64,000 bases of DNA from Nocardioidaceae bacterium. GTDB lineage: Bacteria; Actinomycetota; Actinomycetes; Propionibacteriales; Nocardioidaceae. This document shows positions 1 through 64,000 of this stretch, piece by piece. How positions within the stretch are numbered: position 1 is the first letter of the stretch; each line of letters starts with the position of its first letter. A program made the position numbers and the translations under genes. The stretch covers positions 1-64,000 of the forward strand of contig JAQSWV010000002.1 in the NCBI GenBank assembly GCA_029266455.1. The letters are read 5' to 3'. The notes under the pieces were generated by a model. It was given only the letters and a program-made list of their open reading frames with translations. It ran no database searches and was not told the origin of the DNA.

Positions 1-425
1 CCGACCACGTGGAGGCGTTGCCGGACGTGGTGGCCGCCACCGGAGCGACGACGGTCGCCGGCGCCGCCGATGCCGACGCGCTCCCCGTCCGCGTCGATGT
101 GCGCGTCGACGACGGCGACTCGGTGGCCGTCGGCCGGTGCCGGCTGACCGTGATCCACCTCACCGGCCACACCCCTGGGTCGATCGCCCTTCGCTACGAC
201 GACCCGTCCGGGCATCCGCACCTGTTCAGCGGCGACAGCCTCTTCCCCGGCGGTCCCGGGCGGACCACGGGCATCGAAGACTTCCTCTCGCTGATGTCAG
301 ACCTGGAGAACAAGGTGTTCGGGATGCTTCCCGACGACACCTGGGTCTACCCGGGCCACGGTGACGACACTGTTCTCGGCGTCGAGCGTCCGCACCTCCC
401 CGAGTGGCGCGCACGCGGGTGGTGA
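1..425 (+). CDS. MBL-fold metallo-hydrolase, C-terminal part (5' end outside window)
   Basis: The frame is open to the window edge, and its first two codons read Asp-His, which fits the end of an HxHxDH metal-binding motif just upstream of base 1. The rest carries the other metallo-beta-lactamase-fold signatures: HLTGHTPGS (metal His), FSGDSLFPG (bridging Asp) and VYPGHGDDT (last His), in glyoxalase-II-like order. These are binuclear-zinc hydrolases, often acting on thioesters or lactones; the substrate cannot be told from this piece. The protein ends PHLPEWRARGW, a tail I associate with actinobacterial members of the family. The 3' 38 bases of this gene are duplicated near 11.2 kb. A GTG at 9 is only an internal codon, not the start. 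Confidence 0.85.
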   Translation, partial: DHVEALPDVVAATGATTVAGAADADALPVRVDVRVDDGDSVAVGRCRLTVIHLTGHTPGSIALRYDDPSGHPHLFSGDSLFPGGPGRTTGIEDFLSLMSDLENKVFGMLPDDTWVYPGHGDDTVLGVERPHLPEWRARGW

Positions 426-596
426 GTCGCCAGTCCCCCTTGGCTGCGACGGACGCTCGTCGCGACGCGATTCATGAGCAGGGGGACGACACCGAGCAGG
501 GACCTACGACGCACGACGTCCTCCAACGAGGCACTTGCATGGCCGGGAACTAGTCAACCAGGATCTGTGATCGGGTTCTGCCGACGACGCGTCCAC

Positions 597-1535
597 TCAG
601 CGTCGAGCATCGCCGGTTTGCTCATCGAAACGAAGCACGCTTTCCAGCAGTCCCTCAGGGTTCTCGTCAGCTATCCAGTGCCCGGAGCCTGAGATCCCCT
701 CGACGGTCACTACCTCGGCGATCTCGCGTCCCACCTCCTCGACGGCGCTGCGGTGCGACAGACTCGCCTCCCCGTACAGACCCAGGCAGGGCACGGTCAA
801 CTTTCCGCCAGATGCGAGCGCGGCACGGATGTCCTCGGCGTCCTGCTCGAAGGCCCGGTAGAGGTCGAAGCCCGCACGCATGGCCCCCGGCTGCTCATAG
901 GCCGCCACGAACGTGGAAGTGTCCACAGCCGTGGGTCTGGCACCGAGCCGGTCATAGAAGTACTGCAGGTAGAGGCGCTCCCGCCCTGCCACCAGCGCCT
1001 CCGGCAGGTCGAGGACATCGTGGAAAGAAAAGTGCCACTCAGTCGGGGTGCGCTTGACCCGCTCATAGAAGGCGGTGCCCGGCTGTGCTGCCTCCCCATA
1101 GCCCAGTGCTCGGGTGTCGTCCCGGTAGCGGAAGGCGTAGGCGGTCGCCACCATGGAGCCGATGTCATGTCCGAGGACAAAGGCCGGTTCCGTGAGCCTC
1201 AGATGATCGTGGAGCAGAAGATGGATGTCCTCGGCCATCTCCCACTTGGTGTAGCCACCCCTCGGCAGGGGGACCTCCCCACGAAGATCTGCCGGATAAC
1301 CGTGGTCGCGCCTCGGACGCGAGGAGTTGCCAGCGCCCCGATAATCGGGGGCTATCACGCGGTAACCCGCCTCGGCGAAAGGCTCGATGACATGCCGCCA
1401 CTGCCACGAAGTCTGCGGGAATCCGTGCAGCAGAACCAGGGCGGTCGATCCTGATCCAGCATCGTAGTAGTGCATCCTGACGCCGGTCTCCAGATTGGCC
1501 GAGCCCGACATCTTGCTGAGGTCACCTAGCGCCAT
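597..1535 (-). CDS. alpha/beta hydrolase, epoxide-hydrolase-like
   Basis: 312 residues from the ATG at 1535, the first Met with a purine-rich AGGAGGG about 17 bases upstream; the frame stays open to 1586 and a Met nine codons later (1511) is also possible. The fold signatures are LLHGFPQTSWQW (oxyanion hole with HGFPQ), GHDIGSMVA (nucleophile elbow with Asp rather than Ser, as in epoxide hydrolases and haloalkane dehalogenases) and SGSGHWIADENPE (catalytic His) near the C-terminus. An approximately 19-residue insertion separates the usual PDYRGAGNSSRP strand from the MAEDI helix. It is probably cytoplasmic: no signal peptide is seen. It stands alone on the minus strand. The substrate is unknown; haloalkane dehalogenase is the main alternative. 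Confidence 0.8.
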   Translation of the reverse strand: MALGDLSKMSGSANLETGVRMHYYDAGSGSTALVLLHGFPQTSWQWRHVIEPFAEAGYRVIAPDYRGAGNSSRPRRDHGYPADLRGEVPLPRGGYTKWEMAEDIHLLLHDHLRLTEPAFVLGHDIGSMVATAYAFRYRDDTRALGYGEAAQPGTAFYERVKRTPTEWHFSFHDVLDLPEALVAGRERLYLQYFYDRLGARPTAVDTSTFVAAYEQPGAMRAGFDLYRAFEQDAEDIRAALASGGKLTVPCLGLYGEASLSHRSAVEEVGREIAEVVTVEGISGSGHWIADENPEGLLESVLRFDEQTGDARR

Positions 1536-1683
1536 CGCCGAACCCGCCCTCTCCCTCCTGACATAGTGTCCATGTCGGAGGGGCACAGGCAGCGTCGCAT
1601 CGTGTGAACGCCATGGCGGCTCACGCGACAGCGAAACCGCATGCCGCTCAGGCTGGTGCCCACGGGGTTGCCGGGCGGAGCAG

Positions 1684-1965
1684 CTATGACGCTGATCGCG
1701 CAGCCCGACCGCGCCACCACTGCCAGATGAGCGTCACGATGACAGCACCGACAAGCGAACCGATGATCCCGCTCACGCGGAAGTCCACCCCGTCACCTGA
1801 GGCAATGCTGATGACCAGACCACCGACAAAGGAGCCGATCAGGCCGGCCGCGAGGGCCATCCCCCAGTCGATGCCTGGCGCTGAGCGCCCGACGAGCATC
1901 TGGGCCCCCGCGCCGACGAGCATCCCGAACAGAATCAGGGCGATTATCAGCACGCCGCGCAGCAT
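1684..1965 (-). CDS. GlsB/YeaQ/YmgE-type small membrane protein
   Basis: 93 residues with three hydrophobic segments (about 3-22, 35-56 and 65-82) rich in Gly: IALILFGMLVGAGAQML, then GMALAAGLIGSFVGGLV and IIGSLVGAVIVTLIWQWW. This is the transglycosylase-associated / GlsB-YeaQ-YmgE pattern, small inner-membrane proteins linked to envelope stress, with no known biochemical activity. The start is the ATG at 1965; the frame continues upstream to 2343 but that part is low-complexity Arg/Pro/Ser and is judged non-coding. There is no obvious Shine-Dalgarno sequence close to the ATG. It is not in an operon with its neighbours. Confidence 0.75.
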   Translation of the reverse strand: MLRGVLIIALILFGMLVGAGAQMLVGRSAPGIDWGMALAAGLIGSFVGGLVISIASGDGVDFRVSGIIGSLVGAVIVTLIWQWWRGRAARSAS

Positions 1966-2032
1966 AGTTGATGCACACGGCGCAGCCCGGTACTGCATGC
2001 GGCTGGCCAGGCCCGGTTGAACCCATCGGTCT

Positions 2033-2347
2033 TCAGGCGACGAGGCGGCGTCCCGTCGTGGCTGAGATGGTGGCTCGCTCTTCGAGACCCGAACAGCCGT
2101 GCTGTTCTCTTGGGCGATCACGGTGCACGGCTCGGTGGATGGTGAAGGGAATCTCGAAGACCTCCGCCCAGGAGATCCACCCGGCGGTGGCCTCGTCGAA
2201 ATGGCGTCGGTGTACTCGGCCCTCTCCCTCCCAAGCGTGGTCGATCGTGGTGATCGCGGCCTTGACCTTGGGATCCAGCCGGACGTGACCGAAACGCGAC
2301 GCCAGCCCGGACCGCGGCGCCGACGAGGCCGCGTGCCGGACATTCAT
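2033..2347 (-). CDS. hypothetical protein, possibly degraded
   Basis: A 104-codon frame beginning MNVRHAASSAPRSG with a plausible structured core (LDPKVKAAITTIDHAWEGEGRVHRRHFDEATAGWISWAEVFEIPF) and an Arg/His-rich, shadow-like tail. I do not recognise the family. The sharp drop in protein-like character after residue 65 suggests a frameshifted or 3'-truncated gene rather than an intact one. The ATG at 2347 is about 17 bases downstream of a TTAGGGAG stretch, a poor spacing. It is divergent from the gene starting at 2381, with only 33 bases between, so the two would share a promoter region. Confidence 0.35.
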   Translation of the reverse strand: MNVRHAASSAPRSGLASRFGHVRLDPKVKAAITTIDHAWEGEGRVHRRHFDEATAGWISWAEVFEIPFTIHRAVHRDRPREQHGCSGLEERATISATTGRRLVA

Positions 2348-2380
2348 CGCATTTTCATCGTGACTCCCTAAGGTCGGAGC

Positions 2381-3856
2381 GTGGCGACGACCCCGGTCCG
2401 GCCGTCCACGGCCCCGCTGCCTGGCACCGCGACGCTGCCCGCGCGGCAGCCGATCCGGAGCGGTCCCGGTCGGGTGCACCCCCTGTTGGCGAAGCCGGTC
2501 GTCGGCGTGGGTGCAGCGGGCGTGCTCGCGCTTGCGCTGCGGCTCCCGTTCGTCGCCGAGCCCGCCTATCCCGACGAGGGCGGCTACCTGCTGGCCGCGA
2601 GGAGCTGGGCATCGGCCGCCGGGCCTGGACCCGTGGGGGATGTGCCCGGCGACTTGGGCGGCGGTCTGTACGGCGATCTATGGGTCGACCGGCCGCCGCT
2701 GCTGCTGCTGTTCTGGCGCGCCGTCGATGCCGCGGGCGGCATCGTGACGGCCCGGCTCGTCGCCTGCGGCCTCGTCGTCGCGCTCGTGATCTTCGCGGGC
2801 TGGGCGGTCCTCGCGGGGCTCACGGCCGCGCTCGCGGTGGTGACGAAGCAGAACTTCAGCGACGGCGTCGTCTTCGCGCTCGTGCTCGTGGCAGGGTCAT
2901 GGATGTCGCGGTCGCTGTCAGCGCGTACGGCGATCACGGTGCTCGGCGGGGCCGCGGTGGGTGCCGGCGTGGTGGCAACGGCGGCGCTGTGGTGGGCATC
3001 GACGACCGAAGCCGGCATCGCCGGCCTCTGGTACGTCCTCTACGGCTTCCGCGCCGATGCCTTCCTGGTGGTGTTCACGCACAGCCTCGCCGCACCAATG
3101 TCGAGACTGGGCATCCTCGCTACCGCCGCCGTGGGCACCGGGCTGGCGATCGTCCTGATGACCTGGGTGGCAGCGGTCGGTCGGATGCGCCGTTCCGACC
3201 CGACGCAGCTTCCACTGCTGGCGGCGGTGGGTGCGATGCTCGGCGTCGCCCTCGGAGCCGTGGCCCTGGGAGCTAGCTACTGGGTGCACTACTTGGTAGG
3301 GCTGGTCCCGGTCGCGGCTCTCGCCATCGGCATGCTGGCCGGTCAGGCCCGGTCAAGCAGGTCGGGAGGCGCACGCTGGCCGGCACGTCGACCGGTCGGC
3401 CTTGTCGTGTGCGTCGTGACTGCGGCGGTCATTGCCTCGGTCTTGGCGGGCCCCCTGACGGAGCCGTCGCGGCAGACCGAGGCCGCCGTGGCCACCACGC
3501 TACGGACGGCGGCGCGGCCCGCGGACACGGTGTTCATCGCCTACGGGCACCCCAACGTGGTGCAGGAGGCCGGTGTGTGGCCGGCGTACCCCTACCTGTG
3601 GAGCCTGTCGATGCGCACCCTCGACCCGCACCTGAGCGAACTGCGCCGCACACTGTCCGGACAACACGCGCCTACCTGGGTCGTGCAGTGGAACGACATC
3701 GACTCCTGGGACATCGACCCCGACGGCCGTGTGGCAGCGATTCTGCGACAGCGGTACCAGCCAACTGAGACCGTCTGCGGCGTGCAGGTGCTGTTGCGGC
3801 GCGACGCAGTGCGAGCGGTCACCAACGTGACAGCACACTGCCCCACTGACGGGTGA
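2381..3856 (+). CDS. GT-C/GT39-like multi-spanning membrane protein, apparently shortened
   Basis: 491 residues from a GTG preceded by AAGG at 7 bases. After a 35-residue basic N-terminus the protein has many hydrophobic segments. A first-loop motif PDEGGYLLAA and a following WVDRPPLLLLFWRA fit the acidic loop-1 signature of GT-C glycosyltransferases (GT39/ArnT/PMT type), which use polyprenyl-phosphate sugars on the outer face of the membrane. The soluble C-terminal portion (about 375-491) has the pattern seen in actinobacterial relatives. In the relatives I recall, roughly 80-90 residues with two or three membrane spans separate the segment ending FAGWAVLAG from LTAALAVVTKQNF; here they are adjacent, so an in-frame deletion is likely. 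Activity is therefore uncertain. Confidence 0.6.
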   Translation: MATTPVRPSTAPLPGTATLPARQPIRSGPGRVHPLLAKPVVGVGAAGVLALALRLPFVAEPAYPDEGGYLLAARSWASAAGPGPVGDVPGDLGGGLYGDLWVDRPPLLLLFWRAVDAAGGIVTARLVACGLVVALVIFAGWAVLAGLTAALAVVTKQNFSDGVVFALVLVAGSWMSRSLSARTAITVLGGAAVGAGVVATAALWWASTTEAGIAGLWYVLYGFRADAFLVVFTHSLAAPMSRLGILATAAVGTGLAIVLMTWVAAVGRMRRSDPTQLPLLAAVGAMLGVALGAVALGASYWVHYLVGLVPVAALAIGMLAGQARSSRSGGARWPARRPVGLVVCVVTAAVIASVLAGPLTEPSRQTEAAVATTLRTAARPADTVFIAYGHPNVVQEAGVWPAYPYLWSLSMRTLDPHLSELRRTLSGQHAPTWVVQWNDIDSWDIDPDGRVAAILRQRYQPTETVCGVQVLLRRDAVRAVTNVTAHCPTDG

Positions 3857-4136
3857 GAGCATGGCCTCTGTAGCGGCACTAGTCGCACAGCAGCGATGTC
3901 AACCTGCCCGTCGTCCTTGACCAGAACGCCGCAACCGGCAAGAGGTCGAACGCGGACGTCTACCAATTGACAACGACCTCGCGGCCACCCTTTCCCGCAA
4001 GCCAAGGGTGAGACGTGGAAGGCTCAGCACCTGCCTTCGTCAGGACCGCCCGGGGGCCCCACCTCGCGGACTGTCGTCACCGTCGGCGACATTCCCCACC
4101 GCCACTTCCTTGGTGGCGTTCGCATGGGAGTGACCC
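3857..4136. other. intergenic region between convergent genes, with a weak hairpin
   Basis: About 280 bases separate the convergent genes ending at 3856 and 4137. I find no convincing coding frame. A 6-bp stem CGCCAC (4100-4105) / GTGGCG (4113-4118) with a 7-base loop lies near the 3' end of the minus-strand operon and may help terminate transcription, but no T-run follows on either strand. Confidence 0.35.
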
Positions 4137-4727
4137 TCACGAGCGGAGCCCCGGCCGCAGAGCCACGGCGCACACCAGAGCCCCGCTGAGCGCTATCCCC
4201 AGCCACACCGTGCGCACGGTGTCCGGGAAGTCGCCGATCGGGTAGAGGGTGCCCCAGCTGAACATTCCCGACAGGGTCACCGGCGCCAGCGCGGCCACCG
4301 CCACCACCGGCGCGAGCACTGCGCCGGGCGTCTGCACGAGCCGGCGGGAGGCCAGGGCCGCCGAGCCGGCTACCAGCAGAACGGTGGCGCCGCCCAGCAG
4401 CCACCAGCCCGGCCGCCAGAACGGGACCTCGCCAGGGCGTAGCGCCACCACCAGGCCCCACACCGACAGCGGCACCAGCGTCACGCCGAGTCGGTTGGCG
4501 CGTCGCCAGCCCGCTCCGCGCGGCGTCACGGCCACCACCGGAAGGGCGTCCTCGTCGTAGGCGAACGCCGCGGCGGCCGCACAGCAGGCGAGGAACGCCG
4601 GTGCGAGCAGGACGGCGTCTTCCGGCCACCGCGCGAGGAGCACCGCGGTGAGTCCGGCTGCAACGCAGGCCCCGAGCAGCGGCGGCCAAGCGACCCCGCG
4701 CCGCAGGTACCAGAGCCGAGTGCTCAA
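4137..4727 (-). CDS. ABC-exporter membrane subunit-like protein
   Basis: 196 residues, last gene of the sigma/ABC operon. The start is a TTG at 4727 that overlaps the stop of the preceding permease gene (TTGA), which implies translational coupling. Five to six hydrophobic segments are visible (about 17-33, 38-56, 82-97, 105-128, 134-153, 170-190). Between the second and third, a cytoplasmic loop reads VAVTPRGAGWRRANR (65-79), matching in pattern the loops of the two upstream membrane proteins. By family and context it is probably the second or third membrane component of an ABC-2-like exporter. The exported substrate is unknown. No signal peptide. Confidence 0.65.
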   Translation of the reverse strand: MSTRLWYLRRGVAWPPLLGACVAAGLTAVLLARWPEDAVLLAPAFLACCAAAAAFAYDEDALPVVAVTPRGAGWRRANRLGVTLVPLSVWGLVVALRPGEVPFWRPGWWLLGGATVLLVAGSAALASRRLVQTPGAVLAPVVAVAALAPVTLSGMFSWGTLYPIGDFPDTVRTVWLGIALSGALVCAVALRPGLRS

Positions 4728-5620
4728 CCCGTGACCCTGGACGGGAGCGGGTCGGAGTCCCGATTGTCGTGGACGCCGGTCGTCGCCGCGAGGAAGAAGA
4801 GCGCCACCGCGGTCGCCGCGACGGCCGCCACGAGGATGCGGAACCTAGGCGTCCGGGCGGTGCGGTCGTGCCATATCGCCACGAGGACGGCGAGAGCGCC
4901 GAGAGCCAGCAAGTAGCCGAGGTAGGCAGCGGGGTTACCGGCGATCAGTGTCTGGGTGCCGTCGGGGTTGTCCCCCGTATGGAAGATGGCCCACGGCACC
5001 CAGAGCCGCCACTCGGAGCTGTCTGTGTCGAGGAGGGGCACCTGTCCGAGCAGGGTCACCACGATGAGCGCGACCACCACCATGCCCGAGGCGCCACGGA
5101 ACCGGAGCCAGCGGCCGGCAAGCACACCCAGCAGCGCTCCGTCGAGGCAGGCGACCGGACACATGAGCACGACGCTCCACACCTGCCAGTCGGGCAGGGT
5201 GCCGAACCACCACTCCTGCGGAGCCACGCCGATCACGTTCGCGAGGACGACGAGGGCGACCGAGAACAACAGCCCAGCCACGAGCGGCGGGATGCCCGCT
5301 GCGGCGAGCGCGAGCGTCCGGCGGGCCTCGGTGCCGGGTGCCGTGGCGACGGCCTCGACGGCGACCTCGGTGGACCGGGTGAGCAGCGCGGCGGCGATCA
5401 CGCTGGTGAGGCCGATGTAGAACGCCCCGAGCAACGGAAGCGTGAGCACGACCGGGACTCCTGTCCCGTCGCCGACGAGGACGACGTACAGCCCCAGCAC
5501 GACAAAGCCAAGAGCGACGCCGAGCGCGAAAACGGGGTGGCGGGCCATTCGGCGGGCCTCGATGACGGCCATCGCGCGGTGACCGGCGATGCCGGACGCG
5601 GGCATGGGAAGGCTGCTCAT
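4724..5620 (-). CDS. ABC transporter permease (ABC-2-like)
   Basis: 298 residues. I chose the ATG at 5620 because it has GGAG seven bases upstream; an ATG pair at 5653/5650 overlapping the ATPase stop is the alternative. Seven to eight hydrophobic segments are visible, with an N-terminal amphipathic stretch MAVIEARRMARHP typical of ABC-2 permeases just before the first membrane span. A cytoplasmic loop VATAPGTEARRTLAL (91-105) resembles those of the other two membrane proteins in the operon. It should form the channel with the adjacent ATPase and the neighbouring membrane protein, acting as an exporter because the operon has no substrate-binding protein. Confidence 0.75.
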   Translation of the reverse strand: MSSLPMPASGIAGHRAMAVIEARRMARHPVFALGVALGFVVLGLYVVLVGDGTGVPVVLTLPLLGAFYIGLTSVIAAALLTRSTEVAVEAVATAPGTEARRTLALAAAGIPPLVAGLLFSVALVVLANVIGVAPQEWWFGTLPDWQVWSVVLMCPVACLDGALLGVLAGRWLRFRGASGMVVVALIVVTLLGQVPLLDTDSSEWRLWVPWAIFHTGDNPDGTQTLIAGNPAAYLGYLLALGALAVLVAIWHDRTARTPRFRILVAAVAATAVALFFLAATTGVHDNRDSDPLPSRVTG

Positions 5621-5649
5621 CGGTCGCTCCAGGTGTGGTGAGGACAGCA

Positions 5650-6528
5650 TCATGAGGATGCGGGGACCCGGTGCGCGTCGGGCCCGAGCATCAGCAGATA
5701 GGCGTCCTCGAGGGTCGGCTGAGCAGGGTCCGCGCCGACCGGTCTGCCGCCGACGACGTGGTGACGGCCGGTGCCGGTCCGCCAGCTGACCAGTGCGTCC
5801 TCGCCGGGCTCGTCGGCGAGCCAGACCTGGCCGACCGCGGTGGCGACCAGGTCAGTGACGGCACCGTCGAAGCGGACGGTCCCGCCCGCGAGCACGACCA
5901 CGCGCTCGCAGAGTGCCGCGACGTCCTCGGTCTGGTGGGTGGACAGCAGCACCGTCGAGCGGTGGCCCCGGGCGGACAACGTACGCCGCAGGTCGGCGCG
6001 CTGCGCCGGGTCGAGTCCGGTCGTGGGCTCGTCGAGCACGACCAATCGCGGGTCCCCGAGCAGCGCCTGCGCCAGCCCGACCCGCCGGCGTTGCCCACCG
6101 GAGAGCCGACTGACCCGGACCGTGGCCTGGTCGGCGAGCCCGACTGCGTCGAGCGCCCGGCGTACCGCCTGGGACCGTGCCTGGCGGTCGTTCCACTCCT
6201 TGAGGACGGCGACGTACTCGAGGAAGCCGAAGGCGGTCATGTCAGAGGGGTAGCCGAGCTCCTGCGGCAGGTAGCCGAGCTCGCGTCGCACGGCGGTCAC
6301 GTCGGCGTGGGAGCGGTGCGGGTCGCGCCCGAGCAGGCGTACCTCGCCGCTGTCGGCGGCGATCGACGTGGCGACGATGCGCAGCAGCGTCGTCTTGCCG
6401 GCGCCGTTGGGGCCGAGCAGGCCGGTGACGCCTCGGTCGAAGGCAAGGTCGACGTCGCCAAGGGCGCGGGTGCGGCCGTATCGCTTGCTGACGCCGGTCA
6501 GTTCGACGGTGCTCGCACCGACGCTCAC
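5650..6528 (-). CDS. ABC transporter ATP-binding protein
   Basis: 292 residues from a GTG at 6528 that overlaps the anti-sigma stop (GTGA). All nucleotide-binding-domain motifs are present in order: Walker A GPNGAGKTT (39-47), Q-loop LGYLPQE (84-90), signature LSGGQRRR (142-149), Walker B LVVLDEP (162-168), D-loop GLDP and H-loop STHQTEDV (196-203). A C-terminal extension (about 220-292) is of the type seen in ABC-2 exporters such as NatA/CcmA-like proteins. It drives the membrane proteins encoded downstream. Its place inside an ECF sigma operon suggests export induced by envelope or compound stress; the cargo is unknown. Confidence 0.9.
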   Translation of the reverse strand: MSVGASTVELTGVSKRYGRTRALGDVDLAFDRGVTGLLGPNGAGKTTLLRIVATSIAADSGEVRLLGRDPHRSHADVTAVRRELGYLPQELGYPSDMTAFGFLEYVAVLKEWNDRQARSQAVRRALDAVGLADQATVRVSRLSGGQRRRVGLAQALLGDPRLVVLDEPTTGLDPAQRADLRRTLSARGHRSTVLLSTHQTEDVAALCERVVVLAGGTVRFDGAVTDLVATAVGQVWLADEPGEDALVSWRTGTGRHHVVGGRPVGADPAQPTLEDAYLLMLGPDAHRVPASS

Positions 6529-7358
6529 AACGCCACCCCCGGCTGCCGGTCGGCCCTGGCCCGGACCGCGATGACAGTGCAGGCGGCCAGAGCGAGCAGG
6601 ACGTAGACGCCCTGCTGTGCGGCCTCGACGGGCCACGTCGGGCCGAAGCCGCGCGTCGAGCCGAGCACGACGCCGGACCAGGCGAGCGACACGACCGTCG
6701 CCGCGGTCCTGGGCCCGACGAAGGCGGCGATCGCGAGCAGCACCGGCACCAGCGCCAGGGCCGGGCCGAGCCACGCGGCGGCGAGCCACGGCGGCCCGGG
6801 CAAGGCGAGCCCGAGCAGCACGGTGACTGGCAGCATCGAGACCAGGACGCCGATCGTGCGCAGCAGGATCAGCCTGGTGCGCCCGTAAGGCGCGGTGGCC
6901 ACCAAGGCCTCGAGCGGATCCTGGCGCGGGCCGTAGGCGGCGGCGACCCCGAGCACCGGCGCGAGGGGTGCCACCAGAAGGAACGGCGCGAGTGCCGTCC
7001 CGCCGGACGCGTATGCGGCCAAGGTGGCGAAGGAAAGCGACAGGAACGCGCCGACCAACCAGGCACCGCGCAGCGAAGCCGCGCCGGCGAGCAGCACCGC
7101 CGTCGGCTCCCGGAGCCCGCAGCGGCGGGCGAGCCGGACAACGAATGGCAGAGACGGGTGCTCCACGACCTCGCGAATGCTGGCCCAGGTGCGCTCCACC
7201 AGCCGGGGCTCGAGCAGATGTCCCACTGCCGCCCGGCAGGTGTCGCAGCGGCTGACGTGCTGCTCGACCGAGGCGCCGACGACGGCATCGAGGGCTCCGG
7301 CGAGGTAGCTCGACAGCAGCGCCGAGTCGGCGTGCCAACCCTGGGTCCCGATGGTCAT
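6525..7358 (-). CDS. zinc-finger anti-sigma factor fused to a six-span permease-like domain
   Basis: 277 residues. The ATG at 7358 is preferred over the ATG at 7364 because AGGAGGG lies six bases before 7358 but touches 7364; it also gives a 4-base overlap (ATGA) with the sigma gene stop. Residues 10-45 form a zf-HC2/ZAS domain with H34-x3-C38-x2-C41, which in known anti-sigma factors binds zinc and holds the ECF sigma factor. After a short linker come about six membrane spans. The loop PLEALVATAPYGRTRLILLR (about 148-167) resembles the loops of the two permeases of the same operon, so the membrane part looks like a third permease paralogue rather than the usual single span. Inference: it links transporter state to sigma release. 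Confidence 0.8.
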   Translation of the reverse strand: MTIGTQGWHADSALLSSYLAGALDAVVGASVEQHVSRCDTCRAAVGHLLEPRLVERTWASIREVVEHPSLPFVVRLARRCGLREPTAVLLAGAASLRGAWLVGAFLSLSFATLAAYASGGTALAPFLLVAPLAPVLGVAAAYGPRQDPLEALVATAPYGRTRLILLRTIGVLVSMLPVTVLLGLALPGPPWLAAAWLGPALALVPVLLAIAAFVGPRTAATVVSLAWSGVVLGSTRGFGPTWPVEAAQQGVYVLLALAACTVIAVRARADRQPGVAL

Positions 7359-7924
7359 CGCCATCCCTCCTGCGGCTCGGTGAGCGCGGTCCTCAACTGT
7401 GCCTTCGCGCGATGGAGCCGCGTCTTCACGGTGTTCTCGCGGACGCCGAGCAGGCGCCCTGCCTCCTTCGTGGTCAGGCCATCGAGCACGACGGCCTGCA
7501 CCACCGAGCGGAACTCCGGCGACAGGCGTCGCAGCCCCGCTGCAAGGTCGCCGTACTCGACTTCGAGCAGCACCTGGTCCTCGGCGGAGGGCATCACCTG
7601 CTGTAGGAGCGTCGGCGACACGTCCCAATTCGGGATGAGCACCACGTCCCGGCGGGAACGCAGCCGCGAGACCATCCGTCGGAACGCGATGCCCCACAGC
7701 CACGCGCCGACCTCGCCATCGTGACGAAACCGCCGCGCGTCCTTCCAGAGCGCGACGAAGGTGTCCTGCACGACCTCGACGACGACCTCGGGATCGTTGC
7801 AGCGGCGGATGAGCCGGGCGTGCAGCCAGGCGCCGTGCCGCTCGTACAACTCCCGCAGGGCACCCAGCTCTCCGGCCGCGACCGCGGCTACCAGCGCCGC
7901 GTCAGTCACCGTCGGGGTGGTCAT
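7355..7924 (-). CDS. ECF-type RNA polymerase sigma factor
   Basis: 189 residues. Region 2 lies at about 20-90 (LGALRELYERHG, then VVQDTFVALWKDARRF and GAWLWGIAFRRMVSRLR, the last contacting the -10 element), and region 4 at about 125-180 (LSPEFRSVVQAVVLDGLTTKEAGRLLGVRENTVKTRLHRAKAQLR, written as two helices of the HTH). The short linker and absence of regions 1 and 3 place it in the ECF group. GAGG sits four bases before the ATG. It is the first gene of a five-gene minus-strand operon with its own anti-sigma factor and an ABC exporter; autoregulation is likely because a GGAAC -35-like element lies just upstream. Confidence 0.92.
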   Translation of the reverse strand: MTTPTVTDAALVAAVAAGELGALRELYERHGAWLHARLIRRCNDPEVVVEVVQDTFVALWKDARRFRHDGEVGAWLWGIAFRRMVSRLRSRRDVVLIPNWDVSPTLLQQVMPSAEDQVLLEVEYGDLAAGLRRLSPEFRSVVQAVVLDGLTTKEAGRLLGVRENTVKTRLHRAKAQLRTALTEPQEGWR

Positions 7925-7933
7925 GTCCTCACT

Positions 7934-7960
7934 GTCGCAGTGACAGGGCGGTTTGGTTCC
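7934..7960 (-). promoter_or_regulatory. candidate ECF promoter of the sigma/ABC operon, with nested palindrome
   Basis: On the minus strand GGAAC (7960-7956) is followed after 18 bases by CGAC (7937-7934), approximating the ECF pattern GGAAC-N16/17-CGTC; the spacing is slightly long. The -10 side sits within overlapping inverted repeats CACTG-TCG-CAGTG (7930-7942) and CTGTC-GCAGT-GACAG (7932-7946), which could be a second regulator's site. The start codon at 7924 would follow within about 10-15 bases, giving a very short leader. Confidence 0.4.
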
Positions 7961-8193
7961 CGGTTACCACGAGTCAAATTCCCACGACTCCGGGATGGCG
8001 CCGTGCCGCGCAGCGAGCTCGGTCGCGAACCGGCGACCTCGGACATTGACGTCGCCCAGATGGCGGTCGCGGTAGCCGGTCAAGGTGGCTCCTTCACAAG
8101 GCAGCTACTGATCGGGCTGTGGCCACGGCGCCTCGTAGTGAAGCATGGGTGGGCTGTTCCGCGGGGTTGTCCCGGTCGTGGCAGGCTCCCGGC

Positions 8194-9270
8194 ATGACTG
8201 ACAAAGCAGCTGTGCGGCTTCAGTTCGGAACAGATGCCCAAACCGCCGCGACTCACACCAACCTGTCCGCGGTGCGCGCAGAAGGCCGTTGCCTGTGGGT
8301 CGCGGGTGACGAGACAGCGACAGTCGAGCGGCTGACGGCCGACTCGCCGAATCCACTGGGCTCGTACGGCCAGCAGCGCACCTTTGCGCTCGCCGATTAC
8401 ATCGACCTGCCTGGTCCGGCCAGCGACGAGGCAGACATCGAGGGCATCGGCCGTGCCGGCGGGTACCTGTGGGCGGTCGGTTCGCACAGCCTCAAGCGCA
8501 AGAAGATCAAGTCCAAGCACGCCGATGCGAAGGCGATCAAGCGGCTCGCCAAGGTTGAGGACGAGCCGAACCGTCGCATTGTCGTGCGGATCCCGGTGGT
8601 CAATGGTGAGGATGGCCTGCCCGAGCTCGCTCGTGAGGTGGCGATCGACGGTGAGACGCGGACGGCAGCGGCTCTCGGTGGGGTCGGTGCGTCGCTGACC
8701 GACCTTCTCGTCGACGACGATCACCTGGGCCCGTTCCTCGAGATCCCCAGCAAGGACAACGGATTCGACCTGGAGGGGGTGGCGGCGGTGGACGAGCGGC
8801 TCTACCTAGGCTTGCGTGGTCCAGTGCTGCGCGGGTGGGCGGTGGTGCTGGAGGTGCATCCGTACGTCGACCACGACGACCCGCACCTGCTCCGGCTGCG
8901 CAAGATCGGCCTGGACGGCGAGCCGTACCGCAAGCACTTCCTCGACCTGGACGGACTGGGGGTGCGCGACCTGTGTCCGGACGGGGACGACCTGCTCGTC
9001 CTGAGCGGCCCAAGTATGGATCTCGACGGACCCGTCCGCATCCATCGCTGGCACCATGCCGCCAGCACCGACACTCCAGAGGTGGTGCGCGGTGACGAGA
9101 TCAGCCGGCTGACGGACCTTCGATACGGCGAGGGCGACGACCACCCCGAGGGGCTCTGCAGGCTCGACGACATCGACGACCAGACCCGGCTGCTGGTCGT
9201 CTACGACAGCCCTGCGGCGCACCGCATCGACGACGGCGGCATCCTCGCCGACGTCGTGTCGCTCGGCTGA
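8194..9270 (+). CDS. DUF3616 domain protein
   Basis: 358 residues from the ATG at 8194 (MTDKAAVRLQFG); the frame is open further upstream but that part lacks protein character. The sequence shows repeated beta-strand-like blocks (LSAVRAEGRCLWVAGDE, IEGIGRAGGYLWAVGSHS, FDLEGVAAVDERLYLGLRGP, GDDLLVLSGPSMDLDG, PEGLCRLDD) typical of DUF3616, a predicted beta-propeller-like fold of unknown function. It lacks a signal peptide, so it is probably cytoplasmic. It is transcribed alone, divergent from the ECF sigma operon with 269 bases between. No recognised catalytic motif. Confidence 0.75.
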   Translation: MTDKAAVRLQFGTDAQTAATHTNLSAVRAEGRCLWVAGDETATVERLTADSPNPLGSYGQQRTFALADYIDLPGPASDEADIEGIGRAGGYLWAVGSHSLKRKKIKSKHADAKAIKRLAKVEDEPNRRIVVRIPVVNGEDGLPELAREVAIDGETRTAAALGGVGASLTDLLVDDDHLGPFLEIPSKDNGFDLEGVAAVDERLYLGLRGPVLRGWAVVLEVHPYVDHDDPHLLRLRKIGLDGEPYRKHFLDLDGLGVRDLCPDGDDLLVLSGPSMDLDGPVRIHRWHHAASTDTPEVVRGDEISRLTDLRYGEGDDHPEGLCRLDDIDDQTRLLVVYDSPAAHRIDDGGILADVVSLG

Positions 9271-9335
9271 GGACCCACATGTGCCGCACGAGCTCGGAGC
9301 AGTCACTCCTCAAGCGGCCGGGATTGCTGTCTTGC

Positions 9336-9366
9336 CCGGAAAAAAACCCCGGGGCACCGCGGGGGG
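9336..9366 (-). terminator. candidate intrinsic terminator of the minus-strand TetR operon
   Basis: Read on the minus strand, CCCCG-CGGTGCCC-CGGGG forms a 5-bp GC stem with an 8-base loop followed directly by seven T residues (plus strand A-run at 9340-9346). It lies about 110 bases beyond the end of the membrane-protein gene at 9478, so it could end the TetR transcript. Confidence 0.5.
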
Positions 9367-9455
9367 ACTACTTCGAGACTCTCGCCGACGCCGCACAGAT
9401 GAGCCTGAAGGAGCGCGCCGAGTTCATGATCCGCCCCGACACATACTGGGTGTGA
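9366..9455 (+). pseudogene. 3' remnant of an unidentified gene
   Basis: A stretch of 29 codons reads DYFETLADAAQMSLKERAEF followed by MIRPDTYWV and a TGA. It looks like the structured C-terminal tail of a protein, but the frame upstream of 9366 runs into the GC-rich terminator-like sequence and lacks a start. I do not recognise the parent family. It is most simply a relic of a gene lost during rearrangement of this accessory stretch. Confidence 0.35.
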
Positions 9456-9477
9456 GGCCGTCAGGCGCGGGGGTTGG

Positions 9478-9957
9478 TCAGCCCAGCAGGCCGCCGAGTC
9501 CAGCGCCGAGCCCGGTGTAGAACAACGAGAACGCCAGGCCGTAGGCAAGGACCGCGGTCACGGTTGTACGCACGAGCTTCTGTGCCGGGTGCACGAACCT
9601 GGCGAGCAGGACAGCCAGAACGGGGCTGATCACTGCGGCGACCAGGGCTGTTGACCACGGGTGGTCGTCACCCACTCGGTGCACGTACCTGCCGATGAAG
9701 CGGCGCTTGGCGGCAGAGTCCACGGCCTTGTCGATCCGTGCCTGATCTCTCGGCTTCATGTTGCGGCTGGCCAGGGCGGCGGATGCGACCAACGCTCCGA
9801 CCAGCACGTTGAACACCAACACGCCGAGCAGGGTGCCGCCGTGACCGCCGAGCCAGGCGCCCGTGGCGACCAGGATGGGTCCTGCGACGAAGTCATCGAC
9901 GAACGTGACCGCCAGCGCGACCCCGGGCCAGGCGAGCAGAACCGCACACAAGGTCAC
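9478..9957 (-). CDS. membrane protein co-transcribed with TetR regulator
   Basis: 159 residues from a GTG at 9957 that overlaps the TetR stop (GTGA), so the two are translationally coupled. Four hydrophobic segments are visible (about 2-18, 24-42 and 44-62, then 100-118 and 130-158), with a basic cytoplasmic stretch RNMKPRDQARIDKAVDSAAKRR in the middle. I do not recognise a family. Given the arrangement, it may be a small export or envelope protein whose expression is controlled by the TetR protein. No signal peptide separate from the first span. Confidence 0.65.
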   Translation of the reverse strand: MTLCAVLLAWPGVALAVTFVDDFVAGPILVATGAWLGGHGGTLLGVLVFNVLVGALVASAALASRNMKPRDQARIDKAVDSAAKRRFIGRYVHRVGDDHPWSTALVAAVISPVLAVLLARFVHPAQKLVRTTVTAVLAYGLAFSLFYTGLGAGLGGLLG

Positions 9958-10511
9958 TGCCCGCCGCTTGCGCCGGACAGCTCAGTGAGCCGCGCGTGAA
10001 TCCGCGCCCGCAGCGCCGGGTCGGGTGGTGCCAGGTTGAACAACTCGGTTGCCCACAGCCCGTCAGCTGCCAGCCGCACCACGTGAGCATCGACTGCGGG
10101 CAGTCCGTCATGCTCGAGTCGTTGCACCCAGTCGCCGTAGCGGGCTTGGATCGGTTGGAGCAGCGACGGTGCGTACCCCACCGCGGCGAGCAGGGCCACG
10201 GAAGCAGGTGGCGCCGACTCATCGGTCGGCGAGCCGAGGGTCGCTGTCACATACGCCCGCGTCCAGGCTCCGGGGGCGGTCGGGTCGGCGGCGTGCGCGG
10301 CGATCTGGGCGGCCTCGAAAGCGGTCGTCATCTCCTCCAGAAGCGCGGCCACGAGCGCCTCCTTGGTGGGGAAGTGATACAGCACGCCGCCCTTGCTGAC
10401 TCCGATCGCTTGACCCACGGCCTCCAGAGTCAGGGCTGCGTAGCCGCGCACAGCCACCACCGTGGCTGCCGCGTCAAGCAGGGCTCGTCGCATGGAGGGC
10501 CGAGGACTCAT
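9954..10511 (-). CDS. TetR family transcriptional regulator
   Basis: 185 residues from the ATG at 10511. The N-terminal helix-turn-helix is clear: LTLEAVGQAIGVSKGGVLYHF (about 28-48), followed by a PTKEALVAALL helix and a variable ligand-binding C-terminal domain. A longer frame to 10547 would read through the 20-bp palindrome and is rejected. The palindrome lies 8-28 bases before the start codon, so the protein probably represses its own transcription and that of the membrane gene it overlaps. The inducer is unknown. No Shine-Dalgarno sequence precedes the ATG, so the message may be leaderless. Confidence 0.88.
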   Translation of the reverse strand: MSPRPSMRRALLDAAATVVAVRGYAALTLEAVGQAIGVSKGGVLYHFPTKEALVAALLEEMTTAFEAAQIAAHAADPTAPGAWTRAYVTATLGSPTDESAPPASVALLAAVGYAPSLLQPIQARYGDWVQRLEHDGLPAVDAHVVRLAADGLWATELFNLAPPDPALRARIHARLTELSGASGGQ

Positions 10512-10519
10512 GGCGTTAC

Positions 10520-10539
10520 TGTACCGTCCGGACGGTACA
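10520..10539. promoter_or_regulatory. TetR operator candidate: 20-bp perfect palindrome
   Basis: TGTACCGTCCGGACGGTACA is fully self-complementary and centred between 10529 and 10530, just upstream of the TetR gene start at 10511. Its length and position fit a TetR homodimer operator controlling the minus-strand TetR/membrane-protein pair. Confidence 0.75.
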
Positions 10540-11176
10540 CTTTCCAAGACGGGAGGACATCACAAGGTCGGTGTTCCTCCTCGCTGCCCGGGACTTGTGA
10601 GCCAGCGCGAGGATGGTGGCCACCTCCGAGCAGCCAATCGTTCGGTCGGCTCGGCCAATCGCTCCGCTCGAGCAGGCGCACGGGCGGGTTCAGCCGATGG
10701 GAAACCAAGATGTTGCAGGTGCGGACACCGGGGGCCAAGTCTCGTGGCAACGGGCAAAGCTCGGAGCCATCCCGAGAACCGTGTCGACCATCCTCAGCAG
10801 GGGAACGTACCCGCCACTCCAACTCATCAAGCGCCACCGTCTCCCCGCCGAGCCGCCTGCGCGCGAGCGATCGTCGAGAGGCAATGACGACGGTTGACCT
10901 CACCACGAGCACCCTGCGGCGACGATGCACGTCGATGCCGAAGGACGTGGCCGCATGACAGGACCGAAAGCGTTACCTGTTGCGTCATTCTGCACGGGTG
11001 AGAGCGCGGCCGGTCCCGCAACGATGCCGCGGCTAGTTCTGCGCGTGACGATTCTCAGCAGGATTTGGCCCCTATCTGAGTGTCTGCTGGGCAACAGCGA
11101 GGGTGCCGCTGGAAGAATCCGGCAGGAGGGATGCATCCACTTCCCCAACGAGGGGTCGTTGACCAGACAGCCGCCA
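10540..11176. other. long intergenic region without convincing genes
   Basis: About 640 bases upstream of the TetR operator contain several open frames, but all are Arg/Ser/Pro-rich with no recognisable domain or ribosome site, and none is favoured by codon-position bias. The base composition from about 10930 to 11110 is less GC-rich than its surroundings. It ends in the duplicated hydrolase tail at 11177. I read it as decayed DNA at the edge of a rearranged segment. Confidence 0.5.
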
Positions 11177-11214
11177 GAGCGTCCGCACCTCCCCGAGTGG
11201 CGTGCCCGCGGCTG
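11177..11214 (+). repeat. second copy of the MBL-hydrolase gene 3' end
   Basis: Bases 11177-11202 are identical to 384-409, and the similarity continues to 11214. In frame it encodes ERPHLPEWRARGW, the exact C-terminus of the hydrolase cut by the window start. The three mismatches in the last five codons are all at third positions and synonymous, so this copy derives from a functional homologue, not a recent copying error. No stop codon follows immediately and the upstream bases do not continue the hydrolase. Confidence 0.8.
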
Positions 11215-11252
11215 GTTGTCGCGGCGCCCCGTGACTGATTCCAGCCGGTGTG

Positions 11253-12176
11253 TCACGTGCCGAGTCGGGCGTCGAGCACCTCGGTGATCGGCCACGCACC
11301 TGCCGACCAGTTCGAGATGACGGTGTACATGAGGTAGAAGCCGAGACCGAAGCGCGCGGGCCCCTCCAGCAAGTCGCTACGCGGTCGCACCATCTCGGCG
11401 ACGCGCTCGGCTGTCACGATCCGGCCAGCGAACAGTGACTCCCAGAACGAACACAGGTCGGCGACGGTCGAATAAATACCGCCGTCGCCGTTGCCGAGAA
11501 CCGGCAGATGGAACACGTTCGTCCTCAGCCCGTCGCGTGAGAGGTAGCCCAGCGCGGCGCGGCCAGGCAGCTCGTCCGACCGCAGGAACTGGGTGTCCAC
11601 CATGCCCGCCGGCTCGCAGACCAACGTGCGAACCAATCGGTGGAAGTCCACGCCACTCGCCCGCTCCGCCAGCAGCGCGAGCACCACGTAGCCGCCATTG
11701 TTGTACGCGAACCGGTCACCGGCGGGGAAGACGGTCTCGTGTCCGTCAAGCACGCGCAGGAACTGCTCGGTTGTCGCAAGTTCGTGCACCGGCACCGGCA
11801 TGACGTACTCGCAGATGTCCTCGATTGCCTCCTCGTCGAGGTAGTCCCCGATCCCGGACCGGTGGGCGAGCAAGTGTTCGATCGTCACGTCGTCGGCGAT
11901 CAGGGGCAGATCGGCACCGAGCAACGACCGGGCGGTCATGGACAGCTCCAGTGCCCCCTGCTCGACCAACGCCATGACCGCCATCGCGGTCAGGACCTTG
12001 CCCCCGCTCGCGAGCGCGAACTGGGTCTCGCTGTTGTTGCGAGCTCCGTGAGCACGGTCAGCGAATCCGTAGGCTCCGAGCAGCTGCGTCTCGCCGCAGC
12101 GGTCGAGACGGACGACCCCGGAGAAGCCGGTGCGCTCCGCCTCATGATCCACCGCCTCACGCAGTGACAGCATCAC
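11253..12176 (-). CDS. serine hydrolase (beta-lactamase/PBP4* family), C-terminal motif region missing
   Basis: 307 residues from a GTG at 12176 (ATG at 12173 also possible). The PF00144-type core is present: S57-G-G-K60 in FALASGGKVLTAMAV (nucleophile Ser and Lys) and the YNN motif in FAYNNGGYVVLALLAE (Tyr). Members of this family usually carry an HxG/KTG-like third motif in a segment such as LEGYDAGVSF before a strand ending YTVISN. Here GLGFYL is joined directly to MYTVISNWSAGAWPITE, so about 30-35 residues including that motif appear to be deleted in frame. The protein lacks a signal peptide. It may be inactive or altered. Confidence 0.75.
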   Translation of the reverse strand: MMLSLREAVDHEAERTGFSGVVRLDRCGETQLLGAYGFADRAHGARNNSETQFALASGGKVLTAMAVMALVEQGALELSMTARSLLGADLPLIADDVTIEHLLAHRSGIGDYLDEEAIEDICEYVMPVPVHELATTEQFLRVLDGHETVFPAGDRFAYNNGGYVVLALLAERASGVDFHRLVRTLVCEPAGMVDTQFLRSDELPGRAALGYLSRDGLRTNVFHLPVLGNGDGGIYSTVADLCSFWESLFAGRIVTAERVAEMVRPRSDLLEGPARFGLGFYLMYTVISNWSAGAWPITEVLDARLGT

Positions 12177-12287
12177 CTCAGCCTAGCGACGACCCAGCGC
12201 GCGCAGGCCGTCATCGAGCGGCAAGAGCGACCCGTCGACGCGGGAGAGCGTGGCCGATGCGCGGACGTGGGTGAGCCAGATCCCTGT

Positions 12288-13010
12288 TCAGGCGCTCTCG
12301 TCCGACGAAGTGAGGGCCGAGCGAATCCCCGCAGCAAGCAGCCAGCCGTCGGTCACCCCGGCGACGGCGTCGACGTCGAGGCCGTGGAGACGCCGAGCAG
12401 CCGCAGGATCCCCGGTGAACACGCCGACCGCGCGCCCGTGCCGCCGCGCCGCGGCGACGACCGCAGGCAGTGGAGCCGACTCCGACCGGCCCGCCAGGAG
12501 CGCTTCCACCGTGATCCCGAGGGAGAGCGAGAGGTCGTACGGCCCGACGAACAGACCGGTGACCCCGTCGACCGCAGCGATCTCGGCCGCCTTCCCCAGT
12601 GCCGCGGCGGACTCGATCATCACCACGCACTCGGCCGTCGCGTTGGCGTCGGAGACACTCGGCGCCACTCGCCCCCAGGCCGGCATCAGCGGTCCGTAGC
12701 TGCGTCGCCCTCGTGGCGGGTAGTACATCGCGCTCACCACCCGCCGAGCGTCATCCACGCTGTCGACCTGAGGAACGATCACGCTTCTCGCGCCCGCATC
12801 GAGCGCCCACCCGATCGCAGCGACATCGATCGACGGAGCGCGCACCACGAGAGCCGCCTGCTCGGGCGCCCACGAGCGACAGACCGCCAGCAGGTCGGAG
12901 CGACCGAATCGGCCGTGCTGCATGTCCAGGCAGACCCAGTCGAACGATGCCCCGAGCCGGAGCAGCGTGCTGACGCTCGCGTCGAGACACCAGACCCCCG
13001 AGCCGGCCAT
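12288..13010 (-). CDS. HpcH/HpaI-family aldolase
   Basis: 240 residues from the ATG at 13010, which has AGAGGCGGG directly before it and gives the usual family length; in-frame starts at 13115 and 13175 would add a non-conserved N-terminus. The class II pyruvate-aldolase fold shows in FDWVCLDMQHGRFG (7-stranded barrel start with Asp/His), VRAPSIDVAAIGWALDAGA, VVMIESAAAL (metal Glu) and GLFVGPYDLSLSLG (metal Asp). Enzymes of this family cleave or form 4-hydroxy-2-oxo acids with a divalent metal. It is divergent from the SHMT-like gene at 13301; both catalyse retro-aldol-type C-C cleavage, which suggests a shared pathway, but the substrate is unknown. Confidence 0.82.
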   Translation of the reverse strand: MAGSGVWCLDASVSTLLRLGASFDWVCLDMQHGRFGRSDLLAVCRSWAPEQAALVVRAPSIDVAAIGWALDAGARSVIVPQVDSVDDARRVVSAMYYPPRGRRSYGPLMPAWGRVAPSVSDANATAECVVMIESAAALGKAAEIAAVDGVTGLFVGPYDLSLSLGITVEALLAGRSESAPLPAVVAAARRHGRAVGVFTGDPAAARRLHGLDVDAVAGVTDGWLLAAGIRSALTSSDESA

Positions 13011-13300
13011 CCCGCCTCTGGGACCGCGGACCCCATGCCTGACTGCGGGCCACGAGTATCCCGCGCGCGAACCCTCACCAGCCGTGCTCGGCACCTGCGG
13101 TTGCGGCCCGCTCATCGTGACTCGACCGACGGCGGCGAACTGCTTGTCGACGAATGGCCGAGCGAACCGCTCCACCGCAACGGGTCGCGCGTCATCCCCA
13201 GGGGCACGATGAGAAGGCTATCCGCAAGCCACCGGGAGAGCCGTGGACTCTCGCCAAGAGGTGCTTGTCCCGATCAGTCGTCGCAGAGAACGATGGAAGC

Positions 13301-14623
13301 ATGTCCGCTCTCGCACACCAGCCCTGGCTTCCCGACCACAGCGCTCAGTACGTCCGTTCCGTCGCCTCGGCGACGGCGGACGCCGCCGGCCCCACCGTGC
13401 TTGGCGAGCTGGACCGGTTGGTCGAGGAGAACCGGCAGATCCATGACCGCGACTGCATCAATCTCAACCCCGCCACCAACGTCATGAATCCACGCGCGGA
13501 GGCGATGTTGTCGGCCGGACTCGGTTCGCGGCCGTCGCTGGGCTACCCCGGGGAGAAGTACGAGATGGGCCTGGAGGCCATCGAACAGATCGAGATCATC
13601 GCCGCCGAGCTCACGGCGGAGGTGTTCTCCGCGCGTTACGCCGAGATCCGGGTGCCCTCCGGAGCGATCGCCAATCTGTACTCGTTCATGGCCACCTGCG
13701 AGCCCGGCGACACGATCATCGCACCCCCACCCAGCATCGGCGGGCACGTCACCCACCACGCCGGCGGCTCCGCGGGGATGTACCGGCTGGACACGATCCC
13801 GGCGCCGGTCAGCGCCGACCGGTTCACCGTCGATGTGGACGCCGTTCGCGCACTCGCTCAGGAGCACCGCCCCCGCATGATCACCATCGGCGCCAGCCTG
13901 AACCTCTACCCACACCCGGTCTCCACTCTCCGCGAGATCGCCGACGAGGTAGGAGCGGTACTCCTCTTCGACGCGGCCCACCTGTGCGGACTGATCGCCG
14001 GAGGTGCCTGGCCGAACCCACTCGAGCAGGGTGCGCACCTGATGACCATGAGCACCTACAAGAGTCTCGGGGGACCTCCGGGCGGCCTGATCGTCACCAA
14101 CGAGCCGGAGATCGCCCAGCGCCTCGATGCGATCGCCCACCCCGGACTCACCGCGAACTTCGATGTCGGGAGGGCCGCCGCCCTGGCCGTGACCATGCTC
14201 GACTGGAAGGCGGTCGGCAAGGAGTACGCCGCCGCCATGGTCGAGACCGCCGCCGCACTCGCAGCGGGCTCGATGGAGCACGGCCTGCCCGTGTTCCAAG
14301 GACGCCAAGGCCCGACCCACTCCCACCAGTTCGCCATCGAGGCGAACCAGTGGGGTGGTGGCCAACGGGCGGCGAAGCGACTACGCCAGGCCAACCTGTT
14401 GGCCTGTGGCATCGGGCTGCCGGCGGAGGCCGTGCCAGGGGACGTCAACGGGCTCCGCATCGGCACGCCCGAACTCGTCCGACTGGGAATGAAGCCCGGT
14501 GACATGGACGACCTTGCGTCGCTGATGGCCGACGGCCTGGCCCCCGAGGCCGATCTCGCAGATGTCGCCACTCGCGTGTCCCGATGGCGAACCCGTTTCT
14601 CCGGCGTGCACTTCACCGCCTGA
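13301..14623 (+). CDS. SHMT-family PLP-dependent enzyme
   Basis: 440 residues from the ATG at 13301 with GGAAG three bases upstream. Fold-type-I PLP signatures: LNPATNVMNPRAEAML, VPSGAIANLYSFMA, LLFDAAHLCGLIAGG (Asp 224 contacting PLP N1, His 227) and MSTYKSLGGPPGG with the Schiff-base Lys 254. The pattern is that of serine hydroxymethyltransferase relatives, but the N-terminus and active-site wording differ from canonical GlyA, so it probably acts on another beta-hydroxy or alpha-methyl amino acid. It is followed after 321 bases by an amino acid permease. The HpcH aldolase is divergent from it. It is not likely to be the organism's main folate SHMT. Confidence 0.8.
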   Translation: MSALAHQPWLPDHSAQYVRSVASATADAAGPTVLGELDRLVEENRQIHDRDCINLNPATNVMNPRAEAMLSAGLGSRPSLGYPGEKYEMGLEAIEQIEIIAAELTAEVFSARYAEIRVPSGAIANLYSFMATCEPGDTIIAPPPSIGGHVTHHAGGSAGMYRLDTIPAPVSADRFTVDVDAVRALAQEHRPRMITIGASLNLYPHPVSTLREIADEVGAVLLFDAAHLCGLIAGGAWPNPLEQGAHLMTMSTYKSLGGPPGGLIVTNEPEIAQRLDAIAHPGLTANFDVGRAAALAVTMLDWKAVGKEYAAAMVETAAALAAGSMEHGLPVFQGRQGPTHSHQFAIEANQWGGGQRAAKRLRQANLLACGIGLPAEAVPGDVNGLRIGTPELVRLGMKPGDMDDLASLMADGLAPEADLADVATRVSRWRTRFSGVHFTA

Positions 14624-14944
14624 AGGTGGCGCGCTCGACTGGTGACCGGTCAAGCGGCCGGCGTCGCCGACCCAGGCCACACGGCCCGCCAGGGCGGACT
14701 TCGGAGTCATCACCCCCGCCGCCGACAGACGCTCTCGTCGGGTGAGGCGGTGCTCACCCACTGTTCATCCTCCGGTCGGCCGGTGCACGACTGCGTTGCC
14801 TAGCGTCGCGGCCCGGGCGGGTGACCTCCGGGTGGTGAGTTGCGTCGCCCAGGGGCGCCGCAGGAATTCGCGCCGAGAAACAATGGCGCGGCGCCGCGGT
14901 GTCGTGCTTGCGCCGCCTGCCCTACTGGTCCGAGAGTGTCCACC
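14624..14944. other. intergenic leader region before the APC permease operon
   Basis: About 320 bases between the SHMT-like gene and the permease. I see no gene I can support and no recognisable riboswitch fold. The last 60 bases before the permease contain several ATG/GTG codons in other frames. A promoter for the downstream six-to-eight-gene run probably lies here, but I cannot point to convincing hexamers. Confidence 0.35.
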
Positions 14945-16378
14945 ATGGCAAATACGGGAAGCAACGTCGCAGCGGACTCCGGGGCGAATCAGCAGCCCGA
15001 GCTCCGGCGGGTGATGGGGCCGAAGCTGCTCCTGCTCTTCATCCTCGGCGACATCCTCGGCACCGGTGTCTACGCGCTGACCGGCGACGTCGCTGCGGAG
15101 GTGGGCGGCGCGGCCTGGTTGCCGTTCCTGGTGGCTTTCCTCGTCGCCATGATCACCGCCCTGTCATACCTCGAGCTCGTGACGAAGTACCCGCAGGCGG
15201 CCGGCGCCGCCCTGTACACGCACAAGGCATTCGGCATCCACTTCCTCACCTTCCTCGTGGCTTTCACCGTGATGTCCTCCGGCATCACGTCGGCGTCGAC
15301 AGCCTCGCAGGCCTTCGCGGCGAACTTCAGCGCCGGTTTCGGTCTCGGCTTCCCGACCGGCAGCGCGGGCCTCCTGATCATCGCGCTCGCGTTCATGCTG
15401 CTGATCGCGGCGGTCAACCTCCGCGGTGTCGGCGAGAGCGTCAAGGCCAACGTCGTGCTGACCCTGGTCGAGCTGTCCGGTCTGCTAATGGTGATCATCA
15501 TCGGTGCTGCGGTCATCTTCCAGGGCGACGCGGGCAACTTCGAGCAGGTGACGGCGTTCGAGACACCACAGGACAAGAACGTCTTCATCGCGGTCACGAC
15601 GGCGACGTCGCTCGCCTTCTTCGCCATGGTCGGCTTCGAGGACTCGGTCAACATGGCGGAGGAGACGCGGGACCCCGCCCGCACCTTTCCCAAGGTGATG
15701 CTCACGGGCTTGTCCCTGGCCGGGCTCATCTACGTGCTGGTGTCCATCTCCGCCGTTGCCATCGTCCCCCTGGGCGACCTCAAGTCAGCGGACTCGCCAT
15801 TGCTCGAGGTGGTCAAGGTCGGCGCTCCGGACCTCCCGGTCGGCGACATCTTCCCGTTCATCGCGATGTTCGCCGTGGCCAACTCGGCGCTGATCAACAT
15901 GCTGATGGCCAGCCGGCTGCTGTACGGGATGGCCAAGCAGCACGTACTGCCGCCGTTCCTCGGAAAGGTGCATCCCACGCGGCGAGTCCCGTACATGTCG
16001 ATTCTGTTCACGACCGGTCTCTCCCTGGGGCTGATCGCCTATGTCAACACCCTCAGCGAGGACGGGATCGCCCTGCTGGGCGGTACCACCGCGCTGCTGC
16101 TGCTCGCCGTCTTCGCCGTCGTCAACATCGCCGTGCTGGTGTTGCGCAAGGACCGTGTGGAGAGTCACCACTTCAAGGCCCCGACGGGGATGCCGGTGCT
16201 CGGCGCGTTCACGTGCCTCTACCTCGTCACCCCCTTGGTCGACCGCGACCCGATGCAGTACCAGATCGCCGGCCTGCTCCTGGCGATCGGCGTGGTGCTC
16301 TGGGCCATCACCTGGTTCGTGAACCGGGCGATCCGCGCCGACCGTACCTTCGTCCGTGACCCGAGCGACCTGAGCTGA
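14945..16378 (+). CDS. APC-family amino acid permease
   Basis: 477 residues from the ATG at 14945; an in-frame GTG at 14936 is an alternative. Twelve hydrophobic spans are visible. The first span carries LGDILGTGVYALTGDVA, the APC substrate-binding unwound helix, and ETRDPARTFPK is the conserved loop after span 6. Such proteins are proton- or gradient-coupled amino acid importers of the inner membrane. It heads a plus-strand run with the dipeptide epimerase (18-base gap) and serine hydrolase, so it may supply or recover amino acids released from peptides. The substrate is unknown. Confidence 0.85.
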   Translation: MANTGSNVAADSGANQQPELRRVMGPKLLLLFILGDILGTGVYALTGDVAAEVGGAAWLPFLVAFLVAMITALSYLELVTKYPQAAGAALYTHKAFGIHFLTFLVAFTVMSSGITSASTASQAFAANFSAGFGLGFPTGSAGLLIIALAFMLLIAAVNLRGVGESVKANVVLTLVELSGLLMVIIIGAAVIFQGDAGNFEQVTAFETPQDKNVFIAVTTATSLAFFAMVGFEDSVNMAEETRDPARTFPKVMLTGLSLAGLIYVLVSISAVAIVPLGDLKSADSPLLEVVKVGAPDLPVGDIFPFIAMFAVANSALINMLMASRLLYGMAKQHVLPPFLGKVHPTRRVPYMSILFTTGLSLGLIAYVNTLSEDGIALLGGTTALLLLAVFAVVNIAVLVLRKDRVESHHFKAPTGMPVLGAFTCLYLVTPLVDRDPMQYQIAGLLLAIGVVLWAITWFVNRAIRADRTFVRDPSDLS

Positions 16379-16395
16379 GCGAGCAACCCGTCGAG

Positions 16396-17466
16396 GTGCC
16401 GATCGTCGAGGTGCGCTGCGGAGTGCTTCACGCGCCGCTGCGTGCGCCGTTCGTCACAGCGCTGCGCTCCACCACGGTGGTGGAGTCGCTGCTGGTCGAG
16501 ATTCTGGACGAGTCCGGGACGCACGGTATCGGTGAGGCCCCGGTGGTAGAGAAGGTCACCGGAGAGTCCCTCCATGCACTGCGCGTTTGCGTCGAGGGCC
16601 CGCTCCGGTCGGTGGTGGTCGGACGCGAACCCGACGACCTCGTGCCGCTGTTGCACGACGTAGCGCGACAGGCACCCAGCAACCCGGCGGCGCGAGCCGC
16701 CGTCGACGTCGCCCTGCACGACCTGGCTGCCCGCCGCCAGGGGGTGAGCCTGCCCCGGTTCCTCGGCGGCACGCTGCTGAAGGTGCCGACCGACGTCACG
16801 GTTTCGGCAGACACCGCCGACCGGCTGGTAGCGGCCGCGCGCGACCGGGTCGATGACGGTTTCGATGTCGTGAAGCTGAAGGTGGGAACCGATCCGGTGA
16901 CCGACGTCGAACGAGTCCTTGCTGTTCGCGCCGCGGTCGGTGAGGCCGTCACCGTGCGGCTGGACGCGAACCAGGGCTGGACACCCCAGGAGGCAGTACG
17001 CGTGCTGGGCCTGCTGGAAGACGCCGACGCCGGCGTCGAGCTCGTGGAGCAGCCGGTAGCTGCCGCCGACATCGACGGCCTGGCCTGGGTGCGTCGACGA
17101 GCACAGACCCCCGTGATGGCCGACGAGTCGGTCTTCGGTCTGCGGGAGCTGGTCACCGTGATCTCGAAAGGCGCCGCTGACTCGGTGAACGTCAAGCTCG
17201 CCAAGGCTGGTGGGCTGCTGCCCGCGGTGGCACTGCTCGAGCTGGCGCGCGCGCACGGTCTCGGCGCCATGGTCGGGTCGATGATGGAGGGACCGGTCGG
17301 CGTGGGTGCGGCTGCGAGCCTGGCTGCCGTGCACGGGACGACGGTGGTGCCCGACCTTGACGCGGCCTGGTGGCTGGACGGATCGCCCCTGCAGGGTGGG
17401 CTCCGGTATGAGGGCGCCATGGTGCACCTTCCGGACACCCCGGGACTCGGTATCGAGCGACGGTGA
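16396..17466 (+). CDS. dipeptide epimerase (L-Ala-D/L-Glu epimerase-like, enolase superfamily)
   Basis: 356 residues from a GTG 18 bases after the permease. All muconate-lactonizing-enzyme-subgroup residues are present at the expected numbers: VKLKVG with K160 and K162, metal ligands D190 (RLDANQGW), E218 (VEQP) and D243 (ADES), and second base K267/K270 (VKLAKAGG). The order and numbering nearly match the Bacillus L-Ala-D/L-Glu epimerase YkfB. That enzyme converts L-Ala-D-Glu from peptidoglycan turnover into L-Ala-L-Glu for normal peptidase breakdown. The nearby cytoplasmic NlpC/P60 peptidase, the YkfC equivalent, supports this role. Specificity for another dipeptide is possible. Confidence 0.85.
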   Translation: MPIVEVRCGVLHAPLRAPFVTALRSTTVVESLLVEILDESGTHGIGEAPVVEKVTGESLHALRVCVEGPLRSVVVGREPDDLVPLLHDVARQAPSNPAARAAVDVALHDLAARRQGVSLPRFLGGTLLKVPTDVTVSADTADRLVAAARDRVDDGFDVVKLKVGTDPVTDVERVLAVRAAVGEAVTVRLDANQGWTPQEAVRVLGLLEDADAGVELVEQPVAAADIDGLAWVRRRAQTPVMADESVFGLRELVTVISKGAADSVNVKLAKAGGLLPAVALLELARAHGLGAMVGSMMEGPVGVGAAASLAAVHGTTVVPDLDAAWWLDGSPLQGGLRYEGAMVHLPDTPGLGIERR

Positions 17467-18296
17467 GTGCTTCGACCGAGCTCGACGACCTGGCCGCCCG
17501 CACCGGCACCCGTCTGTCGGTATGGGTAGGACCAACGGCTGGGCCGCCCTGGCTGACGCGGCGCCCGAACATCGTGCACCCGGCCGCCAGCACCTTCAAG
17601 CTGCCCCTGGTCATCGCCGCCCACCAACTGGCAGCGGTCGGGCGGCTCGACCTCGCCGACCTCGTGCAGGTGCAGCCCACCTTCGCGTCGGCCGCCGACG
17701 CCACACCGTACGAGCTGACGGCGGACTACGACAACGACGACCTGGTGTGGCGCCACCTTGGCGAGGCGGTGCCGATCGGCTGGCTCATGGAGCGGGCCGT
17801 GGTGCGGTCGAGCAACCTCGCGACCAACCTGCTGCTGGAGCGTGTGGGCACCGCGGCAGTGAACGACGTCTACAGCACGGTGGGAGCGGAACGGTCGAGA
17901 CTGCGGCGCGGCATCCAGGACGCCCGCGCCAGCGCCCTGGGTATCTCCAACACCGGCACGGCAGCCGATCTGGCCGGCGTCGTGCGCGGCCTGCTGAGCG
18001 GCCGGCTGCTCGATCCGGCGGCCTCGGACGCGGTCGAGCGTCTGCTGGCCGCCAGCGAGTGGAACGACGCGATCCCCGCAGGGCTGCCGGTAGGGACTTA
18101 CGTCGCGCACAAGTCGGGCTGGACCGACGAGTGCTGTCACGATGTCGGGGTGGTACGGCCGGCTGGTGACGAGCCGTTCGTGCTGAGCCTCTTCACGTCC
18201 ACCAGCCTTCCCGAGGCGTTGGCGCATACGGTGGTCGCTGAGGCGGCGGGCATCTGCTGGCGTCAGCGGCCGCGACGACGCACGCTGGACGAATGA
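17463..18296 (+). CDS. class-A-beta-lactamase-like serine hydrolase, cytoplasmic
   Basis: 277 residues; the GTG start overlaps the epimerase stop (GTGA). Penicillin-recognising motifs are all present: S43-T-F-K46, S116-S-N118 (in place of SDN) and K217-S-G219. There is no signal peptide, so it is expected in the cytoplasm, unlike secreted beta-lactamases. The Glu166-type deacylation residue of class A enzymes is not obvious. In an operon with a dipeptide epimerase and near an NlpC/P60 enzyme, a peptidase or amidase acting on cell-wall-derived peptides is more likely than antibiotic resistance. It overlaps the next gene by four bases. Confidence 0.8.
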   Translation: MSASTELDDLAARTGTRLSVWVGPTAGPPWLTRRPNIVHPAASTFKLPLVIAAHQLAAVGRLDLADLVQVQPTFASAADATPYELTADYDNDDLVWRHLGEAVPIGWLMERAVVRSSNLATNLLLERVGTAAVNDVYSTVGAERSRLRRGIQDARASALGISNTGTAADLAGVVRGLLSGRLLDPAASDAVERLLAASEWNDAIPAGLPVGTYVAHKSGWTDECCHDVGVVRPAGDEPFVLSLFTSTSLPEALAHTVVAEAAGICWRQRPRRRTLDE

Positions 18297-19270
18297 GTAA
18301 CGCCTACACCCACGCAGACTCCGAGTTCGCCGACCGCATCCTCGACGAACCCGACGCACGCTGGCCCGTTGCGCCCGGTCGATATCGGCTGGTCGCCTCG
18401 CTGGCGTGTCCATGGGCCAGCAGGGCTGTGCTGGTGCGGCGTCTGCTGGGCCTGGAGGACGTGATATCGCTCGGCATCGTCGACCCCGTCCACGACGAGA
18501 AGGATTGGCGCTTCACGCTCGACCCCGGTGGCGTCGACCCAGTGCTGGGCATCCACCACCTTGCGGAGGCCTACGCCACCCGGCGGTCAGAGTGGCACAA
18601 CGGAACCAGCGTGCCTGCCATCGTGGACGTGCCGAGCGGCAAGCTGGTCACGAACGACTTCGCGACGATCACCCTGGACTTCTCGACCGAGTGGACGTCA
18701 CATCACCGCCCGGGCGCGCCGGACCTGTACCCGCAGGCGTGGCGCGACGAGATCGACGATGTGATGGCCCGCGTGTACACCGAGTTCAACGATGCGGTGT
18801 ACGGGGCGGGGTTCGCCAAGTCCCAGGCGTCCTACGACGACGCCCACCGGCGCATCTTCGACTGCCTGGACTGGTTGTCCGAGCGACTCTCGAACCGGCG
18901 GTATCTGGTCGGGGACCACCTCACCGAGGCCGACGTGCGGCTGTTCACCACGCTGGTGCGCTTCGACGCCGTCTACCACGGTCACTTCAAGTGCAACCGC
19001 AACAAGATCACCGAGGACCCCGTTCTCGACGCCTACCTGCTCGACCTGATGCAGACCCGCGGGGTCGGCGACACGGTGAACATGACCCACATCAAGGTGC
19101 ACTACCACCGCACGCACCGGAACCTGAACCGCTACGGGGTCGTCCCGGCCGGTCCCCGTCAGGACTGGACCCGCCGTCACCACCGCGAACAGCTCGGGGG
19201 GACCCCGTTCGGCGACGCCACCCCGCCTACCCGGCCCAGCGAGATCCCCGACTACCGCTCGGAGCCCTGA
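18293..19270 (+). CDS. glutathionyl-hydroquinone reductase-like / GST omega-xi family
   Basis: 325 residues, ATGA overlap with the previous gene. The thioredoxin-fold part holds the active-site motif LACPWASR (Cys 39), characteristic of xi-class glutathionyl-hydroquinone reductases, and the C-terminal helical domain has LVGDHLTEADVRLFTTLVRFD, followed by the YHGHFKCNRNKI segment. In glutathione-using bacteria these reduce glutathionyl-quinones; most actinobacteria make mycothiol, so the cosubstrate may be mycothiol. The link to the peptide-handling genes upstream is unclear beyond co-transcription. Confidence 0.85.
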   Translation: MSNAYTHADSEFADRILDEPDARWPVAPGRYRLVASLACPWASRAVLVRRLLGLEDVISLGIVDPVHDEKDWRFTLDPGGVDPVLGIHHLAEAYATRRSEWHNGTSVPAIVDVPSGKLVTNDFATITLDFSTEWTSHHRPGAPDLYPQAWRDEIDDVMARVYTEFNDAVYGAGFAKSQASYDDAHRRIFDCLDWLSERLSNRRYLVGDHLTEADVRLFTTLVRFDAVYHGHFKCNRNKITEDPVLDAYLLDLMQTRGVGDTVNMTHIKVHYHRTHRNLNRYGVVPAGPRQDWTRRHHREQLGGTPFGDATPPTRPSEIPDYRSEP

Positions 19271-19387
19271 CGGCACCAACGGTCGGTGCTCTGCGCACCT
19301 CGGCCCACCGCGCCATCGGTCTCGCCTCGGCCTCGGCCGACGATGGCGGCCTGCCGGGGCCGCTGGTGGCGCGCATAGGCTCCCGGC

Positions 19388-19855
19388 ATGGCCAGGACGA
19401 TCGCGACCACCACAGCCGTCGACCGGGAGCAGATGCTTGCGTTCGTGCGGCCCCGCCACCACTTCGTGCTGATGACGTACCGCCGGGACGGGACCGTGCA
19501 GAGCTCGCCGGTCACCGGCGGTGTGGACCCCGAGGGCCGGCTGGTGGTGTCGAGCTACCCCGATCGGGCCAAGACGGCGAACATCCGACGTTCCGGGCGT
19601 GCTGGTGTGCTCGTGCTGTCCGACGACTTCGACGGGCCCTGGCTCCAGGTGGACGGCGAAGCCGAGGTGCTGGACATGCCCGACGCACTGGACGGTCTCG
19701 TCGACTACTTCCGCTCGATCTCCGGTGAGCACCCTGACTGGGACGACTACCGGCTGGCGATGCAGCGCCAGGACAAGGTCCTGCTGCGTGTCGCACCCCT
19801 CCGCTGGGGCCCGGTGGCCACCGGCGGCTTCCCGGCCCGGCTGGCCGGCGCGTGA
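19388..19855 (+). CDS. PPOX-class F420/FMN-dependent oxidoreductase
   Basis: 155 residues from the ATG at 19388. The split-beta-barrel pattern is clear: MLAFVRPRHHFVLMTYRRDG, then QSSPVTGGVDPEGRLVVSSY, DRAKTANIRRSGRAGVLVLSDD and WLQVDGEAEVLD. Actinobacterial members (MSMEG/Rv families) bind F420 or FMN and reduce diverse substrates. The final RWGPVATGGFP is typical of the F420-binding subgroup. It overlaps the NlpC/P60 gene by four bases (GTGA), suggesting a common transcript. Confidence 0.85.
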   Translation: MARTIATTTAVDREQMLAFVRPRHHFVLMTYRRDGTVQSSPVTGGVDPEGRLVVSSYPDRAKTANIRRSGRAGVLVLSDDFDGPWLQVDGEAEVLDMPDALDGLVDYFRSISGEHPDWDDYRLAMQRQDKVLLRVAPLRWGPVATGGFPARLAGA

Positions 19856-20793
19856 CCGCCTCGCACGCGGTCGCCGTCCCGGTGACCACGGTGTGGACGA
19901 CCGCCGACAGTCCGCGGGCGATCGACCGCGCGCTGGTGGCCGACGCCCCCGACCTGCCCGGCTGGTGCGTGACGCATGGCGGCGAGGACCGCGTCGGCCT
20001 ACACGGACGGGTCGTGACGCAGGCGCTGCTGGGCGAGCCGGTGCAGATGCTCGACGAGGGCGATCGCTGGAGCCGGGTGGTCCTGCCGTGGCAACCGTCG
20101 TCGCTGGACGCGAGGGGCTACCCCGGCTGGGTCCCGACCTCGCACCTGCTGCCGGCGGCAGGAGTCGAGGGCGTGGCCGGCGACGGGGTGGCGGTCGTAC
20201 GCCCGCTGACCGCCACGCTGCGCACACCGGGCGGGGGCGTGGAGGTGTCGTGCGGCACCGTGCTGCCTGCCGTCCGCCGCGACGACTCCGAGGTCATGGT
20301 CGGCCTGCCGGACGGGGGCGTGGGGTGGCTCGATGTGGCCGACGTCGTCCGACGGGCCGGTACGTTCACCGCTGCCGTCGATGTGACGGCCGCGCTGTCC
20401 GCGGCCCGGCAGTTCCTCGGCCTGGCGTACCTGTGGGGCGGCACCAGCGGCTGGGGGGTGGACTGCTCCGGGCTGGTGCATCTCGCGTACCGAGTGCACG
20501 GGGTAGCGGTTCCTCGCGACGCCGCGGACCAGTGCGCCGTGCTCGAGGCGGTCGGAGACGACGAGGTCTCGGTGGGAGACCTGCTGTTCTTCGGGCGTCC
20601 GGACGAACCACCGCACCATGTCGGCCTCGTCACCTCGCCCGGCCCGGGGGACAAGCTGAGGATGCTGCACGCCCCGGAGAGCGGCGGCCTCGTCGAGGAC
20701 GCCCCGCTCGCCCCGCACCGACGCGAGATGCTCGCCGCCGCGCGGGCCGCGTCGTGGCCGACGCCGGCGGATGGCCCTGTGCTGGGCCGATGA
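19852..20793 (+). CDS. NlpC/P60 (C40) peptidase without signal peptide, YkfC-like
   Basis: 313 residues, GTG start overlapping the upstream stop. Residues about 45-170 look like two SH3b-like domains (VQMLDEGDRWSRVVLPWQ; GWVPTSHLL; VGLPDGGVGWLDVADV), followed by an NlpC/P60 domain with C205 (GVDCSGLVH), H256 (HHVGLV) and H273 (LHAPESG). This layout matches Bacillus YkfC, a cytoplasmic gamma-D-glutamyl-L-diamino acid endopeptidase that releases L-Ala-D-Glu from muropeptides, the substrate of YkfB. No signal peptide or membrane anchor is visible, which supports recycling inside the cell. The neighbouring epimerase 2.4 kb upstream strengthens the assignment. Confidence 0.85.
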   Translation: MTASHAVAVPVTTVWTTADSPRAIDRALVADAPDLPGWCVTHGGEDRVGLHGRVVTQALLGEPVQMLDEGDRWSRVVLPWQPSSLDARGYPGWVPTSHLLPAAGVEGVAGDGVAVVRPLTATLRTPGGGVEVSCGTVLPAVRRDDSEVMVGLPDGGVGWLDVADVVRRAGTFTAAVDVTAALSAARQFLGLAYLWGGTSGWGVDCSGLVHLAYRVHGVAVPRDAADQCAVLEAVGDDEVSVGDLLFFGRPDEPPHHVGLVTSPGPGDKLRMLHAPESGGLVEDAPLAPHRREMLAAARAASWPTPADGPVLGR

Positions 20794-20817
20794 CCGCGGC
20801 GGTGCCACCATGAGACC

Positions 20818-21906
20818 GTGACCAAGCAGGAGACGCCGTCCGGCGCCGTCCCCTCCGCCCGGGTCGCCCGCCGGTGGCGTCGCCACCTCGCAGACGAGCG
20901 CGAGGAAGCCGCCGTCTACCGGAACCTGGCGTCCCGGCGGACCGGCGAGGAGCAGGAGATCCTGCTGGGTCTGGCTGTGGCAGAGGAACGGCACATCGCA
21001 CACTGGGAGCGCCTGCTCGGCGACCGTGCGGGAAAGGCCAGGCGTGGCGATGTGCGCACGCGCCTGCTGGCCTGGGCGGCGCGGCGGTTCGGCTCCGTGT
21101 TCGTGCTGGCACTGGCGCAGCGGGCGGAGGGACGTTCGCCCTACGACAAGGACAGCGACGCCACCGCCGCGATGGCTGCCGACGAGCGGATCCACGCCGA
21201 GGTGGTCAGGGGCCTCGCTGCGCGCGGACGCGCTCGGATGTCCGGGAGCTTTCGCGCCGCGGTGTTCGGTGCCAACGACGGCCTGGTGAGCAACCTGGCA
21301 CTCGTGCTCGGCGTGAGCGGCGGCGGAGCGGCGCCGGACACCGTGCTCCTCACCGGGCTTGCCGGACTGCTGGCGGGCGCCCTGTCCATGGGCGCGGGCG
21401 AGTACGTCTCCGTGCGATCCCAGCGTGAGCTGCTGGCTGCGTCGTCCCCGAGCGACAGTGCGTCGACCGCCGTCCCACATCTCGACGTCGACGCCAACGA
21501 GCTCGCTCTCCTTTATCGCGCCCGGGGTCTGAGCGCTGACCAGGCCGGCGAGCGCGCCGACGCGTCGCTGCGCCAGCGGGACCTCGAGCAGCCGCCGGCG
21601 GTGGACGCCGGCGCGGACCACGACGTCGTCGGGACGGGTCTGGGAGCGGCGGTGTCGAGTTTCGCCTTCTTCGCCTCCGGCGCTGCCGTGCCCGTGCTCC
21701 CGTTCGTGCTGGGCCTCGATGGCATCACCGCCCTGCTGACCGCCATGGTGCTGGTCAGCCTCGCCCTGCTGCTGACGGGCGCGGTCGTCGGCATCCTGTC
21801 GGGCGGCCCACCGCTGCGCCGGGCGCTGCGCCAGCTCGCGATCGGGATGGGGGCGGCCGTCACGACGTACCTCCTGGGGATGGCGTTCGGCTCCACGGTC
21901 GGCTGA
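20818..21906 (+). CDS. ferritin-like/VIT1 fusion (MbfA-type iron or manganese exporter)
   Basis: 362 residues from a GTG at 20818. The N-terminal about 140 residues form a ferritin-like (erythrin) four-helix bundle with metal-ligand pairs EEAAVYRNLA, AEERHIAHWE and ADERIHAEVV. The C-terminal part is a VIT1/CCC1 transporter: FRAAVFGANDGLVSNLALVLGV in the first span, LSMGAGEYVSVRSQREL, and three further spans after 215. Such fusions (MbfA in alpha-proteobacteria) export iron, with the ferritin domain sensing or delivering the metal. The gene follows the NlpC/P60 gene by 24 bases but is probably functionally separate. Confidence 0.88.
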   Translation: MTKQETPSGAVPSARVARRWRRHLADEREEAAVYRNLASRRTGEEQEILLGLAVAEERHIAHWERLLGDRAGKARRGDVRTRLLAWAARRFGSVFVLALAQRAEGRSPYDKDSDATAAMAADERIHAEVVRGLAARGRARMSGSFRAAVFGANDGLVSNLALVLGVSGGGAAPDTVLLTGLAGLLAGALSMGAGEYVSVRSQRELLAASSPSDSASTAVPHLDVDANELALLYRARGLSADQAGERADASLRQRDLEQPPAVDAGADHDVVGTGLGAAVSSFAFFASGAAVPVLPFVLGLDGITALLTAMVLVSLALLLTGAVVGILSGGPPLRRALRQLAIGMGAAVTTYLLGMAFGSTVG

Positions 21907-22000
21907 GGGTAAGGGAGGCCGGGCCGGGGCACAGCCGACGAGAACCGCACCGGCTCGGATGCCTCCGGCGGCCCCGGCTGCTGCGGGCTTGGCCGAGCTG

Positions 22001-23089
22001 TCAGCCCCGCACGGCGACACGCACCCGCGCCACGCCGCTCTGGTCGATCAGGCCGAGCCCGTGCGCATGCTCGGCGGCCTCCACGCTGTCGCGGATCAGG
22101 AGCATGGGCACACCGAGGCCGGCCATTTCCGCGGCGAGCTCACCCACGCGCTTGGTGCGCAGCACGGATGTCGGTGGAACGTCGCGGATGTACACGGCCC
22201 GCACCTGCCCCGGGCACGACCGCACCACCGCCGCATAGGCCTCGGGATCGTGCTGGCCGCTGTCCCCCACGAGCACCCAGCCCGCACAGGGATGCTGGGC
22301 GATCAGGGTCGTGATGGTCCTGGCCTTGAAGGCCACGCTGTCCTCACGGAACAGCCAGCGGGCGCTCGGGCCCCAGTCCGTCAGCATGATGGGACCAGCC
22401 GGAAAGCCGTTGCGTGCCAGGAACAGCAGCAGCATCTCGTGCATGTTCCAGGCACCCGTCGACACGTAGAACGCGGGACCCTCCACCGTGGGGCTCGTGC
22501 CGCGGCGGTCAACGGCAAGCAGCGCCTGGTAGAGCTCCGCTCCCCCGGCTATCGGCACCCGATCCTCGTCGGCCACCAGCAGGCTCGTGCGCACGGTCTC
22601 CCAGACCCGGGTCAGCCCGGTGTGGATCACCGTGTCGTCGAGATCGCTCACCAGGCCCAGCGGCGCGTCCGGGTCCACCACGAGCAGCCGGCCGGGCACT
22701 GCCTCGGACGAGGACCGCCAGGTGACCTCGTGCCAGCCGGTGGGGACGTCCGGGAGGTCGACGTCGACCGTGAGGTAGCCCTCGTCGTCGGATACTGCCG
22801 AGACCGTGCGGCCGGCCACCTCGATGTCGATCGACTCGCGCTTGGCCTCGACCCGGGCGTACCGGGTGAGGCTGGTGATCAGCGTGGCGGCTGCGCCGTT
22901 GCGCCGGCGCGGCTGACGGCGGCGAACCACCGCCCGGCCGCGCAGGTGAGCGTGGGTGGGAGTCCCGTGGCCGACGTAGGGGTCGACCGTCACGATCCAG
23001 CCCGGTCGACCTCGCAGTCGGGCGGCGAGTCCGGCCTCGACGGCATGCTCCACGCGCCGGAACCTGCTCGCCCACCGCTCCCGCGCCAC
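22001..23089 (-). CDS. App1-family phosphatidate phosphatase-like protein (DUF2183)
   Basis: 362 residues from a GTG at 23089. The catalytic HAD-type motif is D149-L-D151-D-T153 within GLVSDLDDTVIHTG, and later FYVSTGAWNMHEMLLLFL, PIMLTDWG and VLVGDSGQHDPEAYAAVV complete the DUF2183 signature. Yeast App1 dephosphorylates phosphatidate; bacterial members are widespread with unproven substrates. The N-terminal 140 residues form a beta-rich domain (GYLTVDVDLP, WHEVTW). It converges with the VIT1 gene and is transcribed toward it, alone. Confidence 0.85.
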   Translation of the reverse strand: MARERWASRFRRVEHAVEAGLAARLRGRPGWIVTVDPYVGHGTPTHAHLRGRAVVRRRQPRRRNGAAATLITSLTRYARVEAKRESIDIEVAGRTVSAVSDDEGYLTVDVDLPDVPTGWHEVTWRSSSEAVPGRLLVVDPDAPLGLVSDLDDTVIHTGLTRVWETVRTSLLVADEDRVPIAGGAELYQALLAVDRRGTSPTVEGPAFYVSTGAWNMHEMLLLFLARNGFPAGPIMLTDWGPSARWLFREDSVAFKARTITTLIAQHPCAGWVLVGDSGQHDPEAYAAVVRSCPGQVRAVYIRDVPPTSVLRTKRVGELAAEMAGLGVPMLLIRDSVEAAEHAHGLGLIDQSGVARVRVAVRG

Positions 23090-23150
23090 AGCCGGATACT
23101 GTCAGCCACCACCCGGTGCAGACCAGACCGGGGCCCGGATCGCCCAGGGC

Positions 23151-24137
23151 TCAGAGGCCGCCGGACTTCGCTGCCTCGGGATCCTTCCGGGACTTGGCCA
23201 GGCTGGCCACGGTGGTGACGGCCAGCGTCACGATGATGACCGCCAGCGACAGCCACGTCGGGATCTCGGGAACCGGGACGTGCTCACCTCCGTTGATGAA
23301 CGGAAGCTCGTTCTCGTGCAGGGCGTGCAGCACCAGCTTGACGCCGATGAAGGCGAGGATGAACGCCAGCCCGTACGACAGGTAGACCAACCGGTCGAGG
23401 AGGCCGCCCAGGAGGAAGTAGAGCTGGCGGAGGCCCATCAGCGCGAAGATGTTGGCGGTCAGCACGAGGTACGGCTCCTGGGTGAGGCCGTAGATCGCGG
23501 GGATCGAGTCCAGCGCGAACAGCAGGTCGGTGGATCCCAGCGCAAGGATCACTATGAGCATCGGCGTGATGAGCAGCTTGCCGCCGTCCCGGACCAGTGG
23601 CTTGATGCCGTGCCACTGGTCGGTGGACGGGAGGTGGTTCTGGGTGAACCGGATCAGCCAGTTCTCGGTGTACTCGTCCTCCTCGTCGTGACGGGTGAGG
23701 GTCCACGCCGTGTAGATGAGGAAGGCGCCGAAGACGTAGAAGATCCACGAGAAGTTGTTGATCGCGGCCGCACCGAGCGCGATGAACACACCGCGGAAGA
23801 TGAGCGCCAGGATGATCCCCACCAGCAGAGCTTCCTGCTGGTACTTCCGCGGCACCCCGAACCGACTCATGATGATGATGAAGATGAACAGGTTGTCGAC
23901 CGACAGCGAGTACTCGGTCAGCCAGCCGGCGTAGAACTCGCCCGCGTACCTGCCCCCGTAGTCCAGCAGGATCCACAGCCCGAACAGAATCGCCAGGGAC
24001 GAGTAGATCGAGATGTAGATCGAGCATTCCTTCATGCTGGGCTCGTGCGGACGGCGCGCGACGAGGACCAGGTCGAACAGCAGGATGGCCATGGTCACCC
24101 CGATGGTGATCCACCAGGCGAGCGGAGAGACTTCCAC
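23151..24137 (-). CDS. TerC family integral membrane protein
   Basis: 328 residues from a GTG at 24137 with GGAAGG seven bases upstream. Nine or so membrane spans are visible, with the TerC hallmark acidic residues in LDYGGRYAGEFYAGWLTEYSLSVDNLF (SVDN) and LGSTDLLFALDSIPAI (ALDSIPA). TerC proteins are linked to manganese and tellurite homeostasis and to metalation of exoenzymes. It lies between an App1-like gene and, divergently, SppA. A longer frame up to 24845 is rejected because it becomes Arg/Pro-rich before the GTG. Confidence 0.9.
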   Translation of the reverse strand: MEVSPLAWWITIGVTMAILLFDLVLVARRPHEPSMKECSIYISIYSSLAILFGLWILLDYGGRYAGEFYAGWLTEYSLSVDNLFIFIIIMSRFGVPRKYQQEALLVGIILALIFRGVFIALGAAAINNFSWIFYVFGAFLIYTAWTLTRHDEEDEYTENWLIRFTQNHLPSTDQWHGIKPLVRDGGKLLITPMLIVILALGSTDLLFALDSIPAIYGLTQEPYLVLTANIFALMGLRQLYFLLGGLLDRLVYLSYGLAFILAFIGVKLVLHALHENELPFINGGEHVPVPEIPTWLSLAVIIVTLAVTTVASLAKSRKDPEAAKSGGL

Positions 24138-24415
24138 GCAGGTTCCTTCCTCACGGGCACCTAACGGGCACGACGCACTGCGTGGGACGGCGCTTCTCGC
24201 CGACACAACGCCGACACGAGCCGATCGACGGCGTCGGGTCGCATGACCGTGTGACCACCAGCAGCGCGGGGAGTGCTCCCCGCCGCCGGACATCGTCGCA
24301 AACCTCTGCCTGCGGCGCGAGTCCGGGTGGTGGGCGCGCCGTGCGCGCGCCGCCGCTGCGAGCCCCGCTCGCGGCCGGAGGCGCCACCAGAGCCGGCCCG
24401 GGTTAGCGTGCCGGG
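24138..24415. other. divergent intergenic region between terC and sppA
   Basis: About 278 bases hold the ribosome site of the terC-like gene (24144-24151) at one end and the sppA start at the other. No convincing promoter hexamers or known riboswitch pattern could be recognised. In particular the yybP-ykoY manganese riboswitch, frequent before terC in other bacteria, is not evident. CGACAC/CCGACACG repeats occur near 24200. Confidence 0.4.
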
Positions 24416-26101
24416 ATGAGCCCCTCTCCGCTGCTGCTCGAGCTCGACCTGGCCCGCGGCCTGCTCGAGTCGCCACCCCAGGACCCGCTGGCCGCGATGC
24501 GCGCTCGCCAGGTCCCGACGCTGTCCACGGTGCTGGCCCGACTGCGCGAGGCCGCCGACGACGCTGCGGTGGTCGGGCTGGTGGCTCACGTCGGGCCGGA
24601 TGTGCTGACCCCGGCACAGGTCGAGGAGCTCGGCGAGGGGGTCGAGCTCTTCGCGGCGAGCGGCAAGGCGACGGCGTGCTGGACGGAGTCCTTCGGCGAG
24701 CTCGGCGCAGGCACGCTGCCGTACCACCTGGCCGTGCACTTCGACAGTGTCTGGATGCAGCCGTCCGGAACGCTCGGGCTGGTGGGCGTCGCCACTCGCG
24801 GGGTGTTCCTTCGTGCTGCCCTGGACCGGCTGGGCCTGGAGCCACAGATCGGGCAACGGCACGAGTACAAGAGCGCAGCCGACCAGCTGCTGCGCGACCA
24901 CATGAGCGACGCGCAGCGGGAGGCCACGCAGCGTCTCGCCGACTCGGTCACCGAGCAGGTGGTGGCGACCGTGGCCCGCCGCCGCAGCCTGTCACATGAG
25001 CAGGTGCGCGCCGCCGTCGACGCCGCTCCGCTGGCCGCGGAGGTCGCTCTGGAGCGCGGGCTCGTCGACCGGCTCGGCTACCGCGACGAGCTGTACGCAG
25101 AGCTGCGGGGCCGGCTCGAGGGCGAGGGGGGGACCCCGCTCGAGCTCCGGTACGTCCACCGGTGGGCGCCCGCCGGCAGGCGCAGGGCAGGGCGGAGGCT
25201 GCGCCGGCTGGCGACCAGGCGCCAGCAGCCGGTCGTGGCCGTGGTGGCCGTCGAGGGCGGCATCGCACTGGGCCGGAGCAACGCGTCCCCACTGGGCGGC
25301 AGGCGAGCGGGGTCGGACACGGTGTGCGCCGCGTTGCGCTCCGCAGGCGCACGCGACGACGTCGCGGCCGTCGTGCTCCGGGTGGTGAGCCCGGGCGGCT
25401 CGTACGTCGCCTCCGACGCGATCCACCGTGAGGTGCACCGACTGCGGCAGGACGGCACGCCGGTGGTGGCCTCGATGGGGTCGGTGGCCGCATCGGGCGG
25501 TTACTTCGTGGCGATGGGCGCGGACGAGATCGTGGCTCTGCCCAGCACGGTCACCGGCTCGATCGGTGTCCTCGGCGGGAAGGTCGTCGTCGGCGATGCG
25601 CTGCGGCGGCTCGGCATCGGGACCGAGCCGGTGGGAGCGGGCAGCCAGGCCACCATGTTCGACAGCACCGTGCCGTTCCGCGAGCAGGAATGGGCCCGGG
25701 TCGAGCAGTGGCTGGACGCGGTCTACGCCGACTTCACCGCCAAGGCGGCGACCGGACGGCAGATGCCGTACGAGCGGCTCGAACCGCTCGCCCGAGGCCG
25801 GGTGTGGACCGGCGCCGACGCGCAGGTCCGGGGGCTGGTCGACACTCTCGGTGGGCTCGACCGGGCGCTGACGCGCGCGGCCGATCATGCCGGGTCGAGC
25901 CGCCAAGAGGTGCGCGTCGTCCGGGTGCCGCACCCCAGCCCGCTGGACCGGCTCCGGCCGGCCACCTCGAGCGAGTCGGCAGCGGCAAGCCTCTGGGCTC
26001 CTGTCAGCAGCAGCGAGGGTGCCGCCGAGGCGGTCCTGCGGCAGCTCGGTCTGACCGGCGGCGGCGTGCTGAGCCTGCCGGTCCCGTGGCGACTGGGCTG
26101 A
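24416..26101 (+). CDS. sppA: signal peptide peptidase SppA, tandem S49 type
   Basis: 561 residues with two S49 domains, like the 67-kDa SppA group. The general-base Lys 152 lies in the first half (RHEYKSAAD) and the nucleophile Ser 360 in the second (GSVAASGGYFVAMGAD), with VSPGGSYVAS (324-333) forming the oxyanion region. SppA degrades leftover signal peptides in membranes. The N-terminal membrane anchor found in E. coli SppA is absent; MSPSPLLLELDLARG is not hydrophobic enough. It probably works in the cytoplasm or at the membrane face. It converges with the carbonic anhydrase gene, leaving 4 bases. Confidence 0.85.
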   Translation: MSPSPLLLELDLARGLLESPPQDPLAAMRARQVPTLSTVLARLREAADDAAVVGLVAHVGPDVLTPAQVEELGEGVELFAASGKATACWTESFGELGAGTLPYHLAVHFDSVWMQPSGTLGLVGVATRGVFLRAALDRLGLEPQIGQRHEYKSAADQLLRDHMSDAQREATQRLADSVTEQVVATVARRRSLSHEQVRAAVDAAPLAAEVALERGLVDRLGYRDELYAELRGRLEGEGGTPLELRYVHRWAPAGRRRAGRRLRRLATRRQQPVVAVVAVEGGIALGRSNASPLGGRRAGSDTVCAALRSAGARDDVAAVVLRVVSPGGSYVASDAIHREVHRLRQDGTPVVASMGSVAASGGYFVAMGADEIVALPSTVTGSIGVLGGKVVVGDALRRLGIGTEPVGAGSQATMFDSTVPFREQEWARVEQWLDAVYADFTAKAATGRQMPYERLEPLARGRVWTGADAQVRGLVDTLGGLDRALTRAADHAGSSRQEVRVVRVPHPSPLDRLRPATSSESAAASLWAPVSSSEGAAEAVLRQLGLTGGGVLSLPVPWRLG

Positions 26102-26105
26102 CAGC

Positions 26106-26597
26106 TCAGACGGTGACCTCGCGGAGGCGGCCGGTGCCGACGTCGAACACGAAGCCGCGTACCCCCTCGGTGTGCGGCACGAACGGGCTGTCCTTGATGC
26201 GCGCGATCGAGGCCCGGACGTCGGCTTCGGGGTCTCGGAACTCCTCCGACGGCCAGGGTGGGCGGTGCCCCGTCTGACGTTCGAGGTCTGACCGGAACTC
26301 CTCGTCGGAGAACGTCCGCATACCGCAGTCGGTGTGGCTGATCGCCAGGATCTCGTTGGTGTCCAGGAGGCGCTGGCTCACGGCCAACGAGCGGATCACG
26401 TCGTCTGTCACGGTCGCACCGGCGTTGCGGAGGACGTGCGCATCGCCCTCGGCCAGGCCCAGCAGGCGGTAGACGTCCAGCCGGGCGTCCATGCAGGTCA
26501 GGACGGCCAATCTCTTGGCGGGCCTCGGCGGCAGCATGTCTCCGTGCTGCTTCGCATAGACCTCGTTGCTGCGCACCAGCGCGTCGATCACCGACAT
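26106..26597 (-). CDS. beta-carbonic anhydrase
   Basis: 163 residues with the complete zinc-binding set of beta-carbonic anhydrases: C35-x-D37-x-R39 in LTCMDARLD and H88-x2-C91 in SHTDCGM. The enzyme interconverts CO2 and bicarbonate in the cytoplasm. The size and the motif context (VLRNAGATVTDDVIRSLAVS) resemble the M. tuberculosis Rv1284 type. AGGACAGG precedes the ATG at about six bases. It is monocistronic by spacing: the next minus-strand gene starts 175 bases upstream. Confidence 0.92.
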   Translation of the reverse strand: MSVIDALVRSNEVYAKQHGDMLPPRPAKRLAVLTCMDARLDVYRLLGLAEGDAHVLRNAGATVTDDVIRSLAVSQRLLDTNEILAISHTDCGMRTFSDEEFRSDLERQTGHRPPWPSEEFRDPEADVRASIARIKDSPFVPHTEGVRGFVFDVGTGRLREVTV

Positions 26598-26771
26598 CGC
26601 GACCTGTCCTCTCGGCGGGTGCCGGGATGCTATACCGGCGCGCTACCGACTGGACGAGACCTGAGCGCGCCCGGTCTTCCCAGGCCCCGAGCGGCTGGAT
26701 CGGCCTTTGCTCCGTGACTCGACCAGATATCTACAGCGAGTCGACGAGCATGGGTCCATGTCATCGGGGCA

Positions 26772-27218
26772 TCAGACCATCGGCTCCTCACGCTCGGCGG
26801 CGTGCCACAGGAAGTCGGCCTGCTGCTGCTTGCGCATGATCATGTGCTCGAGCAGGTGCTCCAGCGCCTCGCTGCGCGGCTCCTGACCAGAGTGGGCGAT
26901 GACGGCATGCAGCCCGGCGACGGCCTTGGCCTCGTGGTCGAGCAGTGCGTCGAGCGCCTTCTGCGTGTCGGGTGAGACGTCGATGCTCTCGGCGTCGATG
27001 CGCGGTGTGCCACCGAGGGCGGACATCTTCTCGACCAGCAGGTATGTGTCGGCCAGCTCGGCCAGCACGAACTCGCGCAGCTGCCCCTTGACCGCCGCTC
27101 CACCCACTCCACGCAACGTTCCCGCCAGGATGGTCATGGTCAGGACCGAGCGACCCTGGGCATGCAGGGCCGCTTGCAGCGACTCGAGGGCATTGTCGAC
27201 ATCCATCGGTTGCGTCAC
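26772..27218 (-). CDS. ferritin-like four-helix protein
   Basis: 148 residues, almost entirely helical, from a GTG at 27218 (ATG at 27206 possible). Heptad-like helices include LESLQAALHAQGRSVLTMTILAGTLRG, LREFVLAELADTYLLVEKMSALGG, LDALLDHEAKAVAGLHAVIAHSG and EALEHLLEHMIMRKQQQADFLWHA, with Glu/His placed as in bacterioferritin/DUF-type ferritin-like proteins. The metal site is incomplete by eye, so iron oxidation is unproven. The lack of a signal peptide suggests a cytoplasmic protein. Confidence 0.65.
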   Translation of the reverse strand: MTQPMDVDNALESLQAALHAQGRSVLTMTILAGTLRGVGGAAVKGQLREFVLAELADTYLLVEKMSALGGTPRIDAESIDVSPDTQKALDALLDHEAKAVAGLHAVIAHSGQEPRSEALEHLLEHMIMRKQQQADFLWHAAEREEPMV

Positions 27219-27434
27219 GAACCGACTCTAAACGGACACATTCGACTTCGCTCGTCCTCGCGTCACCCGGTGTGGGTGTCCGGTGGAACCAGAACTCCCG
27301 GGCAGGAGGACGCCGCACCTGCATGCCGACGACGGCGGGACCGCTGCTGCGACAGTTCCGCCGCACGCAGCACGACTGACCTCAGGCCGAGCCCAGCCCC
27401 GCCTGCCGCGACGCAACACAGCCGCACAGAGTCG

Positions 27435-27463
27435 TTGACCAGCCCCTACAACGAGCCTATGTT
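27435..27463 (+). promoter_or_regulatory. sigma-70-type promoter of the Dpp/BKACE operon
   Basis: TTGACC (27435-27440) and TATGTT (27458-27463) are separated by exactly 17 bases, a good fit to the housekeeping consensus. Transcription would start near 27470, giving a leader of about 40 bases before the GTG at 27512, which has GGGAG at 8 bases. Confidence 0.7.
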
Positions 27464-27511
27464 GCGCAGGTCCCTCTCCGCCGATCGCATCGTCTTACCG
27501 GGAGTCACCAG

Positions 27512-29095
27512 GTGAACCAGAACCCGCGCCGTGACCTGCAGCTTTCCCGCCGTCAGCTGCTCAAGTATTCCGGCGTCGGAGTCGCTGCTGTCGCCGGCAG
27601 CAGCTTCCTCGCCGCGTGCGGAGGCAACGGGGGCAGTGGCGGTGGGGGCGGTGATGAACCGCAGAGCTCCGGCGGGATCCTGATTCACGGCGCCACCGGT
27701 GGCGGCAGCAAAGACACCCTCGACCCGCACCAGCCGGTCACCAATCCCGACATCGCGCGGGTGTGCAACCTCTACGAGCCGCTGCTGATCTGGAACAACG
27801 ACTACGAGCTCGAGCCCGCGCTTGCAGAGTCCATCGAGGCGTCGTCGGACGCGAGGACCTGGACGATCAAGATGCGACCGGGGGTCACCTTCCACAACGG
27901 CAAGGACGTCACTGCCGAAGACGCACTGTTCAGCATCCAGCGTTTCGCCAACCCGAAGGCGCCGCTGTCGGCCGGCGGCCAGCTCTCTCAGATCATCGAC
28001 TTCCAGTCCACGAAAGCCGTTGACCCGACCACCCTGAAGCTGGTGCTCAACACGCCCTACGCCATTCTCGACACACTGCTGGCCGAGTACACGGCGGGCA
28101 TCATCCCGACCGACTTCGACGTCAAGAACCCCGTCGGCACCGGCGCGTTCGTCTATGAGTCGTTCGAGCCCGGCAAGACCAGCACCTTCACCAGGTACTC
28201 CGGCTACTGGGGTGACCCCGCCTTCGTCGACGAGCTGCAGATCCAGGACTTCGCCGACGACAACGCAAAGGTCAACGCACTCCAGGCGGGCCAGATCCAG
28301 ACGGTCGACAACCTGCCGTACAACCTCATCGACACGATCGAGGGAGCCGGCGGCGGCGTGCTCGTCTCCGACACCGGCGCCTGGGTGCCGTTCACGATGC
28401 GAGTGGATGTCGAGCCGTTCTCGGACGTCAGAGTTCGCCAGGCGATGCGGCTGATCGTCGACCGTCAGGCCATGATCGACCAGACGCTGAGCGGCTACGG
28501 CTCGCTGGGCAACGACCTCTACGCGCCCTTCGACCCTGCCTATGCCAGCGACCTGCCCCAGCGCGAGCAGGACATCGACCAGGCTAAAGCGCTGCTACAG
28601 CAGGCCGGCCAGGAGGGGATGCAGGTCGAGCTCTTCACCGGTGACGACATCGGCTCGGTCGCTCCAGCAGCGGCCAACCTGTTCGTCGAGCAGGCGAAGC
28701 TGGCCGGCGTGGACGTGAAGGTGACCAAGAAGACGCCGTTCTACGACGACGACTACCTGTCCTACCCGTTCGCCCAGGACTTCTGGAACACCCGCAACTA
28801 CATCGCCCAGGCCGTCGTCGGCACGTTCCCCCCGGAGCAGGGCGGCACGTACAACGAGACGCACTGGGACAACGAGGAGCACCGGAGCCTGGTCAACGCC
28901 GCGGCGCGGGAGCTCGACGAGACGAAGCGCGCGGAGCTGCTCCACGACGCGCAGGAGATCGAGTACGAGGAGGGCGGCCTGATCATCTGGGGCTTCCGCC
29001 AGCAGGTGGACGGGTACGCCGCCGGCGTGCAAGGGCTCGAACCGCACAAGTACCTGCCGTTGGGCGCGTACAGGTTCGACAAGGTGTCGGTCTGA
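27512..29095 (+). CDS. ABC transporter substrate-binding lipoprotein, family 5 (Dpp/Opp type)
   Basis: 527 residues. The N-terminus has a twin-arginine motif S12-R-R-Q-L-L-K18 and a lipobox L33-A-A-C36, so it is probably Tat-exported and lipid-anchored on the outside of the membrane. The mature part has the family-5 signatures LDPHQPVTNPDIARVCNLYEPLL, WTIKMRPGVTFHNGKDVTAEDALFSI and DVRVRQAMRLIVDRQAMI. It delivers a peptide-, amine- or nickel-type ligand to the permeases encoded next. Because a BKACE and a carnitine-dehydrogenase-like enzyme end the operon, a betaine such as carnitine is a plausible ligand, although typical carnitine-binding proteins belong to other families. Confidence 0.9.
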   Translation: MNQNPRRDLQLSRRQLLKYSGVGVAAVAGSSFLAACGGNGGSGGGGGDEPQSSGGILIHGATGGGSKDTLDPHQPVTNPDIARVCNLYEPLLIWNNDYELEPALAESIEASSDARTWTIKMRPGVTFHNGKDVTAEDALFSIQRFANPKAPLSAGGQLSQIIDFQSTKAVDPTTLKLVLNTPYAILDTLLAEYTAGIIPTDFDVKNPVGTGAFVYESFEPGKTSTFTRYSGYWGDPAFVDELQIQDFADDNAKVNALQAGQIQTVDNLPYNLIDTIEGAGGGVLVSDTGAWVPFTMRVDVEPFSDVRVRQAMRLIVDRQAMIDQTLSGYGSLGNDLYAPFDPAYASDLPQREQDIDQAKALLQQAGQEGMQVELFTGDDIGSVAPAAANLFVEQAKLAGVDVKVTKKTPFYDDDYLSYPFAQDFWNTRNYIAQAVVGTFPPEQGGTYNETHWDNEEHRSLVNAAARELDETKRAELLHDAQEIEYEEGGLIIWGFRQQVDGYAAGVQGLEPHKYLPLGAYRFDKVSV

Positions 29096-29096
29096 C

Positions 29097-30131
29097 ATGA
29101 CGCAGGTAGCGATCCTTCCTGATCCGCTCAAGGAGGTCGCACCGCCAAGGGGCCGCTCAGGCGGGGCCGCGTGGGCCATCTGGCTGCTGCGCCGGCTCGG
29201 CCTGGCGGTGCTGACGTTGTGGCTGGTCTCCGTCTTGGTCTTCGTCGCCACGGCCGCGCTCGGCGACCCGGTGCGGGCCATCCTCGGCCGCGACTACGAC
29301 TCCAACCCCGGTCGGGTGGCCCAGCTCGAGGAACAGCTGAACGCCGACGACGGTCTCATCTCGCGCTACCTGAGCTGGCTCGGCGGGCTGCTCACCGGCG
29401 ACCCCGGAACCTCGCTCGCCAACCAGCAGCCGGTGTGGGGACAGATCTCCGCCAACGTGGTCAACACGCTGGTGCTCGTGCTGCTGGCGGCCGCGGTGAT
29501 GATTCCGCTTGCCTTCGGCATCGCGATGATCTCCGCGCACTACCGCCGGCGCCGGCCCGACACGGTCATCCAGACCATCCTCCTGGCCCTGGCCGGCGTG
29601 CCCGAGTTCGTGACCGGCATCCTGCTCGTCGCGCTGTTCTCGACCTCGGTGTTCAACATCTTCCCCGCGGTGACCATCGCCACCCCCGGAGGGAGACCGT
29701 GGGACAACCTCGACGGGATGGTGTTGCCGGTCGCGACCCTGGTGCTGGCGGTTACGCCGCACGTGTCCCGGATCGTGCGCGCGAGCCTGCTCGAGGTGCT
29801 CGACAGCGACTACGTCGAGCTGGCCCGGCTCAAGGGCATCCCGGAGTCCGTGGTGATGCGCAAGCATGCGCTGCTCAACGCGATCGTGCCCGGTATCCAG
29901 GTGATCGCGCTCCAGTTGGCCTGGTTGGCCGGCGGAGTGGTCCTGGTCGAGACACTCTTCTCCTACCCGGGCATCGGACGGCAGCTCGTCGACTCGGTCC
30001 GCAACCACGATGTGCCGATGGTGCAGGCGCTGACCATCATCATCGCCGCGGTCTACATCGTCGTGAACCTTGTCGCGGACCTGCTCTCGGTCCTACTGAC
30101 CCCCCGAGCGAGGACGGCGATCTCGTCATGA
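29097..30131 (+). CDS. ABC transporter permease, DppB type
   Basis: 344 residues with six membrane spans. The binding-protein-dependent signature EAA loop is YVELARLKGIPESVVMRKHALLNAIVPG (ARxKG variant), and the N-terminus LLRRLGLAVLTLWLVSVLVFV is the typical DppB/OppB first span with a large periplasmic loop after it. It forms the translocation channel with the DppC-type subunit. It begins one base after the binding-protein stop. Confidence 0.92.
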   Translation: MTQVAILPDPLKEVAPPRGRSGGAAWAIWLLRRLGLAVLTLWLVSVLVFVATAALGDPVRAILGRDYDSNPGRVAQLEEQLNADDGLISRYLSWLGGLLTGDPGTSLANQQPVWGQISANVVNTLVLVLLAAAVMIPLAFGIAMISAHYRRRRPDTVIQTILLALAGVPEFVTGILLVALFSTSVFNIFPAVTIATPGGRPWDNLDGMVLPVATLVLAVTPHVSRIVRASLLEVLDSDYVELARLKGIPESVVMRKHALLNAIVPGIQVIALQLAWLAGGVVLVETLFSYPGIGRQLVDSVRNHDVPMVQALTIIIAAVYIVVNLVADLLSVLLTPRARTAISS

Positions 30132-30976
30132 CTGCCCCTGCGAGCGCCCCGAGCGCACCGTCCTTCTGGCTACGGGCCAGAAAGCAGAAGCGGTTCGCCT
30201 TCGGTATGGGCCTCACCTTGCTGGTGGTGGCGTTCGCGCTCTTCGCGCCCTTCTTCGCGCCCTACGGCGAGAACGAGACCGCGGGTCCGCCCTACTCCCC
30301 GGACGGGTTCTTCGGCACCGACTACATCGGCCAGGACGTGCTCAGCCGATTGATGTACGGCGGTGTCGGTGTGCTGGTCGTCGCGGTGCTGGCGACCGTG
30401 CTCGGCATGGTCCTGGGTGTCCTCATCGGCGTCGTCGCCGCCTACGCCGGTGGCTGGTGGGACGAGATCATCATGCGGCTCAACGACGTGCTGCTGGCCT
30501 TCCCCCAGATCCTGCTCGCCTTGGTCGTGCTCACCGCAGTGCAGAACCCGGCGCCGTGGGTCATCGTCCTGCTCATCGGCGTCTCGCACGCACCGCGGGT
30601 GGCCCGCCTCGCCCGCGGTGTCGCCCTCGGAATCGTCTCCCGGGACTTCGTGGCAGCCGCTGAGGCCCTCGGCGAGAAGCGCTCACGCGTGATCATGGCC
30701 GAGGTGCTGCCCAACATGGTCGGACCGCTGCTGGCGGAGGCCGGCCTGCGGCTCACCTACTCGATCGCGGTGGTGGCTGGCCTGGGCTTCCTGGGATTCG
30801 CGGCCGATCCGGGGGCCGCGAACTGGGGCCAGATGATCTACGAGAACGGGCTCGGCCTGGCCACCCAGCCATGGGCGGTGCTGGCGCCGGTGTTGATGAT
30901 CGCCGTCTTCACGATCGCCACCAACCTGATGGCCGATGGCCTCGCGCAACTCAGTCAGAAGGAAGACAGTCGATGA
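30128..30976 (+). CDS. ABC transporter permease, DppC type
   Basis: 282 residues; the ATG at 30128 overlaps the DppB-type stop (ATGA). Features are the DppC N-terminus (RKQKRFAFGMGLTLLVVAFALFAPFFAPY), the substrate-proximal motif FFGTDYIGQDVLSRLMYG, and the coupling loop SRDFVAAAEALGEKRSRVIMAEVLPN. Six spans. It pairs with the upstream permease and receives energy from the fused ATPase protein encoded next, with which it also overlaps by four bases. Confidence 0.92.
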   Translation: MTAPASAPSAPSFWLRARKQKRFAFGMGLTLLVVAFALFAPFFAPYGENETAGPPYSPDGFFGTDYIGQDVLSRLMYGGVGVLVVAVLATVLGMVLGVLIGVVAAYAGGWWDEIIMRLNDVLLAFPQILLALVVLTAVQNPAPWVIVLLIGVSHAPRVARLARGVALGIVSRDFVAAAEALGEKRSRVIMAEVLPNMVGPLLAEAGLRLTYSIAVVAGLGFLGFAADPGAANWGQMIYENGLGLATQPWAVLAPVLMIAVFTIATNLMADGLAQLSQKEDSR

Positions 30977-32778
30977 CTGCGCCCACACGGGACGTACCGC
31001 ACACCGGCACACCTGGGAGCGGGCTCGTCGTCGAGAGCCTCGGCGTCACCCTGACCGGACGGCCCGTCGACGTGGTCGACGACATCGATCTGGTGCTACG
31101 CCCCGGCGAGGTCATCGGCCTGGTCGGCGAGTCGGGCTCCGGCAAGACCACGGTCGGCACGTCGCTGCTCGGCTACTCGCGGGCCGGCGCCTTCATCTCG
31201 TCGGGCAAGGTGCTCATCGAGGGCCGCGACGTGCTCGCGATGCCGTGGCGCGAGGTGCGCCAGCTGCGCGGCGAGGAGATCGCCTACATGCCGCAGGACC
31301 CGGCCTCGGCCCTCAACCCGAGCATCCGGATCGGCAAGCAGATCGTCGAGCTGCTGGAGCTCCGCGGCATCGGCACCGCCGCGTCACGGCTCCAGGGCGC
31401 GCGCGACGGGCTGGCCGAGGTCGGCCTGCCCAACGACGACGAGTTCCTCAAGCGCTACGCCCACCAGCTCTCGGGTGGCCAGGTGCAGCGCGTCGCTCTG
31501 GCCATGGCGTTCCTCCCCAAGCCCAAGGTGCTCGTGCTCGACGAGCCCACCACCGGTCTCGACGTGACCACCCAGAGAATGGTGCTCGACACCATGGCCG
31601 AGCTGTGCCGCACCCACGGCGTCAGCGCCCTCTATGTCACCCACGACCTCGCGGTGGTGGCCAACATCGCCGACCGTGTCGCGGTGATGTACGCCGGGCA
31701 GATCGCTGAGCTCGGTCCCAGGGACACCGTCTTCTCGAACCCCCTGCACCCTTACACGCGCGCGCTGCTGGACTCGATCCCCCACCTCAGCCAGGCCCGC
31801 GCGCTCAAGGGCATCCCCGGCCGGACGCCGGCGCCCGGCGCGCGGCCGGAAGGCTGTCGTTTCAACGACCGCTGCGCGTTCGCGATCGACCAGTGCCGCC
31901 AGCAGGTCCCTGCGCTGCGCGCCGTCGCATCCGACCACGAGGTGCGGTGCATCCGCGCCGAGGAGATCGGCACGTGGGACATCCACCGCGGCACCGTCCC
32001 CGACGCCGCCCCCGACCGCACGCGCGACGTGATCCTGTCCGTCGAGGGGCTCAACGTCTTCTACGGCCGAACGCAGGTCGTCCACGACGTGACCTTCGAT
32101 CTGGCGAAGGGCGAAGTCGTGGCGCTCGTCGGCGAGTCCGGCAGTGGCAAGACGACCATCTCGCGCTCGGTGGGCGGCCTTCACAAGGACTGGACCGGCA
32201 CCCTGTCGTTCGAGGGGCGCGAGCTGGCCAACAGCGCCCGGCAGCGCATCGCCGAGGACCGCCGCCGGATTCAGTACATCTTCCAGAACCCTTACCTGTC
32301 GTTGAACCCTCGCCTGACCATCGAGCAGATCATCAAGCGACCGATGGAGCTGTTCGGCATCGCCAAGGGCAAGCAGGCCACCGACCGGGTGCTCGAGCTC
32401 ATGGATCAGGTGGCGCTCGGGCCCACCATGTTGACGTACCAAGCGAGCAGGCTCTCCGGCGGGGAGCGCCAGCGCGTGGCCATCGCCCGCGCCCTGGCCG
32501 CCGAGCCCGACGTGATCGTCTGTGACGAGATCACCTCGGCACTCGACGTCTCGGTGCAGGGCTCGATCGTGGCGCTGCTCGACGGGCTGCGGCGAGAGCG
32601 CGGCATCAGCATGCTCTTCGTGACCCACAATCTCGCGCTGGTCCGCTCCATCGCGGTGCGTGTGGAGATCCTCCAGCAGGGTCGGGTCGTCGAGGCGGGC
32701 TCGGTCGTGCAGGTCATGGAGACTCCGCGGGAGGAATACACCCGCAAGCTGCTCTCGAACAGCCCTAGGGTCGACTGA
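30973..32778 (+). CDS. duplicated ABC ATPase (DppD-DppF fusion)
   Basis: 601 residues from the ATG at 30973, with GGAAG at seven bases. Two complete nucleotide-binding domains are fused: Walker A GESGSGKT at 52-59 and again near 395, signatures LSGGQVQR and LSGGERQR, Walker B VLVLDEP and VIVCDEI. The first half ends with the Opp/Dpp C-terminal CxxxP-type cluster ([24 protein letters not shown], four Cys with one more at VRC), which in relatives can hold an iron-sulfur cluster. Functionally it combines DppD and DppF, powering import by the two permeases. It is followed by the BKACE gene after 58 bases. Confidence 0.92.
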
Positions 32779-32836
32779 CGACGGGGAGCTGACCGTACGC
32801 CTGCCAGGGCGGCGTGACAGGAGCGAAGGAGTCGCT

Positions 32837-33730
32837 GTGAACCGGGACGTGATCGTCACCTGCGCGCTCACCGGCGCGGGGGACTCGGTGGGTCGCAGCG
32901 AGCACGTGCCGGTGACCCCGCAGCAGATCGCCGAGTCCGCGATCGAGGCCGCGCGGGCGGGCGCGACGGTCGTGCATGTGCACGTGCGCGATCCGAAGAC
33001 GGGGCGCGGAAGTCGCGAGACCTCCCTCTACCGCGAGGTCGTGGAGCGCATCCACGCCAGCGACGTGGACGTGATCATCAACCTCACCGCCGGGATGGGC
33101 GGCGACCTGCAGGTGCGCGACGCGGATCCGACCACGCCCGGGCCGGACACCGACCTGGTCGGCGCACTCGTGCGGCTGGAGCACGTCGAGGAGCTGCGCC
33201 CGGAGCTGTGCACCCTGGACTGCGGGACGCTGAACTTCAGTGATCACGACTTGATCTACGTGAGCACCATGGAGATGCTGCGTGCCGGTGCTCGACGCAT
33301 CCAGGAGCTCGGCGTCAAGCCCGAGCTCGAGGTCTTCGACACCGGTCACGTCTGGGCGGCGAACCAGCTGGTCGCCGAGGGGCTCATCGACGATCCACCG
33401 CTGTACCAGTTCTGCACCGGCATCCCGTACGGCACCCCGGCCGAGCCGCGGATGGTCCAGGCCATGGCCGACCTCATACCGCCCGGGGCGCTGTGGGCAG
33501 CGTTCGCCATCGGCCGGATGCAGATGCCCATGGTGGCTCAGGCGGTGCTGCTCGGGGGCAACGTCCGAGTGGGTCTGGAGGACAACCTGTACCTGTCCCG
33601 CGGCGTGAAGGCGACCAACGCCCAGCTGGTGGAGCGAGCCCGGAGCATCATCGAGCTGATGGGCGGTCGGGTCCTGACCCCGGCCGAGGGCAGGGAGCGG
33701 CTCGGCCTCCACCCGGTCGCACGGAGCTGA
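32837..33730 (+). CDS. BKACE family enzyme (beta-keto acid cleavage; dehydrocarnitine cleavage-like)
   Basis: 297 residues from a GTG with AAGGAG six bases upstream. The BKACE (3-keto-5-aminohexanoate cleavage) fold shows in [25 protein letters not shown] (metal His 47 and His 49), [19 protein letters not shown] and [25 protein letters not shown]. Family members condense a beta-keto acid with acetyl-CoA to give acetoacetate and an acyl-CoA. The adjacent L-carnitine-dehydrogenase-like gene produces exactly such a keto acid (3-dehydrocarnitine), so CdhC-like activity giving betainyl-CoA plus acetoacetate is the leading hypothesis. Other beta-keto amines remain possible. Confidence 0.88.
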
Positions 33731-33731
33731 C

Positions 33732-34730
33732 GTGCGACCTGAGTCGGTCCGGACGGTCGCCTGTGTCGGGGCCGGTGTCATCGGCGGAGGCTGGGTCGCG
33801 CACTTCCTCGCGCGCGGCTTCGACGTCACAGCGTGGGATCCGGCGCCCGACACCGAGGAGCGTCTGCACCGGCTGGTGGAAGTGGCCTGGCCCGCACTGG
33901 AGCAGCTCGGCCTCGCTCCGGGGGCATCGTTGGACAGGTTGACCGTGGCGCCGACGCTGGCCCAGGCGGTCGGCGACGCCGACTTCGTCCAGGAGAGCGC
34001 CCCGGAGGTGCTCGAGCTCAAGCTCGACCTGCTCGCCGACCTGGACGCCGCCGTGGCCGACGGCGTCGTGATCGCCTCGTCGACGTCCGGGTACCCGATG
34101 ACCCAGATGCAGCAGCGGTGCGCCACTCCCGAACGGTTGGTGGTCGGCCACCCGTTCAACCCGCCGTACCTCGTCCCGCTCGTCGAGGTGGCCGGCGGCG
34201 AGCGCACCGCACGGAAGAAGGTCGAGTGGGCCGCCGATTTCTACCGCAGCGTGGGCAAGGAGGTCATCACGCTCGGCGCCGAGGTGCCCGGCTTCGTCGC
34301 CAACCGGCTGCAGGAGGCGCTGTGGCGCGAGGCGCTGCACATGGTTGCCTCCGGGGAGGCGAGCGTCGCGCAGATCGATCTCGCCATCACCGCCGGGCCG
34401 GGGCTGCGGTGGGCGTTCATGGGGCCGTGCCTGACCTTTCACCTCGCCGGCGGCGAGGGCGGCATGGCACACATGCTGGACCACTTCGCTCCCGCGTTGG
34501 CCTCGCCCTGGACGCGGCTGGCGGCCCCCGAGCTGACCGGCGAGCTGCGACAGCGCATGGTCGACGGCACCCGGCAGGAGGCGGCCGGCCGCAGCTTCGC
34601 CGAGCTGGTCGCCGACCGCGACCGGCACCTGATCGCGGTGATGCAGGCACTGGCCGCCGTCCGCGGGGCCGCGTCGGGCGTCACCCCGACCGCGGCGTCG
34701 GGGGTGGAGGCGGCCGGGCCTGGTGCCTGA
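33732..34730 (+). CDS. 3-hydroxyacyl-CoA-dehydrogenase-fold enzyme, L-carnitine dehydrogenase-like
   Basis: 332 residues, starting one base after the BKACE stop (GTG at 33732). The Rossmann motif CVGAGVIGGGW is at 11-21, the catalytic region at VGHPFNPPYLVPLVEVAGG, and the C-terminal domain reads VPGFVANRLQEALWREALHMVASG and GLRWAFMGPCLTFHLAGGEGGM, wording I associate with L-carnitine dehydrogenases and lambda-crystallin relatives. It would oxidise L-carnitine (or a similar beta-hydroxy acid) with NAD+ to the 3-keto acid used by the BKACE enzyme. It lacks the C-terminal hot-dog thioesterase fusion of some homologues, so betainyl-CoA thioesterase must be elsewhere. Confidence 0.85.
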   Translation: MRPESVRTVACVGAGVIGGGWVAHFLARGFDVTAWDPAPDTEERLHRLVEVAWPALEQLGLAPGASLDRLTVAPTLAQAVGDADFVQESAPEVLELKLDLLADLDAAVADGVVIASSTSGYPMTQMQQRCATPERLVVGHPFNPPYLVPLVEVAGGERTARKKVEWAADFYRSVGKEVITLGAEVPGFVANRLQEALWREALHMVASGEASVAQIDLAITAGPGLRWAFMGPCLTFHLAGGEGGMAHMLDHFAPALASPWTRLAAPELTGELRQRMVDGTRQEAAGRSFAELVADRDRHLIAVMQALAAVRGAASGVTPTAASGVEAAGPGA

Positions 34731-34751
34731 GCACCGTCCGGCAGCTCGGTC

Positions 34752-34997
34752 TCAGGCCGAGGACGGCGAGGCGGGGAGGAGAAAGTCCAGCAGCAGGTCG
34801 GAGACGTGCTGTGGGCTCTCGAGCCCTGGCAGATGCCCGGCCCAGGGCAGCGTGACGAGTCGGACGCCGGGGATCGACGACGCCAGATGCCGGGCGACGT
34901 GCTGGAAGTGATCCATGTCGCGGTCCCCGCTCACCACGAGGGTCGGGACGTGGACCCTGGTCGGATCGACGTCGACCGGCTCCGGCGAGGGAAAGGG
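34752..34997 (-). pseudogene. alpha/beta hydrolase, C-terminal remnant
   Basis: An open minus-strand stretch encodes VHVPTLVVSGDRDMDHFQHV, then LVTLPWAGHLPGLESPQHVS and a short tail: the strand-6 Asp region and the catalytic-His loop of an alpha/beta hydrolase. The preceding two thirds (Ser-nucleophile half) are absent; moving upstream, the frame becomes Pro-rich at about 35000 and then runs into the end of uvrB in another frame. There is no start codon with a ribosome site. It is a truncated gene, cut at or next to the uvrB stop at 35027. Confidence 0.7.
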
Positions 34998-35026
34998 TGG
35001 GGGCGGCGTCGGCTGCGGCGGTCGGC

Positions 35027-37135
35027 TCAGCGGGCGCCCGCCTCCACCATCTGACGCAGCTCCTTCTTCAGGTCCGAGATCTCGTCCCGCATCCGGGCTG
35101 CCACCTCGAACTGCAGCTCGGCGGCCGCGGCGTGCATCTGCTCGGTCAGACTCTGCACCAATCCGGCAAGGTCGGAGGCGGCCATCCCGGACAGGTCGGC
35201 CGCCGGGCCGCCTGAGTCGCGGCTGCGCAGGCCCGGCACCGGGGCCTTGCCGCGGCTCTGCTGCCGTCCGCCGCCGCCCAGTAACGTCTCGGTGTCAGCA
35301 TCCTCGCGCGCCAGCATGTCGGTGATGTCGGCGATGCGCTTGCGCAGCGGGGTGGGGTCGAGACCGTGCGCGAGGTTGTAGGCCACCTGCTTCTCGCGGC
35401 GGCGGTCGGTCTCCTCGATCGCCTGTGCCATCGACGGCGTGATCGTGTCGGCGTACATGTGCACCTCGCCGGAGACGTTGCGGGCCGCACGGCCGATCGT
35501 CTGGATCAGTGAGGTGCCCGACCGCAGGAACCCCTCCTTGTCGGCATCGAGGATGGCCACCAGGCTCACCTCGGGCAGGTCGAGGCCCTCGCGCAGCAGG
35601 TTGATGCCCACCAGCACGTCGTACTCGCCGAGCCGCAGCTCGCGCAGCAGCTCGATCCGCCGCAGCGTGTCGACCTCGGAGTGCAGGTAGCGGGTACGCA
35701 CGCCGGCCTCCAGGAGGTAGTCGGTGAGGTCCTCCGACATCTTCTTGGTCAACGTGGTCACCAGCACCCGCTCGCTCTTGTCCGCGCGGATGCGGATCTC
35801 GTCGATGAGGTCGTCGATCTGGCCCTTCGTCGGTTTGACGACGACTGCGGGATCGACCAGACCGGTCGGCCGGATGATCTGCTCGACCACCTCTCCCCCG
35901 GTACGGCTCAGCTCGTACGACCCGGGTGTCGCGGAGGAGTAGACGGTCTGGCCGATCCGCTCGAGGAACTCCTCCCACCGCAGGGGCCGGTTGTCCATCG
36001 CGCTGGGCAACCGGAAGCCGTGCTCGACGAGCGTCCGCTTCCGGGACATGTCGCCTTCGTACATGCCGCCGATCTGTGGGACCGTCACGTGCGACTCGTC
36101 GATGACCAGCAGGAAGTCGTCCGGGAAGTAGTCGAGCAAGCAGTGCGGCGCCGTCCCCTGTGCCCGGCCGTCGGTGTGTCGGGAGTAGTTCTCGATCCCC
36201 GAGCAGCTGCCGACCTGGCGCATCATCTCGATGTCATAGGTGGTGCGCATGCGCAGGCGCTGGGCCTCCAACAGCTTGTTCTGCCGCTCCAGCTCGGCCA
36301 GCCGGTCGGCCAGCTCGGCCTCGATGCTGGTGATCGCGCGCTCCATCCGCTCCGGCGCGGTGACGTAGTGGGTGGCCGCACCGATGTAGATCTCAGGCTC
36401 GTCGCTGAGCACCTCGCCGGTCAGCGGGTGCATCGTCATCAGCCGCTCGATCTGGTCGCCGAAGAACTCCACCCGGACGGCGAGCTCCTGGTAGACCGGG
36501 AAGACCTCCAGGGTGTCGCCCCGCACCCGGAACGTGCCCCTGGTGCCGGCGAGGTCGTTGCGCGCGTACTGCACCTCGACGAGCTTGCGCAGCAGCGCGT
36601 CACGGTCGAACTCGTCGCCGACCTTCACGTGCAGCATGCGGTTGAGGTACTCGTCGGCGGACCCGAGACCGTAGATGCACGACACCGTCGCCACCACGAT
36701 GACGTCGCGGCGGGTGAGCAGCGACCAGGTGGCGGAGTGGCGCAGCCGCTCGACCTCGTCGTTGATCGACGAGTCCTTCTCGATGTAGGTGTCGGTCTGC
36801 GGGACGTATGCCTCAGGCTGGTAGTAGTCGTAGTAGGAGACGAAGTACTCCACCGCGTTGTGCGGGAAGAACTGCCGCAGCTCGTTGGCGTACTGCGCCG
36901 CGAGCGTCTTGTTGGGCTGCATCACCAGGATCGGCCGCTGGACCTGCTCGGCCAGCCACGCGACCGTGGCGGTCTTGCCGGTGCCGGTCGCTCCCAGCAA
37001 CACGACGTCCTGCTCGCCCGCGTTGACACGCTCGACCAGTTGGCGGATCGCCTCCGGCTGGTCGCCGGAGGGGTCGAAGTCGCTGACGACCTCGAACGGG
37101 GCAACGGTGCGCTGCAGGTCGGACGCCGATCTCAT
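35027..37135 (-). CDS. uvrB: excinuclease ABC subunit B
   Basis: 702 residues, normal UvrB size. The Walker A motif [10 protein letters not shown] lies at 46-55, the beta-hairpin region [21 protein letters not shown] near 100-120, Walker B-type VIDESHVT near 345, helicase motifs [27 protein letters not shown] and QTIGRAARN, and the C-terminal UVR coiled coil ([24 protein letters not shown], about 672-695) that binds UvrA/UvrC. It loads onto damaged DNA in nucleotide excision repair. I looked for an actinobacterial LexA box (GAAC-N4-GTTC) in the 125 bases upstream and did not find one. No Shine-Dalgarno sequence is obvious before the ATG. Confidence 0.98.
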
Positions 37136-37259
37136 GCTGTGAGCGTACGGCCGGGTGCCGACAGCCGGGCCGACGTTGTGGACGACCAGGCCGCCGCGCC
37201 GTCCGGACTCCTAGGGTCCCCGACGCGCCCATCCGGGCGGCGGAGCGAGAGGACCGTCC

Positions 37260-37907
37260 ATGCTCGAGTACAGCGCTGCCCGCCTGCCGGCGATCTTGGT
37301 CACCGTGGGGCTCCTGCTGGCCATGACGCCCGGGCCGGTGGCGGCGGGGTCGGCGCCCCACAATGCCGACCGGAGTGGTCCCACCGGCGAGGTGGTGACC
37401 ACCACCACCGTCACGACCGATCCGGACGACACCGCCGGCCCCTTTGATCTCGCGGCCGTGACGCACCGGATCCGCCAGGACGCACAGGCGGTGCGGGTTC
37501 GATGGACCGTCCGTACCCACCACGGCTTCGATGCGGGTGCGCTCCAGCACCGCCACCGGCGGTTCACCGTGGAGCTCGACACCGATGGCGAGCCGGGCGC
37601 CGAGCGCAACGTGCGCATCGTGGCCCGGCCGGGCGGCATCGTCGCCGAGGTCGTGTCGAACGCGACCCGAGCCGTGGTCGCGCGCCTGCCCACGACGCGG
37701 CCGGACCGCCGGTCGCTGACATTCACGGGTGATCCCGACCTGGTCGGGGCGCGCCGCTACTTCTGGTACTCGGACTTCCACGCCCGAGGCTCGAGCGGCT
37801 GCGGCTACGGCGACGGCTTCCCGGTCGTCTGCCAGGACACTGCGCCCGAGCGTGGGTGGATCCGGCTGGACTCCCCGGCCTGGCCGGCGTCGCGGGAAGC
37901 CGGGTGA
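37260..37907 (+). CDS. secreted protein of unknown function
   Basis: 215 residues from the ATG with GAGAGGA seven bases before it. A Sec signal peptide is visible (LPAILVTVGLLLAMTPGPVAAGSA, cleavage expected near residue 30), followed by a Thr-rich linker (TTTTVTTDPDDT) and a beta-rich domain (VRVRWTVRTHH, RRFTVELDTDG, NVRIVARPGGIVAEVVSN, YFWYSDFHARGSSGCGYGDGF). I do not recognise the family. Two Cys (in GCGYGDGFPVVC) may form a disulfide outside the cell. It is divergent from uvrB. Confidence 0.65.
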   Translation: MLEYSAARLPAILVTVGLLLAMTPGPVAAGSAPHNADRSGPTGEVVTTTTVTTDPDDTAGPFDLAAVTHRIRQDAQAVRVRWTVRTHHGFDAGALQHRHRRFTVELDTDGEPGAERNVRIVARPGGIVAEVVSNATRAVVARLPTTRPDRRSLTFTGDPDLVGARRYFWYSDFHARGSSGCGYGDGFPVVCQDTAPERGWIRLDSPAWPASREAG

Positions 37908-37985
37908 ACCGGCCGGGCGGCCGGTGCGGCGCGGTGCGGCGCGGTGCAGACGGGGCGGGTGGCGGTGCCGGGAGAACATCTGCGC

Positions 37986-38921
37986 TCAGCCGACACGTCC
38001 GGGCAGGTGGCGTCGCGGCCCCATCCGTGGCCCACGGCGGGGCTGCCGCGTCCCGCACAGCTCGACCAGCCGCTGCACCCGGAAACGATGCCCCCGGTAC
38101 GGCTCGAGGAGCTCGGCCATCCCGGCGTCGTCCACCGGCTCCCCGACCAGCGTGCAGCCGATCATCGCGGGCACGTGGTAGTCCCCGAAGCTGGCAGCGT
38201 CCGGGTCCCCGTGCGCCCGCTGCCGCACCTCTGCCGCCGTCCAGACACCGACGCCGGGCAAGGAGGTGAGCCGACGTTCGGCCTCTGCCCCGGGCAGGGT
38301 GACCGTGCGCTCCAGGCTGGGCGCGGCACGGGCCGCGGTGACCGCGGCCCGCGAGCGTGCGGGGTCGACGGGCAGCCGCAGCCACTCCCACGAGGGGATG
38401 CGCAGCACCGTCTCGCTTGGCGGCACTACCCGCAGGCCGAGCTGTGCCCCGGCTCCCGGCGCCGGGTCACCGAAACGGCGGACCAGTCGGCGCCACCCGG
38501 CGAAGGCCTCCTGACCGGTCACCTTCTGCTCGAGCACCGCGGCGAGCAGCGCCTCGAACACCAGGCCGGTGCGCTGCACCCGGTAATGCGGGTGCCTCCG
38601 CACGGCGTGGACGACGAAGGGGTGGCGGTGCGACTTCGCCCGGGTGAAGTCGTCAGCGGTGACGTCCGCGTCGCCCAGCAGCTGGGGCAGGCGGTCGAGC
38701 ACCCACTGCCGACCCGGCCCCCACGCGACACAGTGCACCTCGCCGGCGGCTGCGTCGGAGACGAGATGGGCAGTCGCCGGCCCCAGGGGTGTGCGCATCG
38801 CCCGCCACACGCTGCCCCGGTCGTAGCGGAAGGTCGGGTCACCGGCTCCGCGGCGCAGGGAGCCCACGATGGCGGCCAGCGGCACGGGCCGCCCGGGACG
38901 CCAGGTGGTCTGCTCCCGCAT
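37986..38921 (-). CDS. DNA-3-methyladenine glycosylase II-like (HhH-GPD)
   Basis: 311 residues from the ATG at 38921, with a GGGGGG-type ribosome site. Two features mark the HhH-GPD superfamily: the hairpin LPGVGVWTAAEV (221-232) and the following catalytic Asp, D247 in SFGDYHVP. The N-terminal half fits the AlkA-like beta domain (TFRYDRGSVWRAMRTPLGPATAHLV), and LEQKVTGQEAFAGWRRLVRRFG is the usual helix before the hairpin. It removes alkylated bases in base-excision repair. It is divergent from the DNA ligase gene with 124 bases between, so both could answer to one regulatory region. Confidence 0.85.
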   Translation of the reverse strand: MREQTTWRPGRPVPLAAIVGSLRRGAGDPTFRYDRGSVWRAMRTPLGPATAHLVSDAAAGEVHCVAWGPGRQWVLDRLPQLLGDADVTADDFTRAKSHRHPFVVHAVRRHPHYRVQRTGLVFEALLAAVLEQKVTGQEAFAGWRRLVRRFGDPAPGAGAQLGLRVVPPSETVLRIPSWEWLRLPVDPARSRAAVTAARAAPSLERTVTLPGAEAERRLTSLPGVGVWTAAEVRQRAHGDPDAASFGDYHVPAMIGCTLVGEPVDDAGMAELLEPYRGHRFRVQRLVELCGTRQPRRGPRMGPRRHLPGRVG

Positions 38922-39045
38922 CCCCCCGTCGGTCACCGCTGCTCCTCCTCTGCCGCTTCGCTGCCCTGGCCGGCAGCCCCGGTACTCCTGCGGGGACCAC
39001 CCGGTCGGTCCGGCACGGGGACCATCATGCAGGCACGATGGGACC

Positions 39046-40596
39046 GTGCTGCTCAGCGACCTGGTGGCCACGTCGGCGGCGGTCTCGTCGACCCGTTCCC
39101 GCACGGCCAAGCGAGATCTGCTGGCTGCCGCGCTCCGACAGTGCGACGCCGACGAGATCGAGGTCGTGGTGGCGTACCTGTCCGGGGAGGTCAGGCAGCG
39201 ACGTACCGGTGTGGGCTGGCGGTCCCTCGCCGAGAAGGTGCCCCCCGCGCCGGATGCGACGCTGACCGTGCTCGAGGTCGACGCGGCGCTCGACCGGCTG
39301 GCCGCCCTCGCCGGCGCCGGGAGCCAGGCGGAGCGGCGCGCCGCTGTGGCCGGACTGTTCGGCCGGGCCACGACCCCGGAGCAGGCCTTCCTGCGGGGGC
39401 TGCTGACCGGAGAACTCCGCCAGGGCGCCTTGGACGGAGTGGTGCTCGACGCGCTGGCGCCGGCCCTCGGAGTACCGGCGGCTGAGGTGCGCCGGGCTGC
39501 CATGCTGCTCGGGTCGACGGCCGCAGCCGCGGGCCTGGCGCGGCGCGCGGGGAGCAACGGGCTGGCAGCGGTTCGACTCGAGGTGGGCCGCCCGGTCCGC
39601 CCCATGCTCGCCGCCAGCGCTCCGGACATCACGAGCGCGCTGACCAGGCTCTCCCCGGCGGCGGGCCCGGTCGTGGTGGACCTCAAGCTCGACGGCATCA
39701 GGCTCCAGGTGCACAAGGAGGGCGACCAGGTCCTCGTGGTCACCCGCAGCCTCGACGACATCACCGCCCGGGTACCGGAGGTCGTCGAGCGGGTCCGCGA
39801 GCTGCCCGCCCGGTCGCTCGTGCTCGACGGTGAGGCGATCGCCCTCCGGCCCGACGGCCGGCCACAGCCCTTCCAGATCACCGCCGCCCGGACTGCCTCC
39901 GGCGCAGACGTCGCGGCACTACGCCGCCGCACACCACTGACCACGGTGCTGTTCGACGTCCTGCACCACGACGGGGACGACCTGCTCGACGCACCCCTCA
40001 CCGATCGGGCCGGGCGTCTGGCGCGTCTGCTGTCCGGACCGGCGTCCGATCTGCTCGTGCCCCGGATCACCACGTCCGACCTCGGAGAGGCCCAGCGGTT
40101 CTTCGAGGCCGCGGTCGCCGCCGGTCATGAGGGTGCTGTGGTGAAGGCGAGCGACGCCCCGTACGCCGCCGGCCGCAGGGGGTCGGCATGGATCAAGGTG
40201 AAACCGCGGCACACCCTCGACCTGGTGGTGCTGGCCGCGGAGTGGGGCAGTGGTCGGCGGGTGGGTTGGCTGTCGAACCTGCACCTCGGCGCTCGGGCCG
40301 CAACCGGGGACGCGCGCTTCATCATGCTCGGCAAGACCTTCAAGGGGCTGACCGACGAGCTGCTCTCGTGGCAGACCGAGCAGCTGCTGGAGCGCGAGGT
40401 CCGACGAACCGGACACGTGGTGCACGTGCGGCCGGAACTCGTCGTCGAGATCGCCTTCGACGGGGTGCAGTCGTCCTCCCGCTACCCCGGCGGTGTGGCG
40501 CTGCGCTTCGCACGGGTCCTGCGCTACCGCGATGACAAGACAGCCGAGGATGCGGACACGCTCGACAGCGTGCTGGCTCTGCACGACCCGGTCTGA
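39046..40596 (+). CDS. ATP-dependent DNA ligase (LigB type)
   Basis: 516 residues from a GTG at 39046; the upstream extension to 38869 is not protein-like. The nucleotidyltransferase motifs are present: motif I K214-L-D-G217 (the Lys is adenylated), motif III LVLDGEAIA, motif IV GHEGAVVKASDAPYAAGRRG and motif V SAWIKVKPRHTLDLVVL. The N-terminal helical DNA-binding domain and C-terminal OB domain give the length typical of mycobacterial LigB (about 507). It seals nicks with ATP and is usually an accessory repair ligase beside NAD-dependent LigA. The neighbouring AlkA-like gene fits a repair role. Confidence 0.93.
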   Translation: MLLSDLVATSAAVSSTRSRTAKRDLLAAALRQCDADEIEVVVAYLSGEVRQRRTGVGWRSLAEKVPPAPDATLTVLEVDAALDRLAALAGAGSQAERRAAVAGLFGRATTPEQAFLRGLLTGELRQGALDGVVLDALAPALGVPAAEVRRAAMLLGSTAAAAGLARRAGSNGLAAVRLEVGRPVRPMLAASAPDITSALTRLSPAAGPVVVDLKLDGIRLQVHKEGDQVLVVTRSLDDITARVPEVVERVRELPARSLVLDGEAIALRPDGRPQPFQITAARTASGADVAALRRRTPLTTVLFDVLHHDGDDLLDAPLTDRAGRLARLLSGPASDLLVPRITTSDLGEAQRFFEAAVAAGHEGAVVKASDAPYAAGRRGSAWIKVKPRHTLDLVVLAAEWGSGRRVGWLSNLHLGARAATGDARFIMLGKTFKGLTDELLSWQTEQLLEREVRRTGHVVHVRPELVVEIAFDGVQSSSRYPGGVALRFARVLRYRDDKTAEDADTLDSVLALHDPV

Positions 40597-40621
40597 GCAA
40601 CGGCCCGGCCAGTCGGCGAAC

Positions 40622-40643
40622 TTTCGCAGGGTGGGCTGCGAAA
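40622..40643. terminator. inverted repeat between convergent genes, possible bidirectional terminator
   Basis: TTTCGCAG (40622-40629) and CTGCGAAA (40636-40643) form a perfect 8-bp stem with a 6-base loop, located between the ligase gene (plus) and the beta-propeller gene (minus). Runs of T and A flank the stem, so both strands show a T-rich end. A 12-bp palindrome GCGCTATAGCGC follows at 40658-40669. Confidence 0.45.
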
Positions 40644-40716
40644 ACTCCGCTCCCACAGCGCTATAGCGCCCCGGTAGCGGCAGTTTCGCTGCGCCAGTGG
40701 CGTCGCTCCGGCTCTC

Positions 40717-41988
40717 CTACAGCGGGCAGTACGCGATGTTGTCGCGGTACTCCCCCGCGAACCGCGCGCCGTCACTGCCCACCCACAGTCCCGCGGAGGT
40801 GGCGTACAGCGCCTTGCCGCCGATGCCACGAGTTTTGCCGGGGTTCCACGCCAGCGCCTTACCCGTGCCCGAGTGAATGGCGCCGATCCCTTCGCGGCGC
40901 ACCGCGCCCGGTCCGGCATCGTTGCGGCCCTTCGGGTTGTCGAGCCAACGCTGATGCCCCTGGACGTAGACGGCAGACCCGGTCGCTGCCACCGAGAGCA
41001 GGGTGTCCCCACCGGTGTAGTTGATCCAGACGGGCCTGGACGGCCTGTCACGCTTGGTCTGGAATCGCGCCGCCGCGTCACAGACGTCGCGCCCGACGCC
41101 ACCGGCTTTCGCAGCCGCGCCCGTGGACACCACCACGAAGTAGCTGCCGTTGGGCGAGAAGTCGACGTCGCGCAGGTACGCGGGGAACTTGTCGCCCCGG
41201 CACGCGTTGCGGAAGGGCCGGTAGTACCAGCGATCGAGCCTCGCTGACCTCGACCCGAGAGCCAGCATGAAGGCCCGCTTGCGCGGCTCGCCGGCGACCG
41301 ATGCGAAGTTGCCCACCGCAACCAAGCGGGTGCGTGCCGGGTTGACGGCGAACCGCAGGACGTCGGTCGCACCGGCGTTCGCCGCCACCGAGCCGGTGAT
41401 TCGCAGCCGCAGATACCGCGTGAGCTTGCCCGTGGCCGGCTTGACCACCACCAGGCTCCGGCTGAACGAGCCGCCGAGGTAGAGCCGCTTTCCGACCAGC
41501 TCCATGTCGTTGACCTTGCCGGATGCCAGCCTGGCGTTGAACTTCCTGTCGACGCGACCGGTGACGGCGTGAATCTTGGCCACGCCGCGACGGGCGACTC
41601 CGTTGACCCTGGTGAAGCTGCCGGCGATGTAGAGCCACTTGCCGCGCGCCTCGAGCGCTACGACCGCGCCGTTCACCTTGGGCGCGAACGACCTGAGCGC
41701 GCCGGTGCCGATCTTGAACGCCATCAGGTTCGTCCGCTCGTGCGTCCGCGTGCCCGACCCGCTGGCCACCCGCCGGAACTGGCCGCCCGCGTACATCGTG
41801 CCGTGACGTTGGGCGAAGGCGTGCACGGCGCTGTGGCTGACACCTCCGCCGTCCAGGACATCGGGTGTCCAGTTGGCGGGGTCGGGGCTCACCACCGTCG
41901 GCTGCCCCACGCTGGCCGACGCGGTTCCGGCAGGAAGCAGCAGCATGGCAAGCAGCACGGCGACGAGTCCCGCAAGCATTCTGCGCAT
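40717..41988 (-). CDS. secreted beta-propeller-like repeat protein
   Basis: 423 residues from the ATG at 41988 with AAGAGA upstream. The first 26 residues (MRRMLAGLVAVLLAMLLLPAGTASA) are a Sec signal peptide. The rest repeats blocks like MYAGGQFRRVASG, LYIAGSFTRVNGVAR and LYLGGSFSRSLVV, each with G-x-F, characteristic of actinobacterial delta-60/PQQ-like propellers, and ends in IGGKALYATSAGLWVGSDG. It is probably exported and structural or binding; no catalytic residues are evident. The minus-strand membrane gene at 42132 is upstream of it. Confidence 0.7.
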   Translation of the reverse strand: MRRMLAGLVAVLLAMLLLPAGTASASVGQPTVVSPDPANWTPDVLDGGGVSHSAVHAFAQRHGTMYAGGQFRRVASGSGTRTHERTNLMAFKIGTGALRSFAPKVNGAVVALEARGKWLYIAGSFTRVNGVARRGVAKIHAVTGRVDRKFNARLASGKVNDMELVGKRLYLGGSFSRSLVVVKPATGKLTRYLRLRITGSVAANAGATDVLRFAVNPARTRLVAVGNFASVAGEPRKRAFMLALGSRSARLDRWYYRPFRNACRGDKFPAYLRDVDFSPNGSYFVVVSTGAAAKAGGVGRDVCDAAARFQTKRDRPSRPVWINYTGGDTLLSVAATGSAVYVQGHQRWLDNPKGRNDAGPGAVRREGIGAIHSGTGKALAWNPGKTRGIGGKALYATSAGLWVGSDGARFAGEYRDNIAYCPL

Positions 41989-42131
41989 GGTGGTCTCTTC
42001 TCGCTGGGTAACGAGGTCCGCCGCAGCCTGGCGGAGTCGACTACGCACGGTACTCGGCATGTCGCGCAATCGACGAATAGGTTGTCGCTGTGTCGCGACC
42101 CTGCGGCAGCGGGCGGTACGGCTCGACCGGG

Positions 42132-42527
42132 CTATAGCGAGCTGGCCCAGCTGGTGATGCGGTGGTCCAGCGCCAGCAGGGCAGACGTCGCCACGGCACT
42201 GACGACGAACGTGGCGACCAGCGCCAGAGAACGGTGGCCGTCGAGCAGCGAGTAGGAACCATTGGCGAGCACGAGGGCCGACATCGCGAGGAGGACGGCC
42301 AGGACGTGGCGGCGGCCGCGCGACTGACCACCGGCACTCCCGACCGCCGTTCTCCGGCCGAGCAGGAAGACGGGCAGGGCGAGCAGGCCGACGAGGAGCA
42401 CGAGGACGGCCGCAGCCTGCCCTGACGACGGGGATGCAGTGCTCGTCCCGGCGTACAGCGTGAGCAGCGTGGCCGTGCAGACGGTCACCAGCAGCCTGCC
42501 TGAACTGGAGAGATCGCTGCGATCCAT
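42132..42527 (-). CDS. small membrane protein of unknown function
   Basis: 131 residues from the ATG at 42527 with GAGGG eight bases upstream. Four hydrophobic segments are visible (about 13-30, 38-56, 77-93, 99-118). I do not recognise a family. The next minus-strand gene, the secreted propeller, starts 143 bases further on, so co-transcription is possible. Confidence 0.6.
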   Translation of the reverse strand: MDRSDLSSSGRLLVTVCTATLLTLYAGTSTASPSSGQAAAVLVLLVGLLALPVFLLGRRTAVGSAGGQSRGRRHVLAVLLAMSALVLANGSYSLLDGHRSLALVATFVVSAVATSALLALDHRITSWASSL

Positions 42528-42709
42528 GGGGTGCACCCTCGCAGAGAGAGCGCACGATCCGCCATACTTTGTCCGCTTCTGTCGCAGCTCCTGCGGCCCG
42601 CACCGACTCATCAGAATCGGGCTCCCAGCGGCGTGCGACGTCCTCCGCTGGCATAGTCCACAGCGGGCCGCACCGGCGTACGGCTCTCGGCGGATGGGAG
42701 CGCAAGAAG

Positions 42710-43249
42710 GTGCCCGAGCAGACGTGGATACCCCGCTTCCGGACGCCGCGGGCGACGATCACCAAGGTCCTGCGCAGCCCGGCCTTCGCTGAGTCGCGGG
42801 AGCGGGCCGGTGTGATCAGCGACGACTCCGCGGCCCTCCGCCGCCTGGCCGACATCGTGGAGACGCTGGACCACACCCAGGCCCCGCTGTCCGCGGTCGC
42901 GGATCGGGTGGCTGCAGCGGTCCGCTTCCTGCGCGCGCGGGCCGATCGCCTCGAGAGCTCACCGCTGGCCCCGTCCACGACCGGGCCGAGCAGACCGGAA
43001 GGGCGCTCGTCGCCGGACCCGGCGGACGGGGCCGAGCCGGCGTCGACCGCAGCAGGCGACGCCGCGCGGGTAAGACTGATCGTTGCGGCTCTCGACTATC
43101 TCGTGACGCCGATGGACCTGGTGCCCGACTGCCGCGTCGGCGGCTACATCGACGACGTGTTTCTGTTGGGCTGGGTGTTCGGCGCCGCGGTCAACGAGCT
43201 GTCGCCGTACCTGGAGGACCCGCAGGACGAGGACCGCGAGCTCCAGTGA
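42710..43249 (+). CDS. DUF1232 (YkvA-like) membrane protein
   Basis: 179 residues from a GTG at 42710 (VPEQTWIPRF) after GGGAG about nine bases upstream; the frame is open to 42569 but that part is not protein-like. The DUF1232 signature is in the C-terminal part: ALDYLVTPMDLVPDCRVGGYIDDVFLLGWVFGAA, with the P-x-D-L-x-P-D and DD motifs. The rest has a Pro/Ser-rich linker. Function of the family is unknown. The gene overlaps the next by four bases (GTGA). Confidence 0.75.
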   Translation: MPEQTWIPRFRTPRATITKVLRSPAFAESRERAGVISDDSAALRRLADIVETLDHTQAPLSAVADRVAAAVRFLRARADRLESSPLAPSTTGPSRPEGRSSPDPADGAEPASTAAGDAARVRLIVAALDYLVTPMDLVPDCRVGGYIDDVFLLGWVFGAAVNELSPYLEDPQDEDRELQ

Positions 43250-44346
43250 CATCGTCGTACTCGCGCGCTGAGGTGCTCGGCTTCAGGGCCCGGGCCCAGC
43301 AGCTGGACCGGTCGTCGGGCAGGCCCACCGGCACGGCGATCCTCGACCTGGGCGTGCAGGACTCCGGAGCGGACGGCGCCCGGTGGGCCTTGACCAACCG
43401 CGGCGTCGGGCCTGCCGAGGCGGGCGTCGACGAGCTGGCCGCCGTCTGGACCGTCCGTGGCGCTCCGCACGTCTACCGCCGTCTCGACCTGCCGTCGGTC
43501 GCCGCCGCCGTGGCACCGTTCTCGGAGGCGGACGCCGGGAAGCGCATCCTCGACGCGTCCAAGCCGCTCAAGGAGGCGGGCATCGACAACCTCGAGGCCC
43601 TCGACACCGTCGCAGCGACCATGCGGCGGGTCGTGGCAGCGCCCATGCGCAAGGGTGCCGTGTCCGCGCGGCTCACGGAGCTGCTGGACCCCCCCTACCT
43701 ACGGTTCTGCCGGCCGTGCAACGCCACCCACCCGTACGAGATGCCGTTCCGGCTGGCCGCCCTCCGAGCGGGCCTGGAGCTGGAGGCGCAGACCTCACCG
43801 CCTGTCCTACGCCCCCTCGCCGGCTTCCAGGCGGCCGAGACCGCGGCCGAGCAGCACGACGTCGTCCGGGCGTACCTCCGGCTGCTCGGACCGGCCACCC
43901 CCAGACACGTGGCCGACTATCTCGACGCGCCGGTCACCGACGTCCGGGCGCGATGGCCGTCGGATGCCGTCGAGGTGCTCGTCGGCGACGAGCTGCGGTG
44001 GGTGCTGGCCGCTGACGAGGGGGCACTGGCGGCCGGTCCGGCGCGCCTGACCCGGCTGCTCGGACCCTTCGACCTGTTCCTGCAGGCGAGGGACCGGACG
44101 CTGCTGGTCGACGACCGGACCCACGCCAAACACATGTGGCCGACGCTCGGGCGACCCGGTGGCGTCCTGGTCGACAGCGAGGTGGTCGGCGCATGGCGTC
44201 CGCGGAAGGCCGGCCGGAAGCTCCGGGTGCATGTCGAGCTGTGGACCGACGCGTCCCGAGCGGTCCGGACGTCGATCGAGGAACAGGCTCAGCGTCTGGC
44301 CGACCACCGCCACGCGGCACTGTCCGGGGTGGAGTACGCCGACTGA
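43246..44346 (+). CDS. winged-helix DNA-binding protein (HTH_42 / YcaQ-AlkX family)
   Basis: 366 residues from a GTG overlapping the DUF1232 stop. The pattern matches PF06224-type proteins: ALTNRGVGPAEAGVDELAAVWTVRGAPHVYRRLDLPSVAAAV (start with AxWxRGxxH), followed by AYLRLLGPATPRHVADYLD, LLGPFDLFLQARDRTLLVDD and GRPGGVLVDSEVVGAWRPRKAGRKLRVHVELW. In relatives (AlkX/YcaQ/AlkZ) members act as glycosylases unhooking interstrand crosslinks, but the catalytic residues differ between subfamilies and cannot be assigned here. It may be a DNA repair protein. It converges with a hydrolase gene. Confidence 0.8.
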   Translation: MTSSYSRAEVLGFRARAQQLDRSSGRPTGTAILDLGVQDSGADGARWALTNRGVGPAEAGVDELAAVWTVRGAPHVYRRLDLPSVAAAVAPFSEADAGKRILDASKPLKEAGIDNLEALDTVAATMRRVVAAPMRKGAVSARLTELLDPPYLRFCRPCNATHPYEMPFRLAALRAGLELEAQTSPPVLRPLAGFQAAETAAEQHDVVRAYLRLLGPATPRHVADYLDAPVTDVRARWPSDAVEVLVGDELRWVLAADEGALAAGPARLTRLLGPFDLFLQARDRTLLVDDRTHAKHMWPTLGRPGGVLVDSEVVGAWRPRKAGRKLRVHVELWTDASRAVRTSIEEQAQRLADHRHAALSGVEYAD

Positions 44347-44397
44347 GCGGTGGGTCCGGGACCTGCAGGAACACCGGAGCCCTCCTCCACGCGCGGG

Positions 44398-45246
44398 TCA
44401 CCGAACAGGTGATCGGCGACGTCGAGGGCCGCCGGGCAGGGCATCCAGGAACCTCTCCACGTGGGCCGCGACCAGCGCCGGATGCTGCCAGTGCGGGCTG
44501 TGGCCCGCCCCTGGCACGACCGACAACGTCGCTTGCGGCAGATGTGCGCACAGTGACCGCTGCTCGGCCGGACCGACGAGCGGGTCGGCGTCACCCCACA
44601 CGAGCAGCACAGGGCAGGTGACGCGGTCAAGTCCGGCGACGCCGTCGTGGGCGAGCAACCCCGCGAAGGTCTGCTGCCAGACCCGGGCCGGGACCAGCCG
44701 GCTCTCTCGCGCGAGCATCTCGGCGAACGCGTCCGGCAGCTGGCCGCCCACCGTCATGACCCCGAGCTGGTCGAGGAACTCGTCCGAGACCGGGTCCTCG
44801 AGACCGGCCAGCACGGTGTCGGCGAACTGACGGGCTTCCGGGCTGCCGGACAGTGTCAGCGGCGCGCCGATCATCACCAGGCCGGCCACCCGCGCCGGCA
44901 GGCTCGCCGCCAGCTGACGCTCCGGGAGGGTGCTGGACGAGTGGCCGACCAGCACCGCCCGCCGGATCTGGACGACATCCAGGAACGCAAGGAGGTCAGC
45001 CGCGTAGTCGCCGACACTGAAGCCGGTCGACGGGTGGTCGGACCCGCCATGGCCGCGTGGCGACAACGCTAACCAGTGGACCCGGGGCGTCAGGCACTCC
45101 AGCACCGGCCAGAAGGAACGCCACGAGTCGCCCATCCCGGGCATGAGAACCACGGGCGGCCGGTCAGCGGGCCCGCCCTCGGCGTACTGCAGCCGGAGCC
45201 CCGTAGGAAGCATCGCCGTACGAGGAGCCGGCCCCGGAGGGAGCAC
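44398..45246 (-). CDS. alpha/beta hydrolase, serine type
   Basis: 282 residues from a GTG at 45246 (ATG at 45213 possible). The fold signatures are VVLMPGMGDSWRSFWPVLECL (oxyanion), LVGHSSSTLPE (nucleophile Ser in GHSSS), LLVWGDADPLVGP (acid Asp) and VPGAGHSPHWQHPA (catalytic His). This is a complete hydrolase of unknown substrate. Upstream on the minus strand lies an unusual inverted repeat (45315-45343). No signal peptide. Confidence 0.85.
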   Translation of the reverse strand: MLPPGPAPRTAMLPTGLRLQYAEGGPADRPPVVLMPGMGDSWRSFWPVLECLTPRVHWLALSPRGHGGSDHPSTGFSVGDYAADLLAFLDVVQIRRAVLVGHSSSTLPERQLAASLPARVAGLVMIGAPLTLSGSPEARQFADTVLAGLEDPVSDEFLDQLGVMTVGGQLPDAFAEMLARESRLVPARVWQQTFAGLLAHDGVAGLDRVTCPVLLVWGDADPLVGPAEQRSLCAHLPQATLSVVPGAGHSPHWQHPALVAAHVERFLDALPGGPRRRRSPVR

Positions 45247-45314
45247 CCAGCCAGTATGGCCAACCTGGCTGCCGGCGGCTCAGCACCGCGGCATCGCGTC
45301 CCACGGTCGCTGAA

Positions 45315-45343
45315 CCGTGTCCGGACATCCAGTCCGGACACGG
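45315..45343. repeat. 12-bp-arm inverted repeat with extra copies of GTCCGGACAC
   Basis: CCGTGTCCGGAC (45315-45326), five bases, then GTCCGGACACGG (45332-45343) are perfectly complementary. A third copy of GTCCGGACAC follows at 45346-45355, so the core occurs three times in alternating orientation. It lies between the minus-strand M23 gene (ending 45379) and the start of the minus-strand hydrolase (45246). A terminator or a regulator binding site are both possible; no T-run follows. Confidence 0.7.
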
Positions 45344-45378
45344 GGTCCGGACACCGGGTCCGGGGTCCATTGGCGAGG

Positions 45379-46569
45379 TCAGTGCCGCGCCAGGCCGAAC
45401 CTGTGCCGGAACAGGTCAGGCTGGTTGCGCAGCAGGAAGACCGCGTTCGACGTGCGCCACGAGCCAGGGCTCTCCGAACCGTCACCGTCCCAGTCACCGG
45501 CCACCGGGAGGCCACCGCGCCCGAAGCTCGCGGTCCGGACCTGCCCCGTCCTCAGCCGCAACGTCCACGAGCTGGTGGCCTTGTCGTAGACGCCGACGTC
45601 GGTCCGGCCGTCGCCGTCCCAGTCGCCGGTGACCGGGATGGAGCCGACGCGGCCGAACTTGATCCTGGTGGTGGAGCCGTCGGCGGCACGCAGCAGGAAG
45701 CTCTGCCGGCGGGGGCTGAAGACCCCCACGTCGGTCCGGCCGTTGCCGTTCCAGTCCCCGGTCACCGGCACGTCGCGGATCTTGCCCAGCGAGATGGTCC
45801 GGATGCCTCCACCGTCCGCGCGCAGCGAGAAGGTGCGGGTCGTCCGGTTCCACACGCCGACGCCGGTACGGCCGTCGCCGTCCCAGTCGCCGACGACGGG
45901 CAGGTCACCGGACGCGCCGAACCTGATCACGTCGGCCGTCCCGCGCCCCTTGCGGAGCCGGAAGGCGTTGGTGTCCTTCAGCGGCCGGAAGACGCCGACC
46001 TCGGTACGGCGGTCGCCGCGCCAGTTCCCGGCGATCGGTGCGTCGCCACAGTTGTGCGACCTGATCGTGGTGTTGTAGACGAGCTGGCTGCCGTGGAAGA
46101 CGGCCGGCACCACCGCTGTGTCGCGCCGCTCCTCGAAGTGCAGGTGGGGCCCGGTGGAGCCGCCGCTGGAGCCGAGCAGGCCGATCATCGCCCCTTGGTC
46201 AACCCGCTGACCCACCACCACGAACTGGGCGTCCAGATGTGCGTAGACGCTCTCCCAGCCCCGGCTGTGAGACACGCGGATGTACTTGCCGTACGACGTC
46301 GAGCCCGTGTCGCCCACCGTCGTGACCACGCCCGGCGCACTTGCTCGGACCGACGCCCGGTAGTCGTCGTCTCGGTTGAAGTCCACTGAGTACACGCTGG
46401 GGCTGTGGCCCGAGCGGGTCTCGGCCCGCCAGTCCTGGCCGCAGCGGAACGGTGCCTCGAAGTCGGGTGGCTGCACGGCCGCCGCCGCGCTCATGGGGAG
46501 AAGGCCGAGCAGGAGCGCCCCTCCTGACAGCGCGACCGCGCAGCAGATACCGGAGCAGCGAGCAGGCAT
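45379..46569 (-). CDS. secreted M23 metallopeptidase with VCBS/FG-GAP-like repeats
   Basis: 396 residues from the ATG at 46569 with GGGAAGG six bases upstream. A signal peptide covers residues 1-30. The M23 domain (about 38-170) has H55/D63 in SGHSPSVYSVDFN, H111 in VYAHLD and the H142-L-H144 pair in GPHLHFE, the zinc ligands and catalytic His of lysostaphin-type peptidases. Then five copies of a PVxGDWDGDGRTDVGVY-like repeat follow every 45-50 residues (PIAGNWRGD, PVVGDWDGD, PVTGDWNGN, PVTGDWDGD, PVAGDWDGD), a probable substrate- or cell-wall-binding propeller. It is probably an exported peptidoglycan endopeptidase or a spore/envelope factor. Confidence 0.87.
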   Translation of the reverse strand: MPARCSGICCAVALSGGALLLGLLPMSAAAAVQPPDFEAPFRCGQDWRAETRSGHSPSVYSVDFNRDDDYRASVRASAPGVVTTVGDTGSTSYGKYIRVSHSRGWESVYAHLDAQFVVVGQRVDQGAMIGLLGSSGGSTGPHLHFEERRDTAVVPAVFHGSQLVYNTTIRSHNCGDAPIAGNWRGDRRTEVGVFRPLKDTNAFRLRKGRGTADVIRFGASGDLPVVGDWDGDGRTGVGVWNRTTRTFSLRADGGGIRTISLGKIRDVPVTGDWNGNGRTDVGVFSPRRQSFLLRAADGSTTRIKFGRVGSIPVTGDWDGDGRTDVGVYDKATSSWTLRLRTGQVRTASFGRGGLPVAGDWDGDGSESPGSWRTSNAVFLLRNQPDLFRHRFGLARH

Positions 46570-46641
46570 GAGTGGCCTTCCCAGGGAGAATGCAGCCGGA
46601 GATGCCGGTACAGAAGGCGACCAGCTCGGCTATGACCACTC

Positions 46642-46647
46642 ATTGTA
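46642..46647 (-). promoter_or_regulatory. possible -10 element of the M23 gene
   Basis: On the minus strand TACAAT lies 72-78 bases before the start codon at 46569, in an AT-rich patch that stands out from its surroundings. No matching -35 hexamer is clear at 16-18 bases, so this is weak. Confidence 0.3.
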
Positions 46648-46681
46648 ATCGAATGACTGCGGATAGTAGTAATCGCGCCTG

Positions 46682-47569
46682 TCAGCGGCTATCCGGAGCG
46701 CTGTCCGTCGTACGCATTCGGATGAGTCCTTCCTGCGCCACGGAGGCGACGAGAGTGCCGTCGGCAGTGAAGATCCGCGCCTGGGTGTAGCCACGGCCGC
46801 CTGTCGCAGTCGGTGAGACCTGGTCGTAGAGCAGCCACCGGTCGGCCCGCACCGGCCGGTGGAACCACACCGCGTGGTCCAGGGACGCCGCCTGCAGCCC
46901 CGGCTGGCCGATCATCACGCCGTGCGGCACCAGCGACGATCCGAGCAGGGTGAGGTCGCTGGCGTACGTCAGCACGCAGGTGTTCAGGGCCGGGTCGTCG
47001 GGGAGCTCGGCGGCGGCCCGGAACCAGACCCGCGCCCTGGCCGGCCGGCCGTGCGCCTCCAGCCCGCCGCCGGGACGGGTGTCGCCGGCATAGTGGACGT
47101 CCAGGGCCGACCACTCCTGGCGCCAGCTGCTCTCGGCGCGGGTGCTGACCCGGCCGAGCAGCTCGGCCAGGTCGGGACACTCATCGGCCGGTGCCACCTT
47201 CGGCATCGCGTCCTGGTGCTCGAAGCCGTGCTCGGGACGCTGGAAGGACGCGGTCAGATAGAAGATGGCGCGCCCGTGCTGGCGCGCCGAGACCCGTCGG
47301 GTACTGAACGACGAACCGTCGCGGATCCGCTCGACGTCGTAGACGATCGGCACGCCGGTGTCTCCGCCGCGCAGGAAGTACGAGTGCAGCGAGTGGGGGG
47401 TGCGGTCGGCGTCGACGGTCTGGCACGCGGCCATCAGCGCCTGGGCGGCCACCTGCCCACCGAAGACCCGCTGCAACGTCGACTTCGGTGGTTGCGCTCC
47501 GCGGTAGAGGTCGACCTCGAGACGCTCGAGATCGAGGATGTCGACGAGCTCGGACACCGAAATCGGCAC
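46682..47569 (-). CDS. acyl-CoA thioesterase II (TesB-like)
   Basis: 295 residues from a GTG with GAGG eight bases upstream. It shows the double hot-dog TesB pattern: STLQRVFGGQVAAQALMAACQTV, LHSYFLRGGDTGVPIVYDVERIRDG, and in the second half TYASDLTLLGSSLVPHGVM followed by SLDHAVWFHRPVRADRWLLYDQVSPTATGGRGYTQARIF. The residues Asp/Gln/Thr in these segments correspond to the catalytic set of E. coli TesB. It hydrolyses medium/long acyl-CoA. The gene is transcribed away from the PAC2 gene's end with 70 bases between. Confidence 0.92.
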   Translation of the reverse strand: MPISVSELVDILDLERLEVDLYRGAQPPKSTLQRVFGGQVAAQALMAACQTVDADRTPHSLHSYFLRGGDTGVPIVYDVERIRDGSSFSTRRVSARQHGRAIFYLTASFQRPEHGFEHQDAMPKVAPADECPDLAELLGRVSTRAESSWRQEWSALDVHYAGDTRPGGGLEAHGRPARARVWFRAAAELPDDPALNTCVLTYASDLTLLGSSLVPHGVMIGQPGLQAASLDHAVWFHRPVRADRWLLYDQVSPTATGGRGYTQARIFTADGTLVASVAQEGLIRMRTTDSAPDSR

Positions 47570-47639
47570 GCCGCATCCTCGCAGATGCCGCCGCGCCCCC
47601 AGGGCGCGGTCAGTCGGTGCCGGCAGCGCCGACCACGGG

Positions 47640-48698
47640 TCAGTCCCGACCCTCGCGGTGGTCCAGCCCGGCCAGGAACTGCTCGAACTGCTGGCCGAGC
47701 TCGTCGGCCGACGGAAGCTCGTCGTCGCGAGCCAGCATGGACTGTCCGGCGCCGCGCGAGAAGGCGTCGTACTGCTGCTCCAGCGCGCTCAGCACCTCCT
47801 CGCCCTCCTGCTCGACGACCTGGCGGTCGACCTCACCGAGCGTGACCGACGCGGCCTCGGCCAGAGCGTCCAGGTCGAAGGTCAGTCCGGCTGCCGCACC
47901 CGCGGCCTCGAGCAGGGTGACCGCGGCGGGCGCGAACTCGACCTGCGACACGTAGTGCGGCACGTGGGCGACGTAGCCCATCGCGTCCTGGCCCCACTCC
48001 CCCAGGCGCAGCTCCAGCAGCGCCTGCGCGCTGGCGGGTACCACCAACCGGCCCGACCACAGGTTGGGCCGGTCCACCAGCTCGGGGCGGGTGGCGTGTG
48101 CAGTGACCACGATGGGCCGGGTGTGTGGCACAGCCATCGGCACGGCCCCTATCCCCACCACCAGGCGCACGCCGAAGGTCTCGACGATCCGGCGGACGGC
48201 GTCGGCGAAGCCCTCCCAGCCGTAGTCGGGCTCGGGGCCGGCCAGCAGCAGGTACGGGGTGCCGGCGGCATCGACGAGGCGGCGGACGTCCAGTCGCGGC
48301 GCCTCGTAGGCGCTGTAGTGATCCTGGTCGAAGGCCAGCGGTGGCCGTCGGGCCCGGTAGTCGAACAACCGGTCGACGTCCAGCGCGGCGACGACCTCGC
48401 CGCCCACCGGGCCGCCCGCCCGGTCATCCGGCAGGTCGTCCACCTGGCCGTCCACCTGCTCGTCCGGCCGCCCGACAGTGGCGTCGGCGCCGAGCAGGTG
48501 GTCGGCAGCAAGCCGTCCCGCCTGCCCGGCGGACAGGAAGCCGTCCAGGGCGTGCAGGAGCACCGGCCCGCCGTCGGGCGTCTGCAGACTGCCGGCCCTC
48601 GGGGCCGACAGCCGCAGGAGATCGCTGCCGGCGGTGATGGTGGCGTAATCGCGGCCCGACCACCATCTACGGGTTCGTGGTTTGGATGTCCCAGTCAT
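47640..48698 (-). CDS. PAC2 family protein
   Basis: 352 residues from the ATG at 48698 with GGGAG seven bases upstream; the longer frame to 48794 lacks protein character. The PAC2 signature is LLHALDGFLSAGQAGRLAADHLLG at the N-terminal side and YLLLAGPEPDYGWEGFADAVRRIVETFGVRLVVGIGAVPMAVPHTRP in the middle. PAC2 proteins relate to proteasome-assembly chaperones; actinobacteria with 20S proteasomes often carry one, but the molecular role here is unproven. A Glu/Gln-rich helical tail (about 290-352) follows. It is followed by the TesB gene on the same strand. Confidence 0.85.
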   Translation of the reverse strand: MTGTSKPRTRRWWSGRDYATITAGSDLLRLSAPRAGSLQTPDGGPVLLHALDGFLSAGQAGRLAADHLLGADATVGRPDEQVDGQVDDLPDDRAGGPVGGEVVAALDVDRLFDYRARRPPLAFDQDHYSAYEAPRLDVRRLVDAAGTPYLLLAGPEPDYGWEGFADAVRRIVETFGVRLVVGIGAVPMAVPHTRPIVVTAHATRPELVDRPNLWSGRLVVPASAQALLELRLGEWGQDAMGYVAHVPHYVSQVEFAPAAVTLLEAAGAAAGLTFDLDALAEAASVTLGEVDRQVVEQEGEEVLSALEQQYDAFSRGAGQSMLARDDELPSADELGQQFEQFLAGLDHREGRD

Positions 48699-48768
48699 GA
48701 CGTCGCTCCCAACACACAGCCGGTACCCAGCATTCCGCACGGCAGCGGAGGGGCGACAGTCGACCGGG

Positions 48769-50280
48769 CTACCGCACGGCGGTGCGCTGAGCATCGCCCT
48801 CCGCGCCGGCGCGCATCCGGCTGTGCCTGAAGCCGTACAAGGCGTAGACCACCAGGCCGAGCGCCATCCAGATCCCGAACCGCACCCATGTCTCAGCGAT
48901 GAGGTTGAGCATCAACCACAGGCAGGCCAACACGGACAGGGTGACCACGAGGGGAGCAGCCGGCACTCGGAAGGACCGATGCAGATCGGGCTGAGTACGT
49001 CGCAGGATGAGAACGCCGACACTGACGAGGATGAACGCGAACAGTGTTCCGATGTTGACGAGGTCGGCGAGCGCGCTGAGTCCGACGAAGCCGGCGATCA
49101 CCGCCACGCCGACGCCCACGATCGCGGTGAGCACATGCGGCGTCCCGAACGTCGGGTGTACCTTCGCCAGCCCGGTGGGTAGCAGTCCGTCACGCGCCAT
49201 GGCGAAGCCGACCCTGGTCTGGCCCAGCATGAGGATCATCACGACCACGGTGAGACCGATGCACGCCCCGAACGAGATGACATTCGCCATCCAGCCGATC
49301 CCGACCGCGTCGAACGCGTCCGCGAGCGGAGAGGCGCTGTTGGGATCGATCTGGCGATAGTCCTGCATGCCCGATACGACCAGGCTGACCGCGACGTACA
49401 GCACCGTCACGATGGCCAGTGACGCGATGATGCCGATGGGCAGATTGCGTTGCGGGTTCCTGCACTCCTCCGCGGTGGTGGCGACCACGTCGAAGCCGAT
49501 GAAGGCGAAGAACACGATGGCCGCGCCGGCGAACACTCCTCCGATACCGAAGACCGCCGGCTCCAGGCCGAGTAGCAGGGTCACCAGAGGCTGCTTCAGC
49601 CCGGCACCCGCCTCCCCCGCCTCGGTCGACGGCGGGATGAACGGCGTCAGGTTGCTCATCTCGACGTACGCGATGCCGACCACGATCACGATGGCGATGA
49701 CCGTCAGCTTGATGGCTACAACGACCTGGTTGACCCGGCTGGACAGCTTGATGCCGCCGATCAGCACCACGGTCACCAGCAGCGCGATCACGACGGCCGG
49801 CAGGTTGACGACGCCCGTCTCCGCGGTCGCGACCGATGCGGGAATCTCCAGCGGGGTGCCGTCGAGCAGTGTGGCCAGGTAGCCGGAGAAGCCGACCGAG
49901 AGCGCCGCCGCGCCGAGTGTGAATTCGAGGATGAGATCCCAACCGATGATCCAGGCGATCGCCTCGCCCAGGGTGGCGAATGAGAAGGTGTACGCGCTGC
50001 CGGCCACTGGCACCGTCGAGGCGAACTCCGCGTAGCACACCGCGGCGAGCGCACAGGCGATGCCGGCCACCACGAAGGACAGGGCCACTGCCGGCCCGGC
50101 GTTGGTTGCGGCGACCTGGCCGGTGAGCACGAAGATCCCGGCCCCGATGCACACCCCGATGCCGAACACCGTGAGATCGAGCGAGCCGAGGTTCTTCTTC
50201 AGCTTGTGACCCGGCTCGTCGGTGTCGCGCATGGACTGCTCGACGGTCTTCTTGCGCAGAACGGCGCTCGTGATACTCAC
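48769..50280 (-). CDS. APC-family cationic-amino-acid-type permease
   Basis: 503 residues from a GTG at 50280 (MSITSAVLRKKTVEQSMRDTDEPG), chosen because CAT-family transporters begin with this RxKxVEQSxxDTDEP pattern; a GTG at 50307 would add nine unsupported residues. The twelve spans include LTVFGIGVCIGAGIFVLTGQVA (span 1), the loop GFDVVATTAEECRNPQRNLPIGII and LVNIGTLFAFILVSVGVLILRRTQPDL, hallmarks of the CAT subgroup (SLC7A1-like). It probably imports basic or neutral amino acids. It is transcribed in the same direction as dxs, 54 bases downstream of that gene. Confidence 0.88.
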   Translation of the reverse strand: MSITSAVLRKKTVEQSMRDTDEPGHKLKKNLGSLDLTVFGIGVCIGAGIFVLTGQVAATNAGPAVALSFVVAGIACALAAVCYAEFASTVPVAGSAYTFSFATLGEAIAWIIGWDLILEFTLGAAALSVGFSGYLATLLDGTPLEIPASVATAETGVVNLPAVVIALLVTVVLIGGIKLSSRVNQVVVAIKLTVIAIVIVVGIAYVEMSNLTPFIPPSTEAGEAGAGLKQPLVTLLLGLEPAVFGIGGVFAGAAIVFFAFIGFDVVATTAEECRNPQRNLPIGIIASLAIVTVLYVAVSLVVSGMQDYRQIDPNSASPLADAFDAVGIGWMANVISFGACIGLTVVVMILMLGQTRVGFAMARDGLLPTGLAKVHPTFGTPHVLTAIVGVGVAVIAGFVGLSALADLVNIGTLFAFILVSVGVLILRRTQPDLHRSFRVPAAPLVVTLSVLACLWLMLNLIAETWVRFGIWMALGLVVYALYGFRHSRMRAGAEGDAQRTAVR

Positions 50281-50333
50281 GGGCGAGAAGGTAGACCTTC
50301 GCGCCACTTTTGCCTAGATCTTCCGGAACCTGA

Positions 50334-52250
50334 CTAGCTGCTATTGGGCCTGGCTGCCTTCGCGCCCGCTGCTCTGCTGCCTGCGGGTGGGTGCAGGAGG
50401 GCGTGCACGGCCGCTGCCACCGCCGGCGGGGTGAGGCCCGAGCGCGCCAGCAGCACGTCGCGCTTGCAGTGCACGGGGAACTCCTGCGGGATCGCGTGCA
50501 CCTGGACGGGTGTGGCCACCCCGGCATCAGCCATCGCGCCCCGCACGGCGGCGCCGAAACCGCCCGAGCGACCGCTGTCCTCGACGGTGGCGACCAGCGC
50601 GTGGTCGCGGGCGAGCCCGACAATCTCCGGGGCGACCGGCAACAGCCATCGTGGGTCGACGACCGTCACACCGACCCCTTGGTCCAGCAGATCGCGGGAC
50701 GCCTCCACCGCCGTCGTGACCATTGCGCCGGCGGCGACCAGCAGCACGTCCGGGGCGCCGGCCCGGACCATGACGTCGACGCCGCCCTCGCGCGCCATCG
50801 GCTCGAGGTCGGGGGCGACAGGGCCCTTCGGCCAACGCAGCGCGGTCGGTGCGTCGTCGACGCCGACCGCCTCCCGCAGCAGCTCGCGAAGGCGCGTGCC
50901 GTCACGAGGGGCGGCGACCCGGAGGCCGGGCACGATCCCGAGCAGCGACAGGTCCCACATCCCGTTGTGCGAGGCTCCGTCCTCCCCCGTCACCCCGGCG
51001 CGGTCGAGCACGAAGGTCACCGCGCAGTTGTGCAGAGCCACGTCGAGCAGCACCTGGTCGAAGGCGCGGTTCAGGAAGGTCGAGTAGATGGCGACCACGG
51101 GATGCATGCCGCCCATGGCGAGTCCCGCCGCGCTGGTCACCGCGTGCTGCTCGGCGATGCCGACGTCGAAGACGCGGTCGGGGAACTTGTCGGCGAAGGC
51201 ATCCAGCCCGGTGGGATGCAGCATGGCCGCGGTGATGCCCACGATGTCGTCGCGCTCGGCGGCCAGCACGGCGACCTCGTCGCGGAAGACGTGCATCCAG
51301 GTGGTCGGAGGTGCGACCAGCGCCTCACCGGTGTCCAGGTCGAAGGGGACGGCCTGGTGCATCTGGTCGAGCACGTCATCGACCGCACGGTCGTAGCCGT
51401 GTCCCTTCTCGGTTATCACGTGCACGACCACCGGGCCGCCGAATCCCTTGGCCTGCCTCAGTGCGGTCTCGACGGCGTCGAGGTCGTGGCCGTCGATGGG
51501 GCCGACGTGCTTGAGACCGAGGTCCTCGAACAGCCCCTGCGGCGCGAGGGCGTCCTTGAGCCCGCGTTTGACCGCGTGCAGCGCCTCGTAGGCGGTCGGC
51601 CCGACCACGGCGATGGCGTTGAGTCGTTCCTTGACGGTCTTGAGGGTCCGCTCGTAGCGCGGGTCCGTGCGCAGCCCGGACAGCCTCTCGGCCAGGCCGC
51701 CGACGGTAGGTGAGTAGGAGCGACCGTTGTCGTTGACCACGACGACCAACGGACGGTCCTTCCCGGCGGCGATGTTGTTGAGCGCCTCCCAGGCCATGCC
51801 GCCCGTGAGGGCACCGTCACCCACGACGGCGACGACATGCCTGTGATCGCCCTTCAGGGCGTACGCCTTGGCCAGGCCGTCGGCGTACGACAGGGCGGTG
51901 GACGCATGCGAGTTCTCGATCGTGTCGTGGTCGGACTCGGCGCGGCTCGGGTACCCGGACAGACCGCCCTCCTGCCGGAGCGAGTCGAAGTCGCCGGCAC
52001 GCCCGGTGAGCATCTTGTGCACGTAGGCCTGGTGCCCGGTGTCGAACAGGATCCGGTCGTGCGGGGAGTCGAACACCCGGTGCAGGCCGAGGGTCAGCTC
52101 GACGACCCCCAGGTTGGGCCCGAGATGGCCGCCATGCGTGGCGACCGCCGCCACGACGGCGACCCGGATCTCCTCGGCCAGCGTGCCCAGCTGGGTCGCG
52201 TCGAGGGTGCCGAGGTCACGGGGCCCCTCGAGGTCGTCGAGCAGACCCAT
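50334..52250 (-). CDS. dxs: 1-deoxy-D-xylulose-5-phosphate synthase
   Basis: 638 residues from the ATG at 52250 with GGAGG eight bases upstream, normal length for DXS. TPP-binding motif [16 protein letters not shown] lies at 144-159, active-site His in [16 protein letters not shown] and [12 protein letters not shown], and the catalytic Glu in [24 protein letters not shown] joins pyruvate and glyceraldehyde 3-phosphate to make DXP, first step of the non-mevalonate isoprenoid route and precursor of thiamine and pyridoxal phosphate. The gene begins divergent from a HIT-family gene, 63 bases away. Only this gene of the MEP route is in the window. Confidence 0.97.
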
Positions 52251-52313
52251 GCCGGCAGCCTCCGTCTCCGATGGCTGATAGCCACCGAGGCGAAAGTCTA
52301 GGCGGACCCGGGC

Positions 52314-52772
52314 ATGTCCCCGACACTGACCGACATGACCCCGACCGCTGACTGCCTGTTCTGCGCGATCATCGCAGGGGACGAGCCAGCGACATGGGTG
52401 CTGTCGACACCGGCCGTGGTGGGGTTCCTCGACGTCAGACCGGTGTTCAAGGGTCACGTGCTGCTGATGCCCCGCCAGCACATCGACACGCTCACCGAGC
52501 TGCCCGACCAGCTCGTGCACCCCTTGTTCGCCGACGTCCGGCGTACGGCCGCGGCGGTCCGCGACGGGTTGGGCGCCCAGGGCACGTTCGTGGCCCTGAA
52601 CAACACCGTGAGCCAGAGCGTGCCGCACCTGCACGTGCACGTGGTGCCGCGTACCCGGGGGGACGGTCTGCGCGGGTTCTTCTGGCCGAGGACACGGTAC
52701 GCCGACGCCGCGGAGGCCGAGCACTATGCGACACGGGTGCGCACGGAGCTGGACTGCCAGCGCCGCGGCTGA
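52314..52772 (+). CDS. HIT family hydrolase
   Basis: 152 residues from the ATG at 52314 (ATG at 52335 possible; neither has a clear ribosome site). Features are [17 protein letters not shown] near the N-terminus and the histidine triad HLHVHVVPR in [13 protein letters not shown]. Such proteins hydrolyse nucleotide-phosphoryl bonds (AMP-lysine, dinucleoside polyphosphates). Divergent from dxs. Confidence 0.9.
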
Positions 52773-52858
52773 GCCAGCGGGACGACCTCGGCCGGTCATG
52801 GCCGCCGACCACGTCACATGCGACAGTGAGCGGGGGATTCCGAACCCGAAGGGGCGTC

Positions 52859-52906
52859 ATGAGAAGAGTCCGTGCGGTCGGCACCGCAGGGGGTGCTGCG
52901 CGGTGA
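52859..52906 (+). CDS. possible 15-codon leader peptide
   Basis: An ATG at 52859 has a strong GAAGGGG ribosome site at four bases and encodes MRRVRAVGTAGGAAR, ending in a TGA that overlaps the GTG of the membrane gene (GTGA at 52903-52906). The membrane gene itself has no good ribosome site at that GTG, so translation may be coupled through this small frame. The peptide has no cluster of one amino acid, so attenuation is not suggested. Confidence 0.45.
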   Translation: MRRVRAVGTAGGAAR

Positions 52907-53595
52907 ACCCCATGTCCGGAGTCCTGGGCGAGGCCTGGCGCATCTACCGGGCCCACGCCGGACACCTGATCACGATCGCCTTCGCGATCTACGCGGTGGG
53001 GACACTGGTCGGGCTGCTCCTCACCGGCTCACTCGGGGTGCTGGGCGACCTGCTGGGCCTGCTCGTCCTGGTCATCTCGTCGGCGCTCGTCCAGGCGGCA
53101 CTGGTGCACGCCGTCCACGACATCCGCCACGGGCGCGCCGACCTGACCGTGGGGGCAACGGTGCAAGCGGCGCGTCCGGTGGTCGGGCGGGTCGCGGTTG
53201 CATCGGTCCTCGCCGGCGTCGCCATCGGTGTCGGGCTTGTGCTGTTGATCGTTCCCGGCCTGATCCTGTTCACGCTCTGGGCCGTGATCGTCCCCGTGCT
53301 GGTCCTGGAGAGGGTAGGCGTCGGCGCCTGTTTCGGGCGGAGCATGGAACTGGTCCGCGGCCACGGCTGGCAGGTCTTCTGGCCGCTCATCACCGTGCAC
53401 CTGGTGCTCTTCGCCAGCAGCATCGTCATCGAGCTCGCGCTGGACGCGTACCCGGACGTCGTGGCCAGCACGGTGGGGGGACTGGTCACGGGCACCGTGG
53501 TCTCCCCGTTCGTCGCGCTGGTGGTGACGCTGGCGTACTTCCGCCTGAGGGCCGCCAAGGGCATCGTCGCGGGCGACGTACCGCGCCAGGTGTGA
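52903..53595 (+). CDS. multi-spanning membrane protein
   Basis: 230 residues from the GTG at 52903 (or the ATG at 52912). After EAWRIYRAHAGHLITIAFAIYAVGTLV there are about five spans with long valine/leucine runs (LLGLLVLVISSALVQAALVH; VASVLAGVAIGVGLVLLIVPGLILFTLWAVIVPVLVLERVG; VFWPLITVHLVLFASSIVIELAL; VVSPFVALVVTLAYFRLR). The pattern resembles DUF7544/glycerophosphodiesterase-type membrane domains (six-span family with a GxxxRSxxLVxGH loop, here CFGRSMELVRGHGW). Function unknown. Confidence 0.7.
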   Translation: MNPMSGVLGEAWRIYRAHAGHLITIAFAIYAVGTLVGLLLTGSLGVLGDLLGLLVLVISSALVQAALVHAVHDIRHGRADLTVGATVQAARPVVGRVAVASVLAGVAIGVGLVLLIVPGLILFTLWAVIVPVLVLERVGVGACFGRSMELVRGHGWQVFWPLITVHLVLFASSIVIELALDAYPDVVASTVGGLVTGTVVSPFVALVVTLAYFRLRAAKGIVAGDVPRQV

Positions 53596-53618
53596 CCCCC
53601 GGACCACTGCACGTCCAC

Positions 53619-53987
53619 CTACAGGCGAGCGACGAAACGACGGCCGCGCAGCGCCTCCTCGACCAGTCCGACCTCGCGGCGCAACCCGACCAGGCGGGCC
53701 TGCTCGACCTGCCAGGTCGCGATGGCCCGCTCGACGACGTCCGAATCGGCGACGTCCCGCAGCGCAGTACGACCCTCGGACACACCGCGCCTGGCGGCGG
53801 ACTGCATGGCTTCGACGTGCAGCACGGCGAACCGGGCGAGCACCGCCACGTGGCGGCGCAGCCCCGAGTAGCCGCGGTACTCAGGAGGGCAGACGTCCAG
53901 CAGCCATCGGGCCGCGGACTCCTCCCAGCCCTCGACGCCCGGGGGAAGGACGGCCGCCGGCCAGCCTGCGGGGCGTACGGCGGTCAC
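53619..53987 (-). CDS. conserved actinobacterial protein of unknown function
   Basis: 122 residues from the GTG at 53987 (MTAVRPAGWPAAVL); longer starts at 54104 or 54119 would overlap the neighbouring gene and are not protein-like. The sequence contains EGWEESAARWLLDVCPPEYRGY and ARFAVLHVEAMQSAARRGV, then a helical tail ending RGRRFVARL. I recall similar proteins in actinobacteria, but no function is known. It follows the flavin-reductase-like gene on the same strand. Confidence 0.6.
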   Translation of the reverse strand: MTAVRPAGWPAAVLPPGVEGWEESAARWLLDVCPPEYRGYSGLRRHVAVLARFAVLHVEAMQSAARRGVSEGRTALRDVADSDVVERAIATWQVEQARLVGLRREVGLVEEALRGRRFVARL

Positions 53988-54054
53988 GAGCGGAATGCTG
54001 TCACGCGATCGCCTTCCCAGGACGTCCGTGCCGGCAGGACGTGCGCGTTCGCGA

Positions 54055-54570
54055 TCAGGTCCGCAGGTAGCGGCCACGGCGGTGCGCCAGAGCCTCGGCG
54101 TCATCACCCAGCCCGACATGCTCGATCGTCAGCTCGAACAACAGCGACCACCCCACTGCCCGCGGCTTCTCGGGGACGACCCGGCAGCCGGCCCAGGCGG
54201 GGCAGTGATCGAGCACCGGGCCCCAGCCGGAGTCGGACCACGAGCCGGTACGGAAGGGCCCGCCCGGTGAGGGCCCGATGCCGGCGAAGACGTCGGCGAC
54301 CGCCCGCTGCTCCCACCCGAGCACGCTGACGGCGACGGTGCCGGTGCCGGGCAGCGCCTCCGCGAGCGCCGACTCCTCGTCGACCAGGGCCAGCACCCGC
54401 GCCGGCTCCCCGTCGGCGACCAGCAGTGACGACACGGTGAGGCCGGCCCGGCCCGCCCCCGTACCGGTGGCCAGGACCGTGACGGGAGCCGGCATCCGGC
54501 CCCGGAAGCGACGTTCGGGGCGCCGCTCACCGTCCGGCACCTGGAACGGGTGGTCGGAGTGGATCGTCAC
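54055..54570 (-). CDS. flavin-reductase-like (split-barrel) protein
   Basis: 171 residues from a GTG at 54570 with AGGA about nine bases upstream. The pattern MPAPVTVLATGTGAGRAGLTVSSLLVADGEPARVLALVDEESALAEAL fits an FMN-binding flavin reductase domain (PF01613-like: GLTxSSxxxxxxxPxxxL), followed by VAVSVLGWEQRAVADVFAGIGPSPG and HCPAWAGCRVVPE. It would reduce or bind flavin, or act in an oxidation/reduction pathway; no partner oxygenase is nearby. Confidence 0.7.
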   Translation of the reverse strand: MTIHSDHPFQVPDGERRPERRFRGRMPAPVTVLATGTGAGRAGLTVSSLLVADGEPARVLALVDEESALAEALPGTGTVAVSVLGWEQRAVADVFAGIGPSPGGPFRTGSWSDSGWGPVLDHCPAWAGCRVVPEKPRAVGWSLLFELTIEHVGLGDDAEALAHRRGRYLRT

Positions 54571-54649
54571 ACGGCCATCCTGCCCTGCCGCTGTCCTACC
54601 CCTGTGACTGCCACTGTTCGGCGACGCGACCGGGAGCCCGGCTTCACGG

Positions 54650-55380
54650 CTACCAGCCGAGCGCGTTGCGGACAAGCAGCACCGCGCCCGACGTGCCGCA
54701 GATCGCGAGCACCGCGGCGCGGGTGTGGCCGGCGTCGAGCCGCCGGCGCAGCGGACCCGCCACCGCGTGACCGAGCAGGAGGGCAGGCGCCAGCAGCAGC
54801 GCCGCCCACAGGTCGTGCAGCGTCATCTGGCCGCCCACGCCGAGACCGATCAGGCTGATGACTCCGCCGAGGCAGAAGTATGCGGCCATGCTGGCGCGGA
54901 TCTGCGGTCCCGGGTGGTGCTGGTAGACGAGCGCGAGCGGTGGCCCTCCGATCGAGGTGGCCGTGCCGGTCACACCGCCGATGAAGCCGGCCGTGCCGAT
55001 CGACCGCCGGTTGACCGGAACCCGCACGGCTCGCCAGGTCAGCAGCACCGCCGCCAGGACCATGACCCCGACGACGATGCCGAGCAAGCGGTCGGTCGCC
55101 CACACGACGATGAGCACACCCAGCACCGTGCCCGGCACCCGGCCGCCCACGGCCCACCCCACACCGCCCCAGTCGGCCTCCCGCCACTCCCGGGCCAGCG
55201 CGCCGATCGGGTAGCCGACCGCCCACAGCAGCGGCACGACCGGCATGAGCTGGGGCGCGACCAGCGCCACCACCGGCGCCGCCACCAGGTTCAGCCCGAT
55301 CCCCACGATCCCCTGCAGCGTCGCGCCGAGGAAGGCACCGGCGGCGAGGGCAGCAACCACCCAACCGCCGAGGCCGAGAA

Positions 55381-55384
<4 letters not shown>
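54650..55384 (-). CDS. TSUP-family exporter (TauE/SafE-like)
   Basis: 244 residues from a GTG that overlaps the acnA stop (GTGA). About eight membrane spans are seen. The paired TSUP motifs are [34 protein letters not shown] (N-terminal half) and [25 protein letters not shown] (C-terminal half, with GGPP). Members export sulfite, sulfoacetate or other small organic anions. It is downstream of acnA in the same transcript, perhaps by chance. Confidence 0.8.
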
Positions 55385-58224
<2,840 letters not shown>

Positions 58225-58333
58225 GATCTCTCCTCACCGTGCCGCGACACCGTGTCACCGACCATCCTGCCCAGCCACAGACCGGGCTGTCAGATCAGGT
58301 TGCCCTTTCCCTGTTCGCAGGGGACGAAATTAC

Positions 58334-58345
58334 CTTGACGTCAAG
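58334..58345. promoter_or_regulatory. palindrome in the acnA upstream region
   Basis: CTTGACGTCAAG is a perfect 12-bp palindrome about 110 bases before the acnA start, in an AT-richer patch (TATCTTGACGTCAAGGTAAT on the minus strand). TetR/GntR-type regulators use sites of this kind. No regulator gene lies next to acnA in this window. Confidence 0.55.
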
Positions 58346-58396
58346 ATACACGATACCAAGAGGTAGGAAGCCGCCTCGCCCGACCGCCTGCCGTGG

Positions 58397-59590
58397 TCAG
58401 TCGTTCGCCGCAGGGGTCAGCAGCGCCACGCACTCCACGTGGGAGGTCATCGGGAACAGGGCGAACGCCTGCAGCTCGGCCAGGCGATAGCCCAGGCCGG
58501 CGAATGTCGCGACGTCGCGCGCGAGTGCCGCCGGGTCGCAGGCGACGTAGACGACGCGGCCCGGTCGCAGTGCTGCGATGCGCCGCACCACGGTGGCGCG
58601 GGCGCCGGTCCGCGGGGGGTCGAGCACGACCAGGTCGGCGCGCTCCCCGGCCCGGCCGGCTGCCAGGGCCCGCTCCACCGGCGCGTGCACGATCCCGACC
58701 TGGGGCAGGTCATGCACGTTGCGCCGCGCATCACGCACCGCGGCGGCCTCGCCCTCGACCAGCACGACCTGACCGACCGATCCGACCTGCTCACCGAGGA
58801 AGACCGAGAACAGCCCGACCCCGGCGTACAGGTCGACCGCGCGCTCGCCGGGCGCAGGTCGTCCCAGCTCCAGCACGGCCTCGACCAGCGTCTCTGCCGC
58901 GAGCGGGTGCACCTGCCAGAAGCCGGCACCGGACACCCGGAACTCCCGGTCCCGCACCCGCTCGACCAGCCGGGCCCTGCCCTCCACCCGCCGCCCGTCG
59001 GCCAGCAGCGAGCGGTCGCCCTCGGACGACACCACCGCGTCGAGTCGCTCGACGCCCGCCGGGGGGTGCGGCGGAACGGCGACAGCCGGATGAGCGATGT
59101 AGCAGCGCTCCACCGGCTCCACCGCGTGCGAGCGATGGCGGCGCAGTCCTACCCCGGCCGGACCCACCGTCCAGCCGACCCGGGTACGCCAGCCCAGGTC
59201 GTCGGGCGGCACCGCCCGCACGGTGACGTCGACCTCCAGACCGGCCAGCCGCTGCATCTGCTCGTGCACCACTGCGCCGAGCAGCTCGCGCTGGCGGGCA
59301 GGGGTCACGTGCTGGAAGTCGCACCCGCCGCAGCGGCCCGGACCGGCGTGCGGGCACGGAGGCTGAGTGCGCCCGGCGGCAGTCGAGAGGAGCTCGACGG
59401 CGTCCGCTCGGAGGAACCGGCTCGACTCGTCCCCCTCGGTGACACGCACGCGGACCTGCTCACCGGGCAGCGTGTGCCGCACGAAGACGACCCGGCCGTC
59501 CCACCGCGCCACGCAGTGACCCCCGTGCGCGACGCCGTCCACGTCGAGCACCGCCTCGCGACCCACCAGCGACACCGGGCCGCCGCTCAT
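58397..59590 (-). CDS. class I SAM-dependent RNA m5U-type methyltransferase (TrmA/RlmD-like)
   Basis: 397 residues from the ATG at 59590 (ATGA overlap on the other side with the permease stop). A TRAM domain opens the protein (VDGVAHGGHCVARWDGRVVFVRHTLPGEQVRVRV), followed by the Cys cluster PPCPHAGPGRCGGCDFQHV that binds an Fe-S cluster in RumA/RlmD, and the SAM domain with VDLYAGVGLFSVFL, DLVVLDPPRTGA and YVACDPAALARD (catalytic C in the DPA context). It methylates a uridine in tRNA or 23S rRNA. The location next to an APC gene and the Trk genes is conserved in actinobacteria. Confidence 0.9.
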   Translation of the reverse strand: MSGGPVSLVGREAVLDVDGVAHGGHCVARWDGRVVFVRHTLPGEQVRVRVTEGDESSRFLRADAVELLSTAAGRTQPPCPHAGPGRCGGCDFQHVTPARQRELLGAVVHEQMQRLAGLEVDVTVRAVPPDDLGWRTRVGWTVGPAGVGLRRHRSHAVEPVERCYIAHPAVAVPPHPPAGVERLDAVVSSEGDRSLLADGRRVEGRARLVERVRDREFRVSGAGFWQVHPLAAETLVEAVLELGRPAPGERAVDLYAGVGLFSVFLGEQVGSVGQVVLVEGEAAAVRDARRNVHDLPQVGIVHAPVERALAAGRAGERADLVVLDPPRTGARATVVRRIAALRPGRVVYVACDPAALARDVATFAGLGYRLAELQAFALFPMTSHVECVALLTPAAND

Positions 59591-61644
59591 GGGCGGCCGC
59601 CCCGTCCCGGCCGGCCGCCCTGGCGGCGGCCCTCGCGGCGCACGTACCCGCGGCGCAGGTCGCCGGGGGCCGTGTGCGGCCGTTCCGCACGCCGCTGGGC
59701 GATCTCCGCCGACTGCAGCTGGTACGGGACGCTGGTCACCATCACACCGGGAGTGAACAGCAGCCGCGCCTTCAGCCTGAGCGCGGTCTGGTTGTGCAGC
59801 AACCGCTCCCACCAGTGCCCGACGACGTACTCGGGGATGTAGACCGTGACCACGTCGCGGGGGCTGTCGCGGCGGATGTTGCGGACGTACGCCACGATCG
59901 GCCCCAGGACCTCGCGGTACGGGGAGGACAGGATCTTGAGTGGCACCGTGATGTCGCGGGCGTCCCAATCGTCCAGCAGACGGCGGGTTCCGTCACTGTC
60001 GACGTCGACCGTGAGCGCCTCCACCACGTTGGGCCGGGACGCCCGGGCGTAGGACAGGGCACGCATCGCCGGCTTGTGCAGCTTCGACACCAGCACGATC
60101 GCGTGCACGCGGGAGGGGAGGCCGTGGTCGGACTCGTCCACCTCGAGCTCCACCGCGATCGCGTCGTAGTGCCTGCGGATGGTCCGCATCATGAGGTAGA
60201 TGAGCGCCATGGCAAGAACCGCGATCCAGGCGCCGGCGAAGAACTTCGTCAGCAGCACCACGACCAGCACGGTCCCCGTGACGGTGAACCCGACCGCGTT
60301 GATCGCGCGGCTGCGGTGCATCCCGGCACGCACCCGCGGATCGTCGGCGGTGCGCAGCTCGCGGTTCCAGTGCCGGATCATGCCGCCCTGGCTGGCGGTG
60401 AAGGACACGAATACACCGACGATGTACAGCTGGATCAGCGCGGTGACCCGGGCGTCGAACGCCACGACGAGCACGATCGCGAACGCCGACAGGACGATGA
60501 TGCCGTTGCTGAACGCCAGCCGGTCACCCCGCAGCTGCAGCTGGCGCGGCAGGAAGCCGTCGCGGGCCAGGATCGACCCCAGCACCGGGAAGCCGTTGTA
60601 CGCGGTGTTCGCCGCCAGCAGCAGGATGACCGCGGTAGCGGCGATGACGAAGACGAAGCCGACCGGGAAGCCGTCGAAGACGCCGCCGGCGAGCTGGCCG
60701 ATCACGGGCGCCTGGTGGTACTCGGGCCCGACGGGGGTGCCGGCGGCCGTGAGCAGGTCGGTGGCCGGGTCGTCGACCATGTGGACGTCCATGACGTTGG
60801 CCAGCGTGATGACCGCAAGGCTCATGCTGATGGCGATGGCACCGAGCAGGAGCAGCGTCGCGGCGGCGTTGCGACCCTTGGGCTTCCTGAAGGCCGGTAC
60901 CCCGTTACTGATCGCCTCGACGCCCGTGAGCGCCGCGCAGCCGGAGGAGAAGGCGCGCAGGAGCAGGAACGCGAACGCGAAGCCGGTGAGCCCGTCGGTG
61001 AAGGGGTCCGCCGCCTCGACCGTGAGGCTCGCGCTCTCGGCGAGCGGAAGGTCCCCGGCCAGGTACCGCACCAGGCCCCACAGCGCCATGCCGTAGATCG
61101 CCATCATGAACAGGTAGGTGGGGACGGCGAAGGTCAGCGAGGACTCGCGCACGCCACGCAGGTTCGCGGCCATCAGGAACAGGATGGCCGCCACGGCAAT
61201 GGGCGTCTGGTAGCCCTGCAATGGATCCACCGCGGTGGCGGCGTACTGCGCGGCCGACGAGATCGAGACCGCGACGGTGAGCACGTAGTCGACGAGCAGT
61301 GCGCTGCCCACGACCAGTCCGGCGGAGGGCCCCAGGTTGGTGCTCGTGACCTCGTAGTCACCGTCACCGCTGGGATACGCCTGCACGTTCTGCCGGTACG
61401 AGAGCACGACCGTCGCCATGACCAGCATGACGGCGATCGCAACCTTCCAGGAGAAGGCATACCCGGAGATCCCGGCCACGGAGAGCACCAGCAGGATCTC
61501 GTCGGGCGAGTACGCGACCGACGAGAGGGCATCGCTCGCGAAGACCGGCATCGCCACCCGCTTGGGCAGCAACGTCTCCCCGAGCTGGGTGCTGCGCAGC
61601 TTGCGGCCGAGCAGGATCCGTTTGCCGGTGTCGGCGACTCCCAC
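59587..61644 (-). CDS. large APC-family permease with C-terminal cytoplasmic domain
   Basis: 685 residues from a GTG at 61644. About twelve spans follow LPKRVAMPVFASDALSSVAYSPDEILLVLSVAG, with the second-half FSSGCAALTGVEAISNGVPAFRKPKGRNAAATLLLLG loop. The long C-terminal portion (about 490-685) is hydrophilic: HAIVLVSKLHKPAMRALSYARASRPNVVEALTVDVD resembles a USP-like or adenosyl-type regulatory fold, then Arg/Gly-rich tail RRGYVRREGRRQGGRPGRGG. The gene is next to two TrkA genes and is the counterpart of the Rv2690c-type membrane protein, so a role in potassium or amino acid transport gated by nucleotides is possible. Confidence 0.82.
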   Translation of the reverse strand: MGVADTGKRILLGRKLRSTQLGETLLPKRVAMPVFASDALSSVAYSPDEILLVLSVAGISGYAFSWKVAIAVMLVMATVVLSYRQNVQAYPSGDGDYEVTSTNLGPSAGLVVGSALLVDYVLTVAVSISSAAQYAATAVDPLQGYQTPIAVAAILFLMAANLRGVRESSLTFAVPTYLFMMAIYGMALWGLVRYLAGDLPLAESASLTVEAADPFTDGLTGFAFAFLLLRAFSSGCAALTGVEAISNGVPAFRKPKGRNAAATLLLLGAIAISMSLAVITLANVMDVHMVDDPATDLLTAAGTPVGPEYHQAPVIGQLAGGVFDGFPVGFVFVIAATAVILLLAANTAYNGFPVLGSILARDGFLPRQLQLRGDRLAFSNGIIVLSAFAIVLVVAFDARVTALIQLYIVGVFVSFTASQGGMIRHWNRELRTADDPRVRAGMHRSRAINAVGFTVTGTVLVVVLLTKFFAGAWIAVLAMALIYLMMRTIRRHYDAIAVELEVDESDHGLPSRVHAIVLVSKLHKPAMRALSYARASRPNVVEALTVDVDSDGTRRLLDDWDARDITVPLKILSSPYREVLGPIVAYVRNIRRDSPRDVVTVYIPEYVVGHWWERLLHNQTALRLKARLLFTPGVMVTSVPYQLQSAEIAQRRAERPHTAPGDLRRGYVRREGRRQGGRPGRGGRP

Positions 61645-61713
61645 GTGCGGGGACTCTAGTGCCGTGCGGCGACCGGCCGTCTGTAGCCCGCCGATGCGGC
61701 GCGGCGGCATCCG

Positions 61714-61763
61714 GCGCCATCGGGCGCCATCGGGCGCCATCGGGCGCACTGGACGCCATCGGG
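61714..61763. repeat. tandem 10-bp repeats in the APC/trkA divergent region
   Basis: GCGCCATCGG occurs three times in exact tandem (61714-61743), followed by a diverged copy (GCGCACTGGA, 61744-61753) and a further CGCCATCGGG at 61754-61763. The period equals one helical turn of DNA, so protein binding on one face is conceivable. It sits in the 171-base region between the divergent APC permease and TrkA genes. Confidence 0.8.
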
Positions 61764-61815
61764 CACTGTGCCGGTGCGCCCCACCACGGCGCTGCGCCGT
61801 GTAGCGTCGTGCACC

Positions 61816-62478
61816 GTGCACGTCGTGATCATGGGCTGCGGCCGAGTCGGCTCCACGCTGGCGCACAGCCTCGAGGACCGCGACCACACCGTGGCCGTCA
61901 TCGACCAGAACCCCGACGCGTTCCGCCGGCTCGGCCCCGCCTTCGCCGGCACGACAGTCACCGGCGTCGGTTTCGACCGGGAGGTGCTCGAGGCAGCGGG
62001 GATAGCCAGGGCAGCCGGGTTCGCCTCGGTCTCGAGCGGCGACAACTCGAACATCATCTCGGCGCGGGTGGCCCGGGAGCAGTTCGGCATCACCAACGTG
62101 GTGGCGCGCATCTACGACCCCGGGCGGGCCGAGGTCTACGAGCGGCTCGGGATCCCCACGGTGGCCACCGTGACGTGGGCCGCCGACCGGGTGCTGCGCC
62201 GGCTGCTCCCCGAGGCCGAGGAGCCGCTGTGGCGCGATCCGTCGGGCAGCGTGCGGGTCGACGAGATCCCGGCGCCCGATGGTTGGGTGGGCCGCACCGT
62301 GCTGGAGATGCAGGACGCCACCGGGGCACGGGTGGCGTTCCTGACCAGGCTCGGCTCCGGCCTGATCCCGACGCGGACCACCGTCATCCAGGAAGGCGAC
62401 CTGCTCAACCTGTTCATGCTGCAGGCGCACTCCGAAGCGGTGCACGAGGTGCTGGCGAACGGGCCGGAGGAGCACTGA
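61816..62478 (+). CDS. TrkA-type K+ uptake regulatory protein
   Basis: 220 residues from a GTG at 61816, with the sequence TAGCGT at 8 bases before it, consistent with a leaderless message. The RCK N-domain starts VHVVIMGCGRVGSTLAHSLE (NAD-binding GxGxxG), with VIDQNPDAF (acidic ribose ligand) and VVARIYDPGRAEVYERLGI; the RCK_C domain follows from about 130 (VRVDEIPAPDGWVGRTVLEMQ). In M. tuberculosis the pair CeoB/CeoC at the equivalent place gates Trk-type potassium transport. The partner is encoded immediately downstream with a one-base overlap. Confidence 0.9.
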   Translation: MHVVIMGCGRVGSTLAHSLEDRDHTVAVIDQNPDAFRRLGPAFAGTTVTGVGFDREVLEAAGIARAAGFASVSSGDNSNIISARVAREQFGITNVVARIYDPGRAEVYERLGIPTVATVTWAADRVLRRLLPEAEEPLWRDPSGSVRVDEIPAPDGWVGRTVLEMQDATGARVAFLTRLGSGLIPTRTTVIQEGDLLNLFMLQAHSEAVHEVLANGPEEH

Positions 62479-63149
62479 TGCGCGTCGCGATCGCGGGCGC
62501 TGGCGCCGTGGGCCGGTCGGTGGCGCGCGAGCTGCTGCAGAACAACCACGAGGTGCTGCTGATCGACAAGGACCCACGGGCGATCCGGGCGCAGTCGGTC
62601 CCGGAGGCCGAGTGGCTCTTGGCCGACGCCTGCGAGCTGTCGTCCCTGGAGGAAGCGGCGCTGAGCCGATGCCAGGTCATGGTCGCCGCCACCGGCGACG
62701 ACAAGGCCAACCTCGTGGTGTCGCTGCTGGCCAAGACCGAGTTCGCCGTGCCGCGCACGGTGGCGCGCGTCAACCACCCGGCGAACGAGTGGCTGTTCAC
62801 CGACTCCTGGGGGGTGGACGTGCTGGTGTCCACGCCCCGGCTGCTCTCCGCACTGGTCGAGGAGGCGGTCAGCGTCGGCGACCTGGTCCGGCTGTTCACC
62901 CTGCGGCGGGGTGGGGCCAACCTGGTGGAGCTGACGCTGCCCGAGGACTCGCCCTACGTGGGCGGGCTGGTCCGCGACGTGCAGTGGCCGGTCGACGTTG
63001 CTCTGGTGGCCATCCTTCGCGACGGCGGCATCCACCTGCCGGAGGCTGATCGCTCACTGGAGGCCGGCGACGAGCTGCTGCTGGTGGCGGCCGAGGCCCG
63101 CGAGGACGAGATCGGGCGGTTGCTGGCCCCGATCGAGCACCCGTCCTAG
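62478..63149 (+). CDS. TrkA-type K+ uptake regulatory protein, second subunit
   Basis: 223 residues from the ATG at 62478, overlapping the first TrkA stop by one base (TGATG). RCK N-domain: MRVAIAGAGAVGRSVARELLQNNHEVLLIDKDP, with DDKANLVVSLLAKTEF and VARVNHPANEWLF; RCK_C from about 140 (LVELTLPEDSPYVGGLVRDVQW). It should assemble with the first subunit as a heteromeric, nucleotide-sensing gate on a TrkH/TrkG-type channel, which is not in this window. Confidence 0.9.
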   Translation: MRVAIAGAGAVGRSVARELLQNNHEVLLIDKDPRAIRAQSVPEAEWLLADACELSSLEEAALSRCQVMVAATGDDKANLVVSLLAKTEFAVPRTVARVNHPANEWLFTDSWGVDVLVSTPRLLSALVEEAVSVGDLVRLFTLRRGGANLVELTLPEDSPYVGGLVRDVQWPVDVALVAILRDGGIHLPEADRSLEAGDELLLVAAEAREDEIGRLLAPIEHPS

Positions 63150-63173
63150 CTCAGTACGCCGAGGCCGGTACTT

Positions 63174-63860
63174 CTAGGTGGCGCCGAGCGCTGGTCCACG
63201 CCCGGCGAGCGGGGTCTGGTTGCGGCCGAGCAACCACACCATGCCCGCCAGAGCGGCGACCTGGAGCGGCCAGCCGAGCACGAGCTTGGCGGTTCCCAGC
63301 CAGGCGACCATGTCCTCGCCGCCGAGCCACAGCGGGTACTGCACCACCACCCGGAGCACGCACGGGAGCGCCAGCAGCAGAGTCAGCCGGTTGCACAGCC
63401 CGACCAGTCCCTTGTCGGCGTGCCACGCCGTGGGGTCCCCGGTGACGCTGCCGATGAGGAACCCGACCACCGGCCACCGGACCAGCACACTGCCGACGAG
63501 GACGACGGCGTAGACCGCGTTGTAGATGATCCCCGGCAGGAACGCGTCCTGCGCCTCGCCGCTCCGGAGCGCGAAGACAGCGGCGATCCCGATCCCGATG
63601 AGGCTGTTCAGCACGAACTTCACCGGCTGGCGCTGCAGCAGCCGGACGACGAGCAGCAGCACCGCCAACCCCGCACCCAGGCCGAGAGCGAGCCGCAGGT
63701 CATGGGTGGCGATCCAGCACACGGTGAACGCAGCGGTCGGCACCGCTCCCTCGGCGATCCCGCGTCGGCCGCCGAGTGCGGTGGACAGCTGGCCGCGGAT
63801 GAGCTGCTCGACGGTGTCGTACCCGGGGACCTGCTGCCGTGGGGGCGAGCCCTCGCTCAC
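63174..63860 (-). CDS. DUF3159 membrane protein
   Basis: 228 residues from a GTG at 63860 overlapping the OB-fold gene stop (GTGA). Six spans are seen, with LGGRRGIAEGAVPTAAFTVCW, NSLIGIGIAAVFALRSGEAQDAFLPGIIYNAVY, VGSVTG (GDPTAWHADKG) and the final WPLQVAALAGMVWLLGR. The layout matches the integral membrane protein at the same position in mycobacteria (Rv2693c-type). Function unknown. It converges with the second TrkA gene (25 bases between stops). Confidence 0.9.
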   Translation of the reverse strand: MSEGSPPRQQVPGYDTVEQLIRGQLSTALGGRRGIAEGAVPTAAFTVCWIATHDLRLALGLGAGLAVLLLVVRLLQRQPVKFVLNSLIGIGIAAVFALRSGEAQDAFLPGIIYNAVYAVVLVGSVLVRWPVVGFLIGSVTGDPTAWHADKGLVGLCNRLTLLLALPCVLRVVVQYPLWLGGEDMVAWLGTAKLVLGWPLQVAALAGMVWLLGRNQTPLAGRGPALGAT

Positions 63861-64000
63861 GCGGACAGCTCGTAGCGAGGGTTGAACAGGACCTTGCGGC
63901 CGTCACTGCATCCCAGGCGACCGTGCACGGTGAGCTGGCGTCCGGGACCTATCCCGGAGATCTGCCGCCGGCCCAGCCACACCAGGGTCACCGTGCCGCT
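63857..64000 (-). CDS. OB-fold nucleic-acid-binding domain protein, C-terminal part
   Basis: The last 47 codons of a minus-strand gene whose start is beyond the window. The visible part reads SGTVTLVWLGRRQISGIGPG, then QLTVHGRLGCSDGRKVLFNPRYELSA, which is the C-terminal half of the OB-fold domain found at this locus in actinobacteria (Rv2694c type). It overlaps the DUF3159 start by four bases, so the two are co-transcribed. Function unknown; nucleic-acid binding is inferred from the fold. Confidence 0.8.
   Translation of the reverse strand, partial: SGTVTLVWLGRRQISGIGPGRQLTVHGRLGCSDGRKVLFNPRYELSA

Follow-up and report, generated by a model that had tools for sequence, protein, structure and literature searches.

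The locus lies in a window of 64,000 nucleotides, the whole stretch of DNA that was analysed, from contig JAQSWV010000002.1 of a Nocardioidaceae bacterium. The genes from an APC-family permease to an NlpC/P60 protein are arranged on the forward strand with intergenic gaps of 17, -4, -4, 117 and -4 bp in gene order. These short gaps and 4-bp overlaps, broken by a single gap of 117 bp, make a common transcript probable; co-transcription of the glutathione S-transferase (GST) and PPOX genes with their neighbours, part of the original prediction, is thus probable from the spacing. The permease likely starts at the ATG at 14945 rather than at 14840. A TerC-family gene, whose ORF extends too far in the 5' direction, flanks the cluster, and its orthologues of the same group (c2) are convergent with the cluster in most of the named loci of relatives.

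Table 1. Genes of the cluster and its conserved flank, with predicted functions and the matches on which they are based.
Feature	Position	Strand	Evidence
APC-family amino acid permease	14840..16378	+	AA_permease_2, E 3e-44 (profile search)
Predicted L-Ala-D/L-Glu epimerase, YkfB type, GTG start	16396..17466	+	MR_MLE; full-length match to 1jpm
Cytoplasmic PBP-A-like SxxK serine hydrolase, putative D-Ala carboxypeptidase	17463..18296	+	PF13354 (Beta-lactamase2), E 1.1e-37
Xi-class glutathione/mycothiol S-transferase, hydroquinone reductase type; apparent passenger	18293..19270	+	Matches 4pts, 3m1g and YqjG
F420-dependent PPOX-class oxidoreductase, Rv1155 family; apparent passenger	19388..19855	+	PNPOx/TIGR03618 over cut-off, E 3.9e-33
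Predicted YkfC-type gamma-D-Glu-diamino acid endopeptidase, SH3b1 + SH3b2 + NlpC/P60	19852..20793	+	NLPC_P60, SH3_16 and SH3_YKFC_2nd over cut-off
TerC-family gene, conserved flank and synteny anchor, outside the pathway	23151..24845	-	Orthologues in the loci of relatives

The best solved relative of the epimerase is Bacillus subtilis YkfB (1jpm, E 1.5e-74). Residues R24, K160, K162, D190, E218, D243, K267 and D320-x-D322 align with those of the structure, and all of them, together with T135, are invariant in 84 homologues. The metal ligands Asp-Glu-Asp correspond to D190, E218 and D243. R24 and D321-x-D323 of YkfB are its substrate-side residues (1tkk complex), and these positions are kept as R24 and D320/D322. 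The catalytic lysines flanking the substrate in YkfB, K162 and K268 (PMC5808125), are both present as K162 and K267. The catalytic residues therefore stand at the numbering of L-Ala-D/L-Glu epimerases, as originally predicted, and with all checked positions intact the sequence assigns the protein to the YkfB type. The scores fall below the NCBIfam equivalog cut-offs (197 against 500 bits for NF041118, 125 against 343 for NF011708), although these models look narrow and are no test of activity.

The NlpC/P60 protein matches YkfC of Bacillus cereus (3h41, E 3.3e-39), which is also the best Foldseek match of its AlphaFold model (TM 0.85; the model is moderate, with pLDDT 75.7, and was used for the fold only). 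Two SH3b domains over the gathering score precede the catalytic domain, and no signal peptide was found, both features as claimed earlier by analogy to YkfC. The Cys-His-His triad consists of C205, H256 and H273, and Tyr226, Trp228, Asp237 and Ser239 of YkfC correspond to Y193, W195, D204 and S206. The YkfC subfamily is defined by Tyr118 of the SH3b domain and by Asp256 (PMC2954226), and these residues are kept as Y90 in SH3b1 and D223. Among 77 homologues, Y90, Y193, W195, D204, C205, S206, R222, D223 and H256 are invariant, and H273 is present in 76. Judged from their sequences, the epimerase and the NlpC/P60 protein have kept the residues that set specificity in YkfB and YkfC.

Between these two genes lies the serine hydrolase, with the motifs S43xxK46, S116-S-N118 and K217-S-G219 that had been recognized before. 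Residues S43, K46, S116, N118, I151, D153, K217, G219 and W220 are invariant in 102 homologues. His226 is invariant as well. The closest characterised relative is PBP-A, a cyanobacterial DD-carboxypeptidase (2j7v, profile match E 8.5e-32), and the AlphaFold model (pLDDT 96.6) retrieves class A beta-lactamases and PBP-A by Foldseek, the latter among the best structure matches. The features of the PBP-A type, namely SxxK, SxN, KxG, the class A fold and a hydrophobic residue at position 166, are all present, with Ile151 aligned to PBP-A Leu158 at the Glu166 position. No hydrophobic N-terminal stretch that could serve as a membrane anchor of the PBP-A kind was found (maximum 12-residue mean 0.50). 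The description of the enzyme as beta-lactam-type holds for the fold; the general base of beta-lactamases is missing. A working class A beta-lactamase was rejected on this ground, with Ile at the Glu166 position in 102/102 homologues, and the score against the NCBIfam class A model NF033103 is 82 bits, below the cut-off of 200. Profile search of the protein returned only PF13354 and a sub-threshold PF00144, without a Peptidase_S66 domain.

The neighbourhood in relatives, chosen beforehand as the test on which the original prediction could fail, was examined in 80 named genome loci selected by the hydrolase alone, with flanks of up to 10 kb. The epimerase was found within 10 kb in 67 loci, NlpC/P60 in 61 and both in 57, while the hydrolase has neither partner nearby in nine; the prediction thus survived. 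The trio is found in Kribbella, Micromonospora, Nocardioides, Terrabacter and others, from at least five families, most commonly with -4 bp overlaps between the genes. The tree displays several losses, yet repeated co-occurrence. Epimerase, hydrolase and NlpC/P60 therefore form a conserved module, with the order hydrolase-epimerase-NlpC in relatives; the order in the window differs, and the GST and PPOX genes interrupt the trio. In a reverse sample of 17 genomes picked by the epimerase among 395 class members, a PF13354 hydrolase of the same family adjoins the epimerase in seven (six of the core clade, one divergent). In three others the gene that immediately follows the epimerase encodes instead a serine hydrolase of the class C type (PF00144), accompanied by an Opp-type importer; one of these loci (L194) also contains MurQ and AnmK. 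NlpC carries a Sec-type signal peptide in L165, L189, L191, L192 and L193, the export arrangement of B. cereus, and the hydrolase is missing from those clusters; a DUF819 membrane protein is present in at least L165 and L189. One locus, L195, has a Tat-type NlpC, yet the hydrolase is next door.

The permease was originally placed ahead of the trio. This is so in the window and in two Nocardioidaceae MAGs (L054 and L055), where an orthologue with 63-65% identity lies directly upstream of hydrolase-epimerase-NlpC; in most other relatives the permease is away from the trio and outside the module, and it is only a possible transporter of the cluster. No peptide importer gene was found in the examined part of the window. 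Oligopeptide importers adjoin the cluster in Dactylosporangium and Propionibacteriaceae, and lie beside the trio or pair in L051, L053, L089, L093 and L131. The GST has strong matches (4pts, E 2.5e-120; 3m1g, E 1.3e-109; YqjG, E 1.4e-59). Homologues of neither GST nor PPOX occur in any of the 80 related loci within flanks of up to 10 kb, by which both were rejected as pathway members; they look like passengers. The Actinopolymorpha version of the cluster holds another PPOX subfamily and endonuclease V, which we take as coincidence. The specificity residues, the tight linkage of the trio across families, and the importers or MurQ/AnmK in sister clusters strongly support the Ykf-like muropeptide catabolism first suggested for this locus.

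Like ykfABCD of B. subtilis, which lies beside the dpp importer, the cluster has adjacent cytoplasmic enzymes of the YkfB and SH3b-SH3b-NlpC/P60 YkfC types, and peptide importers adjoin its actinobacterial sisters; unlike it, YkfA (S66) and YkfD are absent, a PBP-A-like hydrolase is found instead, and the phylum is another. The ykfBC pair of B. cereus shares the epimerase, the endopeptidase and their residues, but BcYkfC has a signal peptide and is exported (PMC2954226), whereas the window NlpC is cytoplasmic. In Escherichia coli, ycjG also adjoins a gene for a gamma-D-Glu-DAP peptidase, mpaA, but MpaA, a metallocarboxypeptidase, has no relation to NlpC/P60 (PMC2954226), and the serine hydrolase is absent. 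PBP-A of Thermosynechococcus elongatus, described as confined to cyanobacteria, is membrane-anchored and works outside, whereas the hydrolase family of the window has neither signal nor anchor, sits in a recycling operon, and possesses a Trp following KxG and an RxIxD loop, both invariant. Class A beta-lactamases share the fold and the acylation residues and differ in the deacylation base, Glu166 being replaced by Ile, and in being exported. A 2010 survey of the YkfC subfamily covered four phyla, with Actinobacteria not among them, and no description of the actinobacterial trio was found in the open-licence literature, hence weak evidence of novelty. The Ykf pathway itself is known, and the addition is one conserved, uncharacterised enzyme, the hydrolase.

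From the domains, residues, fold and conserved linkage observed here, we infer the following reactions in the source organism. The locus would encode an actinobacterial Ykf pathway that handles the peptide portion of cell-wall turnover, and in which the hydrolase clips D-Ala ahead of NlpC/P60 and the epimerase; we give this reading a probability of about two in three. Extracellular amidases would release stem peptides of the form L-Ala-gamma-D-Glu-diaminopimelate-D-Ala, optionally followed by a second D-Ala, which may be imported by Opp/Dpp systems such as those beside the sister clusters, the importer of the source organism presumably being encoded elsewhere. The permease may carry peptides or liberated amino acids. 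In the cytoplasm, the hydrolase would cut the C-terminal D-Ala via an acyl-serine intermediate (Ser43, Lys46, Ser116 and Lys217), and NlpC/P60 would next split the gamma-D-Glu-diaminopimelate bond; since it would need a free N-terminal L-Ala, cell-wall precursors should be safe. The epimerase would then convert L-Ala-D-Glu to L-Ala-L-Glu, cleavable by ordinary dipeptidases. Trimming of C-terminal D-Ala from imported stem peptides is the most likely role of the hydrolase. PBP-A takes the terminal D-Ala off pentapeptides as a DD-carboxypeptidase in which LD activity was not detected (PMC11189452), and a preference for DD rather than LD substrates is inferred by analogy.

The original proposal that the hydrolase performs the YkfA step is plausible but has only partial support. 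The enzyme is unrelated to the S66 family, so identity with YkfA was rejected, and PBP-A argues against LD activity. An S66 gene is not in the cluster, but two are found on other contigs of the source genome, and S66 is present in 12/17 of the epimerase-bearing genomes checked and absent from five; a strict replacement of YkfA was rejected on this coexistence. With S66 elsewhere in the genome and in most cluster-bearing relatives, the serine hydrolase may be dispensable for removing D-Ala. Bacillus YkfC itself cleaves tetra- and pentapeptides (PMC2954226), and the trimming step is therefore not obligatory.

The hydrolase could act last in the same pathway, as a dipeptidase on L-Ala-L-Glu or on diaminopimelate-D-Ala, the other product of NlpC. 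The cluster has no dedicated L-Ala-L-Glu dipeptidase gene, and the order hydrolase-epimerase-NlpC is compatible with any step. This is unlikely, as clusters with secreted NlpC would equally need such a dipeptidase but are without it, hydrolase and NlpC occur without the epimerase in four genomes of the Actinopolymorpha type, and PBP-A, the closest relative characterised, is a carboxypeptidase. The absence of the hydrolase where NlpC carries a Sec signal is in keeping with a step in the cytoplasm that acts on intact imported peptides and not on the final dipeptide.

Deamidation of amidated peptides is somewhat more doubtful still. The amidase GlsA has the SxxK fold too, and amidation of the wall is common among actinobacteria. 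PBP-A reads the amidation state of D-iGln, so that the fold is able to sense this position (PMC11189452), but no homologue of the hydrolase family is known as an amidase.

That the hydrolase is a beta-lactamase, or senses beta-lactams in the cytoplasm in connection with cell-wall fragments, is very improbable. The class A fold would suit it, the induction of BlaP in Bacillus responds to muropeptide levels, and ykfA and ykfB mutants there show reduced beta-lactamase induction (PMC3305447); against it stand the absent Glu166 equivalent and export signal, the invariant Trp right after KxG, and a cytoplasmic location of little use to a beta-lactamase. Least probable is a chance neighbourhood of functionally unrelated genes, which the split trio and deviating order in the window might suggest but the linkage within 10 kb in 57/80 loci from at least five families already contradicts.

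We tentatively propose, at slightly under even odds, that actinomycetes independently placed cytoplasmic PBP-like serine hydrolases (PF13354 in one lineage, PF00144 in another) beside the YkfB epimerase to serve as a regular step of muropeptide catabolism, and that these would be the first intracellular D-Ala carboxypeptidases of the PBP-A type, trimming imported stem peptides. If so, beta-lactams that enter cells could hit them. Knowledge of peptidoglycan recycling in actinobacteria is sparse; the cluster denotes a concrete, widely conserved gene set. Its context gives a defined function space to a cytoplasmic family of class A fold, whose domain label would read "beta-lactamase" despite the missing beta-lactamase base.

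All genes of the cluster predicted from the sequence were found in the window, and the family names originally given to them are the Pfam and NCBIfam assignments. From the permease through the NlpC/P60 gene, the intergenic gaps are 17, -4, -4, 117 and -4 bp.

Features of the window, of its genome (contigs C119 and C101) and of relatives' loci (L numbers)
Feature	Position	Strand	Remarks
HpcH/HpaI-type aldolase, SHMT-like PLP enzyme	12288-14623	-, +	divergent; upstream of permease
APC permease	14840-16378	+	probable start 14945
Epimerase	16396-17466	+	
Serine hydrolase	17463-18296	+	PF13354
GST	18293-19270	+	xi class (4pts, 3m1g)
PPOX	19388-19855	+	Rv1155-type F420 enzyme
NlpC/P60	19852-20793	+	SH3b1, YKFC-type SH3b2, NlpC/P60
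VIT1-family protein, APP1-type phosphatidate phosphatase, S49 (SppA-type) peptidase	20818-21906, 22001-23089, 24416-26101		downstream, around conserved TerC
S66 LD-carboxypeptidases (LdcA/MccF family), two	C119:30677-31039; C101:412-771		
Compact recycling cluster, another actinobacterial family	L194:2829-12191 (also L188, L190)		Opp-type binding protein and permeases, MurQ, AnmK (L194), epimerase, PF00144 class-C-type serine hydrolase, importer ATPases
Signal-peptide YkfC and epimerase, without serine hydrolase	L165:6918-10225; L189:7339-10608; L191, L192, L193		
Secreted PF13354 proteins, another actinobacterial class	L161:1477-2391; L136-L160		hydrophobic residue at 166; most with KxGW motif
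RamC_N/kinase/LanC class III-IV lanthipeptide synthetase-like gene, Actinopolymorphaceae	L034:4844-7771; equivalents in L035-L037, L039-L042		adjoins hydrolase

The NlpC/P60 protein matches Bacillus cereus YkfC over its whole length (E 3.3e-39), which is likewise the top match of its predicted fold (TM 0.85; model pLDDT 75.7). A Tyr/Asp pair defines the YkfC subfamily and its need for a free N-terminal L-Ala (PMC2954226). Here the pair is Y90 and D223; all 77 homologues carry it, as they do the catalytic Cys and the first His, and 76 have the second His. The 2010 survey of the subfamily named Bacteroidetes, Cyanobacteria, Firmicutes and alpha-proteobacteria, with Actinobacteria absent (PMC2954226). 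The closest solved structure to the epimerase is B. subtilis YkfB (1jpm; full length, E 1.5e-74). The epimerase retains the two catalytic lysines, three metal ligands, Arg24 and the Asp-x-Asp pair, all of them invariant in 84 homologues. Since the protein scores below the curated equivalog cut-offs, its specificity is assigned from residues and context.

Linkage was analyzed in 80 loci from named genomes, retrieved using the hydrolase alone as query. Of these, 67 have the epimerase and 61 have NlpC within 10 kb of the hydrolase, and 57 have the two together; 4-bp overlaps occur at 33 hydrolase-epimerase and 26 epimerase-NlpC junctions. The cluster occurs in Kribbellaceae, Nocardioidaceae, Micromonosporaceae, Actinopolymorphaceae, Glycomycetaceae and Pseudonocardiales, and Intrasporangiaceae possess only the hydrolase-epimerase pair. 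A TerC gene, the usual neighbor in relatives, is found close to the window cluster as well, suggesting that the cluster descended in place. A permease of the window type lies directly upstream in two Nocardioidaceae MAGs (L054, L055). GST and PPOX have no counterpart in the 80 loci and are thus taken as insertions into the operon. The lanthipeptide synthetase-like gene of Actinopolymorphaceae lies between hydrolase and epimerase wherever the latter is present; most of these clusters have endonuclease V and a PPOX gene, unlike that of the window, farther out.

The hydrolase is predicted with very high confidence to adopt a class A fold (pLDDT 96.6), matching class A lactamases and PBP-A in Foldseek. 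A hydrophobic N-terminal stretch was looked for in it and is absent. Its best full-length solved match is PBP-A of Thermosynechococcus elongatus (E 8.5e-32, profile of 24 relatives). Ile151, aligned with PBP-A Leu158 at the lactamase Glu166 site, is Ile in 102 of 102 homologues; D153 and W220 (invariant) and R149 and H226 (near-invariant) distinguish the family. PBP-A takes D-Ala off pentapeptides and prefers amidated stems, and LD activity was not seen (PMC11189452). By analogy, the hydrolase could perform the DD step and the S66 enzymes elsewhere in the genome the LD step. In the phylogenetic tree, the window protein clusters with L047, L054 and L055 (support 100/99). The secreted PF13354 relatives form a separate clade (100/99) and are candidate extracellular PBP-A-like DD-peptidases outside cyanobacteria.

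A reverse search of 395 genomes of the class with the epimerase revealed 17 carriers. Seven, including the window genome, have an adjacent PF13354 hydrolase of the window family, that of L195 being divergent. Four encode NlpC with a signal peptide and lack the hydrolase. In two of these four, L189 and L191, the neighboring gene encodes a DUF819-like membrane protein that might import L-Ala-D-Glu; Pfam confirms the family in L189 and in the further locus L165, and in L191 the start of the protein is DUF819-like. In Dactylosporangium (L089, L093, L131) the trio has an oligopeptide ABC importer next to it, and in Propionibacteriaceae (L051, L053) the hydrolase-epimerase pair does.

The assignment to a Ykf-like muropeptide pathway holds, and the role proposed for the serine hydrolase stands as a good, testable hypothesis and not as a demonstrated finding. 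The hydrolase would strip D-Ala from imported stem peptides, NlpC would cleave between gamma-D-Glu and the diamino acid, and the released L-Ala-D-Glu would be epimerised. We infer that the hydrolase acts early, because clusters whose NlpC cuts the peptide extracellularly lack it and clusters that have lost the epimerase retain it. In another 3 of the 17 carriers, an Opp-type importer is present and a PF00144 class-C-type hydrolase directly follows the epimerase, with MurQ and AnmK in one. Because MurQ and AnmK have well-established functions in recycling, epimerase and lactamase-fold hydrolase jointly belong to cell-wall recycling, at least in that lineage.
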